64,000 nt of DNA from Mycobacterium sp. EPa45. GTDB taxonomy: Bacteria > Actinomycetota > Actinomycetes > Mycobacteriales > Mycobacteriaceae. The stretch covers positions 1,860,001 to 1,924,000 of the forward strand of contig NZ_CP011773.1 in assembly GCF_001021385.1 (NCBI RefSeq), read 5' to 3'. The notes below the pieces were generated by a model. That model worked only from the letters and a program-made list of their open reading frames with translations, was not told the DNA's origin and did not search any database. Position numbers and translations under genes: made by a program. Numbering within the stretch: position 1 is the stretch's first letter; each line of letters begins with the position of its first letter. Below are positions 1 to 64,000 of this stretch, one piece after another.

Positions 1-218
1 GCGCCCACACGCTTGACGATCACCCGCACGACCTCGACGATTCGGGTCGTGTCACCCACCAGCGCGCGTACTTCGTCGCCGGGTGACACCGTCGTCGAGG
101 GCTTGGCCAACCGGTCGTTGACTCGTACGTGCCCACCGCGGCACGCCGCGGCGGCATCCGGCCGGGTCTTGGTCAGTCGGACCGCCCACAGCCATCGATC
201 CACGCGCGTCGACTCCAT
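1..218 (-). CDS. S4-domain RNA-binding protein (partial, C-terminus cut by window edge)
   Basis: The minus-strand reading frame starts at ATG 218 and runs off the window at base 1, so about 72 N-terminal residues are visible. It begins MESTRVDRWLWAVRLTKTR and continues with a run containing the GGHVRVN and PGDEV segments. This is the compact S4 fold seen in the heat-shock protein 15 (HslR) group, which binds structured RNA or stalled 50S-peptidyl-tRNA complexes. It lies 11 bp downstream of the HMG-CoA lyase stop on the same strand, so it may be the last gene of that operon, although its role is unrelated to catabolism. Function beyond RNA binding is not visible here. Confidence 0.8.
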   Translation of the reverse strand, partial: MESTRVDRWLWAVRLTKTRPDAAAACRGGHVRVNDRLAKPSTTVSPGDEVRALVGDTTRIVEVVRVIVKRVG

Positions 219-229
219 CGGAGGTCGGT

Positions 230-1135
230 TCAGTTCAGGATGCGGTCGCCGGCGCGCAGAAGTGCGCTGGGCAGATCGTGACCGACTACCGATTTCGCCA
301 CGGTGGCCGCGCTGATCGCGGCCGGAAGGTCGATGTCGACGCCGATCCCGCTGTCTCGCAACAGATACACCAGGTCCTCGGTGGCGATATTGCCGCTGGC
401 TCCGGGTGCAAAGGGGCAGCCGCCCAGGCCGCCGACCGACGAATCAAGCCGTGTCACACCGGCAGCGACCGCCGCGTAGGCGCTGGCCAGCCCGGCGCCG
501 CGGGTGTTGTGGAAATGCGCGCCCAGCGGCCGGTCGCCGATGCGTGGTCGGACCTGAGTCATCAGTGCGGTGACGCGCCCGGGCGTCGTGGTGCCGATCG
601 TGTCGGCGATGGCCAGCCGGTCCGCGTCGAATTCGCATGCCGCATCGACGATGTCGAGTACCCGCTGCGGTGGGGTGGGCCCGTCGAACGGGCAGTCCCA
701 GGCGGTGGCGATGATGACCTCCACGCTCACTCCGGAGTCGTGGGCGATGGCGACGATGTCGGCGATCTGCGCGGTGGCCTCGGCGCTGCTGCGCCCGACG
801 TTGGCGTGGCTGTGGGCGTCGGCCGCCGACACCACGTACTCGATCGAACGCAGACCGGCCGCGATGGCGCGCTTGGCGCCGTTGGGGCTGGCCACCAGCG
901 CGGAGAATTCGATATCGGGGTACTCGCCCAGATGGGCCGCCAGCTCGGGCGCGTCGGCCAGGGCGGGCACCTTCGACGGTGAGACGAAGGCGGTCGCCTC
1001 GACCTCGCGAACTCCGGTGGCGACGATCGCCGCGAGCAGTTCGAGCTTGGCGGACAACGAGATCGGCTTTTCGATCTGCAGGCCGTCGCGCAGCGCGACC
1101 TCGCGAATCGTGACGTGGGCGGGTAGGTCGCTCAT
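230..1135 (-). CDS. Hydroxymethylglutaryl-CoA lyase
   Basis: 301 residues, normal length for the family. It should cleave (S)-3-hydroxy-3-methylglutaryl-CoA into acetyl-CoA and acetoacetate, the last step of leucine and related branched-chain breakdown. Visible hallmarks are the N-terminal REVALRDGLQ strand of the DRE-TIM metallolyase barrel (its RDG supplies metal and catalytic residues), the HFHNTRG metal-binding segment around residue 206, and the GGLGGCPFAPGASGN loop carrying the active-site cysteine. The ATG at 1135 overlaps the stop of the upstream CoA-transferase gene by 4 bp (ATGA), so the two are translationally coupled. The context suggests that it receives a CoA ester made by that transferase. 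Confidence 0.92.
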   Translation of the reverse strand: MSDLPAHVTIREVALRDGLQIEKPISLSAKLELLAAIVATGVREVEATAFVSPSKVPALADAPELAAHLGEYPDIEFSALVASPNGAKRAIAAGLRSIEYVVSAADAHSHANVGRSSAEATAQIADIVAIAHDSGVSVEVIIATAWDCPFDGPTPPQRVLDIVDAACEFDADRLAIADTIGTTTPGRVTALMTQVRPRIGDRPLGAHFHNTRGAGLASAYAAVAAGVTRLDSSVGGLGGCPFAPGASGNIATEDLVYLLRDSGIGVDIDLPAAISAATVAKSVVGHDLPSALLRAGDRILN

Positions 1136-2334
1136 AGCACTCCCTGGGACTCCAGGTCGGCGATCTCTTCGGACCGCAGGCCCAGCAGTTCACCGTACAC
1201 CTCGCCGTTGTGCTGGCCGGGCCGCGCCGATCCGGCTGACCGGATGGTGCCGGGGGACTCCGACAGCACCGGGACCACACCGGGGCCTTTCACATTGCGG
1301 CCGATGCGCTCATCCCAGTGATCGGCGATCATGCCGCGCGACACCAGTTGTGGGTCGGTGACGACCTCGGCGACGGTGTTGATCGGGCCACTGATCACCC
1401 CGGCCGCGCTGAGGGTCTCGATGATGTCGGTGGGCTGCCGCGCCGCGGCCCAATCGCCGATGATCTTGTCGAGTTCGTCTTGATTACGCCCGCGCGCAAC
1501 GTGATTGACGAATCGTTCGTCATCGGCCAGTTCCGGCTGGCCCATCGCTGCGCACAGCCGGCGGAACACGGTGTCCTGGTTCGCGGCGATCACCACCCAG
1601 CTGCCGTCGGCGCTGCGGTAGATGTTCGACGGGGCGATGCCTTCCAGGCGCGTGCCCGACGGTCCGCGGACCACACCTCCCACGTCGTAATCGGGGATCG
1701 TCGACTCCTGGACCGCCAGGCAGGATTCGGTCAGCGCCGCGTCGACGACCTGTCCCTCACCAGTGACGGTGCGTCGGTACAGCGCGGCCAGAGCGCCTTG
1801 CGCAGCGAACATGCCGGCCAGGCTGTCGCCGAGTGACAGCGCCAACCGCGGCGGCGGACCGCCGGGAAAGCCGTTCATATGACGCAGGCCGCTGGCAGCC
1901 TCGGCCACCGAGGCGTAGCCGGCCTTCTTCGCCTCCGGACCGGTCTGACCGTAGCCGGACACCCGGACCAGGATGATGCCGCGATTGCGTTCGCGCAGAA
2001 CGTCATAACCGAGACCCCACTTCTCCAGGGTGCCGGGCCGGAAGTTCTCGACGATGATGTCGGACTTCTCGACCAGATCGAGGAAGAGGTCGCGTCCGCG
2101 GGGTTCTCGTAGGTTGAGGGTGACGGCCTTCTTGTTGCGGGCGTGCACCGTCCAGAAGAAGTGGTGGCCGTCGAGTTCGGCCTGGCCCCAGGTGCGCAGC
2201 GGGTCCGGAGCGCCGGGCGGCTCGATCTTGATCACCTCGGCGCCCATGTCGCCGAGCAGCCGGCCGGCGAACGGTCCCGAGATCAGCGTGCCGACCTCGA
2301 TGACGCGGATGCCGTCGAGCGGACCCGTGGTCAC
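1132..2334 (-). CDS. Class III (CaiB/BaiF) acyl-CoA transferase
   Basis: 400 residues from a GTG start at 2334 (VTTGPLDGIRVIEVGTLISG); longer in-frame starts would run into the upstream repeat and lack family similarity. The N-terminal GIRVIEVG, the VENFRPGTLEKWGLGYD block, and LGDSLAGMFAAQGALAAL (with the catalytic aspartate of LGD) are diagnostic of class III CoA-transferases, which form interlocked dimers and move CoA between carboxylic acids. It overlaps the HMG-CoA lyase gene by 4 bp. Mammalian SUGCT, a relative, uses hydroxymethylglutarate, so a role in making HMG-CoA for the lyase is attractive, but this is inference. Confidence 0.88.
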   Translation of the reverse strand: MTTGPLDGIRVIEVGTLISGPFAGRLLGDMGAEVIKIEPPGAPDPLRTWGQAELDGHHFFWTVHARNKKAVTLNLREPRGRDLFLDLVEKSDIIVENFRPGTLEKWGLGYDVLRERNRGIILVRVSGYGQTGPEAKKAGYASVAEAASGLRHMNGFPGGPPPRLALSLGDSLAGMFAAQGALAALYRRTVTGEGQVVDAALTESCLAVQESTIPDYDVGGVVRGPSGTRLEGIAPSNIYRSADGSWVVIAANQDTVFRRLCAAMGQPELADDERFVNHVARGRNQDELDKIIGDWAAARQPTDIIETLSAAGVISGPINTVAEVVTDPQLVSRGMIADHWDERIGRNVKGPGVVPVLSESPGTIRSAGSARPGQHNGEVYGELLGLRSEEIADLESQGVL

Positions 2335-2351
2335 TGCGCGTCCCCTTCCAC

Positions 2352-2413
2352 CGCGAGCAGACGCAAACTCGCACAAAACTTGGGGTAAAAGTACGACTCT
2401 GTGTCTGCTCGCG
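2352..2413. repeat. Small intergenic palindromic repeat (11-bp arms)
   Basis: The gap between the hydrolase and the CoA-transferase holds CGCGAGCAGAC (2352-2362) and its exact reverse complement GTCTGCTCGCG (2403-2413), 40 nt apart. The GCGAGCAGACGCAAA-type arm resembles a dispersed intergenic palindrome that I recall from many mycobacterial genomes. It may act as a weak hairpin or mRNA-processing point inside the operon. No second copy was noticed in this window. Confidence 0.55.
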
Positions 2414-2416
2414 CCA

Positions 2417-3601
2417 TCACTCCGCCTTCGCGAAGTCGTGCCGGACCAGCCAGTCCGTGACGATCTCGACGGCCTGGCGCAGCGTCTCACGCTGATCGGG
2501 TCCGGAGTAGTAGTGGTTCGCGCCCGGGATCTCGTGCATCTCCTTGTCGGGATGCCCGATCGCCTCGTACAGCCGGCGGGTGTGGCTGGGCGTGCAGGCG
2601 TCGTCGGCCAGGTTGCCGATCACCAAGGCTGGCACCGCGATGTCCGGGCCGGCCTTCACGGCGTCACCGTTGGCGTCGTCATAGCTCCACTGTGACAGCC
2701 AGCTGCGCAGGGTGCAGAACCGTGCCAGCCCGACCGGGCTCATGTTGACCACCTGCGGGTCACCGAGGTAGCAGGTGCCGGGCGCGCGTTCGTTCGGGTC
2801 AACGGCAGGGTCTAGCCACCGCGGGTCGGCCATGGTGCCGTGCACGACGAAACAAAACTCGTCATCGGGACGGCCTTCAGCCTTGAGCTCGGCGAGCTTT
2901 TCCTTGACCCACTTGGTGATTCGCCGATTCCGGGCAATCTGCGCCTCGTGATAGCGCTGCAGGAACTCACTGGTGTACGGCGGCTGATTGGGATTGTCGG
3001 GGTTGTAGAGGTCGAGTTCGGGATCGCGTTTGGTCGGATCGTTCTCGTCGAGGATGGAGGCGTCCATCCACTCGGTCATGGTGCCGTGCCTGCTGATGTG
3101 CGCGGCCAGCAGCATGATGCCGTCGGCGGGCAGCAAGCCGAGCTTGGTCAGATCCGGGCCGTCGCCCGAGGGGCTTGCGGTGATCGTCGGGTGCTGGGCC
3201 TGCTGCTGATAGAACACCGACAGCGACCCGCCGCCACTCCACCCCGCCAGGACCACCTTGGTGTACCCGAGCCGGTTTTTGGCGTCCTTGATGCATTCGC
3301 CGAGATCCTCGACCACCTTCTCCATCAAGAGCGCGGAGTCGGTGCCGCGGAATCGACTGTTGCAGTAGATGACGTGATGCCCGGCCTTGGCCAGTGCGTT
3401 GATCATCGGCAGGTAGGCGCCGCCGCCGATTGGGTGCATGAACACCAGCACGGTGTCCGAGGGCGTGGTCGGCTTGAGAAGATAGCTCTCCAGCACGACG
3501 AGTTCGGCGACACCGCCGTAGACGTCACGCACCGCCGAAGTGTTCTGGTAGGCAATCAGATACGGGATGCGTTCGTAGGCGCGCTTGACCGGGGTAACCA
3601 T
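2417..3601 (-). CDS. Alpha/beta hydrolase
   Basis: 394 residues. The fold is indicated by HPIGGG near residue 56 (oxyanion-hole type loop), the nucleophile elbow GWSGGGS near residue 120, a late aspartate region (NLADDACTPSH) and the catalytic-histidine segment GANHYYSG near the C-terminus. The enzyme therefore should be a serine hydrolase acting on an ester, thioester or C-C bond. No signal peptide is seen, so it is probably cytosolic. Its ATG overlaps the stop of the dioxygenase-like gene by one base (TGATG), so it likely acts on the product of that enzyme, for example in ring-cleavage product hydrolysis. The substrate cannot be read from the sequence. Confidence 0.8.
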   Translation of the reverse strand: MVTPVKRAYERIPYLIAYQNTSAVRDVYGGVAELVVLESYLLKPTTPSDTVLVFMHPIGGGAYLPMINALAKAGHHVIYCNSRFRGTDSALLMEKVVEDLGECIKDAKNRLGYTKVVLAGWSGGGSLSVFYQQQAQHPTITASPSGDGPDLTKLGLLPADGIMLLAAHISRHGTMTEWMDASILDENDPTKRDPELDLYNPDNPNQPPYTSEFLQRYHEAQIARNRRITKWVKEKLAELKAEGRPDDEFCFVVHGTMADPRWLDPAVDPNERAPGTCYLGDPQVVNMSPVGLARFCTLRSWLSQWSYDDANGDAVKAGPDIAVPALVIGNLADDACTPSHTRRLYEAIGHPDKEMHEIPGANHYYSGPDQRETLRQAVEIVTDWLVRHDFAKAE

Positions 3602-4752
3602 CAGTGCTGCTCCAGATCGTTGGCCAGAACTTCCGGCGACGGGACCAATCGCCGGCGGGTGTCGATCGCGATGACCTTCCAGTCGACCCGGTCGAAATCA
3701 TCGAACTTGCGCCGGGCCCGTTCGCGGGCCTTCTCCGGTGCGCCGTGGTGCACACCCTGCGGGGCGTGACTGATCAGCCCCGGCGGCATCGGAATGCCGT
3801 AGAGCGAGCCGCCGTGGAAAAAGGCGATCTCGTCGAAGTCGACGTTGCGGTGATACCAGGGAGTGCGTTCGGTTCCGGGCACCGACTCGGCCGGCTTCGG
3901 CAGGAAGTTGCAGACGTAGACACCGGTCGCCTCCATGAAGAGATGGACCATCGGCGGCAGGTGCACGCTGTCTGAGGTGACGACGTTGTAGTCCTCGATA
4001 TTGAAGGTGAAGGCATAGTTGTCGCCGCGCCAGCCTTCGACGTCGATCGGGTTGTGCGGATAGCGCAGGGTCGTGGTCTCGATGCCGTCGATCGGGCGGT
4101 GATACAGCCGCACCTCGTACTCTCCGTCGGTGTGCGGGCCGTCACCGTCGTCGATGGGCGCCGGGTCCGGTACGACGGCCTGAGAGGGGTCGAAGGGCCA
4201 GTGCCGCCCCAGCGGGCCCGCCGGCGGCACCCGGAACTCGTCGGTCGCCTCGATCATCAGCCAGGTGCTTTCCGGTGAATTCCCCGACTCGCTCCGCTCC
4301 TGCCCGCCGGCATCCGGCACCTGCCGCCAGGTGCACGCCTTCGGGATGTATACCCAGTCGCCGGTGCGGTAGGGCAGTGGGCCGAACTCGGTTTCCAGGT
4401 GCCCGGAGCCCTGGTGGACGAAGCAGAGCAGGTCGCCGTCGACATAGCGCACATAGAACGGCATGGCCGTCTCCCGCCGGCTGAGCGAAATGCGGCAGTC
4501 GTCGTTGGTGAACAACAGCAGCGGTGCGCCTGCCGGATCGGTCAGGTCGGTGGGTTTGAGCTCACTGGACAGCACATCGAGCGGTCGCAACGGGCCGCTG
4601 GCGCGAAATGTGGTGGGATCGTTACGGCGGTAGATGTTGGCGGTGCGGCCGGTGAATCCGCCCCTGCCCAGCTCATCATCCTTGAGGCCGTCGAGGTCGG
4701 CATGAATCCGCCGTGGGGTGGTGCCTTTGCGCAGGTGAGTGAAGGATTCCAT
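3601..4752 (-). CDS. Homogentisate 1,2-dioxygenase-like cupin enzyme
   Basis: 383 residues from ATG 4752, chosen because GGGAG lies about 6 nt upstream; an alternative ATG at 4785 has no ribosome-binding site. The sequence follows the homogentisate dioxygenase family: an N-terminal cupin with LLCFVHQGSGHLETEFG and GDWVYIPK, then a C-terminal cupin with YHRNVDFDEIAF and PQGVHHG. These supply the expected His-Glu-His iron ligands, so the enzyme looks active. It is shorter than typical homogentisate dioxygenases (about 430-450 residues), and no maleylacetoacetate isomerase or fumarylacetoacetase gene is adjacent. The substrate may therefore be a different aromatic diol. It is the first gene of the minus-strand cluster. 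Confidence 0.8.
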   Translation of the reverse strand: MESFTHLRKGTTPRRIHADLDGLKDDELGRGGFTGRTANIYRRNDPTTFRASGPLRPLDVLSSELKPTDLTDPAGAPLLLFTNDDCRISLSRRETAMPFYVRYVDGDLLCFVHQGSGHLETEFGPLPYRTGDWVYIPKACTWRQVPDAGGQERSESGNSPESTWLMIEATDEFRVPPAGPLGRHWPFDPSQAVVPDPAPIDDGDGPHTDGEYEVRLYHRPIDGIETTTLRYPHNPIDVEGWRGDNYAFTFNIEDYNVVTSDSVHLPPMVHLFMEATGVYVCNFLPKPAESVPGTERTPWYHRNVDFDEIAFFHGGSLYGIPMPPGLISHAPQGVHHGAPEKARERARRKFDDFDRVDWKVIAIDTRRRLVPSPEVLANDLEQH

Positions 4753-4790
4753 AGAGGCTCCCGAGTTCGGCGTCGAGGTACGCATCGCGA

Positions 4791-4814
4791 AAAACTAAAA
4801 GTGACATTAGTTTT
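4791..4814. promoter_or_regulatory. Inverted repeat AAAACTAA-N8-TTAGTTTT, candidate operator
   Basis: Perfect 8-bp arms (4791-4798 and 4807-4814) separated by 8 nt in the divergent region between the dioxygenase-like gene and the antigen 85 gene. It lies about 40 bp upstream of the dioxygenase start, where a repressor or activator of the catabolic operon would bind. No regulator gene sits next to it, so the cognate protein is unknown. Confidence 0.5.
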
Positions 4815-4829
4815 CCTTTGACCCCCTGA

Positions 4830-5927
<1,098 letters not shown>

Positions 5928-5945
5928 CGCGGTAACGAATCAACG

Positions 5946-5979
5946 AAGCGGGCCACCGGTGAAAACCGGTGGCCCGCTT
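5946..5979. terminator. Strong intrinsic terminator, 15-bp perfect stem with GAAA loop
   Basis: AAGCGGGCCACCGGT (5946-5960), loop GAAA, and the exact reverse complement (5965-5979) followed by TTTG. It lies 18 bp after the antigen 85 stop and 11 bp after the stop of the convergent reductase gene. Its AA/TT-flanked symmetry suggests that it serves both. Confidence 0.85.
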
Positions 5980-5990
5980 TGTTGTTGGGC

Positions 5991-6989
5991 TCAGAAGCCG
6001 CCCGCGACCCGCACCACCGCACGACCCGAGTACTTGCCGGCGCGCACCTGGTCGATGACCGCGACGACATCCCTGACGTCGACCTCATGGGTGACATCGC
6101 CGAGGTGACGCGGCTTGCGCTCACCGCCCAGGCGTTCCCACAATGCCCGACGCGGACCGATGGGCAGCTGCACCGAATCGATGCCCAGCAGCGAAACTCC
6201 GCGCAGGATGAATGGCATCACGGTCGTATTGAGCGCCGGGCCACCGGTCAAGCCGCTGGCCGCCACGGCGCCCCCGTATTCCAGAGTGCTGATGACGTCG
6301 GCGAGGGTGGCCCCGCCGACGCAGTCGACGGCACCGGCCCAGCGCGACTTGCCCAGCGGTCGGGGCTTGGCATCAGGGTCCTCGGGCAGACGGCCTATGA
6401 CATCCGTTGCGCCGAGGGCCTTGAGGTATTCAGCGGCCTCCGCCTTGCCGGTGGAGGCCACGACCTGGAACCCGGCGGCCGCGAGGATGTCCACGCTCAC
6501 GGAGCCGACACCGCCGGTCGCGCCGGTGACGACGATTGGTCCGTCCTGCGGTGTGATGCCGTGGGAGATCAGGGCTTCGACGCTCAGCGCGGCGGTGAAG
6601 CCTGCTGTTCCGATCGCCGCGCCTTCGCGCGGTGTCAGCGAGCCCAGTGCCACGACCTGGTCGGCGGGCAGTCGGACATACTCGGCGTACCCGCCGTGAT
6701 GGCCGGTGCCGATCGCGTAGCCATGCGCCAATACCTGGTCGCCGACGGCGAAGTCGGGGGAGGCCGACTCGACCACCTCACCGGTGAGGTCGATACCGGG
6801 CACGATCGGATAGTCCCGGACCACCCCGCCCCGCGGGGTGAGTGCGAGTGCGTCCTTGTAGTTGACGCTGGAATAGGCGACCCGGATCGTGACGTCGCCG
6901 GGCGGAAGGTCGGAGGCGTCCATTGTCTCGACCGACGCGGTGATCTGATCGCCGTCCTGGCGGGCCAGTAATGCCTTATAAGAGTCCAT
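5991..6989 (-). CDS. AcuI/YhdH-family NADPH quinone oxidoreductase (acryloyl-CoA reductase-like)
   Basis: 332 residues from ATG 6989; a TTG six bases upstream is also possible. This is a medium-chain dehydrogenase/reductase without zinc-ligand cysteines. SSVNYKDALAL, PGIDLTGEV and the nucleotide loop TGATGGVGSVSVDIL (around residue 150), together with MPFILRGVSLLGIDS near the C-terminus, match the AcuI/YhdH group, which reduces acryloyl-CoA or quinone-like electrophiles with NADPH. It sits alone between the antigen 85 terminator and a TetR gene on the same strand, 28 bp downstream of that regulator's stop, so it may be co-transcribed with it. Confidence 0.82.
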   Translation of the reverse strand: MDSYKALLARQDGDQITASVETMDASDLPPGDVTIRVAYSSVNYKDALALTPRGGVVRDYPIVPGIDLTGEVVESASPDFAVGDQVLAHGYAIGTGHHGGYAEYVRLPADQVVALGSLTPREGAAIGTAGFTAALSVEALISHGITPQDGPIVVTGATGGVGSVSVDILAAAGFQVVASTGKAEAAEYLKALGATDVIGRLPEDPDAKPRPLGKSRWAGAVDCVGGATLADVISTLEYGGAVAASGLTGGPALNTTVMPFILRGVSLLGIDSVQLPIGPRRALWERLGGERKPRHLGDVTHEVDVRDVVAVIDQVRAGKYSGRAVVRVAGGF

Positions 6990-7017
6990 AGCCAAGACGG
7001 TAGCGCCCGCGGGCGGA

Positions 7018-7611
7018 CTACCCGCGGGTCGCCTCGTAGCCGGTGGTGAACCAACGGATCGTTCGCTCGATGGTGGGCAGGATTTCGGTGATGGCGATCT
7101 CGCCGGCGGCGAAGCGTCCGGACAAGCCGAATACCAAGGTGGCCAACACCGTATCGAGATCGGCGACGAAGTCTTCGTCGACGCCGTCGAGCACCTCCAT
7201 CGCGGCGGGGATCACGTTGTCGAGCCCGCGGGGCAGCACGAGCTCACGTCCGGTGGCCGTGCGCGAACGGTAGTAGGCCTTCAGCATCTCGGGGTGCCGC
7301 TCCCATGGCTCGAAGATCGTGCCGAGCACGCGCATCATCCCGTCGTAGACGGACTCGGCGGGATCGTGGTGCTGCCGGCTCAGGCCGGCGTAGCGGTGCT
7401 CATCCATCCACGACTCGAGCGCGGCAAGGATCAGGTGGTCGCGGGTGGGATAGCGCTTGTAGATCGTGGTGAGCGACGTGCGGGATCGCCGAGCGACCTC
7501 GCGCAGCTGCACCGCGTCGTATCCCTCGGTCTCCAGGATGTCGACGACGATGTCGATGATCCGGTCGCGACTGCCGACAGCGGTCCCGGTCGTCTTCTCT
7601 GCCTTAACCAC
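7018..7611 (-). CDS. TetR-family repressor
   Basis: 197 residues. The N-terminal helix-turn-helix is clear: SRDRIIDIVVDILETEGYDAVQLREVARRS...TTIYKRYPTRDHLI, followed by an all-helical ligand domain with no recognisable signature. It is divergent from the SDR-SDR-CMD-ALDH operon, and a 37-bp palindrome occupies the 74-bp gap between the two starts. It therefore most likely represses both itself and that operon and releases on binding a pathway substrate or product. Which ligand is not deducible. Confidence 0.9.
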   Translation of the reverse strand: MVKAEKTTGTAVGSRDRIIDIVVDILETEGYDAVQLREVARRSRTSLTTIYKRYPTRDHLILAALESWMDEHRYAGLSRQHHDPAESVYDGMMRVLGTIFEPWERHPEMLKAYYRSRTATGRELVLPRGLDNVIPAAMEVLDGVDEDFVADLDTVLATLVFGLSGRFAAGEIAITEILPTIERTIRWFTTGYEATRG

Positions 7612-7631
7612 GAATGCCCTTGCCGTCGGTG

Positions 7632-7668
7632 AGTAACCCGGTTACTGTACCGCAGTAACCGGGTTACT
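7632..7668. promoter_or_regulatory. 37-bp perfect palindromic operator between tetR and the SDR operon
   Basis: Two exact 16-bp inverted arms, AGTAACCCGGTTACTG (7632-7647) and CAGTAACCGGGTTACT (7653-7668), flank TACCG. Each arm is itself nearly palindromic (GTAACC-GGTTAC), so the site could take two TetR dimers. It ends 17 bp before the ATG of the first SDR gene and overlaps where both divergent promoters should lie. Confidence 0.82.
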
Positions 7669-7685
7669 GAGTGGAGGCTGGACAG

Positions 7686-8516
7686 ATGGGTTCTCTAGAC
7701 GGCAAGGTGGCGTTCATCACCGGCGTTGCTCGCGGTCAAGGCCGCAGCCACGCCATTCGGCTAGCCGCCGACGGAGCCAACATCATCGGTGTCGACATCT
7801 GCGCCGACATCGCCTCCAACGGATACCCGATGGCCAGCCGCGCCGAGCTCGACGAGACCGTCGAACTCGTGGAAGCCAATGGCGGCAAGATGATTGCGGC
7901 GGTGGCCGATGTCCGCGACTTCCACGGACTGAAGACCGCATTGGACGCGGGCGTCGAACAGTTCGGCCGCCTCGACATCGTCTGCGCCAACGCGGGCATC
8001 GCCACCATGGCATTTCGCGAACTGACGCTCGACGAAGAACTCGAGCAGTGGACCGATGTGCTGAACGTCAATCTGGTCGGCGCATTTCACACCGCCAAGG
8101 CGGCGATCCCGCACCTGATCGCCGGACAACGGGGCGGGTCGATCGTCTTCACCAGCTCGACGGCCGGACTACGCGGATTCGGCGGACTGCAAGGCGGCGG
8201 CCTCGGTTACGCCGCCTCCAAGCACGGCCTCGTCGGCCTGATGCGAACACTTTCCAATGCGCTTGCACCGCAGAGCATTCGGGTCAACACCGTGCATCCG
8301 ACGGCGGTGCGCACGATGATGGCGGTCAATCCCGCGATGACGGCCTTTCTGGAGAACTACCCCGACGGCGGCCCGCACCTGCAGAACCCTATGCCGGTGG
8401 ACCTTCTCGAGCCCGAGGACATCAGCGCGGCGATCGCATACCTGGTCAGTGACGAGGCCAAATACGTCACCGGGGTGACGTTCCCCGTCGACGCCGGCTT
8501 CACCAACAAGCTCTAG
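7686..8516 (+). CDS. Mycofactocin-coupled SDR-family oxidoreductase (carveol dehydrogenase-like)
   Basis: 276 residues from ATG 7686, with GGAGG 8 nt upstream; the earlier in-frame GTG at 7671 overlaps this ribosome-binding site and is rejected. Rossmann glycines GVARGQGRSH (family TGxxxGxG), NAG motif ANAGIA, catalytic YAASKHG (Tyr-x3-Lys) and HPTAVRT are visible. The GQGRSH loop and the insert after DIC (ADIASNGYPMASRAELDE) mark the group whose NAD is held in the protein and reoxidised by the peptide-derived redox cofactor mycofactocin; carveol dehydrogenases belong here. It is the first gene of a four-gene operon and probably oxidises a secondary or primary alcohol. Confidence 0.88.
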   Translation: MGSLDGKVAFITGVARGQGRSHAIRLAADGANIIGVDICADIASNGYPMASRAELDETVELVEANGGKMIAAVADVRDFHGLKTALDAGVEQFGRLDIVCANAGIATMAFRELTLDEELEQWTDVLNVNLVGAFHTAKAAIPHLIAGQRGGSIVFTSSTAGLRGFGGLQGGGLGYAASKHGLVGLMRTLSNALAPQSIRVNTVHPTAVRTMMAVNPAMTAFLENYPDGGPHLQNPMPVDLLEPEDISAAIAYLVSDEAKYVTGVTFPVDAGFTNKL

Positions 8517-8523
8517 GAGCGTC

Positions 8524-9339
8524 ATGACAACACTCACAACTGGACGGGTCGCGGGTAAGCGGGTCCTGGTCACCGGCGCCGCCCGCGGAATGGGCCGCAG
8601 CCATGCGGTGCGGCTGGCGGAAGAAGGTGCCGACCTGATTTTGGTAGACATCTGCGAATCGTTGCCGGAGGTCGAGTATCCGTTGGCGACCCGCGAAGAA
8701 CTGGCGGAGACCGCCAGCCTGGTCGAGGGGCACAACCGCCGCGCGGTGAGCCATGTCGTCGACGTGCGGGACGCCGCAGCGCTGGCCGCGGCAGTCGACG
8801 ACGGCGTTGCGCAACTCGGGGGCCTGGACGCGGCGGTGTCGAACGCGGGCGTGCTCACGGTGGGGGCCTGGGATGCCACCACCCCGCAGCAGTGGCGAAC
8901 GGTGTTGGACGTCAATCTCATCGGTACGTGGAACACGTGTGCCGCAGCGCTGCCGCACCTGGTCACGCATGGTGGGAGCCTGGTCAACATCAGCTCGGCA
9001 GCGGGGCTGAAGGGTACACCCCTGCACCTGCCATATACGGCTGCCAAGCATGGTGTCGTCGGGTTGAGTCGAGCGTTGGCCAATGAGCTTGCCGCGGTGA
9101 GTGTTCGGGTGAACACCGTGCATCCGACCGGCGTCGAGACGGGTATGCGGCCGGAGTCACTTCACCGGGTGCTCGGGGAGGGGCGACCCGATCTGGTCCC
9201 GATCTTCCTGAATGCGATGCCGGTGGTAATGGTCGACGCGATCGACATCAGCAATGCGGTGCTGTACCTGGTTTCCGACGAATCCCGCTACGTGACGGGA
9301 ACCGAGCTCAAGGTCGACGCCGGCGTGACGATCCGATGA
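8524..9339 (+). CDS. Mycofactocin-coupled SDR-family oxidoreductase (second paralogue)
   Basis: 271 residues, ATG 8524 with an AGGAG-type site at the previous gene's end, 7 bp after that stop. TGAARGMGRSHAVRLAEEGAD, the family insert after DIC (ESLPEVEYPLATREELAET), SNAGV, catalytic YTAAKHG and HPTGVETGM all match the mycofactocin-coupled SDR group. It is clearly paralogous to the gene before it but divergent in the substrate loop after HPT, so the two may act on successive alcohols or different stereoisomers. The stop overlaps the next gene by 4 bp (ATGA). Confidence 0.87.
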   Translation: MTTLTTGRVAGKRVLVTGAARGMGRSHAVRLAEEGADLILVDICESLPEVEYPLATREELAETASLVEGHNRRAVSHVVDVRDAAALAAAVDDGVAQLGGLDAAVSNAGVLTVGAWDATTPQQWRTVLDVNLIGTWNTCAAALPHLVTHGGSLVNISSAAGLKGTPLHLPYTAAKHGVVGLSRALANELAAVSVRVNTVHPTGVETGMRPESLHRVLGEGRPDLVPIFLNAMPVVMVDAIDISNAVLYLVSDESRYVTGTELKVDAGVTIR

Positions 9340-10139
9340 TCGACACCGACCGACGCGAGCGTGGTCGGCGGGCGTTCGCCGAGGTGATGACTTTCGCTGC
9401 GCCGCAGGATGACACGCCTGCCGCGACCGGGCTGATCGACTTCGTCTACGGCGAGGTCTGGGGCCGTCCCGGGTTGAGCCGCCGCAACCGGCGGTTCGTC
9501 ACCCTGGCGTGCGTTGCAGCGGCCGACGCCGAGGCCCCGCTCCGCGACCACGTCTATGCCGCGCTCAACAGTGGTGATGTGTCGATTACCGAGATGCGGG
9601 AAGCAGTGCTGCATTTCGCGGTCTATGCCGGCTGGCCGAAAGCCTCATGGTTCAACATGGTGGTCGACGAGCAATGGGAGCGCATCCACCGCGACCGCGG
9701 ACAGCCACCGCCACCGCCGGACCCACTGTTGCCGTTGATCACCCCCAGCGATCCCGAGATCCGGTTGCAAGTCGGCGAGCAGTCCTTCAAGGAAATCAAC
9801 TGCATTCCGTTCGCGCCCATCCGTGACAACCCTTACTCCGGTGCGGGAATCCTGAACTTCGTGTTCGGCGAGATGTGGTTGCGTCCCGGCCTCGGCATGA
9901 AGGAACGGCGGCTGATCACCGTCGCCTGCGTGGCCTTCCAGGATGCGGCGATACCCATCATCAGCCACGTCTACGCCGCGCTGAAAAGTCGCGACGTCAC
10001 CTTCGACGAGATGGATGAGCTGGCACTGCACTTCGCCGCCTACTACGGCTGGCCCAAGGCCTCACACCTGACCCAGGCCATCGCCGATCAGAAGCAGCGT
10101 GTACTCGACGAGTGGCGCGCCGGGGCCAGTCCGTCGTGA
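9336..10139 (+). CDS. Tandem carboxymuconolactone decarboxylase (CMD)-family protein
   Basis: 267 residues with two CMD/AhpD-like helical repeats. Each contains a TGLIDFVYGEVWGRPGLSRRNRR- or AGILNFVFGEMWLRPGLGMKERR-type start, then LITVACVAxxDA, HVYAALxSxDV and a C-terminal AxYAGWPKAS or AAYYGWPKAS. Neither repeat has the CxxC of peroxidatic AhpD, so it resembles the decarboxylase/isomerase side of the family, although HxxxC is also lacking. It is coupled by 4-bp overlaps to the SDR before it and to the aldehyde dehydrogenase after it, which argues for a role in the same pathway, perhaps handling a lactone or beta-keto product. Confidence 0.82.
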   Translation: MIDTDRRERGRRAFAEVMTFAAPQDDTPAATGLIDFVYGEVWGRPGLSRRNRRFVTLACVAAADAEAPLRDHVYAALNSGDVSITEMREAVLHFAVYAGWPKASWFNMVVDEQWERIHRDRGQPPPPPDPLLPLITPSDPEIRLQVGEQSFKEINCIPFAPIRDNPYSGAGILNFVFGEMWLRPGLGMKERRLITVACVAFQDAAIPIISHVYAALKSRDVTFDEMDELALHFAAYYGWPKASHLTQAIADQKQRVLDEWRAGASPS

Positions 10140-11587
10140 CCGGAGCGATTGCGCCGGCGGGTCTGCTGATCGGCGGGGAGCGCGTCGTCGAGACCTCGGC
10201 GGGCACTCATCACCACATCTACCCCGCGACCGGACGGCCGAATGTCGTTGTCTCACTGGCCGGCCCGCCGGAGATCGATCGGGCGGTCGGCGCGGCCCAG
10301 CGGGCGCAGCGCACCTGGATGTCGTGGACAGTGGACCGGCGTCGCGACCTGTTGATCGATCTTGCGGACCTCGTGCATGAGCATCTAGACGAGCTCGCCG
10401 AACTCAACGTCCACGACTATGCGGTGCCGATCTCGTACGCCGGTACCGCGTTGCTGGTCGAGCGATTCCTGCGCCACTACGCCGGCTACGTCGACAAGCC
10501 GCACGGCGCCAGCACTCCGGTCAACGGCTCGTTCGACATCAACCTGATCGAGCGCGAGCCCTACGGCGTCGTGGCCGTCATCGCACCCTGGAACGGCGCA
10601 CTGGCCGTCGTCGCCTCCTGCGTCGCGCCAGCACTGGCCGCGGGAAACGCGGTCGTGTTCAAGCCATCTGAGCTGGCGCCACTGGCGGCGCTGCGCTTCG
10701 GCGAATTGTGTCTGCTGGCCGGATTGCCCCCGGGTCTGGTCAGCGTGGTCCCTGCCGGGGCGGAGGGTGGCGACGCGCTGGCCCGCCACCCCGGTGTCCG
10801 TAAGGTGCATTTCACCGGTGGCGGCGCGACTGCCCGTAAGGTGATCGCGGCGGCCACGACGAACTTGACGCCAGTGGTGGCGGAGTTGGGCGGTAAGTCC
10901 GCCAACCTGGTCTTCAAAGACGCCGACCTGCCGACGGCTGCCGCGTTGGCGGCCCACCAGGGTCCGCTGATGCAGTCCGGGCAGAGCTGTGCGTGCGCAA
11001 GCCGGATTCTCGTGCATGACGCGATCTACGACGAGTTCGTCGACGTTTTCCTTGCTCGCATCGGGGAGGCCAAGATCGGTGATCCACTGGATCGTGCCGT
11101 CACATTCGGTCCGGTGATCGGAGAAGCCGCTCTCGAGCGAATCCTCGCCGCGGTCAACGATGCGGCGAGCCAGGGCAGTGGCCAATTGCTCACCGGGGGA
11201 GGGCGTATCGGCGGCGACTTCGCGGCGGGCTACTACATAGAGCCGACGGTCTTCGGCGACGTCGACAACGCATCGGAACTGGCTCAGGTCGAGACGTTCG
11301 GACCGGTGGTGTCTCTGATCAGATTCCGCGATGACGACGAGGCTGTCTCGATCGCCAATGACAGTGTCTACGGCCTCAATGCCTTCGTGCACACCCGCGA
11401 CCTCGTCCGCGCGCACAGTGTGGCTCGACGTCTGGAGTCGGGTTCGGTGTGGGTCAACCACTTCAGCGATATGGCGCCGCAGGGTCCCTACGGCGGTTAC
11501 AAGCAAAGCGGATTCGGTCGCACCGGCGGCCTGGAGGGTCTGCACGAATTCCTACAGGTGAAGAACATCCGGATCGGGATGCGCTGA
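10136..11587 (+). CDS. Aldehyde dehydrogenase
   Basis: 483 residues if translation starts at GTG 10136, which overlaps the previous stop by 4 bp (GTGA); an ATG at 10112 would force a 28-bp overlap and is less likely. NAD(P)-dependent oxidation of an aldehyde to the acid is indicated by APWNGAL, the catalytic general base in AELGGKSANLVF, the nucleophilic cysteine in SGQSCACASR, and ETFGPVVSLIRF near the C-terminus. It completes an alcohol-to-acid module with the two upstream SDRs. The aldehyde is not identifiable from the sequence. Confidence 0.9.
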   Translation: MTGAIAPAGLLIGGERVVETSAGTHHHIYPATGRPNVVVSLAGPPEIDRAVGAAQRAQRTWMSWTVDRRRDLLIDLADLVHEHLDELAELNVHDYAVPISYAGTALLVERFLRHYAGYVDKPHGASTPVNGSFDINLIEREPYGVVAVIAPWNGALAVVASCVAPALAAGNAVVFKPSELAPLAALRFGELCLLAGLPPGLVSVVPAGAEGGDALARHPGVRKVHFTGGGATARKVIAAATTNLTPVVAELGGKSANLVFKDADLPTAAALAAHQGPLMQSGQSCACASRILVHDAIYDEFVDVFLARIGEAKIGDPLDRAVTFGPVIGEAALERILAAVNDAASQGSGQLLTGGGRIGGDFAAGYYIEPTVFGDVDNASELAQVETFGPVVSLIRFRDDDEAVSIANDSVYGLNAFVHTRDLVRAHSVARRLESGSVWVNHFSDMAPQGPYGGYKQSGFGRTGGLEGLHEFLQVKNIRIGMR

Positions 11588-11617
11588 CCTTGACACGACG
11601 CAGCGCTGCTGTCACAG

Positions 11618-11635
11618 TTTGATCGATCGATCAAA
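11618..11635. promoter_or_regulatory. 18-bp perfect palindrome TTTGATCGATCGATCAAA, candidate TetR operator (site 1)
   Basis: The gap between the aldehyde dehydrogenase and the third SDR holds this palindrome about 64 bp upstream of the SDR start. Its 16-bp core (TTGATCGATCGATCAA) recurs exactly at 13231-13246 upstream of the ferredoxin-P450 genes, which implies a shared regulator. Confidence 0.75.
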
Positions 11636-11698
11636 AACTGGATCAGTAATCGTCCTGCGCGGTATGCGCGTCAGGTTCTGTCGGAGACGAGGGTTTTC

Positions 11699-12538
11699 AT
11701 GGCTGGAAGAGTCGAGGGCAAGGTCGCTTTCATCACCGGTGCCGCGCGCGGTCAGGGCCGCAGTCACGCGATCCGGTTGGCGGAAGAGGGTGCGGACATC
11801 ATCGCGATCGATGTGTGCAAGCGCATCAGCAGCAATGCGGACATCCCGGCTCCCACTCCCGATGACCTGGCAGAGACGGCCGATCTGGTGAAGAACCTGG
11901 GCCGCCGGGTCGTGGCCGCAGAGGTCGACGTCCGCGACTATGCCGCCATCAAGGACGCCGTGGACAGTGGCGTCGAGCAGCTCGGCAGGCTGGACATCAT
12001 CGTGGCCAATGCCGGTATCGGCAACGGTGGCCAGACGCTGGATCTCACCAGCGAGGCCGACTGGAATGACATGATCGACGTCAACCTTTCCGGTGTCTGG
12101 AAGAGCGTGAAAGCATCTGTTCCGCATCTGATTTCGGGCGGCTGCGGTGGTTCGATCATTTTGACCAGCTCAGTGGGAGGGCTCAAGGCCTACCCGCACA
12201 CCGGTCACTACATTGCCGCCAAGCACGGCGTAGTCGGCCTGATGCGCACGTTCGCCGTCGAGTTGGGGCATCACTCCATCCGGGTGAACTCGGTGCACCC
12301 CACCAACGTGAACACCCCGCTGTTCATGAACGAGGGCACGATGAAGCTGTTCCGGCCGGACCTGGAGAACCCGGGGCCCGACGACATGGCCGTCGTGGCT
12401 CAGATGATGCACGTTCTGCCGATCGGCTGGGTCGAGCCGGTCGACATCAGCAATGCGGTGCTGTTTCTGGCCTCCGACGAGTCCCGCTACGTCACGGGCT
12501 TGCCGATGACGGTCGACGGCGGAAGCATGCTCAAGTAG
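11699..12538 (+). CDS. Mycofactocin-coupled SDR-family oxidoreductase (third paralogue)
   Basis: 279 residues from ATG 11699. TGAARGQGRSHAIRLAEEGAD, an insert after DVC (KRISSNADIPAPTPDDLAET), ANAGIG, catalytic YIAAKHG and HPTNVNTPL put it in the same group as the two SDRs upstream. It is separated from the ALDH by 111 bp containing its own palindromic operator, so it is a separate transcript. It overlaps the convergent TetR gene by 8 bp. It is likely induced together with the ferredoxin-P450 pair and could oxidise the alcohol made by that P450. Confidence 0.88.
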   Translation: MAGRVEGKVAFITGAARGQGRSHAIRLAEEGADIIAIDVCKRISSNADIPAPTPDDLAETADLVKNLGRRVVAAEVDVRDYAAIKDAVDSGVEQLGRLDIIVANAGIGNGGQTLDLTSEADWNDMIDVNLSGVWKSVKASVPHLISGGCGGSIILTSSVGGLKAYPHTGHYIAAKHGVVGLMRTFAVELGHHSIRVNSVHPTNVNTPLFMNEGTMKLFRPDLENPGPDDMAVVAQMMHVLPIGWVEPVDISNAVLFLASDESRYVTGLPMTVDGGSMLK

Positions 12539-13130
12539 CCTGCGCGTCCTTGGTAGAGGCCACCCAGTCCAGGTAACGGTCGACCAGCTCTCGTAATTCC
12601 TTGTGGCCCTCGGTCATCCCGATCGCGCTCTCGTTGCACAGGCTGCGCGCGGTCTGTGCAACGAGCATCGAGATCGCGACCGGCGGAAACTCGGTGAGAT
12701 CGATGCCACGCGTGCGTAAAGCAACTGTCGCAGCAGCGGTTTCGATGTCGCGGACACGTTCGGCGTAGGTCTTGAGTTCGGCGCTGATCACTTTGCGGTG
12801 GTTGGCCAGTGCGACGAACTCGGCGTACAGGCCGGTCCAGCGCGGGTCGGAGTTGATGGACCACAATGCGCGCAACGGTTCGTCGGCGGTGATCGCTTGA
12901 CGCATTCTTGCCAACGAGGCTTCCGAACCCGCCTGCAGCACCGCGACGAACAGATCGTCCATCGTCGGAAAGTAGTAGTACACCAGGGCGGACCTGACCC
13001 CGGCGCGGGCGGCCACGCGCCGCGACGTGGCGGCGGCGTACCCTTCCTCGCGCATGATGTGCGCGGTCGCCTCCATCAACCGTTCACGCGCGCCGGCGTC
13101 TTTGTCTTTGCTTTTCGGTGTCGACGCCAT
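12531..13130 (-). CDS. TetR-family repressor of the SDR/P450 cluster
   Basis: 199 residues from ATG 13130, preferred because GAGAGG lies 9 nt upstream; the ATG at 13139 abuts that site with no spacer. The DNA-binding domain is typical: ARERLMEATAHIMREEGYAAATSRRVAARAGV...YYYFPTMDDLF. It lies between the third SDR (convergent, 8-bp overlap) and the ferredoxin-P450 genes (divergent). The identical palindromes at 11618 and 13231 flank its locus, so it is the obvious candidate to bind both. Confidence 0.88.
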   Translation of the reverse strand: MASTPKSKDKDAGARERLMEATAHIMREEGYAAATSRRVAARAGVRSALVYYYFPTMDDLFVAVLQAGSEASLARMRQAITADEPLRALWSINSDPRWTGLYAEFVALANHRKVISAELKTYAERVRDIETAAATVALRTRGIDLTEFPPVAISMLVAQTARSLCNESAIGMTEGHKELRELVDRYLDWVASTKDAQAT

Positions 13131-13230
13131 AGCGGCCATCCTCTCAGGAGTGCTCCTCGGTTGGCTAGACGACCAATTGGCGCGGCGCTTGACCGGTGAT
13201 TTACCGCCGTGGTAAGCATGTCAGAAGAAT

Positions 13231-13246
13231 TTGATCGATCGATCAA
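13231..13246. promoter_or_regulatory. 16-bp palindrome TTGATCGATCGATCAA, candidate TetR operator (site 2)
   Basis: An exact repeat of the core at 11618-11635, located 32 bp upstream of the ferredoxin ATG in the divergent tetR/ferredoxin promoter region. Confidence 0.75.
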
Positions 13247-13277
13247 CACAGGTAACGGAAATCGTGGAGATGGCAGG

Positions 13278-13493
13278 ATGACGGCGGCTGATTGGCGCGT
13301 GCGTGTTGATCGTGATCTGTGTGAAGGCCATGCCCTGTGCGTCGAGTTGGCCGCGGAGGTCTTCGATGTCGGATCCGACGATCTGGCGACCTGCCTCGAG
13401 TCGCCCGCAGACGACATGCGCGAGCAGGTCGAGGCCGCCGTGGCCGCTTGCCCGCGTCAAGCCATCAGCATCGTGAAAGGGTCCCGAGAATGA
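13278..13493 (+). CDS. Ferredoxin for the adjacent P450
   Basis: 71 residues from ATG 13278, with GGAG about 8 nt upstream; an upstream in-frame GTG at 13209 would place the operator inside the gene. The sequence RVRVDRDLCEGHALC...ACPRQAI has the reduced cysteine set of mycobacterial P450 ferredoxins, in which the second cluster cysteine is replaced (CEGHALC). This usually means a [3Fe-4S] centre. Its stop overlaps the P450 start (ATGA). Its job is to pass electrons from a ferredoxin reductase to that P450. Confidence 0.88.
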   Translation: MTAADWRVRVDRDLCEGHALCVELAAEVFDVGSDDLATCLESPADDMREQVEAAVAACPRQAISIVKGSRE

Positions 13494-14770
13494 CCGATTT
13501 GGCCGGCGCCGACTACTTCTCTGACCAAGCCATCGCCCAGGATCCCTATGACTACCTGGATTACATCCGCGCGCAGAACCCGGTGTTCCGCGAGCCCAAC
13601 TACGGGGTCGTGGCCGTCACCGGATACGACGAGGCGGTCGCGGCATTCAAGGACTACGAGACGTTTTCGGCGGTGAACGCGATCGGGGGCCCCTTCCCGC
13701 CGCTGCCGTTCGAGCCTGAGGGCGACGATATCTCCGAGCAGATCGATGCGCACCGGCACCTGTTCCCCATCAACGAGATGATGGTGGTGATGGATCCGCC
13801 GGAGCACACCCGGGCCCGCTCGCTGCTCAGCCGGCTGCTCACACCCGCGCGGCTGAAAGAGAACGAAGACTTCATGTGGGAGCTGGCGGATCGCCAGCTC
13901 GACGAGTTCATCGGCAACGGCAAGTGCGAGCTGCTGGCCGAGTACGGCAAGCCCTTCGCCACATTGGTGATCGCCGATCTGCTGGGTGTGCCGGATGATG
14001 ACCGTGCGGAATTCCGGGCGAGCCTCGGGGCGGGCAAGGAGCCCGGAAGTGCGGTTGGCGCACTTGATCACACTCCCGTCGCGGTCAATCCGCTGGAGTG
14101 GCTGGACGGCAAGTTCACCGGCTACATCAACGAGCGCCGCACGCAGCCGCGTGCGGATGTGCTGAATTCCCTTGCCGCAGCGACATACCCCGACGGCACG
14201 ACGCCCGACGTCGTCGACGTCGTCCGGGCGGCGACGTTCCTGTTCGCCGCCGGGCAGGAGACCGTCGTCAAACTGCTCAGCGCGTCGGCGCGGGTGCTCG
14301 CCGAGCGTCCCGACCTTCAGGAGAAGCTGCGTGCCGACCGCAGCCTGATCGGCAACTTCATCGAGGAATCACTGCGCATCGAGAGTCCCACCAAGGTCGA
14401 CTTCCGGCTGGCCCGCAAGACCGCCACCCTCGGCGGAGTGGACATCAAGGCCGGGACCGTGCTGATGCTCTGTCTGGGTGCGGCCAACCGGGATCCGCGC
14501 AAGTTCGAGAACCCCGACGAGTTCCACCTTGACCGCAAAAACGTCCGCGAGCACATCACGTTCGGCCGTGGCATCCACACCTGCGCCGGCGCGCCGCTGG
14601 CCCGCGTCGAGGCGAAAGTCACGCTGAACCGGCTGCTGGACCGCATGGCCGACCTCGCCATCGACGAGACACAGCACGGGCCTGCCCATGCCCGGCATTA
14701 CACCTACGAGCCGACGTTCCTGCTGCGCGGCCTGAGCGAACTGCACCTCACCTTCAAACCTGTTGCGTAA
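13490..14770 (+). CDS. Cytochrome P450 with unusual I-helix (AGQET)
   Basis: 426 residues from ATG 13490, overlapping the ferredoxin stop by 4 bp. The heme-binding loop FGRGIHTCAGAPLARVE with its cysteine ligand, the K-helix EESLRIESP and the C-helix HTRARSLLSRLL are intact. The I-helix reads FLFAAGQETVVKL, so the usual acidic residue is Glu and the threonine is kept. It should hydroxylate a hydrophobic substrate with electrons from the coupled ferredoxin. The CYP family was not assigned. Co-regulation with the neighbouring mycofactocin-type SDR is suggested by shared operators. Confidence 0.92.
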   Translation: MTDLAGADYFSDQAIAQDPYDYLDYIRAQNPVFREPNYGVVAVTGYDEAVAAFKDYETFSAVNAIGGPFPPLPFEPEGDDISEQIDAHRHLFPINEMMVVMDPPEHTRARSLLSRLLTPARLKENEDFMWELADRQLDEFIGNGKCELLAEYGKPFATLVIADLLGVPDDDRAEFRASLGAGKEPGSAVGALDHTPVAVNPLEWLDGKFTGYINERRTQPRADVLNSLAAATYPDGTTPDVVDVVRAATFLFAAGQETVVKLLSASARVLAERPDLQEKLRADRSLIGNFIEESLRIESPTKVDFRLARKTATLGGVDIKAGTVLMLCLGAANRDPRKFENPDEFHLDRKNVREHITFGRGIHTCAGAPLARVEAKVTLNRLLDRMADLAIDETQHGPAHARHYTYEPTFLLRGLSELHLTFKPVA

Positions 14771-14790
14771 GGCGGGCCGCCGGGGAACGA

Positions 14791-15465
14791 TTGACCGCCA
14801 TGCTGATTCATCCCTGGGATGCCGCACTGGACGCCGCCGAATGGCAGGAGTGGCTGGCCTCGACCGGCCGGTTCGGTGTCCTCGCGGTCAACAACGTCGA
14901 CCCCGCGCAGGCGCCGGTGCTGGTGCCCACCCACTTCACCGTGGCGGGCGAGGAGCTGCTGATCCACCTGGCGCGGCCCAACCCGGTCTGGGTGCACCTC
15001 GAGGTCGCAACCGAGGTGCGGGTCGCGGTCATTGGTGATTACGCCTACATCCCGACGTATTGGCGTGCCAAGGCCGGCGGTCCCGACGAGGACGGGGTGC
15101 CGACCAGCTACTATGCATCGGTCCAATTCGTCTGTCGCCCAACCATCATCGACGAACCCCAGGGCAAGGTCGAGATCCTCGCGGCCCAGCTGGACGACTT
15201 CCAGCCCGAGGGTCGGCATGCCGAGGTCGCCGTGGAGGAGGACCCGTACGGCCGCATGCTCCCGGGCATCCGCGGCCTTCGGCTCGCGGTCGAGCGCGTC
15301 GAGGCCAAGTTCAAGTACGACGATGCCAACCCGGTCGAGCACCGTGAGCGGGTGATCGGCTACCTCGAGCAGCGCAATCGCGGCCTGGACGCCGGGGTCG
15401 CCGGCCAGCAGCGGCGCCGCCTGGCAGCGATCGGCGACTGGCGTGCGGGCCGACGAGGTTCCTGA
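14791..15465 (+). CDS. PaiB-family FMN-binding split-barrel protein
   Basis: 224 residues from TTG 14791, which has GGGGA about 6 nt upstream; ATG 14800 is an alternative. It contains the PaiB-like pattern LVPTHFTV...LLIHLARPNPVWVHL, then VIGDYAYIPTYW and VPTSYYASVQF, and a C-terminal MLPGIRGLRLAVERVEAKFKYDDA. Members bind FMN; the Bacillus prototype affects sporulation and protease genes, so the name 'negative transcriptional regulator' is traditional rather than proven. It lies 20 bp downstream of the P450 and may be co-transcribed. Confidence 0.82.
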   Translation: MTAMLIHPWDAALDAAEWQEWLASTGRFGVLAVNNVDPAQAPVLVPTHFTVAGEELLIHLARPNPVWVHLEVATEVRVAVIGDYAYIPTYWRAKAGGPDEDGVPTSYYASVQFVCRPTIIDEPQGKVEILAAQLDDFQPEGRHAEVAVEEDPYGRMLPGIRGLRLAVERVEAKFKYDDANPVEHRERVIGYLEQRNRGLDAGVAGQQRRRLAAIGDWRAGRRGS

Positions 15466-15491
15466 CCATTGTGTTCGCCGTCGAGGCCTGC

Positions 15492-15511
15492 TTAACTTGG
15501 ACACGTGTCCA
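15492..15511. promoter_or_regulatory. Palindrome TGGACACGTGTCCA over the start codon, with possible -10 element
   Basis: A perfect 14-bp palindrome (15498-15511) covers the GTG start at 15505. TTAACT at 15492-15497 sits 7 nt before that GTG, which is where a mycobacterial -10 would lie for leaderless transcription. A repressor bound here would block initiation directly. Confidence 0.45.
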
Positions 15512-17829
15512 GACAGCGGTCGGATCAGGTTGACGGCGTCGTCCACCGGGTGACGTGCCCGATCTGCGAGGTCATGTGCGGGCTTCGCGTGACGATCGAC
15601 GGTGGCCGGGTCACCGACATTCGCGGCAACAACGACGATGTCTGGTCGGCCGGGCATATCTGTCCCAAGGGCACTGTTCTCGGCCAACTGCACGACGACC
15701 CGGATCGCCTGCGAGCACCGATGATCAAGCAGCCCAACGGGATTCACATCGCCGTCTCCTGGGAGGAGGCGTTCGCCGAAGCGGAGCGGGTCCTGCGGCC
15801 GGTGCTGGACAGCGACGGCGCCCAGGCGGTGACGGTGTACGTCGGTAATCCGGTCGCGCACAACCTGGGCCTGAGTTCGTACATCGGCGCCCTGGTCGGG
15901 ATGGGCGCCGCGGCCGGGATGGGCGCGTACTACTCGCCGGGCACGGTTGACCAGTGGCCGCTCAATGTCGTCAGTACCCTGCTGTTCGGCGGCATGTGGA
16001 ACGCGCCGATCCCCGATCTGGCCCGCACCGACCATCTCGTCGTGATCGGCGCCAATCCCGCCGCATCGCAGGGATCGATGCTGTCGGCGCCCGACGTGAC
16101 AGGTCATCTGACCGCTATCCGCAAGCGCGGCGGTCGGGTGGTGGTCATCGATCCTCGTCGCACCGAGACCGCCCAGCGGGCCACCGACTGGGTGCCGATC
16201 CGGCCCGGCACAGACGCGTTGGTGTTGTTCGCAGTGCTGCGAACGCTGGCCGCCGACGGGCTGCTGCGCAGCCATACGCACCTCGACGGACGCGTCCAGG
16301 GACTCGATGCGGTGATCGCCCTCGCCGAACCGTTCACTCCGGAGATCGTCGAAGGCCCCAGCGGTATCCCGGCCGAAACGATCCGGCGGCTCGCTCATGA
16401 CCTCGCCTCGGCGCCGAACCCCGTGCTGTACAGCCGGATCGGGGCCTGCACCCAAGAGTTCGGCACCCTGACCACCTGGCTGGTGTTCGTGCTGAACACC
16501 GCACTGGGTGCGGTCGACCGGCGCGGGGGAGCGGTGTTCCCCACCCCGGCGGTGTACTCGCCGATGTTCATGAAGCCACCCGATCAGCTTGGTCCGCGTT
16601 GGGAATTCGGCCGTTTCACGTCGCGGGTGCGCGGCGTTGGCGAGGTGCTTGGGCAGTTCCCGGTCAGCTGCCTGGCCGAAGAGATCACCACTCCTGGTGC
16701 GGGACGCATCCGCGCAATGATCTCGGTCGCGGGCAATCCGGCGATCTCGGCGCCGGCGGCGGGCCGCCTCGACGAGGCGCTGGCGTCACTGGACGCGTTG
16801 ATCTGCGTGGACAATTGGCTCAACGAGACCACCCGGCACGCCCACGTCATCTTCCCCGGTCTCTCGCCGCTGGAACGGCCGCACGCCGACGATCTGTACT
16901 GGATCTATGCCGTCGCCTCCTGCCTGAAGTGGTCCGAACCCGTCTTCGCGCCCGACCCGTTGCGACCGACCGAATGGGAAGTGCTCCTTCGTCTTTCAGG
17001 CGCCCTGCTGGGTACGCCGGCGCCCGAGGTGGACGTCGCCGCGATGGACGACCTGTACACCGGCGGACTGGTCGCCACCATGTGCGCTCAGCCGGGCACG
17101 CCGCTGACCGGACGCGACCCGAACGAGGTGATGGCTGCACTCAAAGGCCAAGGGCCGGAGCGTATTTACGATCTGTACGTCCGTCTCGGTCCCTGGGGCG
17201 ACGGCCTGGGCGCCAATCCGGACGGGCTGACCCTCGAGGAGGTGCGCAAGCATCCCGACGGCCTACGGCTCGCTGAACTCGACGGCGGCCGCCTGGAATC
17301 CGCGGTCACCACGCCGTCCGGGACCATCGAGCTGGTGCACGACTTGTTCGTCGACGACGTGCCCCGGCTGCGCGAGCGCCTTGACCGGGCCGAGGAGTCG
17401 ATGCTGCTGACCAGTCGGCGCCATCTGCGGTCGAACAACTCGTGGCTGCACAACGTGCCGTCGCTGATGCGCGGGCGGGACCGCTGCACGCTGCTCGTCC
17501 ATCCCGACGATGCCATGCGGATCGGGGTTGGCGACGGCGAACTCGCCGAGATTCGCACTTCGGAGGGGAAAGTGTCTGTGCCCGTTGAGGTCAGCGACGA
17601 CATAATGCCCGGGGTGGTCTCCTTGCCGCACGGCTGGGGGCACGGTGTGTCGGGTAGCAGGCTCGGTGTCGCCAACCACCACCCAGGTGTGAACTCCAAC
17701 CTGCTCAACCCACCCGATCTGATCGACGTGCCCAGCAACACTCAGGTGGTCAACGGGGTGCCGTGCGAGGTGCGGGCGACGGGCTCCGGCGCCTCAGTCA
17801 TTGATCGAGTCGGCGAGGCGCTGGAGTAA
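15505..17829 (+). CDS. Molybdopterin-dependent oxidoreductase (formate dehydrogenase/nitrate reductase superfamily)
   Basis: 774 residues from GTG 15505. The N-terminus carries a [4Fe-4S] motif, Cys18-x2-Cys21-x3-Cys25...Cys53-PKG, then bis-MGD binding segments (IGANPAASQGSM, VVVIDPRRTETAQRATDWVPIRPGTDAL) and a C-terminal barrel ending in VSLPHGWGHG, GVNSNLLNPPDLID and NGVPCEV. No in-frame TGA is seen, so it is not a selenoprotein. The residue that ligates molybdenum is not obvious in YYSPGTVDQWP. No TAT signal or partner subunit is nearby, so it seems to be a cytosolic single-subunit enzyme of unknown substrate, similar in type to M. tuberculosis Rv0197 (from memory). Confidence 0.88.
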   Translation: MSRQRSDQVDGVVHRVTCPICEVMCGLRVTIDGGRVTDIRGNNDDVWSAGHICPKGTVLGQLHDDPDRLRAPMIKQPNGIHIAVSWEEAFAEAERVLRPVLDSDGAQAVTVYVGNPVAHNLGLSSYIGALVGMGAAAGMGAYYSPGTVDQWPLNVVSTLLFGGMWNAPIPDLARTDHLVVIGANPAASQGSMLSAPDVTGHLTAIRKRGGRVVVIDPRRTETAQRATDWVPIRPGTDALVLFAVLRTLAADGLLRSHTHLDGRVQGLDAVIALAEPFTPEIVEGPSGIPAETIRRLAHDLASAPNPVLYSRIGACTQEFGTLTTWLVFVLNTALGAVDRRGGAVFPTPAVYSPMFMKPPDQLGPRWEFGRFTSRVRGVGEVLGQFPVSCLAEEITTPGAGRIRAMISVAGNPAISAPAAGRLDEALASLDALICVDNWLNETTRHAHVIFPGLSPLERPHADDLYWIYAVASCLKWSEPVFAPDPLRPTEWEVLLRLSGALLGTPAPEVDVAAMDDLYTGGLVATMCAQPGTPLTGRDPNEVMAALKGQGPERIYDLYVRLGPWGDGLGANPDGLTLEEVRKHPDGLRLAELDGGRLESAVTTPSGTIELVHDLFVDDVPRLRERLDRAEESMLLTSRRHLRSNNSWLHNVPSLMRGRDRCTLLVHPDDAMRIGVGDGELAEIRTSEGKVSVPVEVSDDIMPGVVSLPHGWGHGVSGSRLGVANHHPGVNSNLLNPPDLIDVPSNTQVVNGVPCEVRATGSGASVIDRVGEALE

Positions 17830-18246
17830 CTCGGTGAGCGCCAACTGCTCCTTGCCGGACAGGATGCCGAACAACTCCTCCGCCGCTGCGGTATAGGCGG
17901 TCGCCCAGGTTTCGGCCTGTCGCCGGCCGGTCGCAGTGGTCTGCAGCAGCGTCACCCGGCGGTCGGAGTCGTCCGCGCAGCGCTCGACCAAACCTTCGCG
18001 GACCAGCGCGTCGGTCAGGGTGGAGGCGGTGCCCTGGGTGATGCCCACCGTCCGGGCCAGGTCGGTGAGCCGCACCGGACCGCAGCGGTTCACCTCGAAG
18101 AGCACCTTCGAACGCGGGGTGGACACACCATGGTCGCCGAGCCGCTCGTCGAGGGCGCGGACAAGCGTCTTGCCGGCGCGCCCGAACGCGTCGGCAAGTG
18201 CGACGGCCCGCTGACGGGATTCGGCGTCGTGTGCTGAGCTCGGAAT
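17794..18246 (-). CDS. MarR-family regulator, probable ATT start codon
   Basis: The frame encodes a complete MarR fold: helix-1 dimer segment AVALADAFGRAGKTLVRALDERL, winged helix LTDLARTVGITQGTASTLTDALVREGLVERCADDSDRRV, then the C-terminal dimer helices. The first standard start is GTG 18126 (110 residues), which would delete helix 1. The frame is open to a stop at 18253-18255 with no ATG, GTG or TTG, but ATT at 18246 lies 9 nt after a perfect GGGAGG (18256-18261), giving 150 residues. I take ATT as the start; the 18126 GTG or a sequencing error are alternatives. It overlaps the molybdopterin gene end by 36 bp and diverges from the aldo/keto reductase it may control. Confidence 0.72.
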   Translation of the reverse strand: MPSSAHDAESRQRAVALADAFGRAGKTLVRALDERLGDHGVSTPRSKVLFEVNRCGPVRLTDLARTVGITQGTASTLTDALVREGLVERCADDSDRRVTLLQTTATGRRQAETWATAYTAAAEELFGILSGKEQLALTELLQRLADSIND

Positions 18247-18296
18247 GTGGCGTCACCTCCCTGGGTTGACAGGAAGCGTATCGCGCCCGCAAGATA

Positions 18297-18310
18297 GTTT
18301 GACATCAAAC
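18297..18310. promoter_or_regulatory. Inverted repeat GTTTGA-CA-TCAAAC, candidate MarR operator
   Basis: Six-base arms around a 2-bp centre lie in the 105-bp divergent gap between the MarR gene and the aldo/keto reductase, about 40 bp upstream of the reductase ATG. A second, looser inverted pair (CAATT...AATTG) follows at 18310-18326. Both fit the size of MarR sites. Confidence 0.55.
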
Positions 18311-18351
18311 AATTCGATTTCAATTGATCTTCCTGCGAGTGGAGGGACCCC

Positions 18352-19203
18352 ATGACCCGCTTTCCGTTGGCCGGCTTCAACGTCCACCGCGTCGGGTTCG
18401 GCGCCATGCAGCTTCCGGGGCCGGGTGTGTTCGGGCCGCCGCGGGACCATGACCAGGCGTTGGCGGTATTGCGCCGGGCCGTCGAGGCCGGCGTCGACCA
18501 CATCGACACGTCCCAGTTCTACGGTCCCGATGTGGCCAATCAGCTGATCCGTGAGGCGCTGCACCCCTATCCCGACAGTTTGGCTCTGGTGAGCAAGGTC
18601 GGTGCGCGCCGCGACGACCAAGGGGCGTGGCTGCCCTACAACGAGCCGGATCAGTTGCGATCCGCGATCGAGGAGAACTTGCGCACCCTCGGTGTCGAAC
18701 AACTGGCCGCCGTCAACCTGCGGGTGATGGAGAACGAGGCCGATGCGCTGTTCACCGATCAACTCGGCGCGATGATCACCGCCCGCGACGAGGGATTGAT
18801 CGCCGGTGTCGGGCTGAGCAATGTGAGCCACGAGCAGCTACTGCACGCCTTGGAGCTCACCGACATTGTGTGCGTGCAGAACCCGTTCAACCTGGTGGAC
18901 CGCTCCTCGCAGCCGGTGCTCGACGAATGCATCGCGCGCGACATCGCGTTCGTCCCGTTCTTCCCGCTCGGGTCGGCGTTTCACGAGGTGAATCCGGTGC
19001 TCTCGCACCACCTCGTCACCGGCGCCGCCGAGCGGCTCGGTCACACCCCGGCGCAGATCGCGCTGGCGTGGACGCTGGGCGTCGCCGACAACGTGCTGCT
19101 CATTCCCGGCACCTCGTCACTGGGTCACCTCGAGGAGAACCTCGCCGTCACCGACATCGAACTCGACGACGAGACGCAGCGCGAGCTGACCGCGGTCGCG
19201 TGA
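18352..19203 (+). CDS. Aldo/keto reductase
   Basis: 283 residues, ATG 18352 with GGAGGG 4 nt upstream. TIM-barrel aldo/keto reductase features are GFGAMQLPGPGVFG, HIDTSQFYG (catalytic Asp and Tyr), LVSKVG (catalytic Lys), GVGLSNVSHEQL, VQNPFNLVDR and a C-terminal NADPH-binding IPGTSSLGHLEENL. It should reduce aldehydes or ketones with NADPH. It is divergent from the MarR gene and most likely under its control, as in other redox- or electrophile-responsive MarR/reductase pairs. It ends just before the convergent fadE23 stop. Confidence 0.9.
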   Translation: MTRFPLAGFNVHRVGFGAMQLPGPGVFGPPRDHDQALAVLRRAVEAGVDHIDTSQFYGPDVANQLIREALHPYPDSLALVSKVGARRDDQGAWLPYNEPDQLRSAIEENLRTLGVEQLAAVNLRVMENEADALFTDQLGAMITARDEGLIAGVGLSNVSHEQLLHALELTDIVCVQNPFNLVDRSSQPVLDECIARDIAFVPFFPLGSAFHEVNPVLSHHLVTGAAERLGHTPAQIALAWTLGVADNVLLIPGTSSLGHLEENLAVTDIELDDETQRELTAVA

Positions 19204-20418
19204 CTACTTGAGTTCGGTCGAGGACAGCCCGAGCAGGCGACGCGCCACCACCAGCTGCTGGATCTGCTGCGTGCCCTCGAAGATGTCCAGGATCTTCGAG
19301 TCGCGGGCCCACTTCTCCAGCAGCGTTTGCTCGGAATAGCCTGCTGTTCCGGCCAATTCGACTGCCTTGAGGGTGATGTCGCTGGCGACCCGGGCCGCCT
19401 TGGCCTTGCCCATCGAGGCTTCTTTGGAGTTGGGGATCGCGTTGTCGGCCTGCCAGGCCGACCGGACCGTCAACAGGTAGCCGGCTTCCCAGTCAGCCTC
19501 CATCCGAAGGAATTCCGCGGCGGCTGCGCTCTGGGCGTGTGCGGGCTTGTCATAGGAGATCTCCACGCCGGCGTCGGTCAAGATCGTGCGCAGTTCCTCC
19601 AAGGCGGCACGGGCCACCCCGACCGCCATCGCGGCGACAATCGGCCGAGTGTTGTCGAAGGTCTCCATGACCCCGGCAAAACCCTTCTCCACCTCGATTT
19701 CCGGGCTCCCCAGCAGGTTTTCCTTGGGGATGCGCGCATTGTCGAAGCGGATGGCCGCGGTGTCGGAGGCCTTGATGCCGAGCTTGTGCTCGAGGCGCTC
19801 GACGGTCACTCCGGGATGCTCACGCGGGACGATGAACGACTTGATCGCCGCGCGGCCCTTGGACTTGTCCAGGGTCGCCCACACCACGATGTGCGTGGCG
19901 CGGGAGCCGGCCGTGACGTAGATCTTCTCGCCGTTGATCACATATTCGTCGCCGTCGAGCACCGCGGTGGTCGACACTGCCGCGGAATCGGAACCGAATG
20001 ACGGTTCGGTGATCGCCATTGCCGCCCAGACGTTCTTGCCCAGCCGCTGCAGCTGCTCGTCGGTGGCGACACCGGAGATGGCAGCGTTGCCCAGGCCCTG
20101 GCGGGGGACGGACAGTAGCAGCGCGATGTCACCCCAGGAGATCTCCAGGGCGTTGAGTAATGCGGACATGTTGCCGCCGTTGATGTTTCCCTTGGGGCCG
20201 TCGTCGCTGTCGCGGAAGGCCTCGGTGCCGGCGAACGAGATGGTGTTGGCCTCGGAGATGCCCTCGAAGAGGGTTGCCAGGGTGTCGAGTTCGACGGGGT
20301 AGGCGTGCTCGGCGACGTCGTATTTGCGCGAGATCGGCCGCAGCATCTCCGCGGCACCCTGATGTGCCTTTTCGATGACCGCTTCCAGCTTGCGCGGCAG
20401 TTCGAGATTGATTGCCAT
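19204..20418 (-). CDS. fadE23: Acyl-CoA dehydrogenase FadE23
   Basis: 404 residues from ATG 20418 (MAINLELPRKLEAVIEKAH); the frame extends 138 bp further 5' but that stretch overlaps the upstream partner's end. FAD-dependent alpha,beta-dehydrogenation of an acyl-CoA is expected. AITEPSFGSDSAAVSTTA, the KIYVTAGSRATHIVVWA segment, IKASDTAAIRFDNARIP and FEGTQQIQQLVVARRLLG are present; the glutamate of FEGT is the usual catalytic base. It lies 31 bp downstream of fadE24 and probably forms a mixed complex with it. Named from the paired arrangement next to fadE24 and hisN, as in M. tuberculosis. Confidence 0.88.
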   Translation of the reverse strand: MAINLELPRKLEAVIEKAHQGAAEMLRPISRKYDVAEHAYPVELDTLATLFEGISEANTISFAGTEAFRDSDDGPKGNINGGNMSALLNALEISWGDIALLLSVPRQGLGNAAISGVATDEQLQRLGKNVWAAMAITEPSFGSDSAAVSTTAVLDGDEYVINGEKIYVTAGSRATHIVVWATLDKSKGRAAIKSFIVPREHPGVTVERLEHKLGIKASDTAAIRFDNARIPKENLLGSPEIEVEKGFAGVMETFDNTRPIVAAMAVGVARAALEELRTILTDAGVEISYDKPAHAQSAAAAEFLRMEADWEAGYLLTVRSAWQADNAIPNSKEASMGKAKAARVASDITLKAVELAGTAGYSEQTLLEKWARDSKILDIFEGTQQIQQLVVARRLLGLSSTELK

Positions 20419-20449
20419 GTCAGTCTTTTCCGTTCGTTGTCCGTGACGG

Positions 20450-21832
20450 TTACAGGACGACAACACCCTCGGCGACGCCGATGGCCCGCAGATCGCGGTA
20501 CCAGCGCTCGACCGGGTGTTCCTTGGTGTAGCCGTGGCCGCCGAGTAGTTGCACACCGTCGAGGCCGATCTGCATGCCTTTGTCGGTACCCAGCTTCTTG
20601 GCGAGGGCGGCTTCGCGTGCGAACGGCAGACCGCGTTCGGCGCGGGCGGCGCCGCGCCAGGTGATCAGCCGCAGGCCATCGAGTTCGATGGCGATGTTGG
20701 CGCACATGAACGCGACGGCCTGACGCCGCGCGATGGGCTCACCGAACGCTTCACGTTCCTTGACGTAGGGGATCACGTAGTCGAGCACGGCGTGCGAGGT
20801 GCCGACCGCGAGCGCGGCCCAACCCAAGCGCGACAACGCAATTGCTTCGGAATAGTCGGCGTCGGTGGCGCCGTCCTCGCCGAGGCGGGCGGACAGTGGC
20901 ACCGTCACCTTGTTCAGCTCCACCCGGCCCAGGGCGGCGGCGCGGATGCCCATGCTGGGATCGGCTTTGATGCCCACGCCGGCGGTCGACGCCTCCACGA
21001 TGAACAGTGCCGGCTTGCCGTCGAGTTGTGCTGCCACAATGAACAATTCGGCGTCCGCGGCGGCCGGGACGAGGGATTTGACCCCGTCGAGGCGGTAGCC
21101 GCTGGGGGTGCGAACCGCGGTGGTCTTCAGCGCGGTCGGGTCGAACAGGGCCTGCGGTTCGGCTATCGCCACGCAGGCCTGCGGCACGTTCTCGCCGGCG
21201 AATTCGCTGAGATAGGTGGCCTGCTGATCGGCGCTGCCCCAATGCGTCAGCGCCGAGGCAACTCCGCCCGGGGCCAGAATCGGCAGCGCGAGACCCATGT
21301 CGCCGTAGGCGAGGGCCTCGGCCACCAACGCGTTGGTCACCGTGGTGCGCTGCTCGGCAATGCCGTCGAAGTCCTCGGGGATGTTGATCGCGGTGATACC
21401 GAGCTCGGCGGCCTTGGCGATCAGATCGGCGGGATAGCCGGCGGCGGCGTCGGCGTCGTGGGCGGCGGGACGCAGTATTTCCTCGGCGAACTCGTCGACC
21501 GTCGCGACGATCATCTTCTGGTCGTCGTCGGGGGTGAGGTCAAAGTAATCGGCGCCGCTGGGCCGGAGCCGGGTGGGCGCCTTGCCGGCACCTTGAACCC
21601 GCTTGAACTGCCGGGTGGCCGCCCCGGCGGTGGAGAACACCTGCTTGACGCCGTACCGCAAGCCGCGGTTGAGGGGGTCGCGCAGGTGGTAGCGGTCCAA
21701 GAACTCCTGGCCGACCAGGGGAGTGACGAGCGCCAGGCCGATGTCGGTGAGAGAGCGCTTGTGCTTGTACTGCCCGACCGCGCTATCGCGGGCCCGGGGG
21801 CTGGTCGATTTCGGGGGAAGAGTGTTGGTCAT
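20450..21832 (-). CDS. fadE24: Acyl-CoA dehydrogenase FadE24 (lacks catalytic glutamate)
   Basis: 460 residues, longer than a standard ACAD because of an N-terminal extension (about 100 residues through GLRYGVKQVFSTAG...GADYFDLTPDDDQ). The ACAD domain follows with VAIAEPQALFDPTAL, VPAAADAELFIVAAQ, YVKEREAFGEPIARRQAVAF and LGGHGYTKEHPVERWYRDLRAIGVAEG. The YEGT-type glutamate is replaced by VAEGVVV. The alternative site used by isovaleryl-CoA dehydrogenase is Ser in ALSRLGW. It is therefore expected to depend on FadE23, as in the heteromeric mycobacterial ACADs. A palindrome at 21886 lies just upstream. Confidence 0.87.
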   Translation of the reverse strand: MTNTLPPKSTSPRARDSAVGQYKHKRSLTDIGLALVTPLVGQEFLDRYHLRDPLNRGLRYGVKQVFSTAGAATRQFKRVQGAGKAPTRLRPSGADYFDLTPDDDQKMIVATVDEFAEEILRPAAHDADAAAGYPADLIAKAAELGITAINIPEDFDGIAEQRTTVTNALVAEALAYGDMGLALPILAPGGVASALTHWGSADQQATYLSEFAGENVPQACVAIAEPQALFDPTALKTTAVRTPSGYRLDGVKSLVPAAADAELFIVAAQLDGKPALFIVEASTAGVGIKADPSMGIRAAALGRVELNKVTVPLSARLGEDGATDADYSEAIALSRLGWAALAVGTSHAVLDYVIPYVKEREAFGEPIARRQAVAFMCANIAIELDGLRLITWRGAARAERGLPFAREAALAKKLGTDKGMQIGLDGVQLLGGHGYTKEHPVERWYRDLRAIGVAEGVVVL

Positions 21833-21885
21833 GGTGGCAGCCTCGTCGATGGTGGGCGTGCTGGTGAGATCGCGCTGGAACTTAT

Positions 21886-21901
21886 CTTACTCCAAAGTAA
21901 G
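21886..21901. promoter_or_regulatory. Inverted repeat CTTACT-CCAA-AGTAAG upstream of fadE24
   Basis: Perfect 6-bp arms around a 4-nt centre, with near-symmetry extending to TATCTTACT...AGTAAGGTA, about 54 bp upstream of the fadE24 ATG. This is a likely operator for a TetR-type fatty-acid regulator encoded elsewhere. No regulator gene is adjacent. Confidence 0.6.
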
Positions 21902-22048
21902 GTAGATCCCGGAACCCCTGACGACCTGTCGGTTGTGTTGAGTCGGTCACATAAGTCCGGATATGGGGTAGTGGTCTACTCGCATACCCCGCTCAGCAGC
22001 GTTCGAGACTCGTCTTGAGAGCTTGTTCGAGCAGATCTGGGGGCCGCC

Positions 22049-23287
22049 ATGACCATCACCATCGATGCGCCGCGGATGCCGAATGTGTTCGACGCAGGGT
22101 TGCCCACCGTCGACTATGACAACGAGACGGACCCTTACGAAGCGCTGGCGATGCTGCGACGGGCGCGCGAGCAGGCTCCGATCGCACTCGGCCCGCATGG
22201 CCCGGAATTCCTGGCCTACGACATCGTCCACGACGCCTCACGTGACCGCAGATTCGTTGTGCCGCAGGGGATGTTCCTCGCATCCCAGGGCATCACCTCG
22301 GGCCCGCTGTGGGACCGGGTGGTCGCCACGATCATCAATATGGACGGCGACGAGCACCATCGGCTGCGTCGCCTGGTGTGCAAGGCGTTCACGCCGAGGG
22401 CGACGGAGCGGCTGCGCTCTACGGTCACCGAGGTCATCAACGGCCTGGTCGACAAGTGTGCCGCCGACGGCCGGTGCGACGTCGTCGCCGATATCGCGCG
22501 GCATTACCCGATCCCCATCATCTGCGCCCTGCTCGGTGTTCCGGGCGGTGATTGGGAGCAGTTCGCCCGCTGGACCGACGAGTTCTTCAAGGCCTTCAGC
22601 TGGAACGTCGCTGAGAACGCGCCGTCGATCCTGGCCGCCTGGGAGGAGTTGGACGACTATGTCGACGCGATGGTCGCCGAGCGGCGGCACGGTCTCACCG
22701 ACGACCTGGTTTCGGACCTGATCCGGGCCGAAGATGAAGGTGACCGCCTCAGCATCTCCGAACTGCGCATGCTGGTGGCGGGGCTGCTGATGGCCGGCAC
22801 CGATACCACCAGAAATCAGCTCGCCGCGTCGGTGTCGGTGCTGTGCGAACATCCCGACCAGTGGGCGCTATTGGCCCGGCAACCCGACCTCGCGGCCCGC
22901 GCGGTGGAGGAGACAATGCGCCATTCTCCAATTGTGTTCGGCACGCTGCGCACCGTGGTCGAGGATGTCGAGGTCGCGGGATACCTCATCCCGGCGGGCA
23001 CGCTGGTCATTCTCAATTCGGCTGCCGCCAACCGTGATTCGAGTGTCTGCGACGGACCGGACCGTCTGGACATCACTCGCACCGCCGCGCTGCCGATGCA
23101 TACGTTCGGCGGCGGCGTGCACTACTGCCTCGGGGCCAACCTGGCTCGTCTCGAGCTGACGGAGGCGCTGACGGTCATGGCGCGACGGATGCCCAACATT
23201 CGCCGGACCGGGCCCGCGCCGTGGAAGCCACTGAGCGGGCTGAGTGGACCCGCGACGCTGCCCGTCGGATTCGACCCGGGCTACTAG
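22049..23287 (+). CDS. Cytochrome P450
   Basis: 412 residues, ATG 22049. All core elements are canonical: C-helix [15 protein letters not shown]-helix [14 protein letters not shown]-helix ExxR in [16 protein letters not shown], and the heme loop [18 protein letters not shown]. No ferredoxin gene is adjacent, so it must use an electron carrier encoded elsewhere; fprA, 3.5 kb away, is a possible reductase. It is divergent from fadE24, which hints at lipid or sterol metabolism, but the substrate is unknown. The stop overlaps the convergent hisN stop by 3 bp. Confidence 0.92.
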
Positions 23288-24078
23288 CCTTTGGCCAAGC
23301 TCGCCAGGGTGGCCTTGTGCAGCACCCCATTGGTGGCGACGGCGTGTCCGCCGTGAGGGCCGGGCTGTCCGTCGAGATTGGTGAAGGTACCGCCGGCTTC
23401 GCGGACCAAGATGTCCAGCGGGGCAAGGTCCCACAGCTTCACCTCGGGTTCGGCGGCGATGTCCACGGCGCCCTCGGCGACCAGGCAGTAGGAGAAGAAG
23501 TCGCCATAGGCGCGCACGCGCCACACCTCGTCGGTCAACCCCAGGAACTGCTCCCGCAGCCCGAGGTCAGCCCACCCGGACAGACTGGAAAACGACAGGC
23601 TGGCCGATCCCAGTTCCGCGACACGGGACACCGACAGCGTGCGGGCCGGTCCGTCGCCGGTCGTCGCGAAGGCGCCCAGGCCGCGGCCGGCCCACCATCG
23701 CCGACTCAAAGCCGGGGCGCTGATCACACCGACGGTCGGAACGCCGTCCTGGAGAAGGGCGATCAGGCTGGCCCACACCGGTACGCCGCGGACGAAGTTC
23801 TTGGTGCCGTCGATCGGGTCGATCACCCATTGCCTGCCCTGGAATTCGGCGGTGCCGCCGTACTCCTCGCCCAGCACCGCGTCGTCCGGGCGTTCGCGGG
23901 ACAACACCGCGCGCAGGTCCGCCTCGACCGCCTCGTCGGCGTCGGTGACCGGGGTGAGGTCGGGTTTGGTGTCGATGCGCAGATCCAGCGCCCCGAACCG
24001 GTCGAGGGTGATCGCGTCGGCCCGGTCGGCGAGCTGCAACGCCACCGAGAGGTCTGCCCGTATGTCGTGGCCGCTCAT
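23284..24078 (-). CDS. hisN: Histidinol-phosphatase, inositol monophosphatase fold (HisN)
   Basis: 264 residues from ATG 24078, which has a GGGGG-rich site upstream; longer frames to 24132 lack one. Metal and phosphate ligands are in GEEYGG (about residue 66) and in [19 protein letters not shown], and again in [17 protein letters not shown] near residue 205. The family covers Mg-dependent phosphomonoesterases. The close resemblance to the Rv3137 neighbourhood (next to fadE24 and prfB-region genes) supports histidinol-phosphate phosphatase, the penultimate step of histidine synthesis; inositol monophosphatase is the alternative. Confidence 0.85.
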
Positions 24079-24166
24079 CCGGCCCCCGCGCAGGCTCGGG
24101 CGCCGCAAGTCTGCCTTCGATTCGCTCCGCAAGCGTCGCTCATGGCTGCAGTCCTACCATGGCCGC

Positions 24167-24499
24167 ATGTGGGAATTCGCGGTGATATTGCTCATCGTCG
24201 GCGCGCTGGTCCTCGTGTTGGCCCCGCGCCTCATGCGCCGCGGCCCGCGCGGCGAGGTTTTGCACGGCACGCTGCTGGTGACTGGCGTGAGCCCGCGCCC
24301 GGACGCCACCGGCGAGCAGTTCGTCACGATCAGCGGGGTCATCAACGGACCGACGGTCAACGAGCACGTGGTGTATCAGCGGATGGCGGTCGACGTGAAC
24401 AGCTGGCCGACCATGGGTCAATTGATTCCGGTGGCGTACTCGCCGAAGAATCCGGACAACTGGTTCTTCGCACCGCCCGACCAGCCGCCTCCGATTTAG
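24167..24499 (+). CDS. Small membrane-anchored protein, unknown function
   Basis: 110 residues from ATG 24167. One N-terminal membrane helix (MWEFAVILLIVGALVLVLAPRL) is followed by a basic stop-transfer segment and an 80-residue extramembrane domain containing EQFVTISGVINGPTVNEHVVYQRMAVD and IPVAYSPKNPDNWFFAP. This looks like a small beta domain. It is not recognised. It starts divergently from hisN, and its stop is 7 bp before the split-barrel protein start, so the two are probably co-transcribed. Confidence 0.75.
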   Translation: MWEFAVILLIVGALVLVLAPRLMRRGPRGEVLHGTLLVTGVSPRPDATGEQFVTISGVINGPTVNEHVVYQRMAVDVNSWPTMGQLIPVAYSPKNPDNWFFAPPDQPPPI

Positions 24500-24506
24500 G
24501 AATTCG

Positions 24507-24914
24507 ATGTCCAAACCGCTGCCCGACGGGCTGCTCGCACTGTTGCGTCGCCCGAGCCCCTGCTTTGTGGCCACTCTGATGCCCGACGGCTCACCGCAGC
24601 TGACAGAGACGTGGGTGACCACCGACGGCGAACACATCGTCATCAACATCGTCGAAGGCATGCAGAAGGCGCGCAATCTGGCCCGCGATCCGCGCATCGC
24701 CGTCAATGTCGTCGACTCGGACGACGTCAACCGCTACTACGCGGTGCGGGGTCACGTGCTGTCGACGACGACCGAGGGAGGCCGCGAAAGCATCGACGAG
24801 ATCTCGCAGAAGTATCTCGGCATGCCGTATCCGAACTTCTCGGGGAATCCCGACGAGACGCGCGTCATCGTCACCATCGCGGCTGACTCGATCACCACAC
24901 CGGCTCGCGACTGA
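24507..24914 (+). CDS. PPOX-class F420-dependent oxidoreductase
   Basis: 135 residues. The split-barrel flavin/deazaflavin fold is indicated by RRPSPCFVATLMPDGSPQLTETWV, the phosphate-binding KARNLARDPRIAVNVVD, and YYAVRGHV. Small proteins of this type in mycobacteria usually bind F420 and reduce or sequester quinone-like or heme-derived molecules. The specific substrate is not predictable. AGGAATTCG precedes the ATG as a weak ribosome-binding site. Confidence 0.85.
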   Translation: MSKPLPDGLLALLRRPSPCFVATLMPDGSPQLTETWVTTDGEHIVINIVEGMQKARNLARDPRIAVNVVDSDDVNRYYAVRGHVLSTTTEGGRESIDEISQKYLGMPYPNFSGNPDETRVIVTIAADSITTPARD

Positions 24915-24947
24915 CGGCACCGGCCGGCGCCCCGTAGTGACCCCGCT

Positions 24948-25496
24948 TCAGGAATGGGCCGTGTTCACGCGTTGGTCGATGAGGCGGTCGATCACCGCCA
25001 GCAGCCCCTCGTCGAGTTCCGTGCGCGGTTGGCCGCCGAGTGCGTTGGACATCGCGTGGTGGTAGAGGCCATCACCGACCAGCTTGATCGTGCGCGCGAC
25101 GTCGCGGTCGCCGATGGCCTCGGTCAGCACGGCCAGCCACTGATCGGAGATCTGCTCGATGGCCGCACGGGCCCGCGGATCACCGGCCTGCTGTAACCGG
25201 GCGACCGCGACCAGTGTGCGATCCAGCGGTGTGTTCGCGTAGTGCGAGGTGCGGATGTAGTGCCGCGCAGGCCCGTCGACCGCCTCGCGCATCTTGTCGA
25301 CGTCGTCGCCGGCCAGCGCGATCAGCCGCTCACACAAGGCTTCGGCGAGTTGGTCCTTGGCCGGGAAGTGATAGAGCAGCCCGCCCTTGGACACTCCAGC
25401 ACGGGCGGCGACGGCGTCGAGCGTGGCGTGGCGCTCGCCGTCGACTGCCAGCGCCTCGGCATACGCGTCGAGAATGCGCTCACGCGAGGTCGCCAT
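24948..25496 (-). CDS. TetR-family repressor of the adjacent MFS transporter
   Basis: 182 residues with a classic N-terminal domain (SRERILDAYAEALAVDGERHATLDAVAARAGVSKGGLLYHFPAKDQLAEAL) and a helical effector domain. It is divergent from the MFS gene across a 91-bp gap containing a 28-bp perfect palindrome. By analogy with QacR/TetR-type pairs, it should repress both genes until it binds a substrate of the pump. Confidence 0.9.
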   Translation of the reverse strand: MATSRERILDAYAEALAVDGERHATLDAVAARAGVSKGGLLYHFPAKDQLAEALCERLIALAGDDVDKMREAVDGPARHYIRTSHYANTPLDRTLVAVARLQQAGDPRARAAIEQISDQWLAVLTEAIGDRDVARTIKLVGDGLYHHAMSNALGGQPRTELDEGLLAVIDRLIDQRVNTAHS

Positions 25497-25517
25497 CCGC
25501 CGAGTTTAATCGGTTTC

Positions 25518-25545
25518 CAACTGTACCGTCCGGACGGTACAGTTG
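25518..25545. promoter_or_regulatory. 28-bp perfect palindrome, TetR operator for the MFS efflux pair
   Basis: Arms CAACTGTACCGTCC and GGACGGTACAGTTG (14 bp each, no spacer) are centred between the TetR ATG (25496) and the MFS GTG (25588). The ACNGTNCG...CGNACNGT character is typical of TetR operators. Confidence 0.85.
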
Positions 25546-25587
25546 AGGGGTCGTGGAATACCAGAACCAATTGATGGAGAGATAACC

Positions 25588-26778
25588 GTGCGCGCCTACG
25601 TCGAGCTCATTCGAGTTCCGGGCGTGGTCAATGTGACCGCCTCACAGCTCTTTGCGCGGCTGCCGCTCGGCATGCTGTCGCTGGCGATCCTGCTGCACGT
25701 CCAGGCCCGCACCGGTTCCTACGCGGTGGCGGGCGCGGTGGTGGCGTTCACCAGCATCGGTGAAGCCCTCGCGATGCCGATGACGGCGCGTCTCCTCGGC
25801 CGGCTCGGGATGATGCCGACCCTGGTGTCGGCTGCCGTGATCAACGCCGTCAGCATGCTCGCGCTGGCCTTCGTCGATGTGCCCACGACGATTCTCATGG
25901 TGTTGGGGTTCCTGATCGGTGCCTCGGTTCCACCGCTGTTGCCCGCGGTCCGCGCGCTATACCCGCAGATGGTGCCGGGAACGGGGCTGCGTGCGATCTT
26001 CGCGCTCGATACCACTGCGCAGGAGCTGATCTGGGTGATCGGCCCGGTCGCCGCCACGTTCCTCGCGTCTGCGATATCGACCGCGATCCCGCTGCTGTTC
26101 TCCGCGGCGGTCACCCTGGTGGGGACCGTCTGGTTCCTGCTCAGTGCGCGCCAGTTCCGGCCGACCATCGTCACCAGCAGAATGGCGTTCGGCAAGGTCC
26201 TGGCCAACCACGCCGTGATCCTGGCCATGATCGCCAGCCTCGCGCTGGTCGCGTCGTTCACGGCCCTGGAAGTCGGCGTGCTCGCGCTCTTCGGTAACCA
26301 CAACCTGTCGGCTGGTGTGGCCCTCGCGGCGACCGGCCTTGGCTCGTTGCTCGGTGGCGTGTTGTTCGGGCATCGCCACCTGGGTGTGCGCGGTCTGGCC
26401 TTGTCGATGGCCGTGGTCGCCGCAGGCACGGCACTGTTCGCGCTGGTTGACGGCTACCCGCTGCAACTTGCCGTGCTGTTCGCGTCCGGGCTGGGCTTCG
26501 CGCCCGCGCTGGCCGCGCTGTACGTGATGGTGTCCCACGAGATCGCCGAAGACTCAACCGCTGAGGCGTTCGGGTGGCTCAACAGCGGCGCTCTGGCCGG
26601 CGGTGCCCTGGGCACCGCGCTCGGCGGCGTTGTCGCGGACGCCTACAGCCCGTTCGCCGTCGTCATGGTCTCGGCCGGGTTGGCCCTGGCCGCCGCGTGT
26701 ACGCCGCTCATCGCACGCACCGCCGGTCCGGTTGGTGGGCTGTCCCGGGAGCCGGCGAAGGTGACATGCGAGGTCTGA
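25588..26778 (+). CDS. MFS transporter
   Basis: 396 residues from GTG 25588, chosen for GGAGAG 6 nt upstream; the open frame reaches 25543, inside the operator. About twelve hydrophobic segments are visible, with the short charged loop RLLGRLGMMPT between helices 2 and 3 corresponding to the MFS A-motif region, and a basic central loop (LLSARQFRPTIVTSRMAFGK). The divergent TetR and operator suggest an efflux pump induced by its substrate. Specificity is not apparent. Confidence 0.85.
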   Translation: MRAYVELIRVPGVVNVTASQLFARLPLGMLSLAILLHVQARTGSYAVAGAVVAFTSIGEALAMPMTARLLGRLGMMPTLVSAAVINAVSMLALAFVDVPTTILMVLGFLIGASVPPLLPAVRALYPQMVPGTGLRAIFALDTTAQELIWVIGPVAATFLASAISTAIPLLFSAAVTLVGTVWFLLSARQFRPTIVTSRMAFGKVLANHAVILAMIASLALVASFTALEVGVLALFGNHNLSAGVALAATGLGSLLGGVLFGHRHLGVRGLALSMAVVAAGTALFALVDGYPLQLAVLFASGLGFAPALAALYVMVSHEIAEDSTAEAFGWLNSGALAGGALGTALGGVVADAYSPFAVVMVSAGLALAAACTPLIARTAGPVGGLSREPAKVTCEV

Positions 26779-26779
26779 G

Positions 26780-28153
26780 CTAGCCGTGTCCGATGCGCAG
26801 TAGCTCGGCGACGCTGGTGAGCTTCACCCGAGGCCGGCCGTGCGGCTCGCCCGCGCCGCGCTCGTGCGCGTCGATCAGCTTCCAATGGTCATCGGTGACC
26901 AGCTTGGGCTGACGCGACAGGAGCCACTCGACCAGCGTCTCACCATGGTCGTCACCGAAGTCGCCGAGCGTGCGCCCGTCGAGGTCGGCCAGCAGCGTCG
27001 CGACGGTGTCCGCCGAATCCTTCTTGTTGCTGCCGATGACACCCGACGGTCCGCGCTTGATCCAGCCGACCACATATTCGTTGGCGCTGCCCTCGACGCG
27101 ACCGTCGGTGTGCGGGATGGTGCCCGAGCGGTCGTCGAACGGCAGACCCGGCGTCGCGATGCCGCGGTAGCCGACCGCACGCACCACGAGCTGGGCGGGC
27201 AGTTCCTCCCGCGCCCCGGTGTCCTTCGCGACGATCCGGCCGCCCTCGTCGACGAGCTCGTTGCGGCCCAGCACCACCGACTCGACGCGGCCGTCGCCCT
27301 TGATCTCGATGGGCGAGGTCCGGAAACGGAACACGATGCGGCGCTTGGCTCCTCGCGGTTCGGTACTGGCATAGCCACGCAGCACCTTGATGTTCAGCTT
27401 GGCGGTCTTGCCCGCCGCCTCGAGCTGTTCGTCGGTGATCGAGTCGAAGTCAGCGGGGTCGACGATGACGTCCACGTCCGCCATGGCCTCCAGGTCGCCC
27501 AGCTCCCGCAGCTCCAGGGTGGTGAACGTGGCCTGCAACGGTCCGCGGCGGCCGATCACGACGACCTCCTCGACACCCTGCCCGTGCAGAAGGTCGAGCG
27601 CGTGGTCGGCAATATCGGATTTCGCGAGCTCGCGCGGATCGCTGACGAGGATGCGCGCGACGTCGAGCGCCACGTTGCCGTTGCCGATGACCACCGCACG
27701 ATGGCCGCCGAGGTCCGGCGACATTTCGCCGAAGTGCGGGTGCGCGTTGTACCAACCGACGAAGTCGACGGCGGCGACGCTTCCCGGCAGTTCCTCGCCC
27801 GGGATACCGAGCGGGCGGTCGGACTGCGCCCCGATCGCGTACACGACGGCGTCGTACTTCTGCGCGAGCTCCTCGGCCTGTACGTGCTCGCCGACGCGGA
27901 TGTTGCCGAAGAACCGGAACCTCTCGTCGACGGAGGTCTTCTCGAATTGGGCACTGATGGTCTTGATCTTGGGATGGTCGGGCGCCACGCCAGAACGCAC
28001 CAGACCGAAGGGGGTGGGCAGCATTTCGAGCATGTCGACATGGACATCAGGGCCGCCGGCGGCAACCGAACTGTCCGCGAACTTCAGCAGCGACGCCGCC
28101 GCGAAGTATCCGGAGGGGCCTGCACCTACGATCGCGACAAAGTAAGGACGCAT
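26780..28153 (-). CDS. fprA: NADPH-ferredoxin reductase FprA
   Basis: 457 residues from ATG 28153, matching the about 456 residues of mycobacterial FprA; the upstream extension to 28201 is not conserved-looking. It binds FAD at the N-terminus (VAIVGAGPSGYFAAASLL) and NADPH in the middle (VVIGNGNVALDVARIL, then VVIGRRGPLQATFT), with a C-terminal ATP.GLPFD...YVVGWIKRGPSGVIG flavin-binding block, as in adrenodoxin reductase. It supplies electrons to ferredoxins, including those serving P450s such as the two in this window. It is divergent from prfB. Confidence 0.95.
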   Translation of the reverse strand: MRPYFVAIVGAGPSGYFAAASLLKFADSSVAAGGPDVHVDMLEMLPTPFGLVRSGVAPDHPKIKTISAQFEKTSVDERFRFFGNIRVGEHVQAEELAQKYDAVVYAIGAQSDRPLGIPGEELPGSVAAVDFVGWYNAHPHFGEMSPDLGGHRAVVIGNGNVALDVARILVSDPRELAKSDIADHALDLLHGQGVEEVVVIGRRGPLQATFTTLELRELGDLEAMADVDVIVDPADFDSITDEQLEAAGKTAKLNIKVLRGYASTEPRGAKRRIVFRFRTSPIEIKGDGRVESVVLGRNELVDEGGRIVAKDTGAREELPAQLVVRAVGYRGIATPGLPFDDRSGTIPHTDGRVEGSANEYVVGWIKRGPSGVIGSNKKDSADTVATLLADLDGRTLGDFGDDHGETLVEWLLSRQPKLVTDDHWKLIDAHERGAGEPHGRPRVKLTSVAELLRIGHG

Positions 28154-28325
28154 CCTCGCGCTTTCTGTCCGGACCCGGCTGCGCGCAAGGGGCTGTCGCA
28201 TCGCAGTCGAGAAGCACCGCTATGGGCTGAGCGGCGCCACATCCTGGTTACCACTGTGATGCTAGTCGCGTGACCGGCGGGGCAACTCAGGAGCCGCCGT
28301 GGATCACAACGTGTCACGGCGCCGG

Positions 28326-28331
28326 TAACCT
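28326..28331 (+). promoter_or_regulatory. Possible -10 element (TAACCT) for prfB, implying leaderless mRNA
   Basis: TAACCT fits the mycobacterial TANNNT consensus and ends 8 nt before the GTG of prfB. Transcription would then start at or just before the start codon, and the GAGGAG in between lies too close to the GTG to act as a normal ribosome-binding site. Confidence 0.4.
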
Positions 28332-28339
28332 GAGGAGCC

Positions 28340-29458
28340 GTGGACCTCGATCGTCAGTCAGATATCGCCGCCCTCGACACCACCCTGACAACGGTGGAGC
28401 GAGTGCTCGACATCGATGGGCTGCGCGCGAAGATCGAGAAGCTCGAACACGAAGCCGCCGACCCGAATCTGTGGAACGACCAGAGCCACGCCCAGCAGGT
28501 CACCAGCGAGCTGTCCCACGCCCAGGGTGAGCTGCGCCGCGTCGAAGGCCTGCGCAGCCGCCTGGATGATCTGCCGGTGCTCTACGAGATGGCCGCCGAG
28601 GAAGAGGGTGCGGGTGCGGCAGACGCCCTGGCCGAGGCCGACGCCGAGCTGAAGTCGCTGCAGGCCGACATCGAGCAGCTGGAGGTTCGGACCCTGCTGT
28701 CCGGCGAGTATGACGAGCGCGAGGCGCTGGTCACCATCCGTTCCGGCGCCGGTGGCGTGGACGCCGCCGACTGGGCCGAGATGCTGATGCGGATGTACAT
28801 CCGCTGGGCCGAACAGCACAACTACGGCGTCGAGGTCTTCGATACGTCCTACGCCGAAGAGGCCGGCATCAAGAGCGCGACGTTCGCCGTGCACGCTCCC
28901 TATGCCTACGGCACGTTGTCGGTCGAGCAGGGCACCCACCGGCTGGTGCGGATCAGCCCGTTCGACAACCAGAACCGGCGGCAGACCTCGTTCGCCGACG
29001 TCGAGGTGCTGCCGGTTACCGAGACCACCGACCACATCGACATCCCCGAGCAGGATGTGCGCGTCGACGTCTACCGCTCCAGCGGTCCCGGCGGCCAGTC
29101 CGTCAACACCACCGACTCGGCGGTTCGACTGACCCACATTCCCACCGGCATCGTTGTCACCTGCCAGAACGAGAAGTCGCAGCTGCAGAACAAGGTTTCT
29201 GCGATGCGTGTTCTGCAGGCCAAGCTCCTGGAGCGCAAACGCCACGAAGAGCGCGCCGAGCTCGACGCGCTCAAGGGTGACGGCGGGAGTTCCTGGGGCA
29301 ACCAGATGCGCTCCTACGTTCTGCACCCCTACCAAATGGTCAAGGATCTGCGCACCGAATACGAGGTCGGCAATCCTTCGGCGGTACTGGATGGGGACAT
29401 CGACGGATTCCTGGAAGCGGGGATCCGGTGGCGCAACCGGCGAGATGACGACGAATAG
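28340..29458 (+). CDS. prfB: Peptide chain release factor 2 (RF2)
   Basis: 372 residues from GTG 28340. It releases nascent chains at UGA and UAA. The SPF anticodon-like tripeptide is in [12 protein letters not shown] and the catalytic GGQ in [20 protein letters not shown]. The frame is continuous, so unlike in E. coli there is no programmed +1 frameshift at an early UGA. It overlaps the mechanosensitive channel gene by 14 bp and begins the conserved block through smpB. Confidence 0.97.
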
Positions 29459-30416
29459 CTATCTGGCGTTCCCGTTCTCCGCGCGTTGGCATGACTTCTG
29501 GCATGGCAACGTCGGCGAGTGGATCCTGACCCGCGGCCTGCGCATTGCGCTGCTGCTCATCGGCGGCCTCCTTGCGGCCCGGTTCATCCAGTGGGGCACC
29601 CAGAAGATCTCCCGGCGCATCGACGCCAGCTTCCGCGAGAGCGATGCCCTGGTCCGCTCGGAAAGCGCCAAGCACCGGCAGGCCGTCGCGTCCGTCATCT
29701 CCTATGTGGCGATCGCCCTGCTCGCCGTGATGGTGGTCGTCGAGGTCACCGACGTGCTCGCGGTTCCGGTGAGCTCGCTGGTGGCGCCCGCTGCCGTGCT
29801 GGGCGCGGCGCTCGGTTTCGGCGCGCAGCGCATCGTGCAGGACCTGCTGTCGGGGTTCTTCATCATCACCGAAAAGCAATACGGATTCGGCGATCTGGTG
29901 TCGCTGACGGTGGCCGGCATTGCCAAGGAGGCGACCGGCACCGTCGAGGACGTCACCCTGCGCATCACCAAGTTGCGCTCCCCGGAAGGTGAAGTCCTGA
30001 CCATCCCCAACGGGCAGATCGTCAAGACCCAGAACCTGTCCAAGGACTGGGCGCGAGCCGTCATCGACATCCCGGTGCCGACCACATCCGACCTCAACCG
30101 CGTGAACGACGTGCTGCATGGGGTATCCGAGAAGGCGATCAAGGACCCCGGGCTGAAGGACCTGCTTCTGGACGCCCCACAGCTGATGGGAGTGGAAAGC
30201 ATCGAACTCGACACCGTCAACCTGCGCATGGTGGCGCGCACGCTGCCCGGTAAACAGTTCGAAGTCGGCCGCAAGCTGCGGGTGCTGGTGATCGCGTCGC
30301 TGATGCGCGCCGGCATCGCCAGCCCGGCAGACGGCTCGCCGATGGTCGAGGCCCTTGTGCACCCGGCGACCGCGGACGACGCCGCCGGAACCCAGGGGCC
30401 GGTGGACCCGAAGTGA
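29445..30416 (+). CDS. MscS-family mechanosensitive ion channel
   Basis: 323 residues from ATG 29445, which overlaps the 3' end of prfB out of frame. Membrane helices lie around residues 22-40, 65-90 and 95-125. The pore-lining/beta-domain boundary reads [35 protein letters not shown], the diagnostic MscS signature, followed by [35 protein letters not shown]. It should release solutes on hypo-osmotic shock. It is positioned like Rv3104c in the prfB-ftsEX block, so a link to envelope tension during division is possible. Confidence 0.9.
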
Positions 30417-30874
30417 AGCTGAAGCCGACACCCCGAGAAGGCCGCGGCTGGCCGCACTACATCTTCTGGGGCCGCATGCGTACGTCCACTGCCGCGCTGC
30501 TGGCCGCGTTCATCGCCGTCTGGTGGCTGTATGCGACGTATCAGCCGGAATCCGCCGCGCCGGTGGCGCCGAACACCCAGGTGGTGCCGCCCGGCTTCGT
30601 GCCCGACCCGTCCTACACGTGGGTGCCGCGCACCGATGTCCGGGACCGCACCACGACCACGCGGACGACGACCACGACAACGACGGAGACAACGACGCCG
30701 ACGGAGACCACGACCCCGACCACGTCACCCACGTCGCCGACCTCCACGACGTCGCCCGGTCCGGCGCCGTTCCAGATCCCCGGGTTGCCCACACCGACCC
30801 CGTCACCTGCGCCGGTTCCGACGCCGGCGCCGGGGCAGGGGCCGATGGTGACGCCCGCGGCTCCGACGCAGTAA
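30413..30874 (+). CDS. Pro/Thr-rich single-pass membrane protein (Rv3103c-like)
   Basis: 153 residues from GTG 30413, coupled to the channel gene by GTGA overlap. A short basic N-terminus precedes one membrane helix ([17 protein letters not shown], about residues 25-41), and the rest is an extracytoplasmic Thr/Pro-rich stalk with long runs of ACG-type threonine codons ([17 protein letters not shown]...). No enzyme domain is visible. The conserved place before ftsE suggests a wall-spanning accessory protein of the FtsEX/channel group. The low-complexity region may be O-mannosylated. Confidence 0.85.
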
Positions 30875-30914
30875 TCGGTCGCCCGCCGTCGGACGGCTAC
30901 ACTGGCGTGCCGTG

Positions 30915-31604
30915 ATGATCACCCTCGACCATGTCAGTAAGCAGTACAAGTCGTCGGCACGGCCAGCCCTCGACAATGTCAGCGTCAAGATCGACAAGGG
31001 TGAGTTCGTCTTCCTCATCGGGCCGTCCGGTTCCGGCAAGTCCACGTTCATGCGGCTGCTGCTGGCCGAGGAAACGCCCACCTCCGGTGATCTGCAGGTG
31101 TCGAAGTTCCACGTCAACAAACTGTCGGGCCGGCAGGTGCCCAAACTGCGTCAGGTGATCGGCTGCGTATTTCAGGACTTCCGGCTGCTGCAGCAGAAAT
31201 CGGTGTTCGAGAATGTCGCCTTCGCGCTGGAGGTGATCGGCAAGAAGCCCGACACCATCAACCGTGTGGTGCCCGAGGTCCTGGAGATGGTGGGGTTGTC
31301 CGGTAAGGCCAACCGGCTGCCTGCCGAGCTCTCCGGCGGTGAGCAGCAGCGCGTGGCGATCGCGCGGGCCTTCGTCAACCGCCCGCTGGTGTTGCTGGCC
31401 GACGAGCCCACCGGCAACCTGGACCCAGAGACCAGTAAGGACATCATGGATCTGCTCGAGCGGATCAACCGCACGGGTACCACCGTGTTGATGGCCACCC
31501 ACGACCACCACATCGTCGACTCCATGCGCCAGCGCGTGGTGGAGCTGTCCCTGGGCAGACTCGTCCGCGATGAGCAGCGTGGTGTCTACGGAATGGATCG
31601 TTAA
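30915..31604 (+). CDS. ftsE: Cell division ATP-binding protein FtsE
   Basis: 229 residues from ATG 30915 (a GTG three bases earlier is possible). Walker [11 protein letters not shown]-loop VFQDFRLL, signature LSGGEQQR, Walker B VLLADEP and switch ATHDHH are all intact. With FtsX it forms an ABC-type complex that controls periplasmic peptidoglycan hydrolases (RipC in mycobacteria) during division. The ftsX start follows immediately after its stop. Confidence 0.96.
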
Positions 31605-32498
31605 GTGCGCTTCGGCTTCCTAGTCAACGAGGTCTTCACCGGGCTTCGCCGCAACGTCACCATGACGGTGGCCATGATTCTCACCACGGCCATCTCGATC
31701 GGCCTGTTCGGTGGTGGTCTGCTGGTGGTGCGGCTCGCCGACCACTCGCGCAACATCTACCTCGACCGCGTCGAGACCCAGGTGTTCTTGACCAACGACG
31801 TGTCGGCCAACGACCCCACCTGTGACGCAGACCCCTGTAAGGCGTTGCGCGCCAAGATCGAAGCCCGCAACGACGTGCGTTCGGTTCGGTTCCTGAACCG
31901 CGACGACGCCTACAACGACGCCACCCGCAAGTTCCCGCAGTACAAGGACGTCGCGAGCAAGGACTCGTTCCCGGCGTCGTTCATCGTCAAGTTGGACAAC
32001 CCTGAGCAGCACAAGGATTTCGACGCCGCGATGGTGGGCCAGCCCGGTGTGCTCAACGTGCTGAATCAGAAAGAGCTGATCGACCGGCTCTTCGCGGTGC
32101 TCGACGGGCTGTCGGCCGCCGCGTTCGCGGTCGCGGTGGTCCAGGCGATCGGTGCGATCCTGTTGATCGCCAACATGGTTCAAGTCGCGGCTTACACCAG
32201 GCGCACGGAGATCGGGATCATGCGGATGGTGGGTGCCACGCGGTGGTACACGCAGCTGCCGTTCCTCTTGGAGGCGGTGCTGGCGGCGACCATCGGTGTC
32301 GTGATCGCGATCGTCGGGTTGATCGTGGTGCGAGCGGCGTTCCTGGAGAACGCGCTCAACCAGTTCTATCAAGCCAATCTGATCGCCCGGATCGACTACG
32401 CCGACATCCTCTACATATCGCCGATCATGTTCGGCGTCGGCGTGTTGATGGCCGGTCTCACCGGCTACGTCACGCTGCGCCTCTATGTGCGGCGGTAG
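31605..32498 (+). CDS. ftsX: Cell division membrane protein FtsX
   Basis: 297 residues, GTG 31605 directly abutting the ftsE stop. Four membrane helices are visible: one near residues 20-43, a large extracytoplasmic loop with a Cys-x5-Cys pair ([10 protein letters not shown]), then three helices from about residue 170 with [31 protein letters not shown], the FtsX-family coupling segment. The loop is where RipC-type hydrolases are engaged. It overlaps nothing, and smpB begins 2 bp later. Confidence 0.95.
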
Positions 32499-32500
32499 CG

Positions 32501-32989
32501 GTGGCCAAGAATCCGGAGAAGAAGCCAGAGCGCAAGATCGTCGCCTCCAATCGCAAGGCGCGGCACAACTATTCGATCCTCGACACCTACGAGGCCGGCG
32601 TCGTCTTGCAGGGCACCGAGGTCAAGAGCCTGCGGGAGGGTCACGCATCGCTGGCCGATGCGTTCGCGACCGTCGACGACGGCGAGATCTGGCTGCGCAA
32701 TTTGCACATCCCGGAATATCACCACGGCACCTGGACCAATCACGCGCCGCGACGCAACCGCAAACTGCTGCTGCACCGCAGCCAGATCGACACGCTGGTG
32801 GGGAAGATCCGCGATGGCAACCTCACCCTGGTGCCGTTATCGCTGTACTTTTCCGACGGCAAGGTCAAGGTCGAGTTGGCGTTGGCTCGCGGCAAGCAGG
32901 CGCATGACAAGCGCCAGGATCTGGCCAAGCGCGACGCCCAGCGTGAAGTGATCCGGGAACTCGGCCGCCGGGCCAAAGGCAAGCTCTGA
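32501..32989 (+). CDS. smpB: SsrA-binding protein SmpB
   Basis: 162 residues from GTG 32501. [58 protein letters not shown] and the basic C-terminal tail ([17 protein letters not shown]) are typical. It binds the tRNA-like part of tmRNA and brings it to stalled ribosomes; its partner ssrA is 5 kb downstream on the same strand. Its stop overlaps the proposed CTG start of the transporter gene by four bases (CTGA). Confidence 0.96.
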
Positions 32990-33831
32990 TCGGGATCCTG
33001 CTCGCGCTCGCATCGGCAATCGGTTACGGCGTCAGCGATTTCGTCGGCGGCATCGCGGCGCGACGGGTGGCCGCGCTGCGGGTCGTGGTGGTGTCCTATC
33101 CGCTGGCGATGGTCCTGCTCGGGGTCCTGGCGCTGGTCGTCGGTGGTGCGGTGTCAACGCCGGCGGTGGTGTGGGGCCTGCTGTGCGGGGTGAGCCAGGC
33201 GTTCGGCGTGTGGTGGTTCTACGCCGCGTTGGGTGCCGGCCCGATCTCGGTCGTGTCGCCGCTGACCGCGGTCCTGGTGGCTGCGGTGCCCGTCAGCGTG
33301 GGACTTGCGATGGGGGAGCGGCCCGGTGTGGTCGCCGGGGTGGGCACCGTCCTGGCGTTGATCGCCGTCGTCTTGGTCAGCCGCCAGGCCACCGACGAGG
33401 ACGTACACCCGCACAGGTTCACCGCGACCGTGGCGTGGCTGACGATCGGCTCGGGTCTGGCGTTCGGGCTGAATTTCGTTCTCCTGCATCAAGCCCCAGC
33501 CGATGCTCACCTCTGGCCGCTGTTCTTTGCGCGGGTGTCGGCTACGGCGATCGTGTTCCTGGTGGCCGTATCCAGTGGCAATTTCGTAGCGCCACGGGGG
33601 TTTCCGCTGAAGATGGCGGTGTTGGCCGCGCTGTTGGATACCGCTGCCAATATCGCGACGCTGCTGGCGCTGCAGGCCTCGATGCTGTCGTTGGCCAGTG
33701 TGCTGATGTCGCTTTATCCGGCGGCAACGGTGCTACTGGCGATCGTGGTGCTGCGCGAGCGGGTCACCCGCTGGCAGGTGCTGGGTATGGTGCTGGCGTT
33801 GGTCGCCGTCGGGATGATCTCGGTCCGCTAG
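32986..33831 (+). CDS. DMT/EamA-family transporter, probable CTG start
   Basis: 281 residues if begun at CTG 32986. The first standard start, GTG 33067, would remove the first membrane helix ([23 protein letters not shown]), a conserved EamA feature. The frame is open back to a stop at 32944-32946 with no ATG, GTG or TTG before 33067. CTG 32986 forms a CTGA overlap with the smpB stop, parallel to the ATGA and GTGA overlaps common here, and AAAGG lies 6 nt upstream. Ten helices in two repeats are visible, ending [42 protein letters not shown]. Probably a metabolite exporter; substrate unknown. Confidence 0.75.
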
Positions 33832-35045
33832 CTCTTGTCCGCACTTGTCGAGATTTTGTGCGGAGCAAGGTTTTTCAGACCACCCGCTATCCCTTTGGCA
33901 GCGGAGTCCAGGGCACCGGTGACTTTCTTCACCGGCGCTGCGCTGCTTGTGGTGATTGCTGTGCGCGGCGCCTGTCCGCTGGTGCGCAAATTCGGAAGGG
34001 CGGGGCTCGGCGAAGGCACGTCACTTCGGGCCTTGGTCGTACCCTGCTGCACCGCCACCGGGAGCTGGTTCACAACTGTCTCGGTGTTGGATGCGGGCGG
34101 CAGCAGACCGACCGGACGCTGCACGCCCGGGTCGTCCGGGATCGGCTTGTTGTCCTGGTAGCCGGCATTGACCAGAACCGTCGCGGCGGGTTCCACCGCG
34201 TCGGCAATGATGTTGCCGCCGGGCACCATCCGCAGCGGGCGTACCAGTGGAAGTCCGTCGGATTGGAAGGTGACGTAGGTGATGTTTCCGTCGACCGGGA
34301 TCTTGTCGACGACGTTGCCTTGCGAGTCGACGATGTAGTGGTAGTGCTGGTCGCCGGCCGGTACCGGATCCAGCGCCTCCTGCGGCATCGGTGCGGTCGC
34401 CTGTCCGCCGTAGTCGTAGGCGTAGGCCATCAAACTATTGGCGTCGGCGAGCACATTGATCGGGTAGGTCGGCGCATCGGAGTTGATGTTGTACTCGTAC
34501 GCGGTGTCCACGACCGGAACGCTGAGGTCGCTTGGCGTCGGTGCGGCCGAGGTCGCCAACAGCGGCGCGAACATCCAGTAGGTGGTCCAAAAGCCGCCAC
34601 CGGCCCGGTTGGTGTTGTTGTCCAACACGACCAGTCGGACGTTGTTCAGTGCCGGATCGCCCTTGCTCTGCATATCGCCCAGCGCAGTTCCGGTTTGCCC
34701 GGCGCCCCACCCGGACGCCAAGACCACCACACCACGTGGGTCGGTGCTATTGGCGTCAATCGCGTCGGCGATGCCCTGCGGTCCGAGAAAGAACGGGACC
34801 ACCTGAGGAGGGCCGTATCCACTCCAGTCACGGTTGTAGTAATCCGAGCTGGCGAAGACCTGCGCCGTCGAATTCGCGGGAGTGATCAGCGCCATCAAAT
34901 CGACGGGCGTCGACTCGGTGACTGCGGTCTGACCCGCGACCACTGCGGTGGTCAGGCCGCTGACGCCCAACGCGACAGCAGTCAGCCGGCGCGCTTGTTG
35001 GCGCTGAACGCCCCTACGGCGAGACTTGTGGTGCTTTCCCGACAT
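33828..35045 (-). CDS. Secreted PE-PPE-domain-like protein with degenerate active site
   Basis: 405 residues, ATG 35045 with AGGA upstream. A basic N-terminus (SGKHHKSRRRGVQRQQARR) and hydrophobic segment resemble a signal peptide or anchor. The body follows the PE-PPE alpha/beta hydrolase domain: VVVLASG, LDNNTNRAGGGFW, and TAYEYNINSDAPTYPINVLADANSLMAYAYDYGG. The position where the family has the GxSxG serine reads SGWGAGQTG, so the nucleophile seems lost. A Ser/Pro/Ala-rich tail follows from about residue 310. There is no PE or PPE N-terminal domain. It is probably a cell-envelope protein, perhaps non-catalytic. Confidence 0.75.
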   Translation of the reverse strand: MSGKHHKSRRRGVQRQQARRLTAVALGVSGLTTAVVAGQTAVTESTPVDLMALITPANSTAQVFASSDYYNRDWSGYGPPQVVPFFLGPQGIADAIDANSTDPRGVVVLASGWGAGQTGTALGDMQSKGDPALNNVRLVVLDNNTNRAGGGFWTTYWMFAPLLATSAAPTPSDLSVPVVDTAYEYNINSDAPTYPINVLADANSLMAYAYDYGGQATAPMPQEALDPVPAGDQHYHYIVDSQGNVVDKIPVDGNITYVTFQSDGLPLVRPLRMVPGGNIIADAVEPAATVLVNAGYQDNKPIPDDPGVQRPVGLLPPASNTETVVNQLPVAVQQGTTKARSDVPSPSPALPNLRTSGQAPRTAITTSSAAPVKKVTGALDSAAKGIAGGLKNLAPHKISTSADKS

Positions 35046-35224
35046 ATGTAGGTCCTAATGCCGCCCCTACGCCAAGACGTTTGCCCCAGCGTCAATTCCG
35101 CTCATCTCGGCAAATGAGCTTCTGATGGGAAATCGTGTCGAGTACCAGTTGCGTTACATGGGACGGCGATTGTGGCAAACGCGACAAGAGTGGCGGACGG
35201 GTTAGCTGGGATAGGTGTGTCGAG

Positions 35225-36406
35225 TCAGCGCAACGGCTCGCTGGGCACGTCGTAGCGCTCCTGGTAGGCGCGAACCCGCTCGCGCAATTCGCCGGCATCG
35301 AGTCCGGTGTCGGCCCAGGTGTAGCGGTTGCCGCCGCCGTCGCCGGGGTTGGCCGAAAGGTGCTCGCGCATGCGCTGTTCGGCGATCGGGGTCAGCTCAC
35401 GGCCCAGGCGGTCATAGATCGCGCCGATGGTGGCGAATGGATCCTGCATGAAATCAGCGAACCGCACATTGACGACTCGATCCTCGCCGATCACGCCGTC
35501 GTCGACCCAGTTCATCAAACGGTTCAGCCCGAGGATGTTCTCGGCTGCGCATTGCCCGGCCGCGCGTGCGACGGTGGCGTTGTCGCTGGCGAGCTTCTGC
35601 AGGTGAGCGATCAGCGCACTGATCGAGGAGATCACCACCAGCGGGTCGCGGTGAGTCTGGACGAGGATCGCGTCGGGATATTCGGTCAGCAGGCTATCCA
35701 GCGTCCAGAGGTGAGCGGGGCTCTTGAGCAGCCACTGGCCGGGAACGCCGGACTGCAGGTGCTGCAGATACTGGCGGTGGTAGCGGTACGCGGCCGCATG
35801 ATCGGCGTCGTACATCAGCCAGTGCTGGTAACTCGGCAGGCGGTACTGCGTCGGGAAAATCATGCTGCAGAACGTTCCGGCGGTGATCCGCACGCATTCC
35901 TGGCCGCCGCGTGCGCTCATCGGGTGGAACTTCATGAAGCCGGGCATCAGCTGCTCGGTCATCTCGAGCTGAGCCTGGGTCTCGTCGATGCGCGGGTCGG
36001 TCTCGTAGGTCTCGGGCTGGGGGACCGGGAAGGGGTGGTCCACTTCCCAGGTCAACGGCGCCCGTAGGTCGGGATCCTGGGCGAGCAGGTCATAGAGGAT
36101 CGTGGTGCCGGTGCGCGGCTGGCCGAGGATGAAGATCGGCTGCTCGATCCGCTCGCCGGCGATCTCGGGATGTTCGTTGCGCCACGCGGTGATCTGCAGG
36201 CGGTTGCGCAGCGGCACAATCACATCGGCTGCGGCGATCTCCACGCCGAGCGGGGATAGGTCGGCTTCGTTGACCAATCCTTCGACCAGGCGGGACAGGT
36301 TCTGCCGCCAGCCGTCGTCGGTACCGAAGTCCTCGCTTCCGGCCAGCTCGCAGGCCTGCTCGATGAGCTTGGCCGGATCAAGGCGCGCCTGCACCGCACT
36401 CGTCAT
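35225..36406 (-). CDS. PAPS-type sulfotransferase family protein
   Basis: 393 residues from ATG 36406, with GGGAGG upstream and a 4-bp overlap (ATGA) with the preceding DUF1214 gene. The 5'-phosphosulfate-binding loop is IFILGQPRTGTTILYDLLA (about residue 95); later segments WLLKSPAHLWTLDSLLTEYPDAILVQTHRDPLVVISSI give the lysine and the 3'-phosphate-binding arginine/serine. It belongs to the sulfotransferase_3 type widespread in mycobacteria (Rv3529c-like, from memory). It may sulfate a lipid or sterol. The acceptor is unknown. Confidence 0.85.
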   Translation of the reverse strand: MTSAVQARLDPAKLIEQACELAGSEDFGTDDGWRQNLSRLVEGLVNEADLSPLGVEIAAADVIVPLRNRLQITAWRNEHPEIAGERIEQPIFILGQPRTGTTILYDLLAQDPDLRAPLTWEVDHPFPVPQPETYETDPRIDETQAQLEMTEQLMPGFMKFHPMSARGGQECVRITAGTFCSMIFPTQYRLPSYQHWLMYDADHAAAYRYHRQYLQHLQSGVPGQWLLKSPAHLWTLDSLLTEYPDAILVQTHRDPLVVISSISALIAHLQKLASDNATVARAAGQCAAENILGLNRLMNWVDDGVIGEDRVVNVRFADFMQDPFATIGAIYDRLGRELTPIAEQRMREHLSANPGDGGGNRYTWADTGLDAGELRERVRAYQERYDVPSEPLR

Positions 36407-37485
36407 TTCTGAACCTCCCTGTCCAGCAGACGAACTGTCACGTCCGGTGCACTCGGGTTGTCCAGCCAGCGAACGACGATGAAACCGCGTCGACGTCCAC
36501 CGGTGTCGAGCCAGTGGCCCTCGCCGGAGTCTTCGGCACCGATCGTGAGCCGGACGTATCCGTCGGAATCGGGGGTGACGCCCTTGTTGGTCACCGAGCT
36601 GGAGCGTAGCAGCGGCTCCAGGCATTCATGCCAGATACTCTCCAAAGTCACTGACCAGTAACGGGTTTCGGGGGGAAGGAAGGTCAGCTGCAGATTCTGA
36701 TGGGGCTCGAGTGAGAACATGCCGAGCATGTAGAGGTTGTCGGGTGTGGTGTTCTCGCCACCCAGGTTCTCCGCGCCCGAGGTGATCAGGATGTTGGGGG
36801 TTTCCAGCAGGTCGGGGCGCACCGTGCGGTGCAGGGTGGTGAGCTTGACGATCGTCCAGCCCATCGCCGTGAGCTGTGCGGCCAGTGCGTCGTCGGACAG
36901 CGGGGCAAGCGGGGGAGCCTCACCGAGCAGTGAAATATCCAGTTGCACAGGGATTTCAGTGTCGGGATCGGCGATGTAGTCGCGGACGACGATCGAGGTG
37001 GCGTCCTCGGGGATCTCGACCCAGTGCGCGCCGGCCAGCTCACTGTCAGTCGGGCGGCTGGCGGCGAACACGACATTGAACCGACCGCCCTCGTCGAGGA
37101 CAAGGTCGCGGTCGGAGAGGTAATTGCTCATGCGTCGCGGATTCATCCCGGTGCCGGCCAGGACCTGTATGCCCAGGTAGGTGGACGTGCCGCGGGTGCC
37201 GGTGACTCGGTAGGCCCGGTCGCCGCTGATCATCGCAAGTGGGTAGGCGCCGTGCGGATTGGGGCCGCCGACGAAGCGGGATGGGGTGCACATGTCGACG
37301 AAGTGCGGATGGTCGGGGTCGATGTCCACCGACAGTTCGGTGCACAGCGCGATCACCCGGTTCAGCACGCGCAGTCCCTCGAGCAGCTCGCGTTCGTCAC
37401 ACGCGTCCTCGGTGATCTGGCCGGTCAGGTCGTCGAGAACTTTGCGGACGAATCCCCAAGCTTCCAGCGACTTTTCGCCACTCAT
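36403..37485 (-). CDS. DUF1214-domain protein
   Basis: 360 residues from ATG 37485 with AGGAG 5 nt upstream. The C-terminal half has the DUF1214 beta-sandwich character (NLYMLGMFSLEPHQNLQLTFLPPETRYWSVTLESIWHECLEP, then DGYVRLTIGAEDSG...GGRRRGFIVVRWLDNP), and the N-terminal part contains PHGAYPLAMISGDRAYRVTGTRGTSTYLGIQVLAG. The biochemical role of the family is not established. Here it is wedged between a TetR gene (7 bp upstream) and a sulfotransferase (4-bp overlap), a combination suggesting action on the same small hydrophobic molecule. Confidence 0.78.
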   Translation of the reverse strand: MSGEKSLEAWGFVRKVLDDLTGQITEDACDERELLEGLRVLNRVIALCTELSVDIDPDHPHFVDMCTPSRFVGGPNPHGAYPLAMISGDRAYRVTGTRGTSTYLGIQVLAGTGMNPRRMSNYLSDRDLVLDEGGRFNVVFAASRPTDSELAGAHWVEIPEDATSIVVRDYIADPDTEIPVQLDISLLGEAPPLAPLSDDALAAQLTAMGWTIVKLTTLHRTVRPDLLETPNILITSGAENLGGENTTPDNLYMLGMFSLEPHQNLQLTFLPPETRYWSVTLESIWHECLEPLLRSSSVTNKGVTPDSDGYVRLTIGAEDSGEGHWLDTGGRRRGFIVVRWLDNPSAPDVTVRLLDREVQK

Positions 37486-37492
37486 CTGCTCC

Positions 37493-38083
37493 TCATTCCT
37501 TGATCGGGCGCGGGCCCATCGACCTGACCGCGCGGGAGATTCGGTCCGACAGCGATCCACCGTCGCGCAGCCAGTCGTCGATGGAGATCCGGACGGACGC
37601 CATCGCCAGCGCGCCGATGAGGCGCGGGCGCGGGTCATCGACGGTCAGGTCGGGCAGCCGGGCTGCGATCGCCTCGGCGATGGCTGTCTCGAAGTTCAGG
37701 TAGCAGAGCAGCGTCCAGGCTCTCAGGGTCAGCGATTCGCGGGTCTGACGCTCGATCTCGGCGATGCTGCTCTCGACCACTTCGAAGCCGGGGGTGAGTT
37801 CGGCGAACGCGGCGCCCAGCGCGTCGTTGACGGAGAGCTCTGGCGGTTGGCGGCGCAGCGCATCGGTGATCGCGGCGATCCAGGTCGAGGTGAAGCCCTC
37901 GGCGACGGCGTACTCCTTGGACTCGAAGTACCGGAAGAACGTCGCGCGGGCCACATCGGCGTCTTCGGCGATCTGCTCGACGGTGGTCGCGCTCAGCCCG
38001 TTCGCCGATACCAGCCGGGCCGCGGCGGTCGCGATGCGTTCCCGGGTTCGCTGGCGCTTTCGGACCCGCAAACTTTCAGACAT
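37493..38083 (-). CDS. TetR-family regulator (first gene of the DUF1214-sulfotransferase operon)
   Basis: 196 residues: RKRQRTRERIATAAARLVSANGLSATTVEQIAEDADVARATFFRYFESKEYAVAEGF is a clear TetR DNA-binding domain. It is co-directional with, and 7 bp from, the DUF1214 gene, so it would autoregulate its own operon. Upstream (about 38092-38107) a short AGAC-AGA-GTCT inverted motif inside TGTAGACAGAGTCTCA is a possible operator, but its symmetry is limited. Confidence 0.88.
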   Translation of the reverse strand: MSESLRVRKRQRTRERIATAAARLVSANGLSATTVEQIAEDADVARATFFRYFESKEYAVAEGFTSTWIAAITDALRRQPPELSVNDALGAAFAELTPGFEVVESSIAEIERQTRESLTLRAWTLLCYLNFETAIAEAIAARLPDLTVDDPRPRLIGALAMASVRISIDDWLRDGGSLSDRISRAVRSMGPRPIKE

Positions 38084-38217
38084 CGTCTCACTGTAGACAG
38101 AGTCTCATTTTTTTCACGCCCAAACCGACAAACCGCATGGGAAGTGCGAGTGGATCGCTGCACAACGTCGATCTCGACGCGGGATTAATGCACTTCAGTT
38201 CGGGGTTACACCTCGCG

Positions 38218-38223
38218 TACCAT
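38218..38223 (+). promoter_or_regulatory. Possible -10 element (TACCAT) of ssrA
   Basis: TACCAT fits the mycobacterial -10 consensus. A start near 38230 would give a short 5' leader for RNase P to remove before the mature tmRNA end at 38257. No convincing -35 was seen. Confidence 0.4.
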
Positions 38224-38256
38224 TGGAAATCCGGCCGGACCTCGGCCGGGGTGCGA

Positions 38257-38624
38257 GGGGCTGATCGGTTTCGACTTCGCGCATCGAATCAAGGGAAGCG
38301 TGCCGGTGCAGGCAAGAGACCACCGTAAGCGTCGTTGCAACCAATTAAGCGCCGATTCCAATCAGCGCGATTACGCTCTCGCTGCCTAAGCGAAGCTAAT
38401 CCGTCAGACCGGGACTGCCCTCGACCCGGACCCTGGCGTCATCTAGAGGGACAAACCCACGGGTTCGGTCGCGGGACCTGTGGGGACATCAAACAGCGAC
38501 TGGGATCGTCATCCTGACTTGTTCGCGAGATCGGGAGATCCAAGTAGAGACATAGCGGACTGCGCACGGAGAAGCCTTGAGGGAATGCCGTAGGACCCGG
38601 GTTCAATTCCCGGCAGCTCCACTG
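38257..38624 (+). ncRNA. ssrA: tmRNA (ssrA)
   Basis: 368 nt. The 5' end GGGGCTG pairs with CAGCTCC (38614-38620) to form the acceptor stem with a G3-U70 wobble, the alanine identity signal; the T-arm GGGTTCAATTCCC is at 38599-38611. CCA is not encoded. The tag frame starts at resume codon GCC 38351 and encodes ADSNQRDYALAA, then TAA (38387-38389). It acts with SmpB to rescue stalled ribosomes and mark the nascent chain for Clp proteases. M. tuberculosis has His where this tag has Asn (from memory). Confidence 0.97.
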
Positions 38625-38632
38625 AATAGAAG

Positions 38633-38669
38633 CTGGTCAGAGCCGTGGAGCTCTGGCCAGTTTTCTTTT
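38633..38669 (+). terminator. Intrinsic terminator of ssrA
   Basis: An 11-bp stem CTGGTCAGAGC (38633-38643) pairs with GCTCTGGCCAG (38650-38660), one G-U pair, 6-nt loop, followed by TTTTCTTTT. Confidence 0.85.
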
Positions 38670-38679
38670 GAACACTCCC

Positions 38680-38955
38680 TCAGAGCGGCTTGACGGTCAC
38701 CATCGCATCGACGGAGCCGACGAATACCTGGCGGCAGTACGGGCAACGCACGGCGCCGTACTCCTCAACGCAGGCCACCACCGGGTCGATGAAGGCGTCC
38801 CTATGGCCCGTGCACACCAGCACCGCGGCGCAACCGGGGTGGAGCACCAAACGCCACGCCGCCGCCCGCTCACAACCCCAGCGGCTCTGGCACCTCAGTG
38901 CGTCGTCAATCCCCGCGATGGCGGACGCGAACGAGTCCGCGACAGTGACGGTCAT
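38680..38955 (-). CDS. Small cysteine-rich protein, possible zinc ribbon
   Basis: 91 residues from ATG 38955 with GGGGGA 5 nt upstream on the minus strand. It contains CERAA, HPGCAAV, VCTGHRD, VACVEEY and a terminal RCPYCRQVF, so several cysteines plus a histidine could bind a metal. No known family is recognised. It runs convergent to ssrA, ending 11 bp past that terminator. The overlapping plus-strand frame 38690-38959 lacks a ribosome-binding site and was not chosen. Confidence 0.65.
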   Translation of the reverse strand: MTVTVADSFASAIAGIDDALRCQSRWGCERAAAWRLVLHPGCAAVLVCTGHRDAFIDPVVACVEEYGAVRCPYCRQVFVGSVDAMVTVKPL

Positions 38956-39084
38956 GTGATCCCCCGGTCAATTGGCGAATCTCGATCGTCACTCGCGTCA
39001 ATCGCCTCTGGCTAGGGGCTTTCGGCCCTAACCGCTGGTCAGGGGCCCTCCACGAATTGTCGGGATTCGATCTCGGCGTGCCCT

Positions 39085-41031
39085 TCACATCTTGACGCTC
39101 GGCACCAGCCGGGTGAGGTTCCACAACTGGTTGCGCCGGGCCGCCAGAGACGTCAAGAGCATCGACCCCAACCACAGCGCTCCCATGAAGATCAGGGCCT
39201 GCCACAGCCGATCGTCGATGCCGCCGAGGATCAGCTGTCGTAATCCGTTGACGCCGTAAGCCATCGGGTCCAGCCCGTGCAGGGCCCGGAACGGCTTGCC
39301 CGTGGTCTCGACGGGGTACAGCCCGCCCGCGCTGACCAGTTGCAGCATCAGCAGCGACATCAACAGCACCTTGCCCAACACCGGGCCGAGCAGGGCGCTG
39401 ATCGCCTGGGCCACCGCGATGAAGGCGCACGAAACCAGGATCATGAAGCCCAGCATCGCCACCGGATGCTCCGCGTGTACGTGCAGAGCGAAGCGCACGA
39501 CGCAGTACAGGATGATTGCCTGGGGAATTCCGATCAGGACTGCAGGCAGGTAACTGGCCAGTGTCACGCGCATCGGGCGAACCTCGGCGGCGATGGCACG
39601 GTTCTGTAGCGGCCGGAATGCCATCCACAACAGCATGGCGCCGAAGAAGAGTGCCAGCGTGAGGAAGAACGGCGCCATGCCGGTGCCGAAGTTCGGCGCG
39701 GAATTCTCGTGTGAACTCGTCAGCTGAACCGGGCCACCGATCGTGTCGGCGATGGCGTCCTTCTGTTGGGGACTCCAGTCGGGAACCTTCTGCGCACCCT
39801 CGCTGAGCTTGGTGGCCAGCTCCTTGGATCCGGAACTCAACTGCGCCGCACCGGAGTTCAGCTTCTGCGCGCCGTCGTCGAGTTTGGCGATGCCGGTGTT
39901 GAGTTGTTCGTTGCCGGAGGCCACCTGCTGGGCGCCGTCACGCAATTGGTTGAGCTTGTCGGTGAGTTCCTTGCCCTTGGTGGAGATATCGGTCAGCGCG
40001 GAACCGACGGGTCCGCCCGAGTTGGCGGCGGCGCGCGCCTTATCGAGCTTGGCTTGGATGTCCGGGGTCCGCTGGTGCGCCAGCAGTTGGTCGCGAGTCT
40101 CGCGCAGCTTTCCGGTGGCGATCACCGACACTGGATCCTGGTTGGCGGAGAGGTTGTCGATGATCGACGTCAACGACTGGGCGGCGGCATCTTGGGCCCC
40201 GGTGATGGCGTCGAGTTCGTCAGACGCCGCAGCCAGCGCCGACGAGCCGTCTTGGACCTGGTTGTTGACCTGATCGCTCTGAGTGCCGATCTGCGCCAAC
40301 AGGTTGGTGATCTTCAGCAGGGGATCAGTGGCGTTGTCGATGCCGTCGGACAGCTTGCGCGAACCGGTCGCCAACTCCGCGGATCCGTTACGGGCGGTAT
40401 CGAGGCCGGCCGCCAACTGGCTTGCGCCAGTGTCGAGTTGGGCGGCACCGTCGGACAGCTGATTCGCTCCGTCGGCCGCTTGTTTGATCCCCGCGCCCGA
40501 GGTGGTGATCACCGACAGCACCTGGTTGACCGCCTGCCCGGAGATCCTGGCCGACACGGCGTTGAGCACCTGCTCCAGAGCGGTGCGACCGATGCTCGAC
40601 GAGATGTAGTTGTTGGCGTCGTTGTATTCGGCGATCAGTTGCGCCTTGCGGGGATTGCCGGTGGTGGGTGAAGCAATGGCCTCGCTGAAGTCCGGCGGCA
40701 ATTCCAGCATGAAGTAGTACTTGCCGTGCGCGACCCCGTCGCGTGCCTCGGCGTCGTCGACCAGATGCCAGTCCAGGCTGGCGTCATCGGTGAGGCTGTC
40801 GGCGATCTGGGAACCGACGTTCATCGGCTCACCGGACACCGTGGTTCCCCGGTCCGAATTGACCAGTGCCACAGGAAGTTTGTTCACGTGACCGAACGGA
40901 TCCCAGTACGCCCAGAGATACAGTGCGCCGTAGGTCAGGGGCATCAGCATCAGGATGACAACGGCGATCCGCGTCATCCGATTGCGGGCGAAGCGTTTGA
41001 TCTCCGAGCCGAAGGCAAGTCCGCGCAACAT
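39085..41031 (-). CDS. YhgE/Pip-family ABC-2-type membrane protein
   Basis: 648 residues from ATG 41031. The first membrane helix (MTRIAVVILMLMPLTYGALYLWAYWDPFG) leads into the YhgE/Pip N-domain (LPVALVNSDRG), then a long extracytoplasmic coiled coil built of heptad-like NQLSDGAAQLDTGASQLAAGL units (about residues 190-430), and a five- to six-helix ABC-2 permease region at the C-terminus. This is the topology of phage-infection protein/YhgE, and related proteins carry type VII or cell-surface functions. It follows a degenerate ABC-ATPase gene by 4 bp, and the two should form one complex. Confidence 0.88.
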   Translation of the reverse strand: MLRGLAFGSEIKRFARNRMTRIAVVILMLMPLTYGALYLWAYWDPFGHVNKLPVALVNSDRGTTVSGEPMNVGSQIADSLTDDASLDWHLVDDAEARDGVAHGKYYFMLELPPDFSEAIASPTTGNPRKAQLIAEYNDANNYISSSIGRTALEQVLNAVSARISGQAVNQVLSVITTSGAGIKQAADGANQLSDGAAQLDTGASQLAAGLDTARNGSAELATGSRKLSDGIDNATDPLLKITNLLAQIGTQSDQVNNQVQDGSSALAAASDELDAITGAQDAAAQSLTSIIDNLSANQDPVSVIATGKLRETRDQLLAHQRTPDIQAKLDKARAAANSGGPVGSALTDISTKGKELTDKLNQLRDGAQQVASGNEQLNTGIAKLDDGAQKLNSGAAQLSSGSKELATKLSEGAQKVPDWSPQQKDAIADTIGGPVQLTSSHENSAPNFGTGMAPFFLTLALFFGAMLLWMAFRPLQNRAIAAEVRPMRVTLASYLPAVLIGIPQAIILYCVVRFALHVHAEHPVAMLGFMILVSCAFIAVAQAISALLGPVLGKVLLMSLLMLQLVSAGGLYPVETTGKPFRALHGLDPMAYGVNGLRQLILGGIDDRLWQALIFMGALWLGSMLLTSLAARRNQLWNLTRLVPSVKM

Positions 41032-41035
41032 CTTC

Positions 41036-41740
41036 TCAGTCCTTCCGCACGATGTTCGGGATGTGCACGCCGTGTTCGGGCGCCGCATCGCCGAGCGAAT
41101 TCGTCACGCCCACAACGACCAAGCGGTCGGCGGCGATGGCGCCGAGGCGTTGTACCGCCTGCGCGCGTCGTCCGCTGTCGCGGATCTGTTCGAGATCGCC
41201 GACCACCAGAACCGGTCGGTCCGAGCACAGCGCCAGGGCGATCTGCAGCAGGAACATCTCCAGGTCGCCCAGGTCCCCGATGTAATCGGTCGGCGCCGGG
41301 CGTTCGAGGTCCCCGAACACCTCCGCCAGTACGTCTCGGTCGCTGCCGTGACGAGGCCGCCGGAACAGGGGAGCAAGCCAACGGCGCTGCTCAGCGAGCA
41401 CCGTCCGCACGGTGACGGCCTCGTCGAGATCGTCGATGTCGCTGAAGGCCGCTATCGCGCAGTGCCGCCGAATGGCCCGGGGTGCTGTCTCGCCGAACAC
41501 GGCTACGCTGCCGGCGCTCGGCTTGAGCCGGCCGGCCAGGGTGAGCAGCAGTGCCTTCTGGCTGTGGCCGCCAGGCATGTGCACCGCGTGCAGCCCGCCG
41601 TCCAGGGTCAAGTCGACGTCGCTGAACAGCGGGCCGTGCTCGCCGTCGAACGTCAAACCCTGCGACACGATGATCGCGTCGCAGTCACCGTCGGTGTCGG
41701 GCTGCACCTGCGAGGTGTCGGCCGCCGCGTCCGGGCTCAC
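41036..41740 (-). CDS. Degenerate ABC ATPase-like partner of the YhgE/Pip protein
   Basis: 234 residues from GTG 41740, which has AGGAGG 5 nt upstream; the ATG at 41776 lacks a site. The ABC-ATPase order is visible (LTFDGEHGPLFSDVDLTLDGGLHAVHMPGG...LLLTLAGRLKPSAGSVAVFGE...VLVVGDLEQI), but Walker A reads MPGGHSQKAL rather than GxxGxGK[ST], the LSGGQ signature is replaced by LGDLEMFLL, and the Walker B glutamate is in GDLE. ATP hydrolysis is doubtful. It may be a structural or nucleotide-sensing subunit for the adjacent membrane protein. It diverges from a TetR gene. Confidence 0.75.
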   Translation of the reverse strand: MSPDAAADTSQVQPDTDGDCDAIIVSQGLTFDGEHGPLFSDVDLTLDGGLHAVHMPGGHSQKALLLTLAGRLKPSAGSVAVFGETAPRAIRRHCAIAAFSDIDDLDEAVTVRTVLAEQRRWLAPLFRRPRHGSDRDVLAEVFGDLERPAPTDYIGDLGDLEMFLLQIALALCSDRPVLVVGDLEQIRDSGRRAQAVQRLGAIAADRLVVVGVTNSLGDAAPEHGVHIPNIVRKD

Positions 41741-41780
41741 GGGGGCCTCCTGGGTTGCCGAGCTCAATGAGTGCATGATT

Positions 41781-41812
41781 CAATACGATATGCATCCAAT
41801 ACGGAATGTATC
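41781..41812. promoter_or_regulatory. Tandem 16-bp repeats, candidate TetR operators
   Basis: CAATACGATATGCATC (41781-41796) is followed at once by CAATACGGAATGTATC (41797-41812), identical at 13 of 16 positions. Each contains an ATAC...GTAT-like inverted core. They fill the gap between the ATPase-like gene (start 41740) and the TetR gene (start about 41834). Confidence 0.65.
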
Positions 41813-41833
41813 GAGCTGGAACGGCGATTTGTC

Positions 41834-42445
41834 TTGAAGGTCACACAGGCGCGGGAAACCCGCCGGCGCAGCAACACCCGGGCCAAGCTGATCGACGCCA
41901 CCGACGAACTCATCCGGGACAGCGGCCGGACCTGGTTCACCGTCGAGGAGGTGTGCCGGGCAGCCGGCTACACCCGCGGGGCCTTTTACTCCAGCTATGA
42001 CGACATGGAGGACCTGCTCTTCGAGGTCTACGGACATCAGAATGACGCCCTCGTGGAGCGATTGCGGGATACGGCCGAACCCCTGCTGAGAACCACGGGT
42101 GTTCTCGAGACCGACCGCGTGGTGCGCCACTTGCTCAAGGCCGGTGTCGCCGATCAACCGCGCATCGCCCTGCACGCCGCCTTGGTGGCTCGCGCGGCGC
42201 ACCAGCCCGAGATCGCGTTCGCCCTCGATGCACAAGTCGAACGCTTCCGTGAGGGGCTACAGGGGATCTTCGTCGAGTTGATCGCCAAGACCGGCCGGAA
42301 GATGACCGTCACTCCGGAGACTTTCACCCGCGCGCTAATGGCCGCCCAGGCCGGCGCCTCCGGGCAATTCCTCAGCGATCGCGCCGCCACCGAGGAAGTC
42401 CGCTACCTCACCGCACTGGCGGTTGTCGAAGGTTTGTCCGCCTGA
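41834..42445 (+). CDS. TetR-family regulator of the YhgE/ABC-like pair
   Basis: 203 residues from TTG 41834 (LKVTQARETRRRSNTRAKLIDA); the open frame extends to 41771 but would include the operator repeats. The DNA-binding domain is ATDELIRDSGRTWFTVEEVCRAAGYTRGAFYSSYDDMEDLLFEVY. It is divergent from the ABC-like/YhgE operon and likely regulates it through the tandem repeats. The exact start is uncertain because no strong ribosome-binding site precedes any candidate. Confidence 0.85.
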   Translation: MKVTQARETRRRSNTRAKLIDATDELIRDSGRTWFTVEEVCRAAGYTRGAFYSSYDDMEDLLFEVYGHQNDALVERLRDTAEPLLRTTGVLETDRVVRHLLKAGVADQPRIALHAALVARAAHQPEIAFALDAQVERFREGLQGIFVELIAKTGRKMTVTPETFTRALMAAQAGASGQFLSDRAATEEVRYLTALAVVEGLSA

Positions 42446-42563
42446 CGGCAGATGCAGGTCAGCAAGCAATTCCTGACCATTTTCTTTGCTGTCAATATCT
42501 TCCTCGGCCCTGCGCGCCGGACCCTCCCAGCTCATTCCACATGAATACGGGTTAGATTGAGGC

Positions 42564-43496
42564 ATGCCTATTCGCTGGGAGCGAGGGCACCCGGTGGGGA
42601 GTGGCCGGTCAACCGGTCGCTGGGTCGGGCTGGTTGCTTCGCCGTTTTTGATCATGAGCGCGCTGCTCGTCGTCCCCGTGACGCCCGCGGCGTCGGCCGC
42701 GGACTGCCCGGACGCCGAGGTTGTCTTCGCCCGCGGCACCGACGAGCCGGCGGGCATGGGCCGCGTCGGCGATGCCCTCGTCGACGCACTGCGCAAGCAG
42801 GCTCCCGGCATGAACATCGACACCTACGCGGTCAACTACAAGGCCGGCAAGTTGCAGCTGCACGGCGGTGACGGCGCCAACGATGTCATCTCCCACATCA
42901 AGCAGACCGTGTCCTCGTGCCCCGACACCAAGATCGTCCTCGGCGGTTACTCGCAAGGCGCCAGCGTGATGGACATCGTGGCCGGCGTTCCGGTGGGAGG
43001 CATCCCCTGGGGTAGCTCGCTGCCGCCGGAGTACGTCAAGAACATCGCGGCTGTCGCGACGTTCGGCAATGTGGCTACCCGCACGAACCAAGCGCTGCCG
43101 ACCACGAGCGTCCTGCTTGGTGCCAAAGCGATCGACCTGTGCAACCCCGGCGACCCGATCTGTCACGCGGGGCCGGGTAACGAGTGGAGCGGGCACACCG
43201 AGGGCTACGTCCCCGGGTACACCAACCAGGCAGCGGATTTCATTGCAACCAAGCTGCTGGCCGGCGTGACCCAACACATGCCGGGCTACGGGTCCCTGCC
43301 CGGCTATGCCCCGACATCGCCCTACGGGCCGGACTCGTCGATGTCCGGGTCGCTGCCCGGGTACGGGCCGGACACGTCATTACACGGGCAGCAGCCGCAA
43401 TACCCCGCGGAGACGCCGGGATACAGCTCGCAGCCGACGACACCAGCCCCGTCGTCAGTCGCGCCTGCTGCGCCGTCGCCTGGCGGACTGGTCTAG
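42564..43496 (+). CDS. Cutinase-family secreted esterase/lipase
   Basis: 310 residues with a signal peptide ending near [12 protein letters not shown]. Catalytic Ser is in [13 protein letters not shown], Asp in [10 protein letters not shown], and His further on in the same loop region (HTEGYVPGY), with paired cysteines typical of cutinases. From residue 235 on, a Gly/Pro/Tyr/Ser-rich tail repeats GSLPGY-type units ([21 protein letters not shown]), a low-complexity extension not needed for catalysis. It likely hydrolyses lipid esters at or outside the envelope, like mycobacterial CFP21-type enzymes. Confidence 0.92.
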
Positions 43497-43503
43497 GCGG
43501 TCG

Positions 43504-43773
43504 CTATCGGGTGATCCCGGCGCGGCTCAAGCTCCGGCGTATGTGCAGCGCCGCAATGGTCACCGGGTTGTCGAACAGCGGCAATCGCCGCAGCCGCCGC
43601 CGCACCACCGCCCCACCCACGAGTCCGGCCAGAACGCCGAGCGCGAAATAACCGCGGCTGCGTCGGCTGGCTTGACGTCGCAGCGCGGCGACGTAGCCGC
43701 ACAGCGCGGCGACCGCAGCGGTCGTCAAGACCACCACGATCATCAGCCCTACCGCATCCACGGACACGATCAC
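43504..43773 (-). CDS. Small membrane protein, unknown function
   Basis: 89 residues from GTG 43773. Two hydrophobic segments (LMIVVVLTTAAVAALCGYVAAL and GYFALGVLAGLVGGAVV) are separated by a basic loop RRQASRRSR, and the C-terminus is basic (VRRRLRRLP...RRSLSRAG). No family recognised. It is convergent with the cutinase gene (7 bp between stops). The start codon could also be GTG 43767 or a later one. Confidence 0.6.
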   Translation of the reverse strand: MIVSVDAVGLMIVVVLTTAAVAALCGYVAALRRQASRRSRGYFALGVLAGLVGGAVVRRRLRRLPLFDNPVTIAALHIRRSLSRAGITR

Positions 43774-43980
43774 ACCACCGTCTGCGCCGTACCAGCAGGG
43801 GTGAGGAGAAGGTCGTGACCGAACCGAATACCTAGCGTTACCGTCAATTGGGTAGGAACTCGCATCCGAGTGCCGTCCCGACTATGCGCGAACGGCTCGT
43901 TCGGCCGGTCATGTTGGCTAGGCTCCGCTTGGCAAGCAGCACCGTCTACCTCTACGGGTCCGATTACGGAGCAGACGACT

Positions 43981-45540
43981 ATGGCCAATATCGTCATCGT
44001 GAACCCTCGGTTCGAGGTGTCGTACTGGGGCTTGGAACACGCCCTTCCGCTGCTGGGCAAAAAGTGCAACGTCCCCACAGCCTGCCTGCCGCTGTTGGCT
44101 GCGTTGACGCCGCCGGAGCATCACGTCACGCTCGTCGACGAGAACGTCGAGGAGATCGACTTCGACATGCTGGCGCAGGCCGACATCGTCGGGCTCACCG
44201 GCATGATCGTTCAGCGCCAGCGCATGCGGGAGATCCTCACCGAACTCAAGGCCCGCGGCGTCTTCGTCGTCGTCGGCGGTCCGTGGGTCAGCGTGCAAGA
44301 GGACTACTTCGACGGACTGGCCGACGCCATCTTCATCGGTGAAGCCGAGACCACATGGCCCCAGTTCCTCGACGACTGGAAGCACGGACGCCACCAGTAC
44401 CGCTACGAACAGGCCGAGCGCACCGACATGACGACGGTCCCGGTGCCGCGCTACGACCTTCTGAAGACCAAGAATTACGTGTTCGGCAGCGTCCAGTTCA
44501 GCCGCGGCTGTCCTTTTCAGTGCGAGTTCTGCGACATCATCGTCACCTTCGGCCGAAAGCCGAGGCTCAAGACCAGCGCACAGGTGATCGCCGAGCTCGA
44601 AGCGATGCGCAAGGCGAATCTGTCGATCGGCTTCATCGTCGACGACAACCTGATCGGCAACAAGGCCGCCGTGAAGGTTCTGCTGCAGGATGTCCATGCC
44701 TGGCAGGAGCGCGAGGGATATCCGCTGCAGTTCTTCACCGAGGCCTCGCTGAACCTCGCCGAGGACGAAGAGCTGATGGAATTGATGGTGGCCGCCAACG
44801 TCACGGTGGTCTTCATCGGCATCGAGAGTCCCAACGAGGATTCGTTGAAAGAGGCGAAGAAGTACCAGAACGTGAAGAAGGGCGGCACGATCGTCGATCG
44901 CGTCCGCAAGGTGCAGGACGCCGGCCTGGAAGTCTGGTGCGGCATGATTGTCGGCTTCGACAACGACGACACCCGAATCTTCAAGGAGCAAGCCGAATTC
45001 ATCAATGAGACCGACATCATGCACGCCATGGTCGGCATGCTTGCCGCGATCCCCAAAACTCCACTGCATTCGCGGCTGAACGACGAAGGGCGCTTGGATC
45101 TTGACGACCAGCAGACTTTCGGCACCAATGTGATTCCGCTCAACATGAGCCGAGATGAGTTGCGCGACGGCTATATCGGCCTGATGCGCGATCTCTACGA
45201 TCCCGATTCCTATTTCGATCGGCTCGAAAGCCTCTACGTCACACGCAAATTCGATTTCGGGCGGTCCCGAAACGCATATCTGCGTAAGCGTCCGTGGCGC
45301 CGTAGGCAAGCCCAGTTGTTCGACGGTGCACGGGCATTCGGTCTGTTCCTGTTACTGATGAAAAACGTGCCCGACGCGCACTTGCGCCAGGTCTACCGCC
45401 GTCGGATGTGGAAGATGGTTCGCAGCCGGCCGGACCCCGGCGTTCTCTTCGTCAGTGTCGTCAAGTGTGCAACCCACTATCACCACTACACGATGTCGCG
45501 CGAAATGTCCGAGCGTCGAACGCTGGTCAACACTTTCTAG
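43981..45540 (+). CDS. B12-binding radical SAM protein with DUF4070 C-terminal domain
   Basis: 519 residues from ATG 43981 (GGAGC 9 nt upstream). Residues 1-150 form a cobalamin-binding-like Rossmann domain (VDENVEEIDFDMLAQADIVGLTGMIVQRQRM). The radical SAM cluster is FSRGCPFQCEFCDI (CxxxCxxC). Later segments SIGFIVDDNLIGNK and FIGIESPNEDSLKEAKKYQN complete the SAM barrel, and the C-terminal 130 residues match the DUF4070 type. Such enzymes methylate or rearrange unactivated carbons, for example on hopanoids or antibiotics. No biosynthetic partner genes are adjacent, so the substrate is open. Confidence 0.88.
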   Translation: MANIVIVNPRFEVSYWGLEHALPLLGKKCNVPTACLPLLAALTPPEHHVTLVDENVEEIDFDMLAQADIVGLTGMIVQRQRMREILTELKARGVFVVVGGPWVSVQEDYFDGLADAIFIGEAETTWPQFLDDWKHGRHQYRYEQAERTDMTTVPVPRYDLLKTKNYVFGSVQFSRGCPFQCEFCDIIVTFGRKPRLKTSAQVIAELEAMRKANLSIGFIVDDNLIGNKAAVKVLLQDVHAWQEREGYPLQFFTEASLNLAEDEELMELMVAANVTVVFIGIESPNEDSLKEAKKYQNVKKGGTIVDRVRKVQDAGLEVWCGMIVGFDNDDTRIFKEQAEFINETDIMHAMVGMLAAIPKTPLHSRLNDEGRLDLDDQQTFGTNVIPLNMSRDELRDGYIGLMRDLYDPDSYFDRLESLYVTRKFDFGRSRNAYLRKRPWRRRQAQLFDGARAFGLFLLLMKNVPDAHLRQVYRRRMWKMVRSRPDPGVLFVSVVKCATHYHHYTMSREMSERRTLVNTF

Positions 45541-46361
45541 TTCGGTTTGCCGTTGCCGCCGGCCACCTGCTCCAAGAACTCGACGGCCAGAACGCGAACC
45601 GGGACATTCGTCTGCTGGCTTTGCTTGCGCAGCACGTCGAACGCCGCGTCGGCGTCGATGCCGTGCATGGCCATCAGCACACCCTTGGCCTGCTCGATCG
45701 GTGCCCGGCTCTGCAGCACTCGCTGGATCGACTCCGCGGTGTCGCGGGCGGACTTGTACCGGGCGAAGTCGCCGATCGCGCGGGAGACCGCTTTGGTCAA
45801 CAGTTCGAGGATCTCGGCGTCGATGCCGTCGTAGGCGTGAAACTCTCTCCCGTACAAGTTGAACGACCCGAGTGTCTGATCCTCGGTGAACAGCGGTGCA
45901 GCCAGGAAGCTGTTGATGCCCTCCTCGCGTGCGGCGGTGGCGAAGCCCGGCCAGGTACCCATGGCCTCCTCGGAATCCAGCAGCACGAGGGTACGGGTGC
46001 GGGAGGCGTGCAGGCAGGGGCCTTCGCCGGCGTCGTACTGCTCACTGTCGATCCGCAAGGTGCGCTCGTCGGTGTGCACGGCCGTATAGGTCATCCCACC
46101 GAGGTCGATCGTGATGCCAGTGGAGTCGGCACCCTCGATGGCTTCCTGGGCGATCGAGGCGACACGCTGAAGCAAGGACAACAGGTCGTCTTCGTCGGTG
46201 ACGCTGCGACCGGCGTCGACCAGAAGGCGGGCCAACTGGGACGCCGACATGGCGTTGCGGGTAGCGGCCTCGATCACAATTTCGGCCGCCTGCTCAGCGT
46301 CGGTTCCATCCAGCGGCTCGGCCGGGATGGAGTCGTCGACGCGCGGGTCGCTGTGCTCCAT
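45537..46361 (-). CDS. GAF-ANTAR domain regulator
   Basis: 274 residues from ATG 46361. A GAF sensor domain occupies about residues 55-195 (LSLLQRVASIAQEAIEGADSTGITIDL...INSFLAAPLFTEDQTLGSFNLYG) and an ANTAR RNA-binding domain the C-terminus (IQRVLQSRAPIEQAKGVLMAMHGIDADAAFDVLRKQSQQTNVPVRVLAVEFLEQV). ANTAR proteins bind paired RNA hexaloops and prevent termination. In mycobacteria, related proteins act on lipid and redox genes. It is convergent with the radical SAM gene (3-bp overlap). Confidence 0.9.
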   Translation of the reverse strand: MEHSDPRVDDSIPAEPLDGTDAEQAAEIVIEAATRNAMSASQLARLLVDAGRSVTDEDDLLSLLQRVASIAQEAIEGADSTGITIDLGGMTYTAVHTDERTLRIDSEQYDAGEGPCLHASRTRTLVLLDSEEAMGTWPGFATAAREEGINSFLAAPLFTEDQTLGSFNLYGREFHAYDGIDAEILELLTKAVSRAIGDFARYKSARDTAESIQRVLQSRAPIEQAKGVLMAMHGIDADAAFDVLRKQSQQTNVPVRVLAVEFLEQVAGGNGKPN

Positions 46362-46408
46362 GGGCTGAGTGTCCCACCTTCGGGACTTTCCGTTGCTGGA
46401 AGGCCGAC

Positions 46409-47800
46409 CTAGGGCAGAACCGTGTGCATCAGCATGACGTTGTAGGCCGACCACAGCGAGAGGTTGTAGAAGAGCTCTCGGCCCGTTGACCAGGGGTGCA
46501 AGAACGGCGCATAGATACCACCGGGGATTTGCGTCGCGGACACCAGCATCTGCTCCGGGGCCCATGGACCCTGCGGCGCGGGCGCCGTCCGCATCACCAC
46601 GTCGTTGTTCCCGTTGCAGTAGAGCACCAGATATTGCTTCAGATAGTTGTTGTATTGCGCCGACATCTCGCCGACCGGGCCCGGGATCACGGGGGTGGCC
46701 GCCGCGGGGCTGCCGGCCACCCACGAGTTGCTGTCGGCATTCCAGTACTCGTACTTCGTCAGGTCCGGGATCAACGCCGGGGCAACCCGCGCCACGTACG
46801 CCGATCCGCCGCGCCCGTTGGGCGTTCCGAACGTGTAGATGTACGGGTCACCGGGGCCGGGCTTGAGGAAGGCCCCCATCTGAAATTTCTCGTTGCCGTT
46901 GGATGGTTGACGGACTGTGCCGGGGTACACGCCCCAGGTCTCGCCGTTGTCGGTCGATGTTGCGATCGCCGAGTAGTTGGTGGTCCACGCGCCGTAGTTG
47001 TCCCAGCTCCTGATGGACATGAAGTTCAGGAATTGGTTCTGGCCGACGGCGACACCGGAGGTGGGAATGATGCCCGTTTCTTGCGGTGCACCGCTGATGC
47101 TGTTGATGACCTGCTTGGCGATGCCGGGCCGCCACACCGGCGACCCGGAATACTTGTTGCCGACGGCGCCGTCAGGCACTGCGATGGTGTTGGCCAGCGA
47201 ACCGTCGGTGCTACGCATCAGGGTGTTGTAGCGCCACTGCTTGCCGGGGATCATGCAGAAGCCGTTGGTGTCACCGAACGCCAGCAGCACCTGGCGATGA
47301 GCGGGATCGCCGTTGTCCCACATGATTCCGAGATCGGTGCCGGTGATCGCGAACTTCTGAATGGTTTGGTTGGGGCTGTCCGGGCCGGTCACCCAGCCGA
47401 CGACCGAGGTGCCCGGTGGTGCGGTCGAGGGTGCCGGTTGCGCCGCGGCGGGAGCCGGCCGGGGCTGGGCGGGTGCGGGTTTCGGTAACGGTGCGACCGC
47501 GGCCTGCTTCTGCACCTGCCCGGCGTTGGGCATGAGCGCATTGATGAGCAACTTGCCCAATGTCGGCAGCGGCGCTTGGTCATTCGCACCGACGGGCTTG
47601 TGCCCGATCGGACGGTCGAAGGGCGCGATGGCCGACGGCTGCGGAATTTGAAAGGCCTGGTTCGCGGCCGGTTGTGCCGCAGCGGATGCGCCCTCGCACG
47701 GGTCGGCCGCCGCCGGCGGCGCGACACCGGTTGCCGCGCACAGGCCGACGACGAGCGTCGATGCCAGCGACAGCGACGGGATGTGGGGACGCGGCGACAC
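46409..47800 (-). CDS. Secreted DUF4185 protein
   Basis: 463 residues with a signal peptide (hydrophobic SLSLASTLVVGLCAATGVAPPAAA, cleavage before DPCEG). A Pro/Ala/Gln-rich linker covers about residues 35-135. The DUF4185 beta-propeller-like domain follows: WVTGPDSPNQTIQKFAITGTDLGIMWDNG, LLAFGDTNGFCMIPGKQWRYNTLMRSTDG, MSIRSWDNYGAWTTNYSAIATSTDNGETW and LKPGPGDPYIYTFGTPNGRGGSAYVARV. The domain is sialidase-like, and some members are endo-arabinanases acting on mycobacterial D-arabinan; whether this one is catalytic cannot be judged here. Confidence 0.85.
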   Translation of the reverse strand: MSPRPHIPSLSLASTLVVGLCAATGVAPPAAADPCEGASAAAQPAANQAFQIPQPSAIAPFDRPIGHKPVGANDQAPLPTLGKLLINALMPNAGQVQKQAAVAPLPKPAPAQPRPAPAAAQPAPSTAPPGTSVVGWVTGPDSPNQTIQKFAITGTDLGIMWDNGDPAHRQVLLAFGDTNGFCMIPGKQWRYNTLMRSTDGSLANTIAVPDGAVGNKYSGSPVWRPGIAKQVINSISGAPQETGIIPTSGVAVGQNQFLNFMSIRSWDNYGAWTTNYSAIATSTDNGETWGVYPGTVRQPSNGNEKFQMGAFLKPGPGDPYIYTFGTPNGRGGSAYVARVAPALIPDLTKYEYWNADSNSWVAGSPAAATPVIPGPVGEMSAQYNNYLKQYLVLYCNGNNDVVMRTAPAPQGPWAPEQMLVSATQIPGGIYAPFLHPWSTGRELFYNLSLWSAYNVMLMHTVLP

Positions 47801-48072
47801 GGCACACCTTTCGGGGCGGGACGTCGCTGTGACGTCTGTTGATCTTTGTGACGATAGGGACTTATGGGTCTTCTGCGACCTGCGCTGTATCGATGGGTAC
47901 GCATCCGTGACCGTGTCGCAACCGGGGGAGAGCCGTTTGAGCTAATGTGCGCATGACGAAAGCGGGGGATCCATGGGACTCGATGTCTGCGCGCGGCCTG
48001 CCAAGCCGGCAAACCCCAATTGCACCCGCGGCGATCGCTGAGCCGAGTTAGCCTCCCCGCCGAAGGAATGTC

Positions 48073-48930
48073 GTGAGCCGCCGCCTGACTGCGCTCGTTG
48101 TTGCCCTCTTATTCTTGTTCGCCATTCCCACCGAACAGGCCTCGGCGACCGGCGATCGACCCGGCGCGCTGACCTTTGGTGGTATGCAGCGCTCCTATGT
48201 GCTGCATGTGCCGCCCGGCGTGGAGCATCCGAATGCACTGGTGCTGAATCTGCATGGCGGCGGACAGACCGGTCGCAAGCAGGCGGCGCTGACCAAATTT
48301 GACGCCATCGCCGACCAGCACGGCTGGGTCGTTGCCTATCCGGACGGAATCGATTTCAGTTGGGCCGACGGCCGCGGCGCGTCGACCCCGGACCGCCGAG
48401 GAGTGGACGACGTCGGCTTCCTGGCGACGCTGATCGGCCGGCTCACCCGTGACTTCGGCATCGCGCCCGGCCGGGTATTCGTCACCGGTATGTCGGCCGG
48501 CGGCTTCATGGCGACCCGTCTGGCGTGCGACCGCGCCGACCTTGTGACCGCGATCGTGCCGGTGGCCTCGACGTTGGGCGACGACGTGCACTGCAATCCG
48601 TCCAAGCCCGTCTCGGTGTTCATCGTTCACGGCACCGCCGACAAGGTGGTGCCTTACCGCGGCGGCCGCATGGTCGGTCGTGGCGGGGCCAGCACCGTCG
48701 TGTCGGCGCCGACGATGGCGGATCGCTGGCTCGCTTTCGACCGCTGCCCACCGGCGGTGGCCACGCCGATCGTCGGTGGAAAACGCCTTGCCGCCAAGGG
48801 TTGTGCTGATGGCACCGACGTCACCTTCGTCACCATCGACCGATGGGGACACACCTGGCCGTTGCCGCCGGCGGCCACGTTCGACGCGTCGCGGGTGAGT
48901 GCAGAGTTCTTCGCTGCGCACGGCGCCTGA
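48073..48930 (+). CDS. Secreted PHB-depolymerase/LpqC-like esterase
   Basis: 285 residues from GTG 48073. A signal peptide (RRLTALVVALLFLFAIPTEQASA) has no lipobox cysteine, so unlike LpqC it is not a lipoprotein. The alpha/beta hydrolase features are LNLHGGGQTG (oxyanion loop), catalytic Ser in VTGMSAGGFMATRLAC, Asp in VHGTADKVVPY and His in DRWGHTWP. The family covers feruloyl esterases and polyhydroxybutyrate depolymerases. The natural substrate is unknown. Its end is only 10 bp from the convergent mceF stop. Confidence 0.87.
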   Translation: MSRRLTALVVALLFLFAIPTEQASATGDRPGALTFGGMQRSYVLHVPPGVEHPNALVLNLHGGGQTGRKQAALTKFDAIADQHGWVVAYPDGIDFSWADGRGASTPDRRGVDDVGFLATLIGRLTRDFGIAPGRVFVTGMSAGGFMATRLACDRADLVTAIVPVASTLGDDVHCNPSKPVSVFIVHGTADKVVPYRGGRMVGRGGASTVVSAPTMADRWLAFDRCPPAVATPIVGGKRLAAKGCADGTDVTFVTIDRWGHTWPLPPAATFDASRVSAEFFAAHGA

Positions 48931-48940
48931 GCTCGGCTGG

Positions 48941-50392
48941 TCAGGGTTGCCCGGGCAGCAGCATGGACTGCCAGGTGCCGCCGTCTTTGGAAGGGTGGGC
49001 CAATTCGGATTGGGTGTACTGCCGCCCGTTGGGGCCGACGTATAGGCCTGTCACGGGGTCGTATTCGCTGACCGCAACCAGTGCCGGCGGGGGGACGTCG
49101 ACCGTCGGGGTGCCCGGCGGTAGGTCGGGTATACCTTGTCCCGACAGTGTCGCGTTCGGGTCGCCCTTCCAGTTGTAGCCGTCGTTGAGCGGCACGTAAT
49201 TCTGGTCGCTCTCGCAGAGCTTGACCGTCGGGGCGCGCTTACCCGGCACGGTCTCACACGGAATGTTGCGTGCCCCACGGACATTGAACGGTGAGTCCTG
49301 CGGGGTACGGCAGTACAGGTCGCCGGCCGGCCGCTCCGGGTAGTCGACCAGGTTGGGGACGCGCTGCTGCTGGGCCGGCAGGAACCCGGTGGTACAGGCC
49401 GGTGGGAGGTTGATGTTGAGATTGAACGACAGATACTCGCCACGGTAGGCCTGATTGGTGTTGGCGTTGGCCATGAAGGTGGCCTGTCCCTCCGAGACCG
49501 CGTGCGGCAACAGCACGAGCAGTTGTTCGATGTCGTTCTGGTAGGTGACGGCGACCTGGCCGATGCTCGCGAGGTTGGCGACGATGACCGGCAATGTGGG
49601 CTTGAGCCGCTCGATGAGGTTACGGGCCTGCTCATTGGTGGCGACCAAGCCGCCCTGATCGATTACCCCCGCGACGGCGTCGTTGTGGACCTTCAGTTCA
49701 CCGGTGACCGTCGCGATGTGCGACGCCCAGGCTTGAATCGCGGCCGATGTCTGCACCTGGGAGTCCATCACCGGTTTGGCGTTGTCGATCAGGTTGACCA
49801 GTGGGTCGAGGTTGGTGCGTGCGTCGATCGCCAATGTTGTTGAGCCCTTGACGATGTCGGATAGTTGCGGACCGAGGCCGCCGACCGCCGCGTAGGCTTC
49901 GTCGATCGCGATCTTGAGGTTGTCCCGTGGGATCGCCTGCAAACCGGAATTGGCGGCGTCGAGCAGTGTGTTGATGTCCGGTGGCACGGAAGTGTGATCG
50001 CGCGGGATGACATCGCCATCCTTGAGCGGCCGTGCGGTGCCGTCGTGGGGGATGAGGTCGACGTACTGTTCACCGATCGCGGACTGGCTGTGCACCTCCG
50101 CCCGGAGGTTCGATGGGATGTCGATGCCGGACTTCAGGGACAGGACCGCGTCAACTCCGCTCTCGCTCAGACGAACTGACTGGACTCGGCCGACCTCGAC
50201 GCCGCGGTAGGTGACGTTGCCGGTGCTGTACAGTCCGCCGGTCTCCGGCAACTCCATGGTCACGCTATAACGGCCGACCCCGAACCATTTCGCCGGCAGC
50301 TTGAGAAAGTGCAAGCCCATCACCGCGATCGCGGTCAACGCGATGACCGCGAAGACCGCGAGCTGGATCAGCATTCGGCGGGTCAGATGCAT
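48941..50392 (-). CDS. mceF: MceF, Mce lipid-import subunit
   Basis: 483 residues, ATG 50392, one base after the mceE stop. An N-terminal membrane helix (LIQLAVFAVIALTAIAVMGLHFLKL) is followed by the MCE/MlaD domain (YSVTMELPETGGLYSTGNVTYRGVEVGRVQSV), a long helical needle segment (residues 140-310) and a Cys/Pro-containing C-terminal domain (PPACTTGF, GDLYCRTP, IPCETV, LCESDQN). The six Mce proteins form a hetero-hexameric tunnel for lipids or sterols across the envelope. This is the last gene of the operon. Confidence 0.93.
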   Translation of the reverse strand: MHLTRRMLIQLAVFAVIALTAIAVMGLHFLKLPAKWFGVGRYSVTMELPETGGLYSTGNVTYRGVEVGRVQSVRLSESGVDAVLSLKSGIDIPSNLRAEVHSQSAIGEQYVDLIPHDGTARPLKDGDVIPRDHTSVPPDINTLLDAANSGLQAIPRDNLKIAIDEAYAAVGGLGPQLSDIVKGSTTLAIDARTNLDPLVNLIDNAKPVMDSQVQTSAAIQAWASHIATVTGELKVHNDAVAGVIDQGGLVATNEQARNLIERLKPTLPVIVANLASIGQVAVTYQNDIEQLLVLLPHAVSEGQATFMANANTNQAYRGEYLSFNLNINLPPACTTGFLPAQQQRVPNLVDYPERPAGDLYCRTPQDSPFNVRGARNIPCETVPGKRAPTVKLCESDQNYVPLNDGYNWKGDPNATLSGQGIPDLPPGTPTVDVPPPALVAVSEYDPVTGLYVGPNGRQYTQSELAHPSKDGGTWQSMLLPGQP

Positions 50393-50393
50393 G

Positions 50394-51533
50394 TCAGGGG
50401 CCCTGGTCGAAGTTGTATGGCACGACCAGGGGATTGCTCTTCGTGTATGGACTGGGGAATTGTCCGATCGTGCGGCCCCATTGCATCTCGAGCTCGGTCA
50501 GGTTGCCCTCCCATCGGGTCCCGGTGAACAGGCCCTGGTCGATCCGGCTCAGCGTGAGGTCGACGACGGCGGTCATGTTCGCGTAATCGCCACGCTGCCA
50601 CTTCTCGATGGTCTCGTTCGGGAACGGGAACGTGGGGATCAGGCTCAATGCCCGGGTCATACTCGGACCGGCATTGGCAAGCGACTCCAGCACGGGCCCA
50701 ATGTCTTCGAGCTCGTGGATCAGATCCTCTTTGCTCTGCCCGACCGAACTGATGACCAGGTCGCTGAACTTGCCGAGCTGATCGGCCGCCTGCACGAGGT
50801 TGTCGCGCTCGCTGTTCAGCACCGCGAGCGCCTCGGGCACCGTCTTGAGTGCCTGGTCCAACACCGGCCGATTCGCGGCCAGGGTGCCGGTGAGCCGGTT
50901 GAGGCTGTCGGTCGCGGCGATGATGTCGTTGGTCTGGTCGTTGACGTTGCCGGCAAACCTGTTCAGTTCATCGATGAGGCTGCGCAGGTCCTGCTCCCGG
51001 CCGCGGAACGCCGTACTGAACGCCTCGGTGATGTCCTGAACCTGTGCCAGCCCACCGCCGTTCAGCACGGTGGAGACCGCCGCCAAGGTCTGTTCGACGG
51101 TCGGGAAGGACCCCGCGTGGGACAGCGGGATGCGGGAGCCGTCGTGCAGCCGGCCACGTGGCGGCTCGTCGCCGGGTGCGCTCAACTCGATGTGCTGTGA
51201 ACCGAGGATGCTGGTTAGTCCGATCGTGGCGGTCGCGTTGGCCGGCAGGTTGACATCGCGATCGAGCTGCATGGTGACCAGCGCATGCCAGCCCTCCAAT
51301 TCGATTTTGGTGATGTGCCCGACCGTCGCGTCTCCGACGCGAACCCGCGAGTTGGGCTGAATGTTGTTGACATCAGGCATCTCTGCCTGGATCAGGAATG
51401 ATCCGGGGCCGCCGCCCCGGGTACCGGGCAGCGGCAGCGAGTTGAGTCCCTGCCAGTTGTGGATGCCGCAGCCGGACGATACGGCCACGATGATGAGCAG
51501 CGCCCCGAGGGTCGCCGCGCGGTGCGGCGTCAT
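50394..51533 (-). CDS. mceE: MceE, Mce-family lipoprotein
   Basis: 379 residues from ATG 51533, overlapping the mceD stop by 4 bp. The signal ends in lipobox VSSGCG, so the protein is lipid-anchored as expected for the E subunit. The MCE domain is FLIQAEMPDVNNIQPNSRVRVGDATVGHITKIELEG, and the helical part holds LRSLIDELNRFAGNVNDQTNDIIAATDSLNRLTGTLA. It is one subunit of the lipid tunnel encoded by this operon. Confidence 0.93.
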   Translation of the reverse strand: MTPHRAATLGALLIIVAVSSGCGIHNWQGLNSLPLPGTRGGGPGSFLIQAEMPDVNNIQPNSRVRVGDATVGHITKIELEGWHALVTMQLDRDVNLPANATATIGLTSILGSQHIELSAPGDEPPRGRLHDGSRIPLSHAGSFPTVEQTLAAVSTVLNGGGLAQVQDITEAFSTAFRGREQDLRSLIDELNRFAGNVNDQTNDIIAATDSLNRLTGTLAANRPVLDQALKTVPEALAVLNSERDNLVQAADQLGKFSDLVISSVGQSKEDLIHELEDIGPVLESLANAGPSMTRALSLIPTFPFPNETIEKWQRGDYANMTAVVDLTLSRIDQGLFTGTRWEGNLTELEMQWGRTIGQFPSPYTKSNPLVVPYNFDQGP

Positions 51534-52768
51534 GACCCGCCACCGGTCGGGGCCATCATTCCGGTCAGTCCCGCCGTCGGATCGGTCGACGCTGCTGGCG
51601 GCACGAAGTCCGGACGCATCCAATCCTCGCTGTAGGTCACCTCATTCGGGCGGGCCTGCGGACCGACCAGGAAGTTCTCGCCGATCGGCAGGAAGTTGTA
51701 CTGGCGGTTCTTGATGATGGGCGCCAGATACTGCACACACAGCTTCGCGGACTGCTCGGCACCCAGCCGCGACGCTGCCTGAATTGCCCCACACAGGAAC
51801 GAGATCGGGTTGGCGAAGTTGTTGACAGCGAGTGCGCCGGTGAAGGCGCCGTTGGATGCCTCGTAGATGTTGGTGAAGTTGGCGACGGTGGTCGGCGCGA
51901 TGTGCAGGGTTTGTTTGATGTCGTCGAGGCTGTCGGTGAGCGCGGTGCTGAGCGACGCCAACTTCTCGGTGGTGGTCCCGATGGTGTCGCCGGTGTCCTC
52001 GACGAAGTCCTTGACGTCACCGATGACCGAGTTCATGTCGGCGAAGGCGGCACCGATCTTCGTCGGGTCGTCGGCGAGCAGTCCGGTGACCGCGGCCAGG
52101 TTCTGGTTGAGCTGCCCCAGCACATCACTGCTGCCACGCAACGCGGTGATGAGGATGGACAGGTTCTTGAAGGTCGCGAAGATGTCTCCGCTGTGGTCAC
52201 CGAGCACTGACATCGCCTGGGACAGTTTGATGATCGTCTCGCGTATCGTGCCACCCTGCCCGCGGAGGTTGTCCGCGGTCGTGTTGATGAACGAGCCCAG
52301 TGTGCTGACCCCGCCCGGGGCAGTCGGTTTCAGCAGGTCGGTGAGGCGCTGCAGTTGCACGCGCACCTCATCCCACTCCACCGGAACCGCGGTGCGGTTG
52401 CGGGGGATGACGGCACCGTCGCGCATCGTTGGCCCGCCGGTGTACACCGGCGTCAACGCGATGGCGCGGCCGGTGACCAACATCGGCGAGAGGATCGCCG
52501 CCTTCACATCCGCCGGCACCTTGTATCTGCCATCGAACCAGAACGCGATCTTCACCCCGTCGGGATGCGGCTCGACCGCGCTCACCCGGCCCACCGGTAC
52601 ACCGAGGATGCGGACGTCGTCACCTGGGAACAGCGCCGTGCTGTTGTCGAAGTAGCCGACGACCTCGATGCGGTTTCCATGGCCGGCAATGCGCAGCAGC
52701 ACGCCGCCGACCAGAATGAGGACCAGGACAACCGCGAGTGCGGTACGCCCCTTGCGCAACTTGCTCAT
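51530..52768 (-). CDS. mceD: MceD, Mce lipid-import subunit
   Basis: 412 residues, ATG 52768, overlapping mceC by 4 bp. A single membrane helix (ALAVVLVLILVGGVLLRIA) precedes the MCE domain (IEVVGYFDNSTALFPGDDVRILGVPVGRVSAVEPHPDGVKIAFWFD) and a helical region ending with conserved FLCGAIQAASRLGAEQSAKLCVQYLAP, containing two cysteines. The short C-terminal tail is Gly/Pro/Thr-rich. Confidence 0.93.
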   Translation of the reverse strand: MSKLRKGRTALAVVLVLILVGGVLLRIAGHGNRIEVVGYFDNSTALFPGDDVRILGVPVGRVSAVEPHPDGVKIAFWFDGRYKVPADVKAAILSPMLVTGRAIALTPVYTGGPTMRDGAVIPRNRTAVPVEWDEVRVQLQRLTDLLKPTAPGGVSTLGSFINTTADNLRGQGGTIRETIIKLSQAMSVLGDHSGDIFATFKNLSILITALRGSSDVLGQLNQNLAAVTGLLADDPTKIGAAFADMNSVIGDVKDFVEDTGDTIGTTTEKLASLSTALTDSLDDIKQTLHIAPTTVANFTNIYEASNGAFTGALAVNNFANPISFLCGAIQAASRLGAEQSAKLCVQYLAPIIKNRQYNFLPIGENFLVGPQARPNEVTYSEDWMRPDFVPPAASTDPTAGLTGMMAPTGGGS

Positions 52769-54063
52769 TGGGCGCCTCCCGGCTCGCCGGGGGCGGGAAT
52801 GTATACCGGTGCGTGCGTCGGGTCCGGACTCGAGGCGATACCGGGCGGCGCCTGCGCCGGCGGCCCTGGCGGCGGGCCGCCGGGTGGTGGCGCGGGGAGC
52901 GGCTCCCGGTAGGGATAGCGCGGATCGCCCGGGTTGCCGGTGATCGCATCGGGCAGAGTCAGATGAGGTTCACCACCCTGACCGGTCCGCGGATACGGGA
53001 CGGGCAGAGCCGGGGTGCCCGGCTGGCCGACCTGCGGGTCGGTGCGCAGGGACGGCAACAGTGTGGCCGGGTCGACACCCAGATCGGAGAACGCTGCGTC
53101 GATGAACGGCTGGACGAACTGTCCGGGAAATAGATTGGCCAGGTATGCCTTGAAGAACGGTCCCGATGACACCGACTCGCCCAGTGACATCGCGTAGCTG
53201 TTGAGCCGTTTGATCGCTTCCTGCACGCGCCCCTTGCGGTCGTCGACGATGGTCAGCACACCATTGAGCTTCTCCAGAGCCGGCTTCAGCTGCGCACGGT
53301 TTTCGGCGATGAAAGCCTTGAGCTGCTGGGAGACGGCGGAAAGGTTGTGCCACAGCTGGTCGAGGCCCGCGCTTTGCGCATTGAGCGCGATCAGCAGGGA
53401 ATTCGTCTGGCGCACGAGTTCGACGATCTGATCGGTGCGCTCGGCCAGCACCTGAGTGGTCTTGGCGGCGTTGGTCAACAGGTCGCGCAGCTGAGCGTCC
53501 TGCTTGTTGAGGGTGTCGGCGAACCGAGCCACCCCGACGACGGCCTGATGGAGGTCGGGTGGAGTGTTGGCAAATGTCTCGGCCATCGTCGACAACGATT
53601 GTGAAAGTTCATCGGTGTCAAGCCCGCTGATCGTGGTGGTCAGGTCGCCCAAGGCGTCGGGTAGTTGATAGGGCGACGTGGTTCGGTCCCGGGGGATCGG
53701 CCCGGTCAGGGCGCCGTCGCCCCTCGGGTTGACATCGAGCATCTTCGTGCCGAGCAATCCTTTGGTCTTGATCGAGGCCAGCGTTCGCTCACCGAGGTGG
53801 ACATCGCCGTCGATTCGGAAGGTGACCAACACCTGAGGACCGTCGAGCTCAATAGCGGATACCTTGCCGACCGGTAGCCCCGACACCTCGACCGTGGCGC
53901 CGGTGAACAAGCCGCCCGCCTCAGCGAAGTACGCGGTGTAGTTGCGGCCCGGGTTGAGGAACGGCAGCTTCTGCCAGTTCAGTGCGCCCATCACGATTCC
54001 GGCGATGACGACTGCGCCGACAGCCCCGAGGATAACCGGGTTGCGCTCGGAGAAAGACTTCAC
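52765..54063 (-). CDS. mceC: MceC, Mce lipid-import subunit
   Basis: 432 residues from GTG 54063, giving the typical start VKSFSERNPVILGAVGAVV and a GTGA overlap with mceB; a GTG at 54075 is less likely. MCE domain NYTAYFAEAGGLFTGATVEVSGLPVGKVSAIELDG, helical needle region with LNKQDAQLRDLLTNAAKTTQVL, and a Pro/Gly-rich C-terminal tail (PAPPPGGPPPGPPAQAPPG). This tail type is common for C subunits and probably lies at the cell surface. Confidence 0.92.
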   Translation of the reverse strand: MKSFSERNPVILGAVGAVVIAGIVMGALNWQKLPFLNPGRNYTAYFAEAGGLFTGATVEVSGLPVGKVSAIELDGPQVLVTFRIDGDVHLGERTLASIKTKGLLGTKMLDVNPRGDGALTGPIPRDRTTSPYQLPDALGDLTTTISGLDTDELSQSLSTMAETFANTPPDLHQAVVGVARFADTLNKQDAQLRDLLTNAAKTTQVLAERTDQIVELVRQTNSLLIALNAQSAGLDQLWHNLSAVSQQLKAFIAENRAQLKPALEKLNGVLTIVDDRKGRVQEAIKRLNSYAMSLGESVSSGPFFKAYLANLFPGQFVQPFIDAAFSDLGVDPATLLPSLRTDPQVGQPGTPALPVPYPRTGQGGEPHLTLPDAITGNPGDPRYPYREPLPAPPPGGPPPGPPAQAPPGIASSPDPTHAPVYIPAPGEPGGAQ

Positions 54064-55088
54064 TTCGGCGCGCACCGCCCGGTGTCTTGTCCGGCAACCT
54101 TGACGAAAACCGGTTGTCCGCCTTTGCCGTTCAATTTCAGGATCAGGTCGCAGAGGTAGAAACTGAAGAAGTCGCCGTACATTCCCTGGCGTTGCAGTGC
54201 GCGGTATTTGTCCGGCAGCGTGTCGATCAGCCTCTCCAGGTATTCGTGGTCGGCCACTGCGATCGAAGAGACGCGGTCTGTTTCGTGGACCACCTTCTGA
54301 AACGGCGCGCGGGCTCCGGCAAGCAAATCGGCGACGCTGCCGGCCGCCGCACTGGTTGAGGTGAACGCGGCGGCGACGTCGGTGTTGCGCGCGTTGAGAG
54401 CCAGCACAAGTTCCGACAGATTGGTGACAGCCTTGTCGAGTTGGGCGCTCTGGCTGCCGAGTGATCCCAGGACCGCACCGAGGTTGGTGATGACCTCGCC
54501 GATGAGCTGATCACGGTCGGCGAGCGTGTTGGTCAGGACCGCAGCCTGATTGAGAAACGAACCGATTGTGGCGCCCTGTCCTTGCAGGGCCTGATTCAGC
54601 TGCGAGCTGAGCGCGTTCACCTGATCCGGGCTCAGCGCGCGAAAGAGTGGTTTGAAGCCGCCGATCACCGAATCGAGGTCCAATGCCGGGGCCGTGCGAT
54701 CCACAGGGATGGTCTGACCGGCCGTGAGTCGTTTGACTCCGCCCGTGCCTTCGTCGAGGGCCAGGAATCGACCACCGATGACGTTGTCATAGCGAATGAT
54801 CGCTCGAGTTCCTTCGGTGAGCACCAGTGTGTCGGTCACCGAGAACTCGACTCGCACGGTGGCATCGCGATTGATCCGGATGTCCTCGACCTTGCCGGCC
54901 TCGACACCCGCGACCCGGACGAAGTCGCCCTTCTTCAGGCCGGTGACGTTGGTGAAGACTGCGTTGTACAGGGTGCCGGTGCTGAACCGGAACTGCGCGA
55001 AGATGGCCAGCAGCGCGAACGCGCCGAGGAAGCACACCGTCAGAAAGATGCCGAGCCGCCAGACGGCGCCTGCAAGGTTGTCCTTCAC
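54060..55088 (-). CDS. mceB: MceB, Mce lipid-import subunit
   Basis: 342 residues from GTG 55088, which overlaps the mceA stop (GTGA). N-terminal membrane helix WRLGIFLTVCFLGAFALLAIFAQF, MCE domain LYNAVFTNVTGLKKGDFVRVAGVEAGKVEDIRI, and a helical region ending QGMYGDFFSFYLCDLILKLNGKGGQPVFVKVAGQDTGRCAPK, where the FSFYLCD and final cysteine are typical of B subunits. It is coupled to both neighbours. Confidence 0.93.
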   Translation of the reverse strand: MKDNLAGAVWRLGIFLTVCFLGAFALLAIFAQFRFSTGTLYNAVFTNVTGLKKGDFVRVAGVEAGKVEDIRINRDATVRVEFSVTDTLVLTEGTRAIIRYDNVIGGRFLALDEGTGGVKRLTAGQTIPVDRTAPALDLDSVIGGFKPLFRALSPDQVNALSSQLNQALQGQGATIGSFLNQAAVLTNTLADRDQLIGEVITNLGAVLGSLGSQSAQLDKAVTNLSELVLALNARNTDVAAAFTSTSAAAGSVADLLAGARAPFQKVVHETDRVSSIAVADHEYLERLIDTLPDKYRALQRQGMYGDFFSFYLCDLILKLNGKGGQPVFVKVAGQDTGRCAPK

Positions 55089-56467
55089 GGCTGGTCTCCC
55101 GTCGCCTGGCCCGGTTGTGGTTGCGCGGCAGCGGGTTCCGGTGCGGGTGGCACTCCTGGCCAGAGCGGCGCCCCGCCGGGCCCGTACCAGGCCGCGCCGT
55201 AAGGTGGCATCCCCGGGGCCACCACTGGGCCGGGCGCAGGGCCGGGCAGACATTGGCGGATACTGGGCGGCCGCGGATTGCCGCGCGTCACCGGGAACCA
55301 GTCCGCCCAACAGGGATGTCCCAGACCGGGATTGGGGCGGATATCCAGGCCCGTGCCCCAGCCGGTGTTGGTGACGAGTTGGCGCACGGGGAAGTTCTTG
55401 GTGACGTCGGGCAGCGACCCGCAGCCGGGTTTTCCGCCCGGTCCGCCTCTGGCTCCAACGATTGGCAGGTTGTCCGGGTATTGATAGGGGTCGTTGCCCA
55501 GCAGCAACGCCACGTCAAAGACCGCGGACTTGCCGTCCTTTCCGCCCCACGCCTCATAGCCGCCGTTGTTCAACGTCCAGGCGGCGCCCTGCAACCAGCA
55601 GGTGTAGACGGGGTTGTACTTGAGCAGCAGCGCGGTGGTGGGTTCCAGGACGTTCGCGGCGCGCACCAGGTTGCCGCCGCTGCTCTCGAGTAGGTCGTGA
55701 CCGGACTGGGAGAACCCGATTGTATTGAGCAGCAGTGTGTCCAATGCCTGCGACCGGTCGGCGACGGTGGAGCTGACGGTGCTGGCCGAATTGAGGATCG
55801 CCACGATGTCGGGGGCGGCCGCGGCGTAGGTGTCGTTCAAGTCCTTGAAGGATCGCCAGTCCGCGCGGATGGCGTCACTGCGCTCGTTCAGTGCCTTGAG
55901 CACCTGGTTGAGGTCGGTGGTCGCCGCACCCATCCGGGGGCCCTGCCCGCGTACTCCGTCGGCGACGGCGGTCAGTATTGCGTTCAGTTTGGCCGGGTCG
56001 ACCTTGTTCAGCAGGTTGACGACGTTCTCGAAGACGGTGTTGACCTCGGTCGTGACATTGACCGAGCGCAGTACGGTACCGGCGGCCAGGCGCTGCGGGC
56101 TCGGGTCGGACGGGTAGACCAGGTCGACGAATTTGGCGCCGAAAACGGTGGTGGAGTTGATCTTTGCAGCGACATTCGCAGGGATGTATCGGATCTGGGC
56201 GGGGTCGAGCTCCAGTCGTAGGCTAGCCTGTCCCTGGCCACCGCCGACGTCGGCGACGCGGCCCACCTGCACGCCGCGCATCTTCACCTTGGCGCCGGCC
56301 TCCATCACGAGCCCGGAGCGGTCCGATGTCACGGTCACCGGCACGTACGAACGGAACGTCCCAGCGAATGCCGTTCCGGTCACGAAGAAGAAGATGGCGA
56401 TCGCCGCCACCAAGATGACTGTCCACCAACCGTCCGGAAGACGGTTCTCGCCGGGTCGGGTGTCCAT
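55085..56467 (-). CDS. mceA: MceA, Mce lipid-import subunit
   Basis: 460 residues, ATG 56467, one base after the yrbEB stop. Membrane helix TVILVAAIAIFFFVTGTAFAG, MCE domain YVPVTVTSDRSGLVMEAGAKVKMRGVQVGRVADVGG, Mce4/Mce1-type helical region (VDPAKLNAILTAVADGVRGQGPRMGAATTDLNQVL) and a Pro-rich C-terminal tail. I did not assign a paralogue number (mce1-mce9) because that requires tree building. A subunits usually determine which substrate class the system takes. Confidence 0.93.
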   Translation of the reverse strand: MDTRPGENRLPDGWWTVILVAAIAIFFFVTGTAFAGTFRSYVPVTVTSDRSGLVMEAGAKVKMRGVQVGRVADVGGGQGQASLRLELDPAQIRYIPANVAAKINSTTVFGAKFVDLVYPSDPSPQRLAAGTVLRSVNVTTEVNTVFENVVNLLNKVDPAKLNAILTAVADGVRGQGPRMGAATTDLNQVLKALNERSDAIRADWRSFKDLNDTYAAAAPDIVAILNSASTVSSTVADRSQALDTLLLNTIGFSQSGHDLLESSGGNLVRAANVLEPTTALLLKYNPVYTCWLQGAAWTLNNGGYEAWGGKDGKSAVFDVALLLGNDPYQYPDNLPIVGARGGPGGKPGCGSLPDVTKNFPVRQLVTNTGWGTGLDIRPNPGLGHPCWADWFPVTRGNPRPPSIRQCLPGPAPGPVVAPGMPPYGAAWYGPGGAPLWPGVPPAPEPAAAQPQPGQATGDQP

Positions 56468-56468
56468 C

Positions 56469-57323
56469 TCACCCGGCCAAGTTGAAATTGCCGGACTGAC
56501 CGTAGACCGCCAGCGAGATCATCACGATCTCGACCGCTGCGACGACCATCGACGTGCGCACCGCACGCCCGACCGCCTCGCCTACGCCGGCCGGTCCGCC
56601 CTTCGCGGTGAACCCGTAATAGGTGTGCACCAACATGATCACGATCGTCATGGCGACCGATTGCATGAACGACCAGATCACGTCGGTGGGGTTGAGGAAG
56701 GTGTTGAAGTAGTGGTCGTACACGCCGGAACCTTGCCCGTAGATGGCGACCGTGCCCGTCCGCGCGGCGAGGAACGCCATCATCACGGCGATGCAGTACA
56801 GCGGGATGACCACGATGACCCCGGCCAGCACCCGGGTGGCGGCCAGGTAGGTGACCGATCGGATTCCGATGACTTCCAGTGCGTCGATCTCCTCGTTGAT
56901 CCGCATTGCGCCGAGCTGCGCGGTGGCCCCGGCGCCGATGGTGGCCGACAGGGCGACGGAGACGGTTCCAGGCACGATGAGGCGGACGTTGAAGAAGGCC
57001 GACGCGAAGCCGGTTAGTGCTTCGAAACCGACTGAGGACAACTGGTTGTAGCCCTGCACGGCGACCAGGGCGCCGGTGGTCATGGTCAGGAATCCGACGA
57101 TCGCGACGGTGCCCCCGACGACCGCGAGCGCGCCCGCACCGAGGCCCATCTGAGCGATGAGTCGCAGCAGTTCCTTGTGGTATCGCGTCACCGCTTCCGG
57201 GATCGCGGTCAGAGTCGTTACATAGAAGCGGGTTTGGGCGCCGACCCGCTTCCAGCCGGTGGTGGCGCCGTGCACGCCGCTGAGCAACTTCGGGTGCAAT
57301 CCGCTGGGCGTGCTGACACTCAC
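56469..57323 (-). CDS. yrbEB: YrbEB, MlaE-family Mce permease subunit
   Basis: 284 residues, ATG 57323. The MlaE permease core is recognised in ALTGFASAFFNVRLIVPGTVSVALSATIGAGATAQLGAMRINEEIDALEVIGIRSVTYL, where the EEIDALEVIG coupling helix contacts the MceG ATPase, and in TYYGFTAKGGPAGVGEAVGRAVRTSMV. Several membrane helices are visible. It pairs with YrbEA as inner-membrane base of the lipid importer. The MceG ATPase gene is not in this window. Confidence 0.94.
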   Translation of the reverse strand: MSVSTPSGLHPKLLSGVHGATTGWKRVGAQTRFYVTTLTAIPEAVTRYHKELLRLIAQMGLGAGALAVVGGTVAIVGFLTMTTGALVAVQGYNQLSSVGFEALTGFASAFFNVRLIVPGTVSVALSATIGAGATAQLGAMRINEEIDALEVIGIRSVTYLAATRVLAGVIVVIPLYCIAVMMAFLAARTGTVAIYGQGSGVYDHYFNTFLNPTDVIWSFMQSVAMTIVIMLVHTYYGFTAKGGPAGVGEAVGRAVRTSMVVAAVEIVMISLAVYGQSGNFNLAG

Positions 57324-57333
57324 CGGCGCAGCC

Positions 57334-58104
57334 TCATCCCACCGTGAACTGGATGCCGACGGCAGTCACGATCACGTTGATCGCGAACAACACCATGAAG
57401 GTGAACACGACGGTCTCGTTGACCGCATTGCCGACGCCGGCCGGGCCACCGCCCACCGAGATGCCCTTGTAGCAAGCGATCAGACCGGCCGAGAGTCCGA
57501 AAAGTGTTGCCTTGGTGAGCGAGACGACGACATCGCCCATGCCGGTCAACAGGGTCATGCCCGCGGCGAATGCGCCGGGTGAGACGTGCTGGATGTAGAC
57601 ACAGAAAATGTAGGCGCCGGTGAGGCCGGCCAGGATCACGGTTGCCGAGAGTGCCAGCGCAACTGTGGTGGCGGCGAGCACCCGTGGAACCACGAGTGCC
57701 TGAATGGGATTGATGCCCATCACCCGCAGGGCGTCGAGTTCCTCCCGGATGGTGCGAGCACCGAGATCGGCGCACATCGCAGTGGCGCCGGCGCCGGAGA
57801 CCACAAGAACGGTCACGATGGGCCCGATCTGATTGACGGTGCCGATCGCGGCGCCAGTGCCGGAGAAGTCGGTGGCACCGAACTCGCCCAGCAGGATATT
57901 GAAGGTGAAGACCAGCAGCACCGAGTACGGCAGGGTGAGCATGAGCGCCGGCAGCACTGAAACTCGGGCGACGAACCAGGTCTGCAGCAGGTATTCGCGC
58001 CAGGCGAAGGGAGGCCTGAACATGGCCACCACAGCGTCCAGTGACATGGCGATGAATCCACCGAAGGCCCCTACCGGCTTCATCAGTGGGTACGTCGCGG
58101 TCAC
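57334..58104 (-). CDS. yrbEA: YrbEA, MlaE-family Mce permease subunit
   Basis: 256 residues from GTG 58104 (VTATYPLMKPVG); ATG 58083 is an alternative, neither with a strong ribosome-binding site. The MlaE core reads IGPIVTVLVVSGAGATAMCADLGARTIREELDALRVMGINPIQALVVPRV, with the coupling helix EELDALRVMG and a C-terminal CYKGISVGGGPAGVGNAVNETVVFTFM. It is the first gene of the mce operon. A nested palindrome lies about 95 bp upstream. Confidence 0.93.
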   Translation of the reverse strand: MTATYPLMKPVGAFGGFIAMSLDAVVAMFRPPFAWREYLLQTWFVARVSVLPALMLTLPYSVLLVFTFNILLGEFGATDFSGTGAAIGTVNQIGPIVTVLVVSGAGATAMCADLGARTIREELDALRVMGINPIQALVVPRVLAATTVALALSATVILAGLTGAYIFCVYIQHVSPGAFAAGMTLLTGMGDVVVSLTKATLFGLSAGLIACYKGISVGGGPAGVGNAVNETVVFTFMVLFAINVIVTAVGIQFTVG

Positions 58105-58198
58105 GACGTGCCGCCCGGCGCCGTCGGGTTCGGCGGCCCGAGTTCGGCGATGACGACCGGCGGCATGGCGGAACGCTATCGTGAGCGTTGCTGTAGTT

Positions 58199-58245
58199 GC
58201 TGCTCCTCAATGGGGGCTAATTCCTACCCCCAAAGAGTTAGCAGC
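58199..58245. promoter_or_regulatory. Nested inverted repeats upstream of the mce operon
   Basis: Outer arms GCTGCT (58199-58204) and AGCAGC (58240-58245) enclose inner arms TGGGGG (58211-58216) and CCCCCA (58227-58232), with near-equal spacers of 6 and 7 nt. The symmetrical layout in the 234-bp gap before yrbEA suggests an operator for two dimers, or an RNA hairpin if transcribed from the signalling genes upstream. Confidence 0.45.
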
Positions 58246-58338
58246 ACGTCCGACGCCCTTGTCAGGGCTTAAGTGTCAGCTCGGCGACGCGAGCGCACAC
58301 GGTCAGCAAGCTCCAAGGCCATTTGCTGACTCGGGGTG

Positions 58339-58791
58339 TCACTGGTTCTGGGTGCCACCTGGCAGTCGAACCACCTGGACGAAGAACTCGTCGATCTGGC
58401 GGACGGCACTCATGAACTGGTCCAGGTCGACCGGCTTGGTGACATAGGCGTTGGCGTGCAGCTTGTAGCTGCGCAGGATGTCCTCTTCGGCCGATGAGGT
58501 GGTGAGCACCACCACCGGGATGGTGCTCAGGTCATCGTCGGACTTGATCTTCTCGAGCAGTTGGCGACCGTCGTATTTGGGCAGGTTCAGGTCGAGCAGG
58601 ATGAGGTCGGGCCGCGGGGCGTCGGCGAACCGTCCACGCCGGTAGAGGTAGTCCAAGCCTTCTTCGCCGTCGTGCACGACGTGCAGGGTGTTCTTGAGCT
58701 TGTTGTGCTCGAACGCCTCTCGTGTGATCAGTTCGTCTCCGGGGTCGTCCTCGATGAGCAGGACGTCGATCGCACGACTGCTGTCGGTCAT
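58339..58791 (-). CDS. Single-domain response regulator
   Basis: 150 residues from ATG 58791, overlapping the kinase stop by 4 bp. A complete receiver domain: acidic pair EDD (LLIEDDPGDE), phospho-acceptor Asp in DLILLDLNLPKYDG, switch Thr in VVLTTSSAEED and Lys in AYVTKPVD. There is no output domain. The arrangement resembles Rcp1/CheY-like partners of phytochrome-type kinases. It probably relays phosphate or docks to another protein rather than binding DNA. Confidence 0.9.
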   Translation of the reverse strand: MTDSSRAIDVLLIEDDPGDELITREAFEHNKLKNTLHVVHDGEEGLDYLYRRGRFADAPRPDLILLDLNLPKYDGRQLLEKIKSDDDLSTIPVVVLTTSSAEEDILRSYKLHANAYVTKPVDLDQFMSAVRQIDEFFVQVVRLPGGTQNQ

Positions 58792-60383
58792 GAAGCTGTT
58801 CCTTCCAATTGCGGCTCGTGCTCGTGTTCGGGCGTGGTCGGGGCGGGCAGGGTGAAGCGGAAGCGGGTCCCGCCGTCGTAGGTGGTGTCGATCCAGATGG
58901 TGCCGCCATGGTGTTCGACGATCTTCTTGACCAGGGCCAGGCCGATTCCAGTGCCTGCGTAGGCGTCTCGGCCGTGCAACCGCTGGAAGATCACGAATAC
59001 TTTGTCGACGAATTCGTCGGCGATGCCGATCCCGTTGTCGGCGAACGTGAACATCCACTGTCCGTCGTACTCATCGGTGCCTGTTTCGCTTGTGATCATG
59101 ATGCGGGGAGGCGCGTCATCACGGCGGAACTTCACCGCGTTGCTGACCAGGTTCTGCCACAGCATCGTCAACAGGGTCGGGTCACCCAGCACCTCGGGCA
59201 ACGGCCCCGACCGGGTGATCTCGGCGCCGGTCTCCTCAATCGCCGTGGCCACGTTGGAGATAGCCGCATCGAGCACCGTGTCGAGATTGACCCTCACCTG
59301 GGTGGAGTGAAGCCGGCCGACGCGGGAGAACGTCAGTAGGTCGTTGATCAGGACCTGCATTCGCTTCGCACCGTCGACGGCGAAATCGATGTATTGCTGG
59401 CCGCGTTCGTCGAGCTGGTCGCCGTAGCGCTTCTCCAGCAATTGGCAGAACGATGCCACCTTGCGCAGCGGCTCCTGGAGATCGTGGGACGCGACATAGG
59501 CGAACTGCTCGAGCTCGGCGTTGGAGCGGCGCAGCTCATCAGCTTGTTCGTCCAGCTGTGCCCGCGCTTCACTGGAAGCTTCCAACTCCTCGACGATGCG
59601 GCGACGCATGTCGTCGACGTCAGCGGCGATCGAACGAATATCCTTCGGGCCCTGGGGAACGATCCGTTCGCCGAAGTTGCCCTTGGTGATTCGCCGGCAG
59701 GCCGACGCCAGCGCGTCCATGGGCCGGGTGACCGCGTTGCGAATGAGGATCGCGATCGCGAACCCGGTGACGAGGAAGGTGGCGATCACGACGGCCAACG
59801 CCCGGTCGCGCCAGGTCCTGGCGGTCTCGAGTTGTTTCAGCGCGTCGGTACGCGCAGTCGAAAGGTGCTGGTTCTGGGTCTCGAAAAGCGCTCTCAGGGA
59901 GTCGAATTGCGCCTTGCCGGCCTCTGCATTCGCCTTCGTCACGACACTGGGCGACCCTGGCGTGACGGTCGCGATCATGGGGTCCGCGTAGCCGGTGCGC
60001 CACGCTGCCGCCGACTTTTCGATCGCATCGAGATCGGCGAGGAGCTCGGGACGACCAGCGAGGTGGCGTCGAATAGCCTGCGCCGCAGTCTGTTCCGCAT
60101 TCTGGCCGTCGTAGTACGGCGCCAGGAACTGCGCGTCGGCGGCGATGAGGTACCCGCGCACGGCGGTCTCCTGATCGCGCAGTGCAGCCTGAAGCTGGTA
60201 AGCGGCCACACGGGCGGGCTGGATGCCATTGACCAGCTGCTGACTCGTCGCGTCGGTCCGGTTCAGCAGCACCGCCGCGAGCAACGCGCCGCCGAGCACC
60301 ACGACGCCGACCGCCAACAGCACGACGTTGAGCCAGCCCCGCACCGTCATTCCGGACAGCCGAGTACCCGCTACCTCTTTCAT
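58788..60383 (-). CDS. CHASE3-HAMP sensor histidine kinase
   Basis: 531 residues. Two membrane helices (WLNVVLLAVGVVVLGGALLAAVLL and ALAVVIATFLVTGFAIAILI) bracket a CHASE3-type helical sensor (QLQAALRDQETAVRGYLIAAD). Then come HAMP, a coiled coil, the phospho-acceptor ASHDLQEPLRKVASFCQLL, and the ATPase boxes NLVSNAVKF (N), FADNGIGI (G1), IFQRLHGRD (F) and GTGIGLALVKKIVEHHGG (G2). Start ATG 60383 overlaps the phosphatase gene by 4 bp. It should phosphorylate the adjacent receiver in response to an envelope or soluble cue. Confidence 0.93.
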   Translation of the reverse strand: MKEVAGTRLSGMTVRGWLNVVLLAVGVVVLGGALLAAVLLNRTDATSQQLVNGIQPARVAAYQLQAALRDQETAVRGYLIAADAQFLAPYYDGQNAEQTAAQAIRRHLAGRPELLADLDAIEKSAAAWRTGYADPMIATVTPGSPSVVTKANAEAGKAQFDSLRALFETQNQHLSTARTDALKQLETARTWRDRALAVVIATFLVTGFAIAILIRNAVTRPMDALASACRRITKGNFGERIVPQGPKDIRSIAADVDDMRRRIVEELEASSEARAQLDEQADELRRSNAELEQFAYVASHDLQEPLRKVASFCQLLEKRYGDQLDERGQQYIDFAVDGAKRMQVLINDLLTFSRVGRLHSTQVRVNLDTVLDAAISNVATAIEETGAEITRSGPLPEVLGDPTLLTMLWQNLVSNAVKFRRDDAPPRIMITSETGTDEYDGQWMFTFADNGIGIADEFVDKVFVIFQRLHGRDAYAGTGIGLALVKKIVEHHGGTIWIDTTYDGGTRFRFTLPAPTTPEHEHEPQLEGTAS

Positions 60384-61591
60384 CGACGGGTCCGCTCCAC
60401 GCGCAGAACCGCGATGTCGTCGGTGATCCCGCCGTGCGAGGCGGCCAGCGCCTCAACCCCTTCGATGAGGGCCTTCACGAACTCCGGCCCGGGCAGGTCC
60501 GCGATCGAGCGTGCCAGTTCCAGTAAGCCTTCTTCGCCCAGTCGCTTCTCGCCGATACCGGAATGGCCCTCGAACAGGCCGTCGGTGAGCAGCACCAGAC
60601 CGTGGCCGTCGGGTAGCTCCAACTCGCTGAGCGGCCATTGTTGTGCACCCAGCCCCAACGCCGGCCCGGCGGGCGGCTCGATCCACTCGACGGTGCCCGG
60701 GCCGTGCAGCAGCATGCCGGGGTGGCCGGCTCGGACAGCGGTGAAGCCAAGAGAGTTCGGCCACATCGCGACACTGAGCACCGTCGCGAAAATTCCGGTG
60801 CCCGCTCGCTCGGCACGGAGGACCTGCTCGAGGCGACGCATCCGATCATTGCCGCGTAGCCCGGCGAAGGTCAGCGCGCGCCAGCCGATCCGCAGAGCCG
60901 CTCCGAGGGCGGCCTCGTCAGGGCCGTGCCCGGCGACATCGCCGACCATCACGTGCACGGTGCCGTCGGGCGTTTGCACCATGTCGTAGAAGTCGCCACC
61001 CAGCAGCGCGTTCTCGCGGCTGGGCCGGTATTGCATGACGATCTCGACGCCCGGATCGTCACCGAGCAGCGGCATGGGCAACAGCGCCCGCTCAAGGCGA
61101 GCGTTCTCCTGGGCGCGCATCTGGCTGGTGTGCAGGTCGACGGCGGTGAGTTCGGTGCGCTTGCGTTCGATCGCGTACAGCACCGAACGGTGCAGGGTTT
61201 CGGGCTCGACATGACCTTTGACGAGGTAGTCCTGCGCGCCAGACGCCATCGCCGACATGCCGAAGTGTTCGTCATTGAGGCCAGTGAGCACGACGATCGG
61301 CAGGGTCGCGTCGATCTTGGCGACCCGGTCGACGGCGGAGATGCCGTTGGCATCGGGAAGATTGAGATCCAGCAGCACGCAATCAGGCCGGCGAACAGCA
61401 AGCTTGTCCTGGGCAATCGCCATCGATGCGGCCCACTCCACGCTGATGTCGGCGCCGGCCTCGGAGATCAACTCCTCGACCAGAAAGGCGTCACCTTGAT
61501 CGTCCTCGATCAGCAGCAACGAAATCGGTCGCTTTGTGGCACCGGCGAAACCGGCAGGATTCAGCACCTGTGGGTCATACGGTGCGCGCAT
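60380..61591 (-). CDS. Response regulator with SpoIIE/PP2C phosphatase output
   Basis: 403 residues. N-terminal receiver (LLIEDDQGDA, phospho-Asp in CVLLDLNLPDANG, Lys in DYLVKGHV), a helical linker, and a PPM/SpoIIE phosphatase (ALLGGDFYDMVQ, VMVGDVAGHGPDEAALGAALR, HGLVLLTDGLFEGHS, GITDDIAVLRVE) with all metal-binding aspartates. Proteins of this design dephosphorylate anti-sigma-factor antagonists, so phosphorylation by the neighbouring kinase could switch a sigma factor through partner switching. No STAS or anti-sigma gene is in this window. First gene of the three-gene operon. Confidence 0.92.
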   Translation of the reverse strand: MRAPYDPQVLNPAGFAGATKRPISLLLIEDDQGDAFLVEELISEAGADISVEWAASMAIAQDKLAVRRPDCVLLDLNLPDANGISAVDRVAKIDATLPIVVLTGLNDEHFGMSAMASGAQDYLVKGHVEPETLHRSVLYAIERKRTELTAVDLHTSQMRAQENARLERALLPMPLLGDDPGVEIVMQYRPSRENALLGGDFYDMVQTPDGTVHVMVGDVAGHGPDEAALGAALRIGWRALTFAGLRGNDRMRRLEQVLRAERAGTGIFATVLSVAMWPNSLGFTAVRAGHPGMLLHGPGTVEWIEPPAGPALGLGAQQWPLSELELPDGHGLVLLTDGLFEGHSGIGEKRLGEEGLLELARSIADLPGPEFVKALIEGVEALAASHGGITDDIAVLRVERTRR

Positions 61592-61710
61592 GAAAGATCA
61601 GATCCTTAGTTCAGATCGGCCGCGCTTTGACCTAGGTAATTTTTCAGACAACATGCCGACCCTACCGGCTGACCCCGTGAGTGCCCAAGCCGAGCGGGTC
61701 GCCGCGCAGG

Positions 61711-62217
61711 TCAGCGGCGTGCCGAGCCGCTCATCACCTGAGCGTCGGCGGCCTGCAGGAGGCAAATCACCGTGCTCGGGTAGGGGTTGTCCGCGGTTCG
61801 GTCCTGATCGGAGTCGATGAGATAGGTCGCGGTGTAGGTGCCTGCAGCCGGCGTGGCGCCGGTGTAGTGCGCAAGGCCGGCCGCGCATTCCCGCGTGGCG
61901 ACGTCGTCGAGGGCGGCATTCACCGGGATCGGCGCACGCAGGTACGCCTCGGCGTGGTGGGGCCCGGCGCAGTCGACGACGCTGACCAATACCACCGCGG
62001 GATCTGAGGGCGGCGGCTCGGCCAGGCAGTCGCCGGGCTGCAAGTCCACCCACTTCACCGACCGGGGCTGGCGGGCGGGCGCGGCGGTCACCGTGGTGGT
62101 GCTGGGCGAGGTCGACGCGTTTGTCGTGGTCAGCGTCGGCGTGGTGTCGGCGCTTCCGCCGCAGCCCGCAGCGAACGCAATCGCCACACCAAACATGCCC
62201 CAAGCCGTGCTGCGCAT
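61711..62217 (-). CDS. Lipoprotein with septum-formation-type domain
   Basis: 168 residues from ATG 62217 (GTG 62220 possible). The signal peptide ends in lipobox FAAGC, then a Thr/Ser-rich linker and a domain with LQPGDCLAEPP, SVVDCAGPHHAEAYLRAPIP, ECAAGLAHYTG and VICLLQAAD, with four cysteines in a pattern seen in the actinobacterial 'septum formation' lipoproteins. The function of that domain is not firmly known. It lies divergent from a small secreted protein. Confidence 0.78.
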   Translation of the reverse strand: MRSTAWGMFGVAIAFAAGCGGSADTTPTLTTTNASTSPSTTTVTAAPARQPRSVKWVDLQPGDCLAEPPPSDPAVVLVSVVDCAGPHHAEAYLRAPIPVNAALDDVATRECAAGLAHYTGATPAAGTYTATYLIDSDQDRTADNPYPSTVICLLQAADAQVMSGSARR

Positions 62218-62265
62218 CACCGTCTGTTTACCTCAGCCCCCGCTCCGGGTACATGCCTTCGCATC

Positions 62266-62613
62266 ATGCCAATCACCAAAATGACTGCCAAGGTGGCGCT
62301 CGCGGCCGCAGCCGTTGCCACCACGTTGAGCGCGGGAGCCGGCCTGGCTCAAGCCGACCCGAAGGGTCCGCCCGGACCGCCGTGGGTGCCGAGCGGACCG
62401 GGTGTCAATGCCGGTGCGCCGGGCAACCCGCTGCCGCCGGGACAAGGCTATCTGCCTCCGCCGGGACATCGCGCGGACTATGACGACGTCGTACCTGTCT
62501 GGGCGCCGCCGGCGCCGCCACCGCCCCGGTGGGCGCCGTGGCTGCCGGTGGTCTGGAATGCGGACCTGCCGGCGTGGGGCGTCTGGTGGAACGGCGGGTT
62601 CATCCAGCTGTAG
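62266..62613 (+). CDS. Small secreted Pro/Trp-rich protein
   Basis: 115 residues. Signal peptide ITKMTAKVALAAAAVATTLSAGAGLAQA, cleaved before DPKGPPGPPW. The mature part is Gly/Pro-rich, and the C-terminus is tryptophan-rich (VWAPPAPPPPRWAPWLPVVWNADLPAWGVWWNGGF). No catalytic motif. Proteins of this style are common in mycobacterial culture filtrates and of unknown role. Confidence 0.82.
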   Translation: MPITKMTAKVALAAAAVATTLSAGAGLAQADPKGPPGPPWVPSGPGVNAGAPGNPLPPGQGYLPPPGHRADYDDVVPVWAPPAPPPPRWAPWLPVVWNADLPAWGVWWNGGFIQL

Positions 62614-62620
62614 GCGTTCT

Positions 62621-62812
62621 TCAAAAACTGCTCTCGCGGCCCCGCACGAACTCCAGGAGTGCGGGGTCGCTTGAGCTGAACCGGTCGACTTCCTCCCCGC
62701 CGTCGCAGCGGTACAGGCCGACGGTGACCGAGTGAGCGTGCCGATCGATCACGACCCAATGCGCGCCGGCGTCCTCCCACCGCTGTAGCACCGCAACCGG
62801 GTCGTCGCTCAT
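62621..62812 (-). CDS. Small conserved-looking hypothetical protein
   Basis: 63 residues from ATG 62812 (MSDDPVAVLQRWEDAGAHWVVIDR...). No membrane segment. A compact alpha-beta sequence (HWVVIDRHAHSVTVGLYRCDGGEEVDRFSSSDPALLEFVRGR) looks like a real soluble protein, but I do not recognise a family. It is divergent from the LLM oxidoreductase gene, with 32 bp between starts. Its 3' end carries a strong hairpin. Confidence 0.65.
   Translation of the reverse strand: MSDDPVAVLQRWEDAGAHWVVIDRHAHSVTVGLYRCDGGEEVDRFSSSDPALLEFVRGRESSF
62636..62670. terminator. Hairpin at the convergent gene ends, possible terminator
   Basis: GCGGCCCCGCAC (62636-62647) can pair with GTGCGGGGTCGC (62659-62670) with one G-U pair. 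It lies just after the small secreted protein and inside the end of the convergent 63-residue gene. No T-run follows, so termination is uncertain. Confidence 0.35.
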
Positions 62813-62844
62813 GACACCATCATGGCCCGTGCGATGATCGCCCC

Positions 62845-63702
62845 ATGCGACTCGGGTTGCACGCCCTGGGTATCGGCGCCGGCGCGGAGCCCGCCGTGAT
62901 CCGGGCGGTGGCAGTCGCGGCCGAGCACGTCGGTTTCGCCACCTTGTGGTCGGGCGAGCACGTGGTGATGGTCGACCAATCCGACTCGCCGTACCCGTAC
63001 TCCGAGGACGGCAAGATCGCGGTGCCCGCCGATGCAGACTGGATCGACCCGATGATCGGGCTGGCGTTCGCCGCATCCGCCACGACGACGATCAGACTGG
63101 CCACCGGCGTCCTGCTGCTGCCCGAACACAATCCGGTGATCGTCGCCAAGCAGGCGGCCAGTATGGACAAGCTCAGCGGTGGCCGGTTCGCATTGGGCAT
63201 CGGAATCGGTTGGTCGCGTGAGGAATTCGACGCCCTCGGAATTCCCTTCGAGCGGCGAGCCGCGCGAACCGCCGACTATGTTGCCGCGATGCGGACCATC
63301 TGGCGCGACGATATCGCCTCCTACGCAGGCGAATTCACCACCTTCGACGCAATTCGGGTCCACCCCAAGCCGGGGCAGCGCCGCATCCCGGTCCTGTGCG
63401 GAGGCAACAGTGATGCCGCACTGCGCCGGGTCGCGCGGTGGGGTGACGGCTGGTACGGCTTCAACCTCCGCGACGTCGATGACGTCGCGGCGAAGGTGGC
63501 GACGCTGCGGGGGTTCTGTGAGCAGGCGGGGCGCGATACGGCTGACCTGCAGCTGGCGGTCGCGCTACGCGAACCCCGACCGGCGGACGCGGGCCGTCTG
63601 GCAGAGTTGGGTGTGGACGAACTGGTTCTGGTTGCGTCGCCGCCGCAGGATCCGGCGGCGGCCGGGCAATGGGTGGCTGACCTGGCCACAGATTGGCAGT
63701 AA
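62845..63702 (+). CDS. LLM-class F420-dependent oxidoreductase
   Basis: 285 residues, ATG 62845, a luciferase-like TIM barrel. GEHVVM near residue 37, TGVLLLPEHNPVIVAKQAASMDKLSGGRFALGIGIGWSREEFDALG, HPKPGQRRIPVLCGGNSDAALRRVARWGDGWYGF are all diagnostic of the F420-using subgroup of actinobacteria. It transfers hydride from or to coenzyme F420. The substrate is unknown. It is followed 9 bp later by a membrane protein gene with AGGGGG, so the two may be an operon. Confidence 0.9.
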   Translation: MRLGLHALGIGAGAEPAVIRAVAVAAEHVGFATLWSGEHVVMVDQSDSPYPYSEDGKIAVPADADWIDPMIGLAFAASATTTIRLATGVLLLPEHNPVIVAKQAASMDKLSGGRFALGIGIGWSREEFDALGIPFERRAARTADYVAAMRTIWRDDIASYAGEFTTFDAIRVHPKPGQRRIPVLCGGNSDAALRRVARWGDGWYGFNLRDVDDVAAKVATLRGFCEQAGRDTADLQLAVALREPRPADAGRLAELGVDELVLVASPPQDPAAAGQWVADLATDWQ

Positions 63703-63711
63703 GGGGGCGCG

Positions 63712-64000
63712 GTGGACCACTGGACTGCGGTCGCAGTGGCGGCGGTGTTCATTTGGCTGGGTATGGTGCTGGCCATCTCCTTCCTGGAGGCGCCGCTGAA
63801 GTTTCGTGCTCCCGGCGTCACGATCCCGCTCGGGCTCGGTATCGGACGGCTTGTCTTCCGGGCTCTCAACATCTGTGAAGCCGTCCTGGCGGCGGTCATC
63901 GTCGTTGCACTGGTGGCTGGTAGCCCGAGCCCGGGCGTCATCGCGGCCGTGCTGGTGGCCGTCGCCGCGCTGTTGGCTCAAGTGATCGGGGTGCGCCCAG
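63712..64000 (+). CDS. Membrane protein (partial, runs off the window)
   Basis: GTG 63712 with AGGGGG directly upstream. About 96 residues are visible: a first helix (AVAVAAVFIWLGMVLAISFLEAP), a polar loop with LKFRAPGVTIPLGLGIGRLVFRAL, then two further helices (EAVLAAVIVVALVAG and VIAAVLVAVAALLAQVIGV). The LEAPLKFRAP segment after helix 1 is characteristic of small multi-pass actinobacterial membrane proteins of unknown function. The C-terminus is missing. Confidence 0.75.
   Translation, partial: MDHWTAVAVAAVFIWLGMVLAISFLEAPLKFRAPGVTIPLGLGIGRLVFRALNICEAVLAAVIVVALVAGSPSPGVIAAVLVAVAALLAQVIGVRP

Follow-up and report, generated by a model that had tools for sequence, protein, structure and literature searches.

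Translation of pcnB in Escherichia coli reportedly begins at an AUU codon that limits it. The infC start codon is an ATT in E. coli; in Streptomyces it is an ATC (PMC5472188). IF3 is described in two reports as discriminating against non-canonical start codons in general (PMC5472188, PMC8266586). Very few non-canonical starts outside infC are presented as well characterised in the first of these (PMC5472188), which also describes the Streptomyces sigR start, a conserved GTC that is repressed by IF3 and misannotated in available genomes. Staphylococcus aureus ccpN (AUA) and cvfC1 (AUU) each combine an AUH start with an extended Shine-Dalgarno (SD) sequence, both conserved, and output in poor medium is given as about 10% of that from AUG (PMC13009471). 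Since cvfC1 AUU reportedly showed no effect of medium, AUH starts need not be regulated (PMC13009471). The lacI gene of E. coli has a GTG, a weak repressor start under apparent selection, which makes target expression leaky and can reportedly be adaptive (PMC11445065). Ribo-RET mapping in M. tuberculosis reportedly gave no overall enrichment of ATT or ATC at initiation sites (PMC9094748), and such starts are therefore not common there. Gene finders depend on ATG, GTG and TTG, and AUH starts are often missed. The sequence-only reading of the locus described below held AUU initiation to be well known only for infC; this was too narrow, given other non-canonical starts in print (pcnB AUU, cvfC1 AUU, ccpN AUA and sigR GTC).

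The locus lies in a 64,000-nucleotide stretch of Mycobacterium sp. EPa45 (contig NZ_CP011773.1, positions 1,860,001 to 1,924,000), the whole of which is called the window here. On the minus strand, positions 17794-18246 hold an open frame of 150 codons from an ATT, plus a stop ending at 17794. The product is a MarR-family regulator: both a winged helix-turn-helix and the MarR fold were found, with Pfam matches to MarR (E 4e-11) and MarR_2 (E 3e-10) and scores above the curated cut-offs (PF01047, 43 bits against 24.6; PF12802, 40.6 against 27). An in-frame TGA at 18255-18253 precedes the ATT (18246-18244) by two codons. Between this TGA and a GTG at 18126-18124 (codon 41), which we read as an internal valine, the frame holds no ATG, GTG or TTG in the sequence of the window, just as the sequence-only reading had it. 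An upstream ORF in the same frame (18253-18831) runs antisense to the divergent reductase and closes at this TGA, inside the SD; at the other end, the MarR gene shares its last 36 bases (17794-17829) with the 3' end of a convergent molybdopterin oxidoreductase gene. The divergent neighbour, at 18352-19203 on the plus strand, is an aldo/keto reductase gene (Pfam Aldo_ket_red, 2.5e-41; NCBIfam PRK10376, 340 bits against a cut-off of 280) and the likely target of the regulator. It adjoins the MarR gene in all 21 other loci of the clade, with an incomplete match in two of them.

Upstream of the putative ATT start, at 18253-18260 on the minus strand, stands an extended SD, GGAGGTGA, whose TGA is the in-frame stop. 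All of its 8 nt can pair with this genome's 16S tail, GGATCACCTCCTTTCT, found at both rRNA loci, and a 6-nt spacer separates it from ATT. A GGGAGG placed 9 nt before the ATT had been singled out earlier: the hexamer is present (18261-18256, minus strand) and GGAGG does stand 9 nt from ATT, but the usable SD is longer, namely GGAGGTGA with its 6-nt spacer. The window contains a single GGAGGTGA-N6-ATT where 0.04 would be expected, for a pattern that was derived from the site itself.

Beyond the SD, a -10-like TACGCT (18275-18280, minus strand) marks a putative promoter; in 22/22 orthologues a TANGCT hexamer is present 26-29 nt ahead of the start codon and shortly before GTCAAC. The predicted leader would be about 21 nt long, with the SD within it. 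Structure prediction over 69 nt of leader gave nothing special (z 1.02). The palindrome GTTTGA-TG-TCAAAC (18297-18310), located in the divergent promoter region and kept in orthologues, is likely the MarR operator. A palindrome of TTYGANNTCAA type was found by pattern in 21 of the 22 orthologues, the remaining one (L030) having a variant.

Relatives were drawn from a contig scan (15 loci), from 198 congeneric genomes (29 matching at 1e-20) and from an overlapping set of 396 genomes, 24 of which matched at 1e-50: 22 form a close clade, window included, and two are outgroups. The contig-scan loci share a 600-base core with genomes of the larger searches and were counted once. Among the named records, those closest to the window's gene include Mycolicibacterium sp. 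P1-5 (96% identity), M. rhodesiae, M. vinylchloridicum and M. sphagni. In every one of the 22 orthologues GGAGGTGA is followed after 6 nt by ATH (ATT in 20, ATC in two), and never by ATG, GTG or TTG; the pattern used for this specified the SD, the A of the start codon and a GTCAAC a short way upstream, and none of the 21 loci failed it. The alignment of orthologues that the sequence-only reading had called for thus shows ATT (or ATC) and SD kept throughout and supports the ATT start it had proposed, and a standard start nearby in the same frame, the observation that would have spoken against it, appears in none of the 22. An indel or sequencing error, also considered there, is very unlikely: the SD-ATH arrangement agrees in 22 genomes, with no sign of an indel across them.

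Conservation bears as well on whether the ATT arose by drift, as a start that decayed without selection. ATT and ATC are synonymous and the second codon is variable, as drift would allow; against this, ATH is conserved in 22/22 while synonymous sites have diverged (pS against the window of 0.28-0.51 in 16 relatives), and the SD, instead of being decayed, is stronger. We consider drift very unlikely. The third position of the start codon is never G, which is only modest evidence for a start when G is likewise missing from 5 of 26 comparable fourfold columns and present in 21. The GTG within GGAGGTGA (GTG 18256) offers another conceivable start, from which a +1 frameshift would lead into the MarR frame. 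This GTG is found at -10 in 22/22 orthologues, as part of the SD; it sits within the SD with no SD of its own, its frame closes after five codons in two species, and no known shift site was seen by eye. Direct initiation at ATH is simpler, and the frameshift seems to us extremely improbable.

On a midpoint-rooted tree, a branch with 100/100 support places the 22 AUH orthologues on one side and 19 other homologues on the other, so that AUH and extended SD in this clade would most simply have one origin. The two ATC species are sisters (98/93) nested in the ATT group through a 91/84 fork; ATC would most simply derive from ATT, at a fork without starred support. In M. litorale F4 (L023/L034) the SD and ATT are kept and the MarR frame shifts later in the gene, with intact copies in other species; this may be a pseudogene, dispensability of the gene there, or an assembly error. 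Its start codon was counted, and it was omitted from codon counts and pN/pS. One genome, G175 (L030, L052), carries an AUH orthologue plus a second homologue at another locus.

The main conventional alternative is a start at a downstream canonical codon, here GTG 18126, yielding a protein without helix 1. This is the first standard codon in the window's frame, and a GTG stands at residue 41 in 17 of the 21 intact orthologues. The codons that such a start would forfeit (12-40, positions 18127-18213, minus strand, most of helix 1) are under strong amino-acid constraint. Their pN/pS is 0.134, next to 0.135 for the winged helix (codons 41-108), 0.31 for codons 109-150 and 0.66 for codons 2-11, all computed from pooled uncorrected pairs among 17 species with the frameshifted species left out. 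Variable columns within codons 12-40 number 7, 3 and 24 of 29 at codon positions 1, 2 and 3, a signature by which the region upstream of GTG 18126 is protein-coding. An AlphaFold (AF2) model built with 40 sequences (pLDDT 93.1) places helices at 3-39 (with high confidence), 105-126 and 131-149, the winged helix following the first and the other two being C-terminal. This agrees with the earlier observation that the frame encodes the helix upstream of GTG 18126. Foldseek matches in the PDB are MarR-family proteins, with TM-scores to the query of about 0.5-0.77 in the best 50 rows; the best is ST1710, to which the sequence match covers residues 9-145. Helix 1 is part of the MarR dimer interface, and a downstream start would remove it.

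Nor do the canonical codons line up across the clade. In each gene's own numbering the first one falls at codon 23, 24, 28, 29, 39, 41, 46 or 52 among the 22 orthologues; once aligned, the 21 intact ones have it at residue 41 in ten, 28 in seven, 52 in three and 29 in one. In four of the 21, residue 41 is encoded by a non-canonical codon; through residue 120 there is no position at which all 21 carry a canonical one; and no SD-like stretch was seen by eye before GTG 18126. It is these four and the upstream constraint that disfavour a downstream start, not any wide absence of the residue-41 GTG.

Database records are the other point in favour of a downstream start. Among the 120 of 219 rows listed, 18 show at least 80% identity, and 16 of these 18 are 93-123 aa long. 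Such lengths are consistent with gene callers having moved to a downstream codon, and the rows may include contig ends; they suggest that many database copies of the repressor are cut short by at least 27 residues. The M. sphagni protein P0001 is given 150 aa in NCBI, its ATH codon read as Met, and at least one pipeline therefore already calls the AUH start. Weighing these points, we judge initiation at the downstream codon to be very improbable, with about the same small likelihood as drift. Two further records are known here from protein. P0002 (81% identical) has its annotated Met about where the others have their TGA codon and might come from a near relative that uses a canonical start; among 397 relatives searched with P0002, 12 genomes matched, none closer than 82%. 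The annotated N-terminus of P0005 (75% identical) seems to span what is promoter and SD in its relatives, which suggests that its true start is internal, perhaps an ATC.

The ATT at 18246 is well supported by comparison as the translation start. No canonical start precedes the conserved coding region, and a conserved AUH codon follows a strong, properly spaced SD, as expected of an AUH-start gene. Genome-wide, GGAGGTGA-N4-8-ATH occurs at 31 places and a backwards control pattern at 4. A filter for AUH starts (at least 50 codons, no canonical codon upstream in frame and none in the first 10 codons) was passed by three of the 30 places with loci, the MarR gene included, and narrowly failed by L086; the two other places that passed match no Pfam family, even at E values up to 1. 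This search covered the GGAGGTGA pattern, so infC, with its different SD, falls outside it and further AUH starts may exist.

Nine of the 19 homologues across the 100/100 branch share the divergent aldo/keto reductase (69-72% identical) and have an apparent GTG start, judged from context; the other ten have no reductase in their flanks. SD strength was scored for the nine: looking up to 20 nt from the start, each has a longest contiguous anti-SD match of 4 or 5 nt, which falls outside the SD core in L046 and L048, whereas this match is 8 nt in 19 and 9 nt in three of the 22 AUH genes. The AUH clade and the GTG homologues differ in both halves of the initiation site, the former combining a weak start with a strong SD. 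Because the 22 genomes share AUH and an 8-9 nt SD against at most 5 nt in their sisters, a trade of start strength against SD strength can be traced on the tree. Seven homologues with no reductase in their flanks (L035, L036, L039-L042, L044) have GTCAAC directly followed by ATG or GTG, leaving no space for an SD; such an arrangement resembles leaderless initiation, unlike the SD-led starts of the AUH clade.

With good confidence, we propose that the gene encodes a working MarR repressor whose AUU start (AUC in two species) is picked by an 8-9 nt SD, and that this start is low in output and IF3-sensitive, with the repressor autoregulated and controlling the divergent reductase. As the layout of the sequence suggests, the MarR protein would bind the palindrome between the MarR and aldo/keto reductase genes and repress both. 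By analogy with other systems, IF3 would destabilise AUH initiation complexes and bring repressor output per mRNA several-fold below that from AUG, and the strong SD would keep the weak codon usable. A low repressor level would leave the target readily induced and leaky. Low output of the ATT start is likely, and the rare start together with the unusually strong SD probably holds the amount of repressor low. A fall in free IF3 would raise the repressor level along with that of infC; such tuning of the MarR start is plausible, and repression by IF3 is expected biochemically because IF3 discriminates against such codons in general. In the infC gene of the same genome (G000:C1:3750471-3750965, L053), the frame lacks any ATG, GTG or TTG from its upstream stop to where the conserved IF3 sequence sets in; its best apparent start is an ATC that follows GGGAGGCCCC.

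AUU initiation might equally be real and yet set a fixed low level only, with IF3 not a physiological input, and to this we give an even chance. The S. aureus cvfC1 AUU is described as low and unresponsive to medium (PMC13009471), and a weak repressor start may be selectable for leakiness alone, as reported for lacI GTG (PMC11445065). IF3 discrimination is nonetheless portrayed as general biochemistry, so some IF3 dependence is to be expected (PMC5472188). Returning to the IF3-sensitive repressor, a bolder version is that the clade set the MarR repressor and the aldo/keto reductase under infC's IF3 read-out, repressor synthesis acting as a sensor of free IF3 and hence of translation capacity through an AUH with an 8-9 nt SD in place of the GTG and short SD of sister lineages. 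This we regard as speculative and rather doubtful. If true, the IF3 read-out would join a metabolic gene to the state of the ribosome, and the gene would count as a rare case of a transcription repressor whose start is read by IF3, to our knowledge the first in mycobacteria.

By comparative evidence the MarR ATT start is real, conserved and rare, and non-canonical starts in regulators are already known; among the matches listed from the open-licence PMC literature, none described an ATT start for a MarR gene or for any gene of this clade. An AUU start is shared with pcnB, which is no regulator and encodes a poly(A) polymerase. With lacI the MarR gene shares a weak start codon on a repressor, although the lacI GTG is a standard start and mildly weak only. 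An AUH start with an SD is common to infC and the MarR gene; infC regulates itself through IF3, whereas MarR is no translation factor. The S. aureus genes resemble it in encoding a transcription regulator (ccpN) or possible regulator (cvfC1) and in pairing AUH with an extended SD conserved among relatives. They differ in belonging to Firmicutes, in encoding other proteins, and in that initiation was mapped and measured there and is inferred here. Streptomyces sigR differs in using GTC rather than AUH, in encoding a sigma factor and in having an IF3 effect that is experimental; like the MarR gene, it encodes a transcription factor of an actinobacterium and has a non-canonical start that is conserved.
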